Shown: positions 1-30,792 of the stretch, one piece after another
How positions within the stretch are numbered: the first letter of the stretch is position 1
How the letters are laid out: each line of letters starts with the position of its first letter
IMG/VR virus record: IMGVR_UViG_3300012920_000159
Span: 1 to 30,792 of that record
Direction: 5' to 3' (one strand)
DNA: 30,792 nucleotides
From: a virus
Notes under the pieces: model-generated
The model's database searches: none
Told to the model about the DNA's origin: nothing
What the model saw: only the letters and a program-made list of their open reading frames with translations
Position numbers and translations under genes: made by a program

Positions 1-2730
1 ATAAAGTGCAGTGCCATTTACAATTCTCACATTTGAAATTTGTCCAGTAAAGAAGTCTCCATATGAATTTCCGGCATCATTAGTTCTAGCACCAATAGTT
101 GGTTTCTTATAATTAGAACCACTGACTGAACCAGAGGAAGCACCGACATCAATTCCATCAACATAAACTTTTGCCTGAGTCACTGCAATATGATGCCAAG
201 TATTGGCACTTATAGCACCTCTTGACTGCCAACTACCATCATAAATTTTTAATATACCTGCCTGAATTTGTAATCTGCCTTCATAATTTGAAGCTGCTGC
301 TGAGAAATCAAAAATGGTTGGATTACCTGAAGTATCTGTGTAGTATATGAATGCTTCATAAGTATAATCTCCAGTGAAATCATAGTCATCGGATTGTGGG
401 ACAGTCAAATAACTACCACTACCATCAAAACTTACAGCACCATCAATAATCTTAGTAAGTTTAGTACTAACACTCACACCTGAAGGAGTGTCTGGTAGAA
501 TATCTGGTGAGGTTGATGCTGGGATAAATGCAATATCTCCCACACTAGTGACACTATACTTTGCTACACCCTTGTAAATACGAACATCTTGAACATAACC
601 AGTAATTTGGTTTCCACCAGATCTTCCACCAACTCTTATTGCTGAATTAAGTGCATTATGAGAACCACTGAAAGATGCAGTTCCTGCTAGTCTCCCATTA
701 ACTAATATTTGTAATGTATTTCCTGTTCTTTGTCCACAAACATGAACCCATCTATCAACATATCCAGTTGATTGTGCATCAGATGATGCTGTTGTTGTTG
801 ATCCATCATACATGGAAAATCCAAATTCATCACCTCCTGCATCAGCTCCATAAGATAACTGCCAGGATATATTTCCTTCCCAACTACCTATAATAGTTTT
901 ATCACTAGCATGAGAATCAATATATAACCAACATTCTACAGTGCAATCACCACTACCAAAATCCATATCAGAACTGGTTCCATAACTTATATAATCACCA
1001 CTTCCATCAAAGTACCAACTTCCATTATAAAAATTACTATAAGCAGATGAAGCAACCGCATCACCACTAATAGTGGCATCTTTTGTAGCACTAGTAGCAT
1101 TAATCTGATTACTTACATCATTAGCAACACCAACATATGGAAGTGCAAGAACACAGTTTGATGCATATTGATCTGCTTTTGTAGTATCAGTTGTTACACT
1201 GATACTATTTCCCATTCCACTATGGTTGGTACAATAATAATAGAGAGTATCTGGTGCATTGTAGGGAACAGTGAAACTTATTACATTTCCTGATATACTT
1301 GTCCCAGTAGTGTATTCAGTGCTCCCAGCAGCATCAGCAGCAGTAGCAAATCTAAATGGGTGAGATGATGCAGCACTATAATCAAAGGTATAAGTGACAC
1401 CTCTAATCATACTTAGAGTTGGTTTTGTGCCTTCATTCTCAAACACATAACCAGTGCCAGAACCAGTACTTCCAGTCAAAGTATAGTATTTGTTTTCCTT
1501 ACTTCCAAATACACCAACTCCTGATTGAGTTCCACCCGGAGTTGTATTCAGAATAGGCAGTGCTCCTGTTGCTTTTTCAAGTGAATTAGAACCACCAAAG
1601 TTTACTGGTGTCCAGTTGTTTCCAATACCCGATTGATCTTGTCCGATTGGTGAGTTTCCATCCATCGGCAGATAGAAACCATTTACACCAGCTGGAGATC
1701 CGTCAGCAAGAATAACCCCGTCAACTCTTACAGCACTTAGCACCGATGACTGAGTAATTTTTATTGAAGTTAGGGGACTTGATATTGAAGACGATATGTC
1801 TTTAAATGCATAGGCGCTATCTATAGAAACACCTGTTCCGTTAAATTCAAACCCACTGCCATTGCCAGCAAATTCTATTGTTGTAAACGGTACGTTAAGC
1901 GTTAAAGTCGTTCCTGTAGATCCGTTGCTTGTTTCTACATAACCACCAGCAGCCCCAGGGCCTTCTCCATTAAATCCTTGATCCCAACCGTAACCTGAAT
2001 TTGTATTTCCTGTATTGTTTGCACTATAGACAACGCCAGATCCAATAGCAGCAGCATTAAAAATACCTGTATACTTTTTAGGCCTCCAAGTATTTGTAAG
2101 TGGATCAGTGAATCCAAAATATGATGCGTCAAGTGCTAATGCGTCTATAAAATAGACATTTGACATCAGTCCATTAAAGCAATTCTCAGTAGCACTTTTA
2201 TCATCTTTACCAATCCCATGAAACTTTGTACTATCATTAATCCAAGTGGTTCCACCATATGATGGGTAAGTCTCAGAACTCCAAGAAGTAACTCTTTCGC
2301 CGTTTACATATACTCTTGCCCTATCTCCAGATGTACTATTAGTTGAATCAAATACAACAACAATGTGATACCAACCAATATCTCTAAATCTTCTACTTGA
2401 GCGTAAATTAGTCGTATATGAACCACTATAGTGAGAAAACAATAATTGTCCTGAAGTTCCTCCAGAACCTCCAAAAGCAATATGAGTTTGCTGCCCACTG
2501 GTATTGTATGCTCCAGCAAAAAACATTGGAGCAAATCCACCAGAACTATTAACTGGATTAGGATCAGTCTTAACCCACGCACTCCAAGTCCATTTTGTCT
2601 GATTTCCAGAACCAACTGTTCTTGTTAATGATACACTTTTGTTTCCATTAATATTTAAACTACCATCAATAACCTGAGCGCCACTAGCAGCACTCTGTCC
2701 GATAATCGGTGCAGAAAAAACTCTTGTCAT
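1..2730 (-). CDS. LamG-domain tail fibre/adhesin with embedded cupredoxin-like domain (partial, C-terminus outside window)
   Basis: The frame is open from ATG at 2730 to the left edge: 910 codons read without a stop, so the gene continues outside the window. An AAGGGGGAATAG ribosome site precedes the start. I see three concanavalin/LamG-like beta-sandwich segments, at about residues 25-205, 565-725 and 764-910. The last two open with an FDGSG motif, and all contain W/Y-H/V-type core strands and a V-N-G turn. Between the first and second lies a cupredoxin-like segment (about 425-512) with HPF and C-x2-H-x2-M copper-ligand spacing. LamG folds bind sugars or proteins, so a receptor-binding or fibre-decoration role is inferred. 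The gene lies 14 nt downstream of the 631-aa fibre gene and probably shares its late promoter. Family naming is confident; the exact role in the virion is not. Confidence 0.85.
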   Translation of the reverse strand, partial: MTRVFSAPIIGQSAASGAQVIDGSLNINGNKSVSLTRTVGSGNQTKWTWSAWVKTDPNPVNSSGGFAPMFFAGAYNTSGQQTHIAFGGSGGTSGQLLFSHYSGSYTTNLRSSRRFRDIGWYHIVVVFDSTNSTSGDRARVYVNGERVTSWSSETYPSYGGTTWINDSTKFHGIGKDDKSATENCFNGLMSNVYFIDALALDASYFGFTDPLTNTWRPKKYTGIFNAAAIGSGVVYSANNTGNTNSGYGWDQGFNGEGPGAAGGYVETSNGSTGTTLTLNVPFTTIEFAGNGSGFEFNGTGVSIDSAYAFKDISSSISSPLTSIKITQSSVLSAVRVDGVILADGSPAGVNGFYLPMDGNSPIGQDQSGIGNNWTPVNFGGSNSLEKATGALPILNTTPGGTQSGVGVFGSKENKYYTLTGSTGSGTGYVFENEGTKPTLSMIRGVTYTFDYSAASSHPFRFATAADAAGSTEYTTGTSISGNVISFTVPYNAPDTLYYYCTNHSGMGNSISVTTDTTKADQYASNCVLALPYVGVANDVSNQINATSATKDATISGDAVASSAYSNFYNGSWYFDGSGDYISYGTSSDMDFGSGDCTVECWLYIDSHASDKTIIGSWEGNISWQLSYGADAGGDEFGFSMYDGSTTTASSDAQSTGYVDRWVHVCGQRTGNTLQILVNGRLAGTASFSGSHNALNSAIRVGGRSGGNQITGYVQDVRIYKGVAKYSVTSVGDIAFIPASTSPDILPDTPSGVSVSTKLTKIIDGAVSFDGSGSYLTVPQSDDYDFTGDYTYEAFIYYTDTSGNPTIFDFSAAASNYEGRLQIQAGILKIYDGSWQSRGAISANTWHHIAVTQAKVYVDGIDVGASSGSVSGSNYKKPTIGARTNDAGNSYGDFFTGQISNVRIVNGTALY
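1195..1458 (-). other. Cupredoxin-like (type 1 copper) domain inside the LamG fibre protein
   Basis: Residues about 425-512 of the fibre protein. The segment has the alternating beta pattern of small blue-copper proteins, with candidate ligands His457, Cys500, His503 and Met506. C-x2-H-x2-M is the ligand-loop spacing of amicyanin, and the 43-residue gap between the first His and Cys is close to that family. All four ligands are present. Whether copper is bound is inference. Confidence 0.7.
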
Positions 2731-2744
2731 TTATCTATTCCCCC

Positions 2745-4640
2745 TTAGCTAAAGTTAAGTGCTGCTGTTGTAAGAACTTGTGTTCCTGCTGCTCCTACTC
2801 GATGAACGGTAAATGATAATTGACTTATCGTCCCACTAGCAGTAGGTAATGATGGTTCTGAACCTGACGGGAATAGGAAGTATGTAGAGAAACCAACAGT
2901 TGCAATACCAGTATTTACAATGGTAAGAATATGAGTTCCATACTCTGAACCACCCTGACAATCGATAGTTGCTACACCAGATACATTAACTTTGTGAGCA
3001 TCTTTTGAAAGGTTAAGTGTGGCAATTGTTCTATCAGTCGCAGTAATTGATTCTGTGGTAATACCAGCTGATATTCCAGTTAGTGCTGAACCATCACCAG
3101 AGAATGATGTTGCGGTAACAACACCAGTGACGCTCACACCAGTTTTAAATGTAGAGAAACCGGTGACATCAACTCCATTAGCAAGAACTTGAATGCCCTG
3201 TTGGAATGTACCAATACCCAACACATCCATGTTGGTGACATCTTGGTACGTTAAAGTGCCACCTATAGAAACATTACCAGTAAAGGTTGCTGCTGTGCCA
3301 GTTATATTGCCAGCAAATTGTGTCGCAGTGACTTTTTTGAATGGGTATGTAGCATTTCCAAGTTCACCATTGTCGGCATTATTAGGCCTAATACTTTGTG
3401 TTGATAACTCAAAATGTAACTTATCAGATCCTTGATCTTGGAATACAACATTTATTCCACTACCAGTGTTAATTTTCGAATTAGCACTATCGAGATTTAA
3501 TGCGTTTGAAAATGTAGTAACACCAGTTATTTTTACTCCACTTAAGAAATTTGCTTCAGTGGCAGTCTGTATATTATCTGTGCTTGCAACACCTGTTAGT
3601 CCAGCACCATCACCACTATAGGATGTGGCAGTGATGACACCAGCCGTGATATTATTTACGGTAATATCAGGTGTGCCAGAAAGTCCTGTGGCATCACCAG
3701 AGAAAGTGGTGGCAGTAACAACACCAGTGACATTTAATCCACCAGGATTAAATCTAGCAACCTGTGAACCAGCAGCGGAGACTCCAGGTTGATTGACTGC
3801 TGCTTGGAAGAAACCAGAATCCTCATCATTGCTAAATGTTATGGATGGTGCTGCGGCACTAGCAGCGGAGAACGATGCACTTTGAAGAGTTGTAATGATG
3901 CCAACATTAAATGGTGCGGCATCAACCCATTGTGCAGAATCTACATCCTGGTAATAGATGAATAATCTACCTTCACCTGTATTATACCAAAGATTACCCG
4001 CAGTAACGATACCAGAGAAAGCATCTCCTACTGTTGTACCGATACCAATACTAGCGGATCCTCCGCCACCACCGCCACCTCCGGCGATGCTAATATCAAC
4101 GGATGTTCCATCAACGGCAAAGGTATTTCCTGCGCCAATAAAGTTGAGCATGGTTAATCCATACCCAATAACGGTGCCAGTGGAATCAGCAATACCAACA
4201 CCAACACCACCACCAAAGAACTGAGCGGCAGTTACAACACCAGTGACATTTGTGTCACCAGCTATTGTAGGAATGGTGGCAATACCAGTCAACTTCAGGT
4301 TGCGGCCTGAAATTTCATCATAAGAAAGATCTGCAAAGGTAGCAACTCCAGAAACGGTTAATTGATCAACCGACAATCCTCCTAATGTAGAGAATCCTGT
4401 GATTGTTGCTTCAGTACCTCTAACAGCACCAAAGTTTGAAATATCTACACTTGCTGCGGTAAGAATGCCTGAGAAGTTACCATCCGTTGCAGCAATTCCA
4501 CCACGTACATCTAATGTAACACGTGGGCCTGTGCTCGCGATACCGACTTTTTTATTTTGACTGTCGGATATATCAGTTACAATTAGATCAGAGTTAACCT
4601 CTAAGCCATTTTTTACGACAAAACTCTTATCTACTGCCAT
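2745..4640 (-). CDS. Tail fibre-like structural protein with repeated TATSFSGDGSxLTG modules
   Basis: 631 aa, beginning MAVDKSFVVKNGLEV. The body is made of recurring modules of the form VTGVVTATSFSGDGSALTG (variants TTFSGDATGLSG, TSYSGDGAGLTG, TQFAGNITGTAA), interspersed with short beta repeats and a poly-glycine stretch near residue 190. Such modules are typical of long fibre or virion structural proteins of T4-like marine phages and are expected to form extended trimeric beta structure. The start has a GGGGGAT ribosome site and a T4-type late promoter about 30 nt upstream, overlapping the 3' end of the oxygenase gene. The same repeat occurs in the 1959-aa fibre protein. No enzymatic motif is visible. 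The receptor-fibre role is inferred from composition and context. Confidence 0.8.
   Translation of the reverse strand: MAVDKSFVVKNGLEVNSDLIVTDISDSQNKKVGIASTGPRVTLDVRGGIAATDGNFSGILTAASVDISNFGAVRGTEATITGFSTLGGLSVDQLTVSGVATFADLSYDEISGRNLKLTGIATIPTIAGDTNVTGVVTAAQFFGGGVGVGIADSTGTVIGYGLTMLNFIGAGNTFAVDGTSVDISIAGGGGGGGGSASIGIGTTVGDAFSGIVTAGNLWYNTGEGRLFIYYQDVDSAQWVDAAPFNVGIITTLQSASFSAASAAAPSITFSNDEDSGFFQAAVNQPGVSAAGSQVARFNPGGLNVTGVVTATTFSGDATGLSGTPDITVNNITAGVITATSYSGDGAGLTGVASTDNIQTATEANFLSGVKITGVTTFSNALNLDSANSKINTGSGINVVFQDQGSDKLHFELSTQSIRPNNADNGELGNATYPFKKVTATQFAGNITGTAATFTGNVSIGGTLTYQDVTNMDVLGIGTFQQGIQVLANGVDVTGFSTFKTGVSVTGVVTATSFSGDGSALTGISAGITTESITATDRTIATLNLSKDAHKVNVSGVATIDCQGGSEYGTHILTIVNTGIATVGFSTYFLFPSGSEPSLPTASGTISQLSFTVHRVGAAGTQVLTTAALNFS
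3091..3730 (-). repeat. Degenerate 40-bp intragenic repeats encoding GVVTATSFSGDGSxLTG
   Basis: Near-identical copies lie at about 3091-3130, 3608-3647 and 3691-3730, with a partial copy at 4221-4250 and a related copy in the 1959-aa gene at about 8115-8155. On the plus strand each reads as ccatcaccag...gcagtaacaacaccagtga with scattered substitutions. They are in frame and keep the protein motif. Confidence 0.7.
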
Positions 4641-4665
4641 TTGGGTTCACTATCCCCCGTTAGTT

Positions 4666-5220
4666 TTATATATTTATCAGATCAGACATTAATACAATTT
4701 CTCTATATTCAGAATTAATACACGCACCATCAAGAAGTTCCTTTGTAATTGCCTCTCTTGTGTGAATTGTAATTCCAACTGTGTATCTTTTCTCTTCATG
4801 AAGATTTCCCACGGTATGAAATAATCCACAATTGAATAATTGCAACTCACCTAACTTATTTTCGAAAGTTTGTTCCCATCCTGGTTCCATATATGTAATA
4901 CCAGGTTGTGTGTTTCCAGATATAAAAATATTACACGCAAAAGAATATCCAGTCAAACCATGATGATTATGAGGTTCTATTCTTTGCCCCTTTTTATAAG
5001 AATTTACCCATGCTTGAACAGCAATCGGAAAATCTAAATGAAGAATGTGTTTAAGTTTAAGAACAAACTTATCAACATATTGAGGATTATCATTAAAAAA
5101 ATTATATTTGTCAAAATATTTCGTTGTATTGAAATTTTTTGAGTCAATATATTCTTTTACTTGATTACATTCTTCGGGAGAGAAAAAATCAGTTCGTATA
5201 ACTTCATTAGATTCCAACAT
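4666..5220 (-). CDS. Putative 2OG-Fe(II) oxygenase (HxH type)
   Basis: 184 aa from the ATG at 5220. A TTG at 5232 with a better-placed AGAGAG site would give 188 aa and cannot be excluded. Numbering below uses the 188-aa form. The cupin-like core is visible: iron ligands H88-x-H90 in EPHNHHG, the distal H139 in FHTVGN and R149 ten residues later, the usual 2-oxoglutarate anchor. The spacing resembles the putative 2OG-Fe(II) oxygenase family with an HxH pair (PF13759-like). Substrate is unknown; hydroxylation of a virion or host protein or of a small molecule is speculative. The gene overlaps the preceding oxygenase gene in a different frame, so the two are co-transcribed and probably translationally coupled. 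Confidence 0.75.
   Translation of the reverse strand: MLESNEVIRTDFFSPEECNQVKEYIDSKNFNTTKYFDKYNFFNDNPQYVDKFVLKLKHILHLDFPIAVQAWVNSYKKGQRIEPHNHHGLTGYSFACNIFISGNTQPGITYMEPGWEQTFENKLGELQLFNCGLFHTVGNLHEEKRYTVGITIHTREAITKELLDGACINSEYREIVLMSDLINI
4671..4680 (-). promoter_or_regulatory. T4-type late promoter (CTGATAAATA)
   Basis: CTGATAAATATATA on the minus strand, about 31 nt upstream of the 631-aa fibre gene. It overlaps the 3' end of the oxygenase gene. The same 10-mer occurs before the 1959-aa gene. Confidence 0.65.
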
Positions 5221-5683
5221 ACCAAAACGCAAAAGTATATCTCTCTTTATTTTTTACTTTCTTTACATGATGATTAATCTCAGCATTTGAAAATACTATC
5301 AGATCTCCTTTATGAGGTGGCACAATCATGTCATCGATAACAGTTTGTCCGCCATCATAATCATCATTAAGATAAATCAGTGCAGCAAAAACATCAGGTG
5401 GAGGATCCGAATGCTCCTCCATGTCTGAACCTAATTCCCACTTAACAATTTGTGCCTTGTCAAGTTTTAGATTATTTTCAAACTTACTACAAATTAAAGT
5501 TACATAATCAAGAAAGTTATTGATAAGATCATTATCATATATTTTACCCTTATCATTATATAAGTCAAGAGGGCAAGTAAGTCCATGTTCGAACGCATCC
5601 TCTTGATGATCATTATAAAATTGAATCAATTCATCACATGCATCAAAGGACACAAAGTCCTTGACACCAAAAAACATTTTCAT
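5207..5683 (-). CDS. Putative 2OG-Fe(II) oxygenase, prolyl 4-hydroxylase-like
   Basis: 158 aa. It carries the P4H-type signature: H91-S-D93 in EEHSDPPP, the strand pattern ALIYLND with YDGGQT, the PHKGDLIVF strand, then H138 (or H139) and R148 in KERYTFAFWY for 2-oxoglutarate binding. Length and motif order fit the catalytic core of prolyl 4-hydroxylase-like enzymes, which use Fe(II), O2 and 2-oxoglutarate. Similar genes are common among fibre genes of T4-like cyanophages, but the substrate is not known. A late promoter (ATAAATA) sits 14-20 nt upstream, and no strong ribosome site is seen before the ATG. It overlaps the next oxygenase gene by 14 nt (26 nt if the TTG start is used). Confidence 0.85.
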   Translation of the reverse strand: MKMFFGVKDFVSFDACDELIQFYNDHQEDAFEHGLTCPLDLYNDKGKIYDNDLINNFLDYVTLICSKFENNLKLDKAQIVKWELGSDMEEHSDPPPDVFAALIYLNDDYDGGQTVIDDMIVPPHKGDLIVFSNAEINHHVKKVKNKERYTFAFWYVGI

Positions 5684-5696
5684 GATATTTTTTAAT

Positions 5697-5703
5697 TATT
5701 TAT
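5697..5703 (-). promoter_or_regulatory. T4-type late promoter (ATAAATA)
   Basis: CTAATAAATAATTA, 14-20 nt upstream of the P4H-like oxygenase start. It overlaps the stop of the Ig/Gly-rich adhesin gene. Confidence 0.55.
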
Positions 5704-7358
5704 TAGTCAGGGACATAAAACTCAAATGTGCAGAATGCATTAGTGCTACTGTTTCCACCTTGCTGAGTAGTTAGTAGTTCGACATCTCCGCTGCTATATC
5801 CGCTTCCACCTCCTCCAGCAGAATCACTTGATCCAGCATTACCCCCTTGTGCTCCAGAAGCACCACCTCCATTGTTACCAGAACCATTTCCGCCGTTGTT
5901 TCTATGTCCAATACCAGCTTTATATCCTCTATCAAGGATAGGTGTTTCTGATATTTCAGAACCAGATGAAGTTCGGAATCTCGACTGTCCTATATCATCA
6001 CATGGGGAAAATCTACTACTAAAGTAATCACTACCAATGGTGCATCCAGAAATTCTACCTGCACTAGGAGAACTCCAGTTTACACCACCATAAATTTGTC
6101 CACCAGGGAATACACCAATAGTAGGTAATGTTCCAGTATCAAAGGCGCTACCGCCTGTACCACCACCTCTACCACCGCCATTTTGTCCTGCTACTCCGAT
6201 TCCACCACCAGTTCCACCATTAGCACCTTGTGCTGAACCTGCTCCGCCTCCTCCACCTAAGGCGACAAGCAATCTACCTTTTTTATAAATGTACGCTGCA
6301 CCACCACCACCGTTAGCACCACCGGTTGGCATAACTTGCGAACCAAGTTTTAAAATATACTCTGTATTTCTTTCTAATGTAATTACAAATGTAGATGTTC
6401 CTCCTTGTCCACCACTATTTCCACCTCTTCCTCCTCCAGCAGCAGCACCCATTGACACTTTAACAGTTATATCCTGCTCTGGTGAGTGGAAAGATACTGT
6501 TTGTGTGGATCTATTTGGATTAGCAGTTAGTGTTAAGTTACCGTCAAACAAGTTCTTTGATCCAGATCCATAAAAAGATGCAGTGTCATCATGGAAGTAA
6601 TAATCAATAATTGTTCTGGCGGATACAACTGTAAAATCAACTTCGTCAGATGTAACAGGTGAATTACCTGCTGTAGGATGAGAAACATCAACAGTAATCG
6701 TCGAGTCTCCTATGGTTGTGCTTGAAACCGTAAGTGTGGGAGTGTTAGCACCGCTTACCGTATCACTATCAGATAAAGGATTACCATCCTGATTCCACTG
6801 ATAGTTTACATCAGATCCATCGGATGCGGATGCAACAACAGTGAATACGGCATCAATTCCCTGAGCAGCAGTCGCTGCCACAGGTTGTGTATCAATAGAA
6901 ATCGTAGGATTGACGGTGATTACAACTGCTGTAGTGTCAACAGGTTGATTAACTCCATTTCCTGTTGATGCAGCAATACCAGCAGTGATTGCGCCTTCTT
7001 CAGACTGATAAGCAGATCCAGCATATGTTGCACGTAAAAATATGGATCTACCTGTTTCAGTTGGATTAGAGAGATTTGATAATGTGAGTTCGTTTGTTGA
7101 TGATCCGCTTATTTTATCGGTAACATCTTCAGCAGCGATGCCTCCAATATACCATTGATATTCAATATTACCAGTGTTTGTTACCCTCTCTCCAGGAATT
7201 GTCGGATTATGTTTGAACTCAGCGGTAGCGATACCGGTTAAAGTAACACTACCACCATCATCAACTGTAGAAGAATCTGGTTCAGATGTAAACCTTAAAA
7301 AAGGGCCGTTAAGATCAGTTGTCGTTTGAGTTACGTTATAGAATCCTAATCCTATCAT
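5703..7358 (-). CDS. Ig-like plus glycine-rich putative adhesin
   Basis: 551 aa. Two Ig-like beta domains occupy about residues 20-150 and 152-245, each with a Y-Q-W core (IEYQWYIGG; VNYQWNQDG). A glycine-rich domain at about 300-551 is studded with GGGG runs around conserved strands (TFVITLERNTEYILKLG, AAYIYKKGRLLVALGGGGG) and ends in a short beta tail. The last part resembles the Gly-rich domain of ALK-type receptors and the polyglycine-packed adhesins of some T-even phages. A tip-located receptor-binding role is inferred. The start overlaps the stop of the 1959-aa gene (ATGA), so the two are translationally coupled. Confidence 0.75.
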   Translation of the reverse strand: MIGLGFYNVTQTTTDLNGPFLRFTSEPDSSTVDDGGSVTLTGIATAEFKHNPTIPGERVTNTGNIEYQWYIGGIAAEDVTDKISGSSTNELTLSNLSNPTETGRSIFLRATYAGSAYQSEEGAITAGIAASTGNGVNQPVDTTAVVITVNPTISIDTQPVAATAAQGIDAVFTVVASASDGSDVNYQWNQDGNPLSDSDTVSGANTPTLTVSSTTIGDSTITVDVSHPTAGNSPVTSDEVDFTVVSARTIIDYYFHDDTASFYGSGSKNLFDGNLTLTANPNRSTQTVSFHSPEQDITVKVSMGAAAGGGRGGNSGGQGGTSTFVITLERNTEYILKLGSQVMPTGGANGGGGAAYIYKKGRLLVALGGGGGAGSAQGANGGTGGGIGVAGQNGGGRGGGTGGSAFDTGTLPTIGVFPGGQIYGGVNWSSPSAGRISGCTIGSDYFSSRFSPCDDIGQSRFRTSSGSEISETPILDRGYKAGIGHRNNGGNGSGNNGGGASGAQGGNAGSSDSAGGGGSGYSSGDVELLTTQQGGNSSTNAFCTFEFYVPD

Positions 7359-10300
7359 GCGAAGTTCTGTCCTCCAACTACACCGAAGAGTGTTGATCCG
7401 CCATCGAATGTCTTAAAGGAATAGATATCCGATGCGCTTGCTGTTGTGGTAACTATAGGTAATACACCACCTGCAGGGAACTTGACATCAATGTCCGATC
7501 CTCCGCTATCTTTAAAGGTGGCGATGCCAACAGAATATCCAGTGCTATCCTGAGTGATAAGTATAGAGAACGCAGTGGCACCTGATGGAGGATTGAGAAG
7601 AGTGAACTGTGTTACTGCCTCATCAACAGTCAGAGTGAATGATTGTGCATCAGCCAAGTTAATATTGACGTTGCCACCTGATATATCAAGCGTCTGAACA
7701 AATTCAGAGTATGTCTTAAACTTAGCAGAACCTTCAATATCAACCTTTGCTCTAGGTGACGCTGTTCCGAATCCAGTTTGATTACTAGACGTAGAGAGTG
7801 CAGTTCCTACAACAATATTGTTCGCAGTGATAATACCAGTGCGAATCTCACCAGTTGTACTATCTAGTTTATGAGATGTAGCAGTCATTACACCGCTAAC
7901 ATTTACGTTCACTACATCAATTCTTCCGTCGAAGATAGAATTATTTCTAACTTTTAGATCAGTGGTTCCAGTTCCAGTTGTTCCAACATCAAGGTTGAAG
8001 TGTGGAACAGATGTGCCAACACCAACACGAACCAAGTTATTGGGGAAGATGCCAGTTCCGATACCCAGTGGAACAGAACTAAACAGACTGTCCGTAGGAA
8101 GATTATTAAGTCCAGAACCGTCACCACTGAATGAAGCAGCAGTTATGATACCAGCGGAGTTTACATTGTTACTGAAGTAAGAGTCACCTTCTACTCTAAA
8201 CTGGAATACATTTGCTGATGTTCCAACACCAACTCTACCAGATGTGTCAACAGAGAACTCGGTGCCACCGCTACCAACCTTAAGAACTTTATCTCCAGGT
8301 GTCGTAGTAGCGATACCAACTTTGTCGAAGATTGCGACACTCAAAGTCTTCTCTTGACTTACAGTTCCAAAACGATACCAATCGTTTTGTGTGGTGTAGA
8401 TCCAACCAACATATCCACCCCTGCTGGGATTAGCATTGAAAACAAGATCTCCAGGGTTTCCTGCAAGAGAAGGAGTTGCGATTCCAACAGTATACTTTCT
8501 TGAAACTGTCGTATCACCCTGTAAGAATAAAGAGTTAGACTCAACACCCTTGGTAGAAGTAGAAGTAATCTTATTGTTAAAGATTACCGGGCCATCAAAC
8601 TCAGATACGATATTTGCTTCAGGGCCACCCTCAACTCTTAAGGAGCGACTGATAGATGCTTCAAGAGGTGTGAGAACGTCAAATCCAACACTAACGCCAC
8701 TAGTGGATACATCCTCACCGGTTACAGTTGGAATAGGTGCATCAAAGACTTCTTCCTGTCCTGTGGCAGAACTTACTTTCTTATTACCAACATAGAAGTC
8801 ACCAGCATCATTCATACCAGTGTAAACGTTTACACCACCATCAAACTTGAGAGACTGTGAAATAAGTGCTTCTCTAGTGGTGAGATCTCTATCTTGCTTT
8901 TCAGGTAGTGCAGTGGAATAGTTGCCAGGGCCATAACCAACATACTCAAATGTGTGTCCAGATGCACGAATAATAGAGTTTCTTCTAAATTCAACCGGAC
9001 GAACATCAACTTTCTTGATTACAGAATTGACTGCATGTGAAGTTGCTCTTGTTCCAAGGACACCTCTGAATACTGATACAGGATTACCTGTAACAGTTGT
9101 CTTGACTCTGACTATTTCCTGATCAACCAGCAGATAATCACCAATATTGATATCAGTTTCTGTAACATTCAAGATATCAACAGAAGCGGTTGCGGCAGTA
9201 AGAATAGCAGCAGATATAGTGGTAGTAATACCCGCATACGTTGTTTGCTGTCTTCCACTTAAGTTTTCATCTTCGACAACAACGTTTCCACCAGATGCAC
9301 AATAACCATGAGGGAATGCTCTGATAGTACCAGAAGGATCAGGAGCAGTTGTTCCTACACCAACACTAATCTCAAAGGAGTCAAGTGCATCAGTTTTCTT
9401 GATAATGAAGTCTCCCTGATAGAGAGATTGATCAACACCTGCAATCTTAACTTTGTTGTTGACTCTAAGTCCATGGTTTTCGGTGGTTGTAACAACACCA
9501 ACACCAGTGACTCTATTATAGTTGAAAGCACTTACATTTAAAGATCTTCCAACAACTTGTACAGCAGCAGATGCAAGATTGGTAACTCCGATTCCTGATG
9601 CACTACCTACAGTTGCAGCAGATGCAACCTGAACTTCATTCGCAGATCCTGCAGTAACACCAGTAATTCTATACAGAGTGTTATAAGGATGATTTGTTTG
9701 TGGTTTAGCGTTAACTAACTCAACTGTATCGCCGGTATTATCATAGATTTTAGTGACGGTTACGATACCAACAGAGTGAGGAGCAGTCGTTCCAACACCA
9801 ACAACTTGTAGAGAGTCACCAACGGTATAGGCACTACCTCCATCCATAATCTTGGCAGTAACCAGATTACCAGAGGAGTTGACTTGAATTCTTGCTGTAG
9901 CGTTCTGTCCCTGAGATGTTGCAGCACCAGCAGATACTAATTTAGCATTGTAGATAAATCCAGCACTTCCATTACCATATCCAGAACCACTATCAGCAAT
10001 ACCGACATTGATTACGCGATTGAGTCCATGATCAATTGTGGTAAAGAAAGTATGCGCTGTTCCAGCACCATTAGACTGAACTTCAGTTACACCAAATCCA
10101 ATATTGTAGTCAAAAATCTGAGCATTCAGAGTTTCTTTGGTTACACTGCTTTGGGGATCATCAACTACGGTTTCACCAATTGGTGTTGGTAGTGCAAACG
10201 ATGCAGACTGAATAGGATCACTCTTAGGATTGTCTCTGTTAGTCTGCGGATACAGTTGTTGAATAGACTGAGAGAATCTTTCAGTAGAGAATGGAGATAC

Positions 10301-13234
10301 AGATGGGGAGTTGGAGTTATTGATAACCAACAGATGATAGATACCATCTTGCTCTCCAGCAATATATCTCTGAATTTGCTGAGCACGATATACCTGATAG
10401 GTGCCTTTTGTTCTTGACTGAGCAAAGGTGGGCAGACTCGTAGTTCTTGCCGAAGTATCATTATCAAATGTTCCAGGGCCAGAGGAACTTACAAGAGATA
10501 CGGTAAATTCTCTCGCGCTGGTGATACCAGTTACATTAAACTTACCGTTGAAACCGGAGTTCGCAGTACCAACAGGATTATTCGAACTAACGATGTTCTT
10601 GATTTCTACTTCCGAACCAACTTTAAGTTTGTGAGGAAGTTCAGTTAAAATATTAGCAGTATTGCTGCTCCAGTTTGCATTAGCAATAAACTGGAAGTTC
10701 CTTTGCTGGTTGACATTACCAATGGTAACCGTTGTTGGACTGAAATAACTTGCAACTTCAGTATCATTTGCACCAGTAACAAGAGAAGAATCCTGAATGA
10801 TATATCCATCAACAGGAGGACGTGCAGATGTAATTCCAGATCCTGCAGGTATAACGTAACGTGCTCTATAAATCGTATCAATGACATTTCTGGTGTCAGG
10901 TTGACGATTAATAAAGGTTCTAGGAGTTGCAGCACCAAGAGATGTTGTTCCGAGTCCTACAAGAGTAGAATAAATGCTATTATCGGTGGCAGCAGTGCCA
11001 ACAGTGATATACCACTGAGATTCATTTGAATCAAACTGAATCGGGTGTCCGACATCACCAGCAGACTTATCAGATACTCTACTCTGTATTCTTAAAATAC
11101 CACCCTTATTATTAATGGTAAGTGCATCACCATTAATTGAATCATTAAGTGTTTTTGCAATCTTGAGTTGATCGGTTCCAACACCAGATGTAATAGCGAA
11201 GTAAATTACATTACTTTCCAGTCCATCGGGAAGATGTGCATTTTCAGAAACGACACGAATGCTTTCACCGGAAAGAATGTTGTGAGGAGAATCTAAAGTT
11301 ATCGTGCTTGATGTGATACTATTGATTCCAGAAGTTCTGCCAACTTTGTGAATTTTTTGGAAAGTATTCTGATCAGATGTCAACTCAGTATCAGGCATTA
11401 CGATACGAGCCGAATAATTGGTAGGAGTACCGGTACTGTCAGGAATTAAAACATTGAGAACATCATTCTCCTTTGCACCAATCCTAAAACCTTCAATTAC
11501 GTGATCAGGTGCTACGTCCTCGTTAGTTTGATTATAAAGATAAAGTCTGCTTGTGGATGCGACACCTACAACCGTCTTCTCTACGTCAATTGCATTAAAT
11601 TCTATCGCACCTTGTGCAGTTTCAAGTTCCTTAGGAGGGATGATGTGAGTAATATATCCAACATCGTCTCTAGCAAATGATTGTAATTTAAATCCTTTAG
11701 ATACAAGTGCCTTTGCACCAAAGTTAGAGTTTGAGTTGGTAACTGATAAGTCACCACCACTCTCGGTAACAAAGTGATTAGCATATCCAATAGCAAAACA
11801 CGAAACGATTTGAATTACTGAATCGTTTGATGCCTTAATGTGGAAGTTTTCATACTCTGGTTTAAAAACAGCAGAACTATCTTCATTAATATTAGCATTT
11901 CCAGCGAATGTAGAGTCTTTGTACTCTCCACTGGTGGCATTATACTTAACAAATGCATTCTTATCTTTCTGAAGTCCGATGCCCGTAAACTGAGCAACAA
12001 CCATGGACTTGAATCCAAGTGCTTTGCTTCCATCAGCGTGCATACCGCACATACCGAAGACGGAACGCAGAGAGATATTAAAGATATAGGGAGATGCAGA
12101 AGTAACAGTATCAGACTGCAGATCAACCTGAGATCCTGTTACCGTGGGAAGTGCATCGGAAGGGGCGTTTGATACGCTATACTTAAACTGTGTTGTTCCT
12201 TCTGCATTAGATGCTAATACATCACTTACAACAAACTGTCCATTATATGCTTCTGTTCCGACATTCGATACTTTGAATGGCGTATCTACATCAAGTCCAA
12301 AAAGTGCTTCCGAAAGTGTTACTGTAATGTCAGTGGAAGGAGTTACACCATCGCCCGCTTTGATACTAGAGATGCCAATCGCACCGCTTTTAGGGCCAAC
12401 AATACGGAATTCATCAATTTTAGGTTGAATGTCAAGTCCTGAGTCAGGATAATCAGGTTGAATTTCCCTACCTGAGGAAGGCCCATATGCTAAACCAACC
12501 TTTTCATAGAATATATCAAGATCAGTTCTGCCAGCATCAAAATTACTGATAAATGCATCACTAATTTTTACATCATTCTTTCCATCAGCGTACTCAAAAC
12601 AAGTAAGTTTATGGTGAGAAAAATTAGGAACAAATGTATTAGAAGAGTAATCCTTGTATACGACTCCATTAGGATCACCATCAAATATAGAAAATTGCCA
12701 TGAATAACAAGTACCTGTTACTCTAAACAGGGCAGATCTTTCAATATTAACGTTTTCTGGATCGGGAACGTATTTGGGACGAATCTTAGTTTTACGAAGA
12801 TCTAAACCAACAAGAGATGTGCCCCTTGGCAGAATAACTCCACCATGCACACTATTAAGCTTATATAATGCGTTATTCTCTGTGGTAAGATCGAAATTAG
12901 TGGTTAGTGAAAAGGACGGAAAATCTGACGAGGTGAGTCCATTTCTCAGTCTAAAATTACCAGATCCATCAGGAATCCATCCGGGACGATTATCTACTAG
13001 GTGTTCACCGGGATATAGAAGGATTGTTGTCTTACTAAATCTATCGTTATCTAAACCAGATTGATATGAAAATCTAGCTGCCTCAATTAACGCTCTTTGA
13101 ATTGTTTTAAAAGGGCGAGCAAGCGAGTTTCCCTGATTTTCGATTGAGTCTGTGGCGTCTAAATCGTTAGGATTAACGTATAGAATGTTGCCACGAGCAT
13201 TCTTTAAAAAATTATCTAGACGACTTAGAGGCAT
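7355..13234 (-). CDS. Giant tail fibre/virion structural protein with beta-helix-like N-terminus
   Basis: 1959 aa, the largest gene here. The N-terminus (LYVNPNDLDATDS, then ARPFKTIQRALIEAARFS) has the look of pectin-lyase-like parallel beta-helix proteins found in marine T4-like phages. Later come modules of the type HxLxxGxxVxIxG...YNGxFxV (about 860-920 and 1250-1290), a GGxxYxxGD module near 1128, and INIGDYLLVDQEIVRV near 1365. A C-terminal part includes GDGSGLNNLP near 1700 and short GVGTS repeats. No catalytic triad was recognised. It is probably a long fibre or baseplate-attached structural protein. A late promoter lies about 30 nt upstream. Exact fibre identity relative to T4 gp34-37 cannot be given. 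Confidence 0.8.
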   Translation of the reverse strand: MPLSRLDNFLKNARGNILYVNPNDLDATDSIENQGNSLARPFKTIQRALIEAARFSYQSGLDNDRFSKTTILLYPGEHLVDNRPGWIPDGSGNFRLRNGLTSSDFPSFSLTTNFDLTTENNALYKLNSVHGGVILPRGTSLVGLDLRKTKIRPKYVPDPENVNIERSALFRVTGTCYSWQFSIFDGDPNGVVYKDYSSNTFVPNFSHHKLTCFEYADGKNDVKISDAFISNFDAGRTDLDIFYEKVGLAYGPSSGREIQPDYPDSGLDIQPKIDEFRIVGPKSGAIGISSIKAGDGVTPSTDITVTLSEALFGLDVDTPFKVSNVGTEAYNGQFVVSDVLASNAEGTTQFKYSVSNAPSDALPTVTGSQVDLQSDTVTSASPYIFNISLRSVFGMCGMHADGSKALGFKSMVVAQFTGIGLQKDKNAFVKYNATSGEYKDSTFAGNANINEDSSAVFKPEYENFHIKASNDSVIQIVSCFAIGYANHFVTESGGDLSVTNSNSNFGAKALVSKGFKLQSFARDDVGYITHIIPPKELETAQGAIEFNAIDVEKTVVGVASTSRLYLYNQTNEDVAPDHVIEGFRIGAKENDVLNVLIPDSTGTPTNYSARIVMPDTELTSDQNTFQKIHKVGRTSGINSITSSTITLDSPHNILSGESIRVVSENAHLPDGLESNVIYFAITSGVGTDQLKIAKTLNDSINGDALTINNKGGILRIQSRVSDKSAGDVGHPIQFDSNESQWYITVGTAATDNSIYSTLVGLGTTSLGAATPRTFINRQPDTRNVIDTIYRARYVIPAGSGITSARPPVDGYIIQDSSLVTGANDTEVASYFSPTTVTIGNVNQQRNFQFIANANWSSNTANILTELPHKLKVGSEVEIKNIVSSNNPVGTANSGFNGKFNVTGITSAREFTVSLVSSSGPGTFDNDTSARTTSLPTFAQSRTKGTYQVYRAQQIQRYIAGEQDGIYHLLVINNSNSPSVSPFSTERFSQSIQQLYPQTNRDNPKSDPIQSASFALPTPIGETVVDDPQSSVTKETLNAQIFDYNIGFGVTEVQSNGAGTAHTFFTTIDHGLNRVINVGIADSGSGYGNGSAGFIYNAKLVSAGAATSQGQNATARIQVNSSGNLVTAKIMDGGSAYTVGDSLQVVGVGTTAPHSVGIVTVTKIYDNTGDTVELVNAKPQTNHPYNTLYRITGVTAGSANEVQVASAATVGSASGIGVTNLASAAVQVVGRSLNVSAFNYNRVTGVGVVTTTENHGLRVNNKVKIAGVDQSLYQGDFIIKKTDALDSFEISVGVGTTAPDPSGTIRAFPHGYCASGGNVVVEDENLSGRQQTTYAGITTTISAAILTAATASVDILNVTETDINIGDYLLVDQEIVRVKTTVTGNPVSVFRGVLGTRATSHAVNSVIKKVDVRPVEFRRNSIIRASGHTFEYVGYGPGNYSTALPEKQDRDLTTREALISQSLKFDGGVNVYTGMNDAGDFYVGNKKVSSATGQEEVFDAPIPTVTGEDVSTSGVSVGFDVLTPLEASISRSLRVEGGPEANIVSEFDGPVIFNNKITSTSTKGVESNSLFLQGDTTVSRKYTVGIATPSLAGNPGDLVFNANPSRGGYVGWIYTTQNDWYRFGTVSQEKTLSVAIFDKVGIATTTPGDKVLKVGSGGTEFSVDTSGRVGVGTSANVFQFRVEGDSYFSNNVNSAGIITAASFSGDGSGLNNLPTDSLFSSVPLGIGTGIFPNNLVRVGVGTSVPHFNLDVGTTGTGTTDLKVRNNSIFDGRIDVVNVNVSGVMTATSHKLDSTTGEIRTGIITANNIVVGTALSTSSNQTGFGTASPRAKVDIEGSAKFKTYSEFVQTLDISGGNVNINLADAQSFTLTVDEAVTQFTLLNPPSGATAFSILITQDSTGYSVGIATFKDSGGSDIDVKFPAGGVLPIVTTTASASDIYSFKTFDGGSTLFGVVGGQNFA

Positions 13235-13263
13235 CTTACTAACGCACTATTTCTGTTGTTAGT

Positions 13264-13273
13264 TATTTATCAG
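13264..13273 (-). promoter_or_regulatory. T4-type late promoter (CTGATAAATA)
   Basis: GCTGATAAATAACTAAC in the 64-nt gap between tRNA-Leu and the 1959-aa gene, 30 nt upstream of its ATG. It is identical over 10 bases to the site at 4671-4680. Confidence 0.7.
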
Positions 13274-13298
13274 CGTATATTATCAAGCTACATTGGCA

Positions 13299-13382
13299 TA
13301 GGAGTGGGGGGACTTGAACCCCCACGAAGTTACCTTCAACAGATTTTAAGTCTGGTGCGTCTACCGATTCCGCCACACTCCC
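13299..13382 (-). tRNA. tRNA-Leu (UAA)
   Basis: A full cloverleaf can be folded on the minus strand. The acceptor GGGAGTG pairs with CACTCCT (a G1-U72 wobble as in E. coli tRNA-Leu UAA). The D arm contains GGTAGAC, the anticodon stem is CAGA/TCTG with loop CTTAAAA (anticodon TAA), the long class II variable arm has a GAAG/CTTC stem, and the T arm is GGGGG-TTCAAGT-CCCCC. The discriminator is A; CCA is not encoded. It starts 6 nt after the upstream small gene and is presumably co-transcribed. It would read TTA codons, favoured in AT-rich phage DNA. Confidence 0.95.
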
Positions 13383-13388
13383 GAGGAT

Positions 13389-13544
13389 TCACTCTCCTTT
13401 CCAAGTAGGGGTGTGAATCACATTTCCATAAATTGACTGGTTTTTACTCTCGTATTCGAAACATCTGATGATTTCTTTATAAAACCCTGCAGGGTAATTT
13501 TTTACCGGAATTTTTTTTGCAGCTTTTTTGGAATCAAATCTCAT
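13389..13544 (-). CDS. Small hypothetical protein (51 aa)
   Basis: Starts at the ATG giving MRFDSKKAAKKIPVKNY. It overlaps the end of the preceding 65-aa gene by 11 nt, a typical phage arrangement. A longer reading from 13571 would overlap that gene much more and is less likely. The protein is basic at the N-terminus, with no membrane segment and no recognised motif. It is followed after 6 nt by tRNA-Leu. Function unknown. Confidence 0.65.
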   Translation of the reverse strand: MRFDSKKAAKKIPVKNYPAGFYKEIIRCFEYESKNQSIYGNVIHTPTWKGE

Positions 13545-13731
13545 TTTTGCACAGAGGATTAGCGTATGCAATCGTATTTTCAGGTGCGGTGGTGCGAATA
13601 AATTCCATTACAGTCATGAACTCATCGATATTATCAACTTCAATTACCTTCTCGTCACCCTCATTAGAGTAGAGATGGAAACTGCGAGTAGAGGGATCGA
13701 TGACGACTCTTGTAAGGTACTCGTCTTGCAT
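13534..13731 (-). CDS. Small hypothetical protein (65 aa)
   Basis: MQDEYLTRVVIDPSTRSF... is a short acidic protein with a beta-strand-rich N-terminus (YLTRVVIDP, SFHLYSNEGDEK) and a helical C-terminal half (IDEFMTVMEFIRT). I believe similar small proteins occur in T4-like cyanophages, but I assign no function. It is the first gene after a perfect-consensus sigma70 promoter, with a 5' leader of roughly 17-20 nt, so it may be expressed early by unmodified host polymerase. Confidence 0.7.
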   Translation of the reverse strand: MQDEYLTRVVIDPSTRSFHLYSNEGDEKVIEVDNIDEFMTVMEFIRTTAPENTIAYANPLCKNEI

Positions 13732-13754
13732 GGGGTTCGTTTGATTACCTGCTT

Positions 13755-13783
13755 ATTATAGGGTATCTAGTCGCTCTTGTCAA
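13755..13783 (-). promoter_or_regulatory. Perfect-consensus sigma70 promoter
   Basis: On the minus strand TTGACA (13778-13783) is followed after exactly 17 nt by TATAAT (13755-13760). Both hexamers match consensus fully. Predicted transcription start is near 13748, just upstream of the 65-aa gene. The -35 overlaps the stop codon of the 96-aa gene. Confidence 0.85.
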
Positions 13784-14070
13784 GGTTTGACTGTAACCTC
13801 CTGCTTACTCACTTTAATCTCTGTGGGGAGTTCAGGAACCGGTTTGTACTTACGATATCGAACAGTCTCAAACGTCTCAAAGACTTCCTCAGGGTTTCCA
13901 TAGCATGTTTTTTTACGGACTTCTACAAACTCATCATAAGGATCAGACTTAACATCAGGATACTTCTTGTGAGCGTCCTCTGTCTTTTGCCTACTGATCA
14001 CTTCATAATCGACACCATCACCTGAGACAGGCAGGACGGCTTCGACATATTCTTTCTTTTTAGCAGCCAT
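13780..14070 (-). CDS. Hypothetical protein (96 aa)
   Basis: MAAKKKEYVEAVLPVSGDG... is a charged, lysine- and glutamate-rich soluble protein with a central EVRKKTCYGNPEEVFETFETVRYRKY segment. No signal peptide, membrane helix or known domain was recognised. No purine-rich ribosome site precedes the ATG; the leader is pyrimidine-rich (CCCTCCCTTCCCT), which is odd for a translated phage gene and leaves the start moderately certain. An extended -10 promoter lies about 24 nt upstream. Confidence 0.7.
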   Translation of the reverse strand: MAAKKKEYVEAVLPVSGDGVDYEVISRQKTEDAHKKYPDVKSDPYDEFVEVRKKTCYGNPEEVFETFETVRYRKYKPVPELPTEIKVSKQEVTVKP

Positions 14071-14093
14071 AGGGAAGGGAGGGTTACAACAAT

Positions 14094-14123
14094 ATTATAT
14101 CACCATTAGAGCATACCTGCCAA
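14094..14123 (-). promoter_or_regulatory. Putative sigma70 promoter with extended -10
   Basis: TTGGCA (14118-14123), 18-nt spacer, TGATATAAT with a perfect -10 (TATAAT at 14094-14099) and TG extension. It overlaps the 3' end of the 45-aa membrane protein gene and would start transcripts near 14087, ahead of the 96-aa gene. Confidence 0.6.
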
Positions 14124-14243
14124 CATAATCAAAAAACAGATGATTGCGAAGACGAGCAATACTGCACAAGCAACTATCAATTGCTTCAATGTGGAACTCT
14201 CACCGTTTGGTTCATGATGTGTGTGTTCTGAATGGGCACTCAT
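14106..14243 (-). CDS. Small single-pass membrane protein (45 aa)
   Basis: A short ORF starting 8 nt after the stop of the 79-aa gene. The N-terminus is hydrophilic and His-rich (H4, H7, H9, H10, in MSAHSEHTHHEPNGESS). It is followed by LKQ and about 24 hydrophobic residues (LIVACAVLLVFAIICFLIML) to a short AGML end. This predicts one transmembrane helix and an N-terminal His cluster that could bind metal. The tight spacing and clear membrane design argue for a real gene. Possible roles (holin-like, membrane-remodelling or superinfection-related) cannot be separated from the sequence. Confidence 0.65.
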   Translation of the reverse strand: MSAHSEHTHHEPNGESSTLKQLIVACAVLLVFAIICFLIMLAGML

Positions 14244-14251
14244 GACATCGT

Positions 14252-14491
14252 TTATTCTTTTTCAAGTAATTCTCCAATAATCATATAATAGCAGTCTACA
14301 GGAAGTCCGTTGGTATCAAGAGTAATCTCCCTTCCTTGACGACGCTTGACACGAAGATCTTGATTCGCTCCTACCTGTGTTAGGTGAATGGTGATAGAGT
14401 CCATATCAATGTCCTCTTCCCATGATTCTGGAATAATAATTTCTTTTTTAGTTGTTCTTCCATGCAGAAATTCAAAGTTTGGTTCAATCAT
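14252..14491 (-). CDS. Small protein with domain shared with the 325-aa baseplate-region protein
   Basis: 79 aa. Residues 18-70 (EIIIPESWEEDIDMDSITIHL onward to CYYMIIGE) align without large gaps to residues 232-286 of the 325-aa product of 15972-16949. The shared pattern is II-x-P/LP-x-x-W-x-x-x-ID-x-D-[TS]-I-[ST]-[IV]-HLT-x-[VI]-G, then a short variable turn and a C-[YF]-Y core. It therefore looks like a free-standing copy of that beta domain, which also resembles the C-terminal module of many fibre proteins. It overlaps the 494-aa gene by an ATGA junction. Confidence 0.75.
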   Translation of the reverse strand: MIEPNFEFLHGRTTKKEIIIPESWEEDIDMDSITIHLTQVGANQDLRVKRRQGREITLDTNGLPVDCYYMIIGELLEKE

Positions 14492-15972
14492 TGTACGACA
14501 TCTGATACAGTAGTTAGTCCGATAAATTCTTTCAATAATTCAAGTTTATCCATATCCTTATTTAATTCACCAAGAACTTTCCTGATTCCATGTATTCCAA
14601 GTTGCAGACTGTTTCTTTCATCTCTAAGTGCTTGAGCACTTCCTAGCAATAAATTATTAATACTATCTTGTGCGATTAGTGCAGTTTCTAATCCGCTTGA
14701 GATACCAATTCTTGTGGTGATTTCATTTTCTACAGAACTAGAACAAGCAGACAGTGGCGTATAAAGTCCAGTAGCTAGATCACTAATTCCAACAGTTGTT
14801 ACTTGGCCTTCAATAGCTCTACTTGCTCCAACGATGGGAGCATGTCCGAAACCTTCTCTAAAGAATGCTTGCCCCGCACCTACTTCTGGTTCAACTTGTC
14901 CACCAGAATCAAGTGGTAAGAATTTTAACCCTTGATTCCATGAAGCAAATGTGACAGGCACTCCAGAATTATCAATATAAACAGACACACCTGTGCCTAA
15001 TGTACTGGTGTTGGCGATGCTAATAGTTTGTGGTGTAAATGGATCTTGATTAAAGGGAATGTCAAATCTTTTTCTGCCACCAGTCCTGAATGCAATAGGA
15101 TCATCCAAGACTCTGAACTCAACAAAAGATCCATCAGATTCTGGAGCAGAAGCAGGAGCACCGCAAACCGTATCTACCGTCAAAATATTTACAACAACAC
15201 CTGTACTACCAATACCTGTAGAGGGAATGATACGGATATCTTTAGTTGTTGTACCAACTCCAACAATATTGGCATTTAAAGGAAAGATTGCAGTTTTTCC
15301 TGCACTCACAACGATTTGTCCAACACCAAAAGTTATGCCAGTGCCAACAGCTTGCATGACAGTAATTTCAGTAGATCCAATGCTACAAGTGCCGATAAAT
15401 TCTCCAATTAAAGTATTACCGATGTCTTTATCATAAGGTTCTGAATAGAGTTTCAATCCATATAAATTTCTTCTATCAAAACCAAAGTAAGGATTATTGA
15501 CAACAACATCAACTCCGGCTTCCTCCTCTTCTGGAATATCATTTCCATATGTTGAACTGGCAGGATAATACGTTACAATACCGGTAGAACCCACATATGC
15601 GACAGTGCTGCCAATACCAGAAAGTCCATCAATATTTGAACCTATAATACGATATCCACCAGGGTTTAACCTCGTGCATTCTAATGTAAACTCATCTCCT
15701 GAATCTCCTACTGTTTGGGTAGTAATACGCCAGAACAAATCACTTTTACAATCAGAGTCAATGCGATCTTGATATGCATCAGCGATGAGGTTAAAAGATT
15801 CATTAACCTCATTAAGGCGACTAAGTAATTCAGTTTCTAACTTTAAAATACCCTGATCATAGAGAGATTTTTGATCGTCAATTAAAACTATCTCATCTTG
15901 AAGTTTATCGATATTCATTTCTTTGAATACGATATCTTCGTTTGCTCTTTTTATAAGTTCAGTAGATAACAT
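14488..15972 (-). CDS. Conserved structural protein with terminal coiled coils
   Basis: 494 aa. The N-terminus (about 1-75) and the C-terminus (about 430-485) are heptad-rich helices (e.g. DIVFKEMNIDKLQDEIVLID and VLGELNKDMDKLELLKEFIG). The centre is a Gly/Thr/Ile/Val-rich beta region with short repeats of IGSTG/GVGTTT type. Coiled-coil ends around a beta body suggest a trimeric fibre-like or baseplate-associated structural protein. I do not recognise a T4 homologue. It starts at a TAATG junction with the 325-aa gene and ends overlapping the 79-aa gene, so it belongs to the baseplate operon. Confidence 0.75.
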   Translation of the reverse strand: MLSTELIKRANEDIVFKEMNIDKLQDEIVLIDDQKSLYDQGILKLETELLSRLNEVNESFNLIADAYQDRIDSDCKSDLFWRITTQTVGDSGDEFTLECTRLNPGGYRIIGSNIDGLSGIGSTVAYVGSTGIVTYYPASSTYGNDIPEEEEAGVDVVVNNPYFGFDRRNLYGLKLYSEPYDKDIGNTLIGEFIGTCSIGSTEITVMQAVGTGITFGVGQIVVSAGKTAIFPLNANIVGVGTTTKDIRIIPSTGIGSTGVVVNILTVDTVCGAPASAPESDGSFVEFRVLDDPIAFRTGGRKRFDIPFNQDPFTPQTISIANTSTLGTGVSVYIDNSGVPVTFASWNQGLKFLPLDSGGQVEPEVGAGQAFFREGFGHAPIVGASRAIEGQVTTVGISDLATGLYTPLSACSSSVENEITTRIGISSGLETALIAQDSINNLLLGSAQALRDERNSLQLGIHGIRKVLGELNKDMDKLELLKEFIGLTTVSDVVQ

Positions 15973-16949
15973 TATTTCCTCACATCGTAAGTGTATCCGG
16001 CAATGGAGTGATCAGACTGATCTCCCGGATAGTCGGCGGGCGAGTCACCCTCATATTCGACTATTAATTTACCAAGCCTGTCTGCCCACACTTGATAGAA
16101 GCATTTAACGTTAGTTAGGTGATCACCTGCAACTATGATTCTATCTTCTTGTATGTCTTTTACATACAACTCATCCTTTCTGCCAATAGGAGTAAGATGT
16201 ACTGATATTGTATCATAATCTATCAAACCTTTCCAGTAGTCTGGTAATTTAATAATATGATCTCCATCTAGTTTACCTCTTATATAAACAGCAGACTCTG
16301 GGCCTTCAACACAAGTATGTCTTAAACGCCACCCTTCTTTGTTAGGATGCTGAATATCAAAGTTCTTCTTCTTAGCAAGAACATTACCACCTGTGTCAGA
16401 AACGGTAAAAGCAACTGCCGGCCCTGATGTGACTGTAGGGCCAACTAATGCCTTTGCAGATGCTCTAACCTCAGCACCTGACTGTGCCTCAACACCAGTT
16501 TTTACGTGCGCCCCGGTGTCAATCTTAACACCAAGTTTCTTCATCAAAGAAATAATCTTAAGATCAAGTGGAGAGACAGTTTTCTTTGATACAGCATTGA
16601 TCTCAAGCACGATGGTTGTTGCCATCGTGATTCCCACAGGGCCTAAAGGATCACCAATCACCACATCAATAGGAGTTGATGCCGGAGGGGGAAGTCCTCT
16701 AATATGAACAATCGATGGTGCTTTAAAAGCAAGAGGATTACTAACAGGATCAGGGCGTGATACCTGTAAAGCAGCAGTATGTAATGGTTGAAGCACCGGA
16801 CTTCCAACCATCACACCACCATTAAAAAAACCAGTGCCAGGGATAGCAGCACTACCTGTCAGATAGGCTGCACAAGGAATGGGAACTGATCCTTGAGGGG
16901 AAAAGTTTACCTGTAATTGTTTACCGACATGTAAGTCTGTTAATTCCAT
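15972..16949 (-). CDS. Baseplate-region structural protein with spike-like N-terminus and fibre C-terminal domain
   Basis: 325 aa. The first ~120 residues are Pro/Gly-rich (QVNFSPQGSVPIPCAAYLTG, VHIRGLPPPAS), reminiscent of PAAR-like or spike-associated sequences, though no clear PAAR motif is seen. A middle Ala/Val segment (140-185) is followed by a conserved domain at about 195-300: FDIQHPNKEGWRLRHTCVEGPE, VYIRGKL, LPDYWKGL, HLTPIG, LYVKDI, IIVAG, CFYQV. That domain resembles a module at the end of many fibre proteins. The gene directly abuts the spike-like 207-aa gene (TAAATG). Confidence 0.75.
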   Translation of the reverse strand: MELTDLHVGKQLQVNFSPQGSVPIPCAAYLTGSAAIPGTGFFNGGVMVGSPVLQPLHTAALQVSRPDPVSNPLAFKAPSIVHIRGLPPPASTPIDVVIGDPLGPVGITMATTIVLEINAVSKKTVSPLDLKIISLMKKLGVKIDTGAHVKTGVEAQSGAEVRASAKALVGPTVTSGPAVAFTVSDTGGNVLAKKKNFDIQHPNKEGWRLRHTCVEGPESAVYIRGKLDGDHIIKLPDYWKGLIDYDTISVHLTPIGRKDELYVKDIQEDRIIVAGDHLTNVKCFYQVWADRLGKLIVEYEGDSPADYPGDQSDHSIAGYTYDVRK

Positions 16950-17573
16950 TTATAATAGGATGTCCTGTAAAAGTTTTTTTATACCTTCAAGTGTTTGGAT
17001 GGGTGAGTTTGAACCAGAACCTAAAAGTGATGTAACAAGAGAAACATCCGGTGACTCAACAACCTTAAAACTACCGGCGGATATTTTTGCTCTAGTACTA
17101 CAATTAATATTCAAACTTCTCTCAGATTCAATACCAACAGAATCACCACCTGCAATTTTAACTTCAGAGGTGTTGATATCTACAGTAGAATTTGAATGAA
17201 TATTTACAAATCCAGTCTCCCAACCATTTCCCTCAGCGATGAGATCAATGTCTCTTGCCATGATTCTAATTCTACCTCTTGGAGCATATAAAATCAAATC
17301 ACCATTCTCAGCATAAGTAACTCCTGCTACCCCATCGACTGGTTTTTCTCCGCATCGTACATTATATACTGAAGGTGCTGAAATGTTTATTGCACCATCT
17401 AATTCACCACTCTCTTGAAGTCCAATATATTGACTTCTTCTAAATTTAGGAGAAGGAAAAATACGACGGATTAATACCGCCATTTTATTGTTTCTTTTAT
17501 CAATAGACTCAAAGAGAACCTCTCCATGAGTATTACCGAATCTATTAAAATCGTCGCACCTTTGAGCTGACAT
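16950..17573 (-). CDS. Putative baseplate spike-like beta protein
   Basis: 207 aa. After a basic N-terminus, residues about 80-190 are a ladder of short alternating strands (GDLILYAPRGRIRIMARDID, TVDINTSEVKIAG, LNINCSTRAKISAGSFKVV). This is the pattern expected for a narrow beta-helix or beta-prism such as the C-terminal needle of T4 gp5/VgrG. It starts at a TAATG junction with the 865-aa OB-fold hub protein. I infer that the gp5 functions may be split here between the 865-aa hub/OB protein and this needle-like protein. No lysozyme domain is present. Confidence 0.6.
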   Translation of the reverse strand: MSAQRCDDFNRFGNTHGEVLFESIDKRNNKMAVLIRRIFPSPKFRRSQYIGLQESGELDGAINISAPSVYNVRCGEKPVDGVAGVTYAENGDLILYAPRGRIRIMARDIDLIAEGNGWETGFVNIHSNSTVDINTSEVKIAGGDSVGIESERSLNINCSTRAKISAGSFKVVESPDVSLVTSLLGSGSNSPIQTLEGIKKLLQDILL

Positions 17574-20170
17574 TATACCTTACCTACACAATCAATCACT
17601 TGAAGGACAGGAGTACCAAAAGGAACTACAAATCCTGCATTATTAGGATTAACAAATCTAAGAACAGGTTTCAAAATAGCGTTATGTCCGGTTCTGGTAT
17701 TTATTGATAGATTCGGAAGTGAAGTTAATCCTATGGTGGGATTCATTCTAACTCCAGTGATCGTTCCATTATCAATGATTAGTTCTCCGTCACCACCAAC
17801 TAGAGTATCTCCATCATCATATCCAAACCCACCGTTCTCAACAAACACATTATCAAAAACAGATATAACATCACTTCCATCATCAAAACCACCAGATGGG
17901 GGTTCATTTGGATCTTCAGGAGTGCCTACTGGACATCCTGGTGCGGTAAATGTGACACTAAACTCAGGTATTCTTCCCCAGTTTGGATCAAGAAGTTTAT
18001 CTCTCATCCTAGGGCCAACTCTCAAGAAAAACTTATTCTCTAAGAAGAATCTGATGTCTTGCTCTGTAAAACCCTCAGCAAATGCTCTTTGTGCATCAAC
18101 CTCAAATCCAAACTGATGTCTTATACCAGTCTCATATACTTTACCATAGGTGTAATCAAAGGATTGCATATCTTTAAGTCTAGGATTAACACCATTTACA
18201 ACACAACCAGGTATCATGTCTTCAGTGAAGTTCTCATCGATTACTACAGAATTTTGTCCAGGTAAAGTAACCGTATCACCATAGAAAACAGTAACAGTTT
18301 GTCCATTACTATATGGAATATCCCAATCATAGTTTGCCCTCAGCACGGTGCTTTGACATCTATTTGCCCATACTCTTCCACTACCACCTTTATCACCGTA
18401 TGGAAATGGTTCATAACCATATCCAGGATCATTTATAACGACATCAACAACACCCAAATCATCATCATCACTATCCCCGGATTCACCATCGTCACCGGTT
18501 GGCACAGGCCCTATCACTGTGGTTCCATTTGCACCATTACCGTTCCCACATGCATCCTGAAATTCTATGAGTGGAGGGGTTGAATAATTTCCAGGCGTAA
18601 TAATTTGAACACCAAGAACTTCTCCCACAGCGTTAATAACAGCATTACCCGATGCGCCAGATCCACCTCCCCAAAAAACTACATTAGGAGGGCCACAGTC
18701 TACTGCACCAGTATTACATGATCCATCAATTACATTTTGCCAAATGGTTCCGGCATTAATATCACCAAGAGGATCGAAGGGTGAACCATCAGCATTTGTA
18801 AAATTCCAATCATCAACTAAATCATCAAATGTTGCCGTGATCTTACCCACTTGTGAAGAGACATCTCCAACAATTCCTTTTGCTTGTTCAAAAATGGAAT
18901 TAAAATCAAGAACAGTTTTAGGTGAGGATGATCCATTTAGGAAATCCCACTGATCTGTTTGAGGACATACGTTTTTGACTGGGCACTTTACAAAGTCTAA
19001 AATGGATATTACAAAATCTAAAAGATCATTTGCAAAATCGATAGCAATGCCAAGAATATTTCCAATCGAAGATAAAATTGAGTTGATTGCCCCTACAATA
19101 TTACCAATTATGTTACCAATAAGTCCTGCGAGTAAATTTTCTGTGAGGCAAGTTGTTGCATTAAGTATTTTGTTTATGAATGTACGCAAAATTTGAGCAA
19201 TTATATCCTCAAGTCCCTTGAGGATTCTATAAAATATACATGAAAGAGCAGATATTGCCTTATCAGTTGCTTCATTTGCAAGATACCTTGCACTCAGAGG
19301 AACATTACCTATTAAATTATTAATAATAGTTGTTGTTTTTCTAAGAACAAATTTTCTCATCTCTTGAATGAGTGCTGCAATAATATTTGCAATGTCTCCT
19401 GCAGCAGTTCCTAAAGTGATGTCAAACGAATTATCACCTATATTAATACCACTCGCTATTTGTGCTCCGTTAATAGTATTCTGTGCATCCTTCATGAAAT
19501 TTTGAGAGGTTGCAAGAAAACTATCCTTTCCTACAATTCCTGTTCTTAATGCCTCAATCTCCGAAATAAGATTGTTGATTGAGTCATTAACACCTGCAGT
19601 GTTCACCTTCTTACATGCACTGGGCATCGTAGGAAGTTTTGTATTAAAAGTCGTCCTTTCGTCTTCTTCAGACGGTGCTTGCGCTCCAGACAACTCTGCG
19701 AAATTTAGTTCACCATCCTTGAAATAAGTTTGAGGAACCACACTATCAGGTAAAAATCCACTTAATGCTTCTGTTCCTTCGCTTAACCCTCCGAAATCTT
19801 GTGAAAGATTAGTAATATAGTTTGGAACCACTCTTTCAATGAGATATGTTCCACTATTAGGATCCTTAGACACATAAACAAATGTGTTTGGAGTGTATCT
19901 AATATGCCCCGTATCCTGTGCTCCTAATCCACTTGTATTTTGAAGTGGATAGGCGACGGGAAGCATTGATTCATCTTTATCCGCTGGATCCTGTCCTAAA
20001 ATTCTAATTTTATATCGTTGAGCAACAACCTCCCTCTCCTCACCTTCAAATTTATTGAAGGGTTGAGTTTGTATTTGTGTTACTGTACCAACGATTACAG
20101 CAATCATTCTCTGGGATTGAGCCCAGAGTTTAGCCGCTGCCTTAGAATCGTATCTGCTTTCTAATCCCAT
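17573..20170 (-). CDS. Large baseplate hub protein with gp5-like OB-fold N-terminus
   Basis: 865 aa. Residues about 20-115 (IAVIVGTVTQIQ, YKIRILGQDPADKDESMLPV, TPNTFVYVSKD) look like the OB-fold of gp5/VgrG-type hub proteins. Residues about 255-395 are strongly hydrophobic and Ile/Leu-rich, with repeated helices (LIGNIIGNIVGAINSILSSI, then FANDLLDFVISILDFV). Cysteines cluster around 396-402 and 485-605. The C-terminal third is acidic and Gly/Asp-rich, with GGFGYDDGD and FGFEVDAQRAFAEGF. The gene sits between the gp27-like hub gene and the spike-like gene, and none of it resembles lysozyme. The name gp5 is only a structural suggestion. Confidence 0.65.
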   Translation of the reverse strand: MGLESRYDSKAAAKLWAQSQRMIAVIVGTVTQIQTQPFNKFEGEEREVVAQRYKIRILGQDPADKDESMLPVAYPLQNTSGLGAQDTGHIRYTPNTFVYVSKDPNSGTYLIERVVPNYITNLSQDFGGLSEGTEALSGFLPDSVVPQTYFKDGELNFAELSGAQAPSEEDERTTFNTKLPTMPSACKKVNTAGVNDSINNLISEIEALRTGIVGKDSFLATSQNFMKDAQNTINGAQIASGINIGDNSFDITLGTAAGDIANIIAALIQEMRKFVLRKTTTIINNLIGNVPLSARYLANEATDKAISALSCIFYRILKGLEDIIAQILRTFINKILNATTCLTENLLAGLIGNIIGNIVGAINSILSSIGNILGIAIDFANDLLDFVISILDFVKCPVKNVCPQTDQWDFLNGSSSPKTVLDFNSIFEQAKGIVGDVSSQVGKITATFDDLVDDWNFTNADGSPFDPLGDINAGTIWQNVIDGSCNTGAVDCGPPNVVFWGGGSGASGNAVINAVGEVLGVQIITPGNYSTPPLIEFQDACGNGNGANGTTVIGPVPTGDDGESGDSDDDDLGVVDVVINDPGYGYEPFPYGDKGGSGRVWANRCQSTVLRANYDWDIPYSNGQTVTVFYGDTVTLPGQNSVVIDENFTEDMIPGCVVNGVNPRLKDMQSFDYTYGKVYETGIRHQFGFEVDAQRAFAEGFTEQDIRFFLENKFFLRVGPRMRDKLLDPNWGRIPEFSVTFTAPGCPVGTPEDPNEPPSGGFDDGSDVISVFDNVFVENGGFGYDDGDTLVGGDGELIIDNGTITGVRMNPTIGLTSLPNLSINTRTGHNAILKPVLRFVNPNNAGFVVPFGTPVLQVIDCVGKV

Positions 20171-20173
20171 CTA

Positions 20174-20401
20174 TCAATCGTCGTAGATTCTGCATTCATC
20201 TGCATCTGGTTCCATCTCACAGAAAAGTTCTAAAGCAGTTGGATCATGGTGATCTCCCGCATCAATTTCTTTCTGATGATTTTCAACATATACTTCCAAC
20301 TCATGCAACTCACCTTCGATGTGACGACGTTGCTGTGGTGATGTTGTGGGATCTTGAAGAATCTCCTTATCTTTTTGGATGTGCTTCTCGACGCTTTCCA
20401 T
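20174..20401 (-). CDS. Small helical hypothetical protein (75 aa)
   Basis: MESVEKHIQKDKEILQDP... is mostly helical and charged, with coiled-coil potential across residues 1-50 (QQRRHIEGELHELEVYVENH) and an acidic C-terminus (EMEPDADECRIYDD). It is joined by a TAATG overlap to the gp27-like gene and ends 3 nt before the 865-aa hub gene with tandem stops (TGATAG). The position suggests an accessory or chaperone role in hub assembly, but that is inference only. Confidence 0.75.
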   Translation of the reverse strand: MESVEKHIQKDKEILQDPTTSPQQRRHIEGELHELEVYVENHQKEIDAGDHHDPTALELFCEMEPDADECRIYDD

Positions 20402-21690
20402 TAATTTTTAACTCCGTATGAATCTCTTACTAAGTTTAATCCTGTAAATGCCTTAGTAGGTGTGCTGTAGTGACACAAATCCGCTATCATATATATGCCA
20501 CTATCCTTGGGACTCCCTAACTGACTTTTCTTTTTAGATGTTTCAGGGAACTTACAGAATACAAGATCACCAGCACTCAATGAAAGATCTGCGTCAATTA
20601 CTATATTAAGCGAAGAACTGAATTTTTGCCTATAATTTTGCAATGACTGTAGGGAAGTCCTGACAACATCAAAACTCACATCATTAATATCAGCAAGTCC
20701 TTGCCCAGGTATGATCTTTTGTCCATCATCTTTAGATTTGTGCAGTTCGGCGGTGGGCTTATCTCTATAATCTTTACTCAAAATAGGAAGATTTGTCCCA
20801 GCAATAATACCATTACCCTCTTCAGGTGACGTTCTGATTATCTCTTGAAATCTATCTGCTTTTCCAAGAGGATCAAACAAATCAAGTTGAGTATTATATG
20901 CCCCTTCCTCAAATTGCTTGAGCATATCATTAATAAAAACAAAATTTGATTTCAAAATCTTACCACTAAATCCAGGTGATAATCTCTCGTCGGCAAAACC
21001 AGTCTCTTCAAATTTCTTTATACTCTTCCCTGCTGTATCAAACATTTTATCAAGAGATTTAAAGTTATATCCCTTTGATGTTTCCCAAAAAAGATAACCA
21101 GCACTGTCTATTCCCTCTGGTATTGATACCTTTTGAACATCAAGGCACATCTCAAAGGGATATCTGTTGTCTCCATTAAATTGAATTTCATTCTGTGTTG
21201 ACTCTGCTGAAAGATTTTTTTCTGTGCCTAAGTTTCTAAGAGCCTGAGTAATCAAAACATCTGCCTTACCGATATAACTATCTTTCATTCTTTTTTCGGC
21301 AAGACAATTATCAAACGCTTCTTTAGACACAACTCTAATAGCACATGAGGAATCTTTAACTCCCTTATCAGCAAACACTGTCTTTGCAATTTTTAAATCA
21401 TTATCGCCAGACAAATCAATTTGATTTCCACCCTCATCTTCTATTCTTAATTTAAACTTTTCTGTTCCTTGAAGTTTAATTGATTCTAAGATACCTATAG
21501 TGCCCTTAGAACCATCTTTTGCAGGCAATGCAGTGCCAGTGTCAATAATGGTAATATCGACTGTAATATAGGGCAGCAATACACTCTCACGATACTCCAG
21601 CAGAGGAACACCTGCCCTAATATCTACAGAGTCATCGTTTTCATTAGAAAAAACTTCTAATATTTTATGATTGAGAGATTTTCCTTGCAT
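20401..21690 (-). CDS. 27: Baseplate central hub protein, gp27-like
   Basis: 429 aa, a little longer than T4 gp27 (391 aa). The N-terminus (ILEVFSNENDDSVDIRAGVP, LLPYITVDITIIDTG) and the C-terminus (SLNIVIDADLSLSAGDLVFC, SGIYMIADLCHY, AFTGLNLVRDSYGV) have the beta-barrel hub pattern of gp27/gpD proteins, including the final strand pair that closes the second tube-like barrel. It lies between the second tape-measure-like gene and the OB-fold hub gene, as expected for a hub. It shares a TAATG junction with the upstream gene. The assignment is by pattern and context; distant homology makes the symbol provisional. Confidence 0.65.
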   Translation of the reverse strand: MQGKSLNHKILEVFSNENDDSVDIRAGVPLLEYRESVLLPYITVDITIIDTGTALPAKDGSKGTIGILESIKLQGTEKFKLRIEDEGGNQIDLSGDNDLKIAKTVFADKGVKDSSCAIRVVSKEAFDNCLAEKRMKDSYIGKADVLITQALRNLGTEKNLSAESTQNEIQFNGDNRYPFEMCLDVQKVSIPEGIDSAGYLFWETSKGYNFKSLDKMFDTAGKSIKKFEETGFADERLSPGFSGKILKSNFVFINDMLKQFEEGAYNTQLDLFDPLGKADRFQEIIRTSPEEGNGIIAGTNLPILSKDYRDKPTAELHKSKDDGQKIIPGQGLADINDVSFDVVRTSLQSLQNYRQKFSSSLNIVIDADLSLSAGDLVFCKFPETSKKKSQLGSPKDSGIYMIADLCHYSTPTKAFTGLNLVRDSYGVKN

Positions 21691-23459
21691 TATACCGGTA
21701 CTTCTTCTCTTATGGTTTGTAAGACGATGACATTATTAGCGATAGTTCTTACACCTCCACTACTATATGTAGTATCCATTTGTATGGAACCAACTGTATC
21801 ACCTATGTTGATTTTAGTCCCATCAATCCTGAAATTGTCTTCATCAGCTTTTTTATTTGGATTAGGTGTAGGTGCATTGATATTAAAAGGTTGAGTGGGT
21901 TGGGTAGGAAGACTACTTGGTGATTGAGGGGGTTGAAACAATTCAAAAATATCTTGCACTTCTTGACTTGTGGTTATACCCGCTTGAGACGCAAGAATGG
22001 GTGCTAGATTTTGCAATATCTGAGTTGCTCTTTCTTTATTTGCCAATCCAATAGAATCTAGGAAAAATGGATTTGATTTGGCATCAATCAACATTTTTTG
22101 AATTATTTGGTTCCTTTCCTCGACAGACATCTTAGCTAATTGTTCTGCCTTTAACTGAAAAATTCTTTCTTTCTTAATTAATCCAAAGTATGCTAATGTT
22201 TGAAAATTCTCAGAGAAAGGTAATGAATCTGATATACTACTACCAATAGCTTTGAGTCCCGCTTCGAACGCAAGTCCAAATATAGATCCTTTAGCAAGAT
22301 CTTTTAAATTTCTAGGGTTTTTGAAGAAATTAAGTACATCTTTTGGGTTAAATTTAAAACCCATACCAAAGTTTTTAAGTTGTTGTCCACCTCTCCTGGT
22401 GCCCTCAACTGCTCTATCAAAAAAGTCCGTAAAAAAGTTTGGATTATTAGGTGGTTTTCCTATTAACTTATCAATTGAAGTAAAAGGCAAACCGGGTGCC
22501 CGAAGAGGAATATCGTCCGCTATTTGAGCTAAGTTAGCTTTGTAGAATTTATCACCTCCATCAATTCCTACTGATTTGAAAAAGGCAGCATCCCTTCTTG
22601 CTTTCTCATTAATAGCATCTTTAATTAAAGAATCATTAAGTCTTTGCTCAGCAGCACGTTGCCGCGCTGCCTCAAGGTTTTGTTTAAACGTATCAAATAC
22701 ATTTTGATCTCCAAGACTTGCACCAACAGGAAGTCCTTGTGATATAGAACCTGCTCCAACAGCAGTGCGACTTCTCAAGAATGTTTTAGCTATGCTTCTT
22801 CTTCTAGCAGTCTCACTTAAAGCAGCATTTCGTGCGCCTGTTACAACTGGTTTAGGAACTTTAGCAGGTGCCTGTACAGGTGCCTTTACAGGTGCTTTTC
22901 TAAATGATGATGGTGTCTGTGGAATTTGAGGCCTTGGTTTTACTTGACTTTTTAACCCAAGTCTAGTTGCAATACCAAGGATGCCATACATCACGGTGTC
23001 TAAAAGACTACTCAATTCCTTAAATGGATTCATCTCAATTAAGAAATCACCAAGAAAATTCAATGTAGGGCCTAAGATTGTTCCAAGTTCTCTCAGACTT
23101 TCAAAAAATGGTACTAATGTTTCATCATAAAAAATTTGCGCCTTTTTGACAAACTCTTTTATTTTTTCAACAACTGCCTTCACCCCCAGAGCAATTTTAT
23201 CAATATTCTTAAGAAGGAATCCTAGTAATGTAAACAATCCAAATCGAAGTAGCGTGTCTGTTATATTACCGCCCCTTTTTTTGACACCTTGCTTTAATTT
23301 TTTTTCATCGAATAATTTACTAGTTTCAATTCTTTTTTCACGATTCTCTCTCCTTTCACCAAGATCATCTGTCTTTTCACGAGAAAATCTTTTTTTCCTT
23401 ATGGCAAAGTTTTTCTTATACGTATCAACGACTGATGTAAACTCGGTTAGTTTAATCAT
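21690..23459 (-). CDS. Tape-measure-like hub/tail protein (second copy)
   Basis: 589 aa. A basic N-terminus with coiled-coil potential contains EKRIETSKLF (41-50), followed by the hydrophobic LLRFGLFTLLGFLLK (70-84) and long helices (IALGVKAVVEKIKEFVKKAQ). The same two motifs with almost the same gap occur in the upstream 729-aa protein, so the two are paralogous in part. The middle is Pro/Ala-rich (KAPVKAPVQAPAKVPKP), and the C-terminus is Pro-rich with a small beta tail. T4 gp29 (tape measure, 590 aa) has about this length, but I cannot show direct homology. It overlaps the 729-aa gene by ATGA. Confidence 0.65.
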   Translation of the reverse strand: MIKLTEFTSVVDTYKKNFAIRKKRFSREKTDDLGERRENREKRIETSKLFDEKKLKQGVKKRGGNITDTLLRFGLFTLLGFLLKNIDKIALGVKAVVEKIKEFVKKAQIFYDETLVPFFESLRELGTILGPTLNFLGDFLIEMNPFKELSSLLDTVMYGILGIATRLGLKSQVKPRPQIPQTPSSFRKAPVKAPVQAPAKVPKPVVTGARNAALSETARRRSIAKTFLRSRTAVGAGSISQGLPVGASLGDQNVFDTFKQNLEAARQRAAEQRLNDSLIKDAINEKARRDAAFFKSVGIDGGDKFYKANLAQIADDIPLRAPGLPFTSIDKLIGKPPNNPNFFTDFFDRAVEGTRRGGQQLKNFGMGFKFNPKDVLNFFKNPRNLKDLAKGSIFGLAFEAGLKAIGSSISDSLPFSENFQTLAYFGLIKKERIFQLKAEQLAKMSVEERNQIIQKMLIDAKSNPFFLDSIGLANKERATQILQNLAPILASQAGITTSQEVQDIFELFQPPQSPSSLPTQPTQPFNINAPTPNPNKKADEDNFRIDGTKINIGDTVGSIQMDTTYSSGGVRTIANNVIVLQTIREEVPV

Positions 23460-25645
23460 GATACTAAGTCCTCAATACCAAGAGCTTTACCCACATATCC
23501 TCTCATCTTGATGCCGGATGAAATACTAAACTCGGGTATATCATTAGCAGATTGAGTGGTAGTATTGTTTACCTCAGCCTTCTTAGTAATTTCAGGAAGG
23601 ACGATAAATTTTGTATTGGATTGCGAATTTGGAGGGCCTATAAAAGGCGTCATCAAGTTTCTAAGATTTCGATAAATCATTTGCTGCGTCTTTTGAGCAT
23701 CCAGTTCGCGTTGACGCGCTCTTTGAAGTCTCCCACGCATATGGCCAGCAGTTGTATCATCGCGAAAAGCAGGGCCCATCGATTGTGGGCCTGTAGTATA
23801 TGATGGTATCACAGGTGGTGCTGATTGAGGCACTGGTGGCATATTAGTTCCAACAAAAGAGGGAATCTGTCCTGGATCTGGGTTACTTGCTCCATAAGAT
23901 ATGGATCCAGGCCCTACAAAAAATCCAAAGAAATTATCTTCACCTTTCTTACCTCTTCTTACATCACCCTTTGCAAAATTTGCATTTTCATTACCACCCA
24001 TGAAGTCAGTTCTTCCACCAACAAATTTTCTTGCTTCTTCTTGAAGTTTTGGATTTTGGATGGCATCTGCAACTCTCTGCAAATATGCAACTGATTTATT
24101 TGTAGCAACAGCAGCACTCTCAATGTCTGTAATATTATACCATTCTGGATTTGGAGTCCTATCTACTTTTTTTCTTGGATGTTTCCATGTTGGTTCATAC
24201 TGATCAGGTGAAAGAATTATTTGTCTGATGTTGCTACCACCACCGTAAACTCCAGATGCTGCTCTATTATAAATGGATTGCGCTACGTCTGCCCATGCCT
24301 GAGGATCACTATCTTCAGTTCCTGCAACTGCAACTAATGTCCAAAAATCTCTACCTTTTTGAGGAACTTTAGCGACAGCACCACCATTTGAATATCCAGG
24401 AACAAGTCCTTGCTTTGGAATATTTGTACCGCCACCTGCTTTATTGATGGCCATCATGGTGTTTACGCCAAACTTTTCAACAGCACCACGACTCATAATA
24501 AATTCACCAGGGGATAACATTGCAGGAACAGTATCTGTTCCCATAGCTAAACCACCATCAGCAAATAATGGAACGAACATAGGGACACCTCCAGGGCCGA
24601 CATTAGGTAATGGAAATCCTTGTCCAGGTTGCGTTGAAGTGCCTGGTGGCGAAGGAAGTCCTTTTTCTTTTTCTTCTTCAGTTGCAAAAAATTGTCCTAT
24701 GAAAGGGAATCTTTTTAGGATGTTTCTAAAGTCCTCACAAAATTTCTCTACCTTTTTTTGTGTTTCTATAAACCAATCAATAACAGGTTGTAAATTTTCT
24801 CTGAGTTCTTTAAATCTATCAGGAATGCTCCTAATAAAATTAATCACATTGTTAATTATATCCTCATTATCAGGATTTGACAAGAAATCAGTTACTAATT
24901 TAATTAATGTTCCGAGCAGAGTAAATCCAAGAAATCTCAGAATGGTATTGAATACGTCACCTAATTTTTTCTTTGCTACATCTGTGGTTTTACTTATAGC
25001 ACCAAAAAGTTTGCCTGCTTCTATTCTTTTCTCTCTTTTCTGTCTCTTTTCTCTTGCATCGCTTTTTCTTTCATAATCTTGTTGATCCTCTTCTAATTTA
25101 TTATCATCTTTGATAACTTGAATAAGTTCATCGAGTTTTTCAATTAACTCTTCAGCAGCAGTATTCTCCTCTTTAGGAATAAGTTTACTGGTGTCAACCT
25201 TGATATCAACTGCCTTTATATCTGGTGCTTTATATCTTTGTCCAATTAGTGGATTTGTAAATGTTTTTGTTTTTAAAAACTTGTCAGGATTAATCTTACC
25301 TTTTCCTGCAATTTCAGAGTCACTTGCTCTCTTAGAGTAAACATCACCACCCTCTTCAGCAGGCGGCCTCATTGGGCCTTGAGGTTTTTGCTCAGCATTT
25401 GGAGTAAATTTTATATCCCCCTTCAACGCAACTTCCATCATGCCAGCCATGCCTCTGGCAATATCTAAAAATTCTCCACCACCTTTTATGATATCACTAT
25501 CTACTTTACTCTGCTCTTTAGGAGATAATGAATTATAGTATTCAGAAAGTTTTTTAATTTGAGCATCAGAAAGTTTGGACACTAAGTCCTTACCGAGTTT
25601 ATACTCGTATGCTAACCTTAATCTTTCGGATGCATTTTTATTCAT
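23456..25645 (-). CDS. Tape-measure-like protein with SleB-like cell-wall hydrolase domain
   Basis: 729 aa. Residues 1-200 are helical and charged. EKRIEAGKLF (205-214) and ILRFLGFTLLGTLIK (235-249) are shared with the following 589-aa protein. ADGGLAMGTDTVPAMLSPGEFIM (362-384) is the motif typical of phage tape-measure proteins. Residues about 434-585 resemble the SleB/Hydrolase_2 fold: WTLVAVAGTEDSDPQAWADV with candidate catalytic E444, QSIYNRA, then IRQIILSPDQYEPTW. That suggests peptidoglycan cleavage during genome entry, taking the place of the gp5 lysozyme. It starts at an ATGA overlap with the 56-aa ORF. Tape-measure identity is likely; enzymatic activity is inferred. Confidence 0.75.
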   Translation of the reverse strand: MNKNASERLRLAYEYKLGKDLVSKLSDAQIKKLSEYYNSLSPKEQSKVDSDIIKGGGEFLDIARGMAGMMEVALKGDIKFTPNAEQKPQGPMRPPAEEGGDVYSKRASDSEIAGKGKINPDKFLKTKTFTNPLIGQRYKAPDIKAVDIKVDTSKLIPKEENTAAEELIEKLDELIQVIKDDNKLEEDQQDYERKSDAREKRQKREKRIEAGKLFGAISKTTDVAKKKLGDVFNTILRFLGFTLLGTLIKLVTDFLSNPDNEDIINNVINFIRSIPDRFKELRENLQPVIDWFIETQKKVEKFCEDFRNILKRFPFIGQFFATEEEKEKGLPSPPGTSTQPGQGFPLPNVGPGGVPMFVPLFADGGLAMGTDTVPAMLSPGEFIMSRGAVEKFGVNTMMAINKAGGGTNIPKQGLVPGYSNGGAVAKVPQKGRDFWTLVAVAGTEDSDPQAWADVAQSIYNRAASGVYGGGSNIRQIILSPDQYEPTWKHPRKKVDRTPNPEWYNITDIESAAVATNKSVAYLQRVADAIQNPKLQEEARKFVGGRTDFMGGNENANFAKGDVRRGKKGEDNFFGFFVGPGSISYGASNPDPGQIPSFVGTNMPPVPQSAPPVIPSYTTGPQSMGPAFRDDTTAGHMRGRLQRARQRELDAQKTQQMIYRNLRNLMTPFIGPPNSQSNTKFIVLPEITKKAEVNNTTTQSANDIPEFSISSGIKMRGYVGKALGIEDLVS

Positions 25646-25812
25646 AACCCGTTTTGTTGTTGCATCTTAAGTTTCTCTTCCTCCAAATGCGATCTTAAGA
25701 GTTCAACATATACGTCTCTCTCCCAAGGTATCATATTTTCAATCTCTGTTAATGAGTATTTATGATACTGCATCAAAGAAAAATTTAACTTAAAATAACT
25801 CTCCAAATTCAT
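25642..25812 (-). CDS. 56-aa GT-like tail assembly chaperone extension
   Basis: Reading frame MNLESYFKLNFSLMQYHKYS to QQQNGL, too short for most gene callers. It contains a helical SLTEIENMIPWERDVYVELL core like those of short tail-chaperone ORFs placed before tape-measure genes. Its ATG lacks a ribosome site: the sequence before it is CACTCTCCCAT, and the nearest GGAGGG is 33 nt away. The frame is open upstream, through codons R-V-A-L-S-H, to a slippery site inside the gp26-like gene. It is therefore most likely expressed as the -1 frameshift extension of that protein, giving a fusion of about 300 aa. It ends in an ATGA overlap with the tape-measure-like gene. Confidence 0.75.
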   Translation of the reverse strand: MNLESYFKLNFSLMQYHKYSLTEIENMIPWERDVYVELLRSHLEEEKLKMQQQNGL

Positions 25813-25851
25813 ATGGGAGAGTGCTACGCGAAAAAACTCGCTAATCCCTCC
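25798..25851 (-). promoter_or_regulatory. Programmed -1 ribosomal frameshift element
   Basis: In order on the minus strand: SD-like GGAGGG (25846-25851); 9-nt spacer; heptamer T TTT TTC (25830-25836) in the correct frame of the gp26-like gene; 7-nt spacer; then a perfect 7-bp hairpin ACTCTCC/GGAGAGT with an 11-nt loop (25798-25822). The 0 frame stops at TAG (25824-25826); the -1 frame continues into the 56-aa ORF. The layout matches the SD, slippery site and stem arrangement of bacterial dnaX-type frameshifting. Confidence 0.8.
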
Positions 25852-26543
25852 AGAGTGACAGTGCTTTTCTTTTTAGTTTTAGGATTGACAATCTCTACAT
25901 CGTGAGAAAGTTTAGGCATTGTAGAGAAGAATGTTTCAATTTGTTTGAACTGTTGAGAGTTCATCTGCTCAAGAAATTCTGTAATCTCTTTCTTTGTAAA
26001 ATCATCTGTTGTCCATGCTTCATCTGAGTTATAAACCTTATCAATGCAGGATGCAATCAATTCAAATGATTGATCAACTTGATTGTCATCAGAAAGTTCG
26101 AAATTATTCTTGACAAATTGATCAAGGGAAGGATATTTCATCTCCATCATTAGAGAATCATCAATCTTGATTTGTTTAGTGTGATCTTTATCATTGGTTA
26201 CTTTGATGTCATCAATACTGATTTGAACTTCGGCATACGTTTCACCATCATCTGGACAAAGAACACTAACTTCAATATCTTCTCCGACAGACTTACCACG
26301 AATGTTAAGAAAAAGAAATTCAATGTCAAACGTGGGAAGCAATTCTACCTTAACACCGCGTGTCTGAATGCATTCCTTCAGCACAGCTTTGATGGCATTC
26401 GTAATTTCTTTTGTACTATCACCCTCTAATGCCAGGACTAAAAGTTTTTCTTCTTTAACGAGAAATGGACGATACTTAATTGTTTTTCCAGTTGAAGGCA
26501 ATTCCAACTCATAAGTTGGTGTGACAATTTTTGGTAAAGGCAT
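25824..26543 (-). CDS. 26: gp26-like baseplate hub assembly protein / tail assembly chaperone
   Basis: 239 aa (T4 gp26 is 208 aa). MPLPKIVTPTYELELPSTGK and IKYRPFLVKEEKLLVLALEG match the T4 baseplate gp26 family (PF12322-like). The remainder holds IEFLFLNIRGKSVGE, the strand CPDDGETYAEVQI and a helical C-terminal half with FLEQMNSQQFKQIETFF. In T4, gp26 acts with gp51 in hub assembly around the tape measure. Here the gene precedes the tape-measure-like gene, and its last codons carry a frameshift element that would append the 56-aa ORF. This is the layout of G/GT chaperones of other tailed phages. A late promoter lies 21 nt upstream of the ATG. Confidence 0.85.
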   Translation of the reverse strand: MPLPKIVTPTYELELPSTGKTIKYRPFLVKEEKLLVLALEGDSTKEITNAIKAVLKECIQTRGVKVELLPTFDIEFLFLNIRGKSVGEDIEVSVLCPDDGETYAEVQISIDDIKVTNDKDHTKQIKIDDSLMMEMKYPSLDQFVKNNFELSDDNQVDQSFELIASCIDKVYNSDEAWTTDDFTKKEITEFLEQMNSQQFKQIETFFSTMPKLSHDVEIVNPKTKKKSTVTLEGLASFFA

Positions 26544-26563
26544 GATATGTTATTCAGTATGAG

Positions 26564-26570
26564 TATTTAT
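26564..26570 (-). promoter_or_regulatory. T4-type late promoter (GATAAATA)
   Basis: CACGATAAATACTCAT lies in the 33-nt gap upstream of the gp26-like gene, with the ATG 21 nt away. Confidence 0.6.
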
Positions 26571-26576
26571 CGTGGT

Positions 26577-27452
26577 TTAAAACATTTCTCTAAAACTTCC
26601 ATCAGCATTACGAACAGGAGTTCCATCAGGTAATAATAATAATCCATCACCGAAGAACGCTCCGTCCATTCTTTCACCAGTGGCAGTATCTCTCTCTACA
26701 AAGTCTGTGCCCTCTCCATTAGTATTTCCAAATGTTTGAGGAATAGAATCATTGATAACAGAATCTCTTTGCTGATCCACAGGAAGATTATCTAAAGATG
26801 AAGATGATGGAGGTGCTGATTGCGTAAAACCACCAGGAGGTATTATAACATAACGAGAAAAATTAAAGTTCACTGTGCAAAGAAGAATCTGTGATTGTTC
26901 ATAACTAACTGGCATTTGATTTATAGAGATTGGATACGCATTCAAAAATTTGTATACTAAGTTATCGCCATTATAATCCCTTTCAAACTTTCTAATGAAT
27001 ATTTCAGTTTTATATTCTTTGGGAAAACTAACTCTATAAAAGAAATTATCCTTTTCTACATCTGTATTTTTTGGTTCGTTTACAATGAAAGCAATATAGT
27101 TTTCAAAAAAATTAATTATATTATAATCATGATCTACATAAAAAGTAAAAGACGCTGTGGTATCAAATTGTCTTCTATATACGTGTCTTTCCGTTACACC
27201 TGAACGATCATTATCAAGTGTATGTGTTGCTAATGAAGTTCCAGGAAGTGATGCCTCTCTACAAGATAAGGTGATATCCTTTTTTAATGTAGAATCATAT
27301 GGAAGTCCCCTTGAGTTCATCCAACTTGCCATCGTGGAAAGTGCTCCCGAAGGAATACTAAAATGACACTCATAAGTAGAGGTAAGAGATGGGCGTAGTA
27401 TACTTGCTTTCAAATCAGCAACATTTCTTGCCTTTGGTTTTGGCGTAGCCAT
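26577..27452 (-). CDS. 54: Tail-tube-fold protein, gp54-like baseplate tube initiator
   Basis: 291 aa (T4 gp54 is 320 aa). The core has the gp19-type tube signature: LSCREASLPGTSLATHTLDN, GVTERHVYRRQFD, SFTFYVDHDYNIINFFENYI, then NAYPISINQMPVSY and the final strand LLCTVNFNFSRYVI. A Pro/Ser linker and an acidic tail follow (about 225-291). In T4, gp54 sits on the hub with gp48 and nucleates tube polymerisation. gp48 is present nearby on the other strand, which supports gp54, but another tube-fold protein cannot be excluded. The gene is the first of the leftward hub operon and is divergent from gp4. Confidence 0.75.
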   Translation of the reverse strand: MATPKPKARNVADLKASILRPSLTSTYECHFSIPSGALSTMASWMNSRGLPYDSTLKKDITLSCREASLPGTSLATHTLDNDRSGVTERHVYRRQFDTTASFTFYVDHDYNIINFFENYIAFIVNEPKNTDVEKDNFFYRVSFPKEYKTEIFIRKFERDYNGDNLVYKFLNAYPISINQMPVSYEQSQILLCTVNFNFSRYVIIPPGGFTQSAPPSSSSLDNLPVDQQRDSVINDSIPQTFGNTNGEGTDFVERDTATGERMDGAFFGDGLLLLPDGTPVRNADGSFREMF

Positions 27453-27459
27453 CTAAATA
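27453..27459 (+). promoter_or_regulatory. Late promoter (CTAAATA) for gp4
   Basis: ATCTAAATAG in the 29-nt divergent gap between the gp54-like gene and gp4, 22 nt before the gp4 ATG. An identical 10-mer precedes gp48. Confidence 0.6.
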
Positions 27460-27481
27460 GTTTTTACCGTATATATTATGT

Positions 27482-27919
27482 ATGGGAGTAAGTAAGAAAA
27501 GTATTTTTAGTCCCTCCAATCCCAAAAAATATAAGGGAAATGCTAATAATATTATTTGCAGAAGCAACTGGGAACGTCGTTTTTGTAAGTGGTGCGACTT
27601 GACAGAAAATATTCTTGAATGGGGAAGTGAAGAGTTTTTTATTCCCTATATGTCACCAGTTGATCGAAGGGTGCATCGTTACTTCCCTGACTTTATCATA
27701 AAAGTAAAGGAAAGCACAGGACATGTAAAAACATATGTCATAGAGGTAAAACCTAAGAAACAAACAAAAAAACCAACTAGCAAATCATCTTTATTTGAAT
27801 GCAAAACTTACGCTATTAACATGGCAAAATGGAAAGCTGCACGAGAGTGGTGTGCAGACAGAAGAATTGAATTCAAAATCATCACCGAAGACGAATTAGG
27901 TATCAAGTATGGAAGATGA
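27482..27919 (+). CDS. 4: Head completion protein gp4 (TnsA/PD-(D/E)XK nuclease fold)
   Basis: 145 aa (T4 gp4 is 150 aa). CRSNWERRFCKWCD with E31, then YFPDF with P69-D70, then YVIEVKPKKQ with E88-x-K90 form the PD-(D/E)XK nuclease pattern of TnsA-like enzymes, as known for the gp4 (gp50) family. gp4 is needed to complete filled heads before tail joining, possibly by trimming DNA. The start is set by the ATG after a CTAAATA late promoter, with only about 22 nt between. No ribosome site is obvious. The gene overlaps the next one by 11 nt. Confidence 0.9.
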   Translation: MGVSKKSIFSPSNPKKYKGNANNIICRSNWERRFCKWCDLTENILEWGSEEFFIPYMSPVDRRVHRYFPDFIIKVKESTGHVKTYVIEVKPKKQTKKPTSKSSLFECKTYAINMAKWKAAREWCADRRIEFKIITEDELGIKYGR

Positions 27920-28292
27920 TTTTGAATTTGAAAGACAGGTAGGCGATGATAGGATAGAACCTGTCAAATCATTCATTAGAGATAAGGAAGATCCTGAAGA
28001 AATGATGATTGAAATTATGGGTATATTAAATGAAACCGTCCTTATTCCAGATGTAGGGGAAACCTATACGTTTGTCTACAACGCGAAGACTCCAAGGATT
28101 GAATACGATCAGCATCCTATGGTAGGTGTAACTGATGTATTCCGATGGGGATTTAGAGGAATAAATTTTCACTGGGATAAAATAAGAAATTACACCTGGC
28201 AAGAAATACCTGGACAACTGCATATTGTAAGACAAAGTGAAATACAATCTTTACTTGATATACCCTACGCATATTATATGAAGAACATCTAA
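27909..28292 (+). CDS. Conserved hypothetical protein between gp4 and gp48
   Basis: 127 aa. An acidic N-terminus (MEDDFEFERQVGDD) is followed by a beta-rich body: YTFVYNAKTPRIEYDQHPMV, FRWGFRGINFHWDKIRNYTW and QLHIVRQSEIQSLLDIPYAY. I believe the Y-D-x-H-P-M-V and G-F-x-G-I-N-x-H-W signatures recur in T4-like marine phages at this position. No catalytic set was recognised. It is translated from an ATG inside the gp4 coding sequence (11-nt overlap), so it is coupled to gp4; a virion assembly role is likely but unproven. Confidence 0.8.
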   Translation: MEDDFEFERQVGDDRIEPVKSFIRDKEDPEEMMIEIMGILNETVLIPDVGETYTFVYNAKTPRIEYDQHPMVGVTDVFRWGFRGINFHWDKIRNYTWQEIPGQLHIVRQSEIQSLLDIPYAYYMKNI

Positions 28293-28295
28293 ATA
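28289..28295 (+). promoter_or_regulatory. Late promoter (CTAAATA) for gp48
   Basis: ATCTAAATAG overlaps the end of the 127-aa gene, 18 nt before the gp48 ATG. It matches the gp4 promoter over 10 bases. Confidence 0.6.
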
Positions 28296-28313
28296 GTAAT
28301 AAAGTTTGCTATA

Positions 28314-29693
28314 ATGGCTGAAGCGACTAGTAAGGTTCAATCAATTCGCATAGGTATTGGAATTCCGACAAGAGACTTCAGAACAATCACTACGCATGAA
28401 AATGGACGGATACAAAAAACTGTAATACAACAGGAAATCTCAAAAAGTACATTTGATTCATATGCGACTGATTCTGTCTTAAGCGATTTAATCGCTCAGA
28501 AACCTGGTGTTGCTCCTGATGGTTCAGATGATAGATATTTTGTGACTGTAATGGATGCAGGAGTTTTAACTAATGCAGCCGATTTTGAATTTGATGTAGC
28601 GATATCTAAATCCGGGCCAACATCATTAGGGACACAATTAGATAATTTGCAACTTGATGCTCTTGAGGATTCAACAAACATAGGAAGGTTCACATGGCGA
28701 GATGAACTCAAGAGATTTCAGCACAATGAAAGGACAGGAGAGGATCCCGTTCAGACACAATTTACTATATCAAGCGATGACTTTGATATAAAAGGAAAGC
28801 GAAACGAGAAATATGAAAATCTCTTTTATCCTGAGGATATAAGGGATACAAATCAAGATAGAATAAGATTTAGTATGTTCTATCAATCAGGTAGATCACT
28901 TTCTTTTGATTTACAAGATGGGAATAATCCATTCACATTTGGAGAAAGAAAGGTAACGACAATAGAAGGATCAGTGACACTACCTATTCAAAGTGGTATT
29001 CAAGATACAAATCAAGTTGATTATCAAAGAGGACAATTAAATCCTATCACAGGTGCTCTGGCTTCAATCGCATTAGATCCATTACAGTTTGGAAGTCAAA
29101 TTGTTAACATCCTTAATATGGATGCTGGCAGAATAAGAGAGACTTTAAAAAGTGATGCGTCACAAAATATAATCAATGCACTAAGAGTTTACCTTGCTCA
29201 AACTGCAGTTGGCACTCAAGGATTAATCCCAAGAACAACTGGTGCGATCCTTAATCCTAACATGGAATTGTTACTTCAGGCACCTCAACTTAGAAGTTTT
29301 CAATTCAATTTCACAATGTCTGCAAGAGATTCAAAAGAGGCATCTCAAATCAGAAAGATCATCAGATTTTTTAAACAAGGTATGACTGTAAAGAGATCTC
29401 AAACCTCTTTGTTCATCGTATCTCCTAACATGTTTAGGATTCAATATATTAGAGATAATGATTCATCTCAAGATCATCCATCAATTGGAAAAATAAAAGA
29501 TTGTGCATTAACTGCAATAAATACAAACTATACCCCTGACGGGACTTACATGACATTTGATGATCAAGCTAGATCAATGACATCATATCAAATCGGAATG
29601 CAGTTTACAGAGTTAGAACCCTTAACTGAAAGTGATTTTCTTGAGGGTGATCGTCCTGGTAGAGTTCCTAATCCAGAATCAGTAGGTTACTAA
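28314..29693 (+). CDS. 48: Baseplate tail-tube cap protein gp48
   Basis: 459 aa, longer than T4 gp48 (364 aa). The C-terminal third carries the tube-like domain: LLQAPQLRSFQFNFTMSARD, KEASQIRKIIRFFKQGM, LFIVSPNMFRIQYIRD, IGKIKDCALTAINTNYTPDG and IGMQFTELEPLTESDF. This matches the gp48 pattern in which a tube fold caps the hub-gp54 assembly. The N-terminal part has an extra RFTWRDELKRFQHN region and a proline-rich loop. A CTAAATA late promoter lies 18 nt before the ATG. The gene ends at a TAATG junction with gp53. Confidence 0.9.
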   Translation: MAEATSKVQSIRIGIGIPTRDFRTITTHENGRIQKTVIQQEISKSTFDSYATDSVLSDLIAQKPGVAPDGSDDRYFVTVMDAGVLTNAADFEFDVAISKSGPTSLGTQLDNLQLDALEDSTNIGRFTWRDELKRFQHNERTGEDPVQTQFTISSDDFDIKGKRNEKYENLFYPEDIRDTNQDRIRFSMFYQSGRSLSFDLQDGNNPFTFGERKVTTIEGSVTLPIQSGIQDTNQVDYQRGQLNPITGALASIALDPLQFGSQIVNILNMDAGRIRETLKSDASQNIINALRVYLAQTAVGTQGLIPRTTGAILNPNMELLLQAPQLRSFQFNFTMSARDSKEASQIRKIIRFFKQGMTVKRSQTSLFIVSPNMFRIQYIRDNDSSQDHPSIGKIKDCALTAINTNYTPDGTYMTFDDQARSMTSYQIGMQFTELEPLTESDFLEGDRPGRVPNPESVGY

Positions 29694-30361
29694 TGGCAAG
29701 TTACTTCAGACTAGTCCCAGACTTTGATTATGTAAGTAGAGATGCTGATGGTAAAAGCATTGGTGATTATACAAGAGTCAAGAATCTTTTCAAAAGAGTA
29801 GAGATTCGCCAAGACATCTTAAAAAATCTAGCATTCTTTACTCAGTACAAAATACAGGGAGATGATCGTCCTGACAATGTTGCCTTTAAAGTTTATGGCG
29901 ATGAGACATTTGATTGGTTAGTCTTATTGTCAAATAATATCTTAAATATTCAAAGTGAATGGCCTCTATCACAGAGAGCATTCGATGAATTTTTAATTAA
30001 GAAGTATGGAAGTATCCAAAAAACTGGCGACATTCATCACTATGAAACCAGAGAACTAAAAAATGATGATGGTAATATAATTGTTCCTAAAGGATTAATT
30101 GTACCTAAGAATTTTAAAACAGAATACTTTGACGTAAAAAGAAATCAATATGTAATTAGAGTCAATGAGGTTGATGCAATATCCAATTATACCTATGAGA
30201 TTCGTAAAGAAGAAGAGAAGAGAAACATTTATCTATTAAAGAATACTTACATTGAACTTGTAATGGATGATATTCAATCACTTATGCCATATAAAAAAGG
30301 TTCTACTCAATATGTGAATAGAACCTTGAAGAAAGGAGAAGATATTAAACTGTTTGATTAA
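29693..30361 (+). CDS. 53: Baseplate wedge subunit gp53
   Basis: 222 aa (T4 gp53 is 196 aa). Diagnostic segments are YFRLVPDFDYV, DILKNLAFFTQYKIQGDDRP, DNVAFKVYGDETFDWLVLLS, NNILNIQSEWPLSQRAFDEF and the LysM-like region around residues 100-160. gp53 fastens wedge subunits to each other and to the hub. It is translated from the TAATG overlap with gp48 and ends at a TAA that shares four bases with the gp32 stop on the other strand. Confidence 0.92.
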   Translation: MASYFRLVPDFDYVSRDADGKSIGDYTRVKNLFKRVEIRQDILKNLAFFTQYKIQGDDRPDNVAFKVYGDETFDWLVLLSNNILNIQSEWPLSQRAFDEFLIKKYGSIQKTGDIHHYETRELKNDDGNIIVPKGLIVPKNFKTEYFDVKRNQYVIRVNEVDAISNYTYEIRKEEEKRNIYLLKNTYIELVMDDIQSLMPYKKGSTQYVNRTLKKGEDIKLFD

Positions 30362-30792
30362 CTCTCTGCGAGTTTCTGGAAGTAAGAGAGTGCATCATCT
30401 TCATCCTCATCCTTGGACGCAACTGGTGTAGGTGCGGTGATGTCAGGTGCGTTAAAGTCAGGCTTAGAGCGTGACAGAGACTCCTGAATCTGACGTTCTG
30501 CAGATTCCTTAGCAGCATAATCATCATACTCAGTCTCCTCATCTTGAGGAGTGGTAGGACGAGACTTCTGTCCCAGGACATACTTGAGACGACGCTCAAG
30601 ATCTTCGTAGGACTTGAACTGATCTTCAGCAGTCAGTCCAGCAAGAGAATATTGCTTCTTCCAAATTGCTTCCATAGCATCATCATCACTCAGCAGAGGA
30701 GCAGGAGTGTCAAACTCAGACTTATCATAGTTCCAGTAACCGTCTTTCTTGACGATCTTCAGTTTGAAGTTTGCACCTTGCCAGAAGTCAAA
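30358..30792 (-). CDS. 32: Single-stranded DNA-binding protein gp32 (partial, N-terminus outside window)
   Basis: 144 C-terminal residues are visible; the frame is open to the right edge. FDFWQGANFKLKIVKKDGYW followed by NYDKSEF is the end of the gp32 core OB domain. After it come a helical linker (EDLERRLKYVLGQ), a Ser/Pro/Asp-rich linker and the acidic tail DEDEDDALSYFQKLAES, which in T4 recruits replication partners. An ATG at 30675 lies inside the gene and is not the start. It is convergent with gp53. Confidence 0.92.
   Translation of the reverse strand, partial: FDFWQGANFKLKIVKKDGYWNYDKSEFDTPAPLLSDDDAMEAIWKKQYSLAGLTAEDQFKSYEDLERRLKYVLGQKSRPTTPQDEETEYDDYAAKESAERQIQESLSRSKPDFNAPDITAPTPVASKDEDEDDALSYFQKLAES

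Follow-up and report, generated by a model that had tools for sequence, protein, structure and literature searches.

A predicted -1 frameshift joins gp26 to the downstream "gp51" frame in T4-like phages, in a probable tail assembly chaperone locus of lambda G/GT type

Frameshifting in tail chaperone genes of the lambda type is textbook knowledge, the slippery heptamer of lambda being G GGA AAG, and gpG and gpGT are the tail assembly chaperones of that phage, reportedly from work by Levin in 1993 and Xu in 2004. A 2016 review, which covers this system, describes the frameshift as conserved among phages with long tails, 'except T4' (PMC5009743). Vladimirov et al. (2022) are cited as having identified the tail assembly chaperones of T4-like phages (PMC10885494, PMC12846349); the PRFect paper takes from them that in some T4-like phages a short gene and a long gene stand in for the frameshift (PMC10885494), and the Adele paper that poly-T stretches are known -1 signals in T4-like TAC-N genes (PMC12846349). 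The locus described in Vandenendeviridae and Andersonviridae resembles ours in having a predicted -1 frameshift at a poly-T, a downstream ORF that is annotated separately and an argument from conservation, but its motif is GTTTTT and the phage families are others (PMC12846349). The initial annotation of our locus knew of no frameshifting for gp26 of T4-like phages. Going by the Adele paper, which credits the poly-T signals to Vladimirov et al., it is probably known, and the well-supported frameshift locus is possibly already contained there. As far as the literature examined shows, what is new is that T_TTT_TTN hardly varies, that the structure downstream of it is under selection and that some members lack a start codon. 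With a probability of roughly 0.92, we predict that a -1 frameshift occurs at T_TTT_TTC and that the locus is a tail assembly chaperone gene of the lambda G/GT type.

The window, by which we mean the whole stretch of DNA analysed, is the 30,792 nucleotides of IMG/VR record IMGVR_UViG_3300012920_000159, a marine T4-like virus. The locus lies on its minus strand, in the order tail tube, chaperone, tape-measure-like protein, as judged from PF23849 and PHROG matches. The tail tube gene (26577..27452; PF23849 1.5e-12, phrog_45 8.8e-37) is upstream, in the position of lambda V. The gp26 homologue of 239 aa (25824..26543; phrog_150 8.7e-77) would be the short, lambda G-like chaperone (TAC-N). It is followed in the -1 frame by an extension of 62 aa (25642..25830), made up of RVALSH and a 56-aa ORF, which is the putative T-like C-terminal domain of TAC-NC. 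The 56-aa ORF matches phrog_634, 'baseplate hub assembly catalyst', at 3.3e-26, and the complete extension matches it at 1.4e-28 and aligns with the C-terminus of T4 gp51; Pfam gave no model for the T domain. The 56-aa ORF also matches the C-terminal part of phrog_150, the family of gp26, which suggests that the two ORFs form one chain elsewhere. The TGA that ends the -1 frame ORF overlaps the ATG of an ORF of 729 aa (23456..25645) in the position of lambda H, which several tape measure PHROGs match weakly (1e-4 to 1e-3). This ORF combines a tape-measure-like motif with a weak cell wall hydrolase match (Hydrolase_2, PF07486; 0.013, under the Pfam cut-off) and, since the gene after gp51 is annotated as lysozyme or endolysin in some relatives, a tail hydrolase may be part of the tape measure. 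Elsewhere in the window, at 27482-27919 on the plus strand, a gp4-like head closure protein matches the N-terminal domain of TnsA-like endonucleases (PF08722, 3.8e-25).

The elements of the signal that were initially described at the end of gp26 are all present exactly as claimed. The Shine-Dalgarno (SD)-like GGAGGG (25846..25851) stands 9 nt (ATTAGCGAG) 5' of the heptamer T_TTT_TTC (25830..25836), which is read in the zero frame as AGT TTT TTC GCG TAG, with the TAG stop (25824..25826) 3 nt past the heptamer. A spacer of 7 nt, GCGTAGC, leads to a 7-bp stem with the 5' arm ACTCTCC (25816..25822), an 11-nt loop (CATATGAATTT) and the 3' arm GGAGAGT (25798..25804). In the -1 frame the reading past the heptamer (...ASFF-RVALSHMNLESYF...) continues without a stop through R-V-A-L-S-H into the small ORF, and translation gives a predicted fusion of 300 aa where about 300 had been estimated. 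The arrangement resembles that of dnaX in having an SD-like site about 10 nt upstream, a heptamer and a stem a few nt downstream, and differs in that the slip site encodes Phe-Phe and that of dnaX Lys-Lys; the dnaX frameshift yields the shorter product, whereas here it would yield the longer one. The main ORFs of the window hold seven in-frame T_TTT_TTN in 8626 codons. The slip site is the sole one near a gene end, 6 nt from the end of its ORF with the stop included, and the remaining ones are at least 429 nt from the gene ends. Taken by itself the hairpin of the window is modest (-8.8 kcal/mol, z -1.84, with 9 of 200 shuffles as good), and a search of Rfam returned no match. It is conservation across relatives, and not the single sequence of the window, that makes the case for a frameshift.

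A first set of junctions was assembled from 80 IMG/VR loci, S-SM2, P-SSM2, S-PM2 and the window (85 rows, the window being counted twice), and in all 85 gp51 is in the -1 frame relative to gp26. Addition of more distant phages, which include KVP40, AS-szw, Moby, DLP_6, S-CRM01, S-N03 and Bakedbeans, gave 252 loci with 205 distinct junctions; viral scans with KVP40 and AS-szw yielded few loci. T_TTT_TTN is found in 251 of the 252 loci, with the gp26 stop 0 or 3 nt after it in every case and C (199), A (28), T (23) or G (1) as its last base. The lone exception, the distant relative Kuja, has C_CTT_TTT with only five T; at this position (L090:3030-3049) slippage with mispairing in the P site is possible. 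The codon that contributes the first T is AGT, TCT, AAT, GAT, GGT or GCT (Ser, Asn, Asp, Gly or Ala), so ending in T in all 205 distinct junctions, and the codon after it is always TTT and never TTC (205/205). Synonymous changes occur in every one of 231 codon columns except that of this TTT. As the sequences are related, naive codon-column probabilities are not significance values, and the other columns are the fair control: the other homologous Phe columns contain both TTT and TTC. Most members have a conserved S-F-F at the C-terminus of gp26, and TTT is favoured where a genome is rich in A+T, so the heptamer might have been a chance occurrence or a by-product of a conserved Ser-Phe-Phe. The unchanged TTT, a preceding residue that may be any of five amino acids but always has a codon ending in T, the presence of the heptamer in all loci but one and the selection on the structure downstream of it make the probability of this negligible.

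The -1 frame itself is also conserved. Its first 40 codons contain a stop in none of the 205 junctions, against 204 for the +1 frame. Junctions whose heptamer ends in A instead of C have Leu in place of Phe in the zero frame but mostly keep Arg in the -1 frame (AGA or AGG for CGN). The -1 residues ahead of the supposed start are kept as protein, with Leu or Met at codon 4 encoded by seven different codons and His at codon 6; codon 2 was left out as evidence because the overlapping stop partly fixes it. Alignment of the junction in relatives, the check proposed at the outset, thus strongly supports a -1 frameshift that joins gp26 to the downstream ORF, with heptamer, -1 frame and continuity holding to about 25% gp26 identity.

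The initial annotation had called the 56-aa ORF hidden, which it is not in relatives: many cyanophage records list it as gp51, 'baseplate hub assembly catalyst', though those of S-PRM1, S-BM3 and AS-szw show no gene at this place, and no joined frameshift gene was found among the annotated regions of the relatives examined. The public records would have gp51 as an independent small protein with its own ATG, translated by termination-reinitiation just past the gp26 stop, and an ATG is indeed present within 14 codons past the slip site, read in the -1 frame, in 139 of the 205 junctions, in the window 11 nt past the stop codon (25810..25812). A further 25 junctions, however, have only GTG or TTG there and 41 have none of the three, while 130 of the 139 first ATGs are not preceded by an SD-like motif at the right distance, as had been remarked for the small ORF of the window. 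The start-less junctions come from several clades, among them one of the window's own clade (L004), the Melnitz clade, AS-szw and Bakedbeans, and in these slippage would be needed to express the domain. The -1 extension of AS-szw, both unannotated and start-less, still matches phrog_634 at 1.7e-11. Independent initiation would also leave unexplained the invariant heptamer with its T-ending preceding codon, the protein-like conservation ahead of the ATG and the fusion of the T domain to a chaperone domain in T4 gp51, and we consider it very unlikely. Where an ATG precedes the T domain, as in most relatives, separate initiation may take place in addition to slippage; the ATG of the window, which has no SD before it, is probably an internal Met of the fusion.

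Both flanks of the slip site carry features that would assist a ribosomal frameshift. About 9-11 nt upstream there is a conserved purine run, weaker in the distant phages and retained in most junctions, and the Gly codon GGG follows the Glu codon GAA in 26 of 49 cases but GAG in 24 of 137 (p = 4e-6, uncorrected for relatedness). The 51 nt past the slip site fold at a mean of -10.1 kcal/mol, compared with -5.4 for synonymous recodings that keep the -1 peptide (mean z -1.86; -0.19 and -0.42 for control windows further down). On these energies the downstream RNA structure is selected as a feature, its register varying between clades. The SD-like site and a downstream structure therefore stand as parts of the signal first described, whereas the exact 7-bp stem does not: most of its pairs break over 124 members of the clade, RNAalifold over clade members found no common structure, and clades use other hairpins and registers. 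Very strong hairpins, down to -21 kcal/mol, were seen just past the slip site in three loci (L246, L142 and L234; GTATGGCTCA...TGAGTCATAC). They are much stronger than that of the window, and the efficiency of frameshifting may differ between clades.

With six to eight T in a row in nearly all loci, the -1 product could in principle arise from slippage of the polymerase on the T run during transcription rather than of the ribosome. A bacterial polymerase usually slips efficiently only on longer runs, and Kuja has five T only. Neither the SD-like purines nor the selected RNA structure would be needed by a polymerase, and the T run is always in the X_XXY_YYZ phase; it would seem extremely unlikely that transcriptional slippage is responsible.

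Structures were modelled for gp26 alone and for a T4-type gp51. The three best VIA-align matches of the AlphaFold2 model of gp26 (pLDDT 86.6) are HK97 gp13 (2ob9, Z 7.9), rbstp2171 (3fgx, Z 7.9) and YqbN (3klu, Z 7.3), with the next match at 4.8. Each of them is listed among the tail assembly chaperones in PMC9603447. The Z values are moderate, with an rmsd of 3.9-4.3 over 84-86 residues, and for some models values of 7-8 are at the level of unrelated matches. Foldseek found no significant match of the gp26 model in the PDB and a PDB sequence search with gp26 gave no convincing relative; for the T4-type gp51 model, no chaperone structure was among the listed PDB matches.

In T4, genes 26 and 51 are separate full genes on opposite strands and divergently oriented, and the same is true of the other T4-type loci examined. 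Both T4 proteins match PF12322, the family to which the short form of the window is homologous (1.7e-73), but the window has no separate, complete gene for a long form as T4 does. When the T4 proteins are aligned to a profile built from the frameshift fusions, gp26 extends to position 238, which is the slip point, while gp51 crosses the slip point and extends to position 283 of 297; on phrog_150 the match of T4 gp51 reaches position 280 of 282. That one ends at the slip point and the other crosses it indicates that T4 has one gene for the short form and another for the long form, with T4 gp26 the homologue of the former and T4 gp51 that of the complete fusion. T4 would then need no frameshift, whereas here only the C-terminal 56-62 aa are separate, in the -1 frame. 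On these alignments the 'gp51' of cyanophages corresponds to no more than the C-terminal part of T4 gp51, and it is not a new ORF. For marine viruses this would mean a corrected annotation in one of their most abundant groups, where 'gp51' would be the tail end of a longer chaperone instead of a small independent catalyst.

The homology of the fusion with T4 gp51, together with the chaperone matches of the gp26 model, points to a system of the lambda G/GT type. As in lambda, a short chaperone with a -1 extension lies between the tube and tape measure genes, in the order V-G-T-H, with a TAC fold and the slip site close to the end of the short ORF. The differences are the heptamer T_TTT_TTC, the contractile tail of a T4-like phage and a stop that follows the slip site after only 0-3 nt; a fixed ratio of the two forms and their binding to tape measure and tube, part of the gpG/gpGT system, are here predicted by analogy. 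We infer that slippage occurs in vivo; how efficient it is and what each form does are likewise inferred. Most ribosomes would end at the TAG and release the 239-aa short chaperone. A minority, aided by GGAGGG upstream and the hairpin downstream, would slip back one base at T_TTT_TTC, with TTT TTC re-pairing as TTT TTT, to make the 300-aa long chaperone with its C-terminal T domain. If lambda is a guide, the tape measure protein encoded by the next gene would be coated by many copies of the short form and a few of the long one, the T domain would recruit tail tube subunits, and both forms would leave before the virion is completed. The reported role of T4 gp26 and gp51 as hub chaperones and the absence of gp51 from the particle (PMC3004832) fit a chaperone function. 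The long-standing puzzle of these two hub assembly factors of unclear role would thereby be linked to the well-understood G/GT system of lambda.

A tree places the frameshift forms in one group, separate from the two T4 clades, but it is unrooted (no outgroup) and has a long gp51 branch, and the direction of change was judged by parsimony over taxa instead. KVP40 and the Aeromonas phages, which belong to the family of T4, use the slip site, which makes the two-gene state more likely the derived one. We therefore think it fairly probable that frameshifting at T_TTT_TTN is ancestral in T4-like phages, comprising Kyanoviridae, Straboviridae of the KVP40 and Aeromonas types and several unclassified groups, and that T4 and its close relatives split the products into paralogous genes. 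If so, the classical gene 51 of T4 is a frozen frameshift product, and the exception made for T4 (PMC5009743) would apply to T4 and its close relatives, not to T4-like phages at large.

Two further observations concern these families. In one locus (L265:3001-3750) a gene 51 of the T4 type lies in two different frames, with the break in mid-gene near residue 120 and not at the junction of the chaperone and T domains, which may reflect a sequencing error or a broken gene. Near the C-terminus of gp26, Straboviridae have a zinc-ribbon-like CxxCG pair (L089, L086; T4 gp26, L094), where cyanophage gp26 has N-P-K-T.
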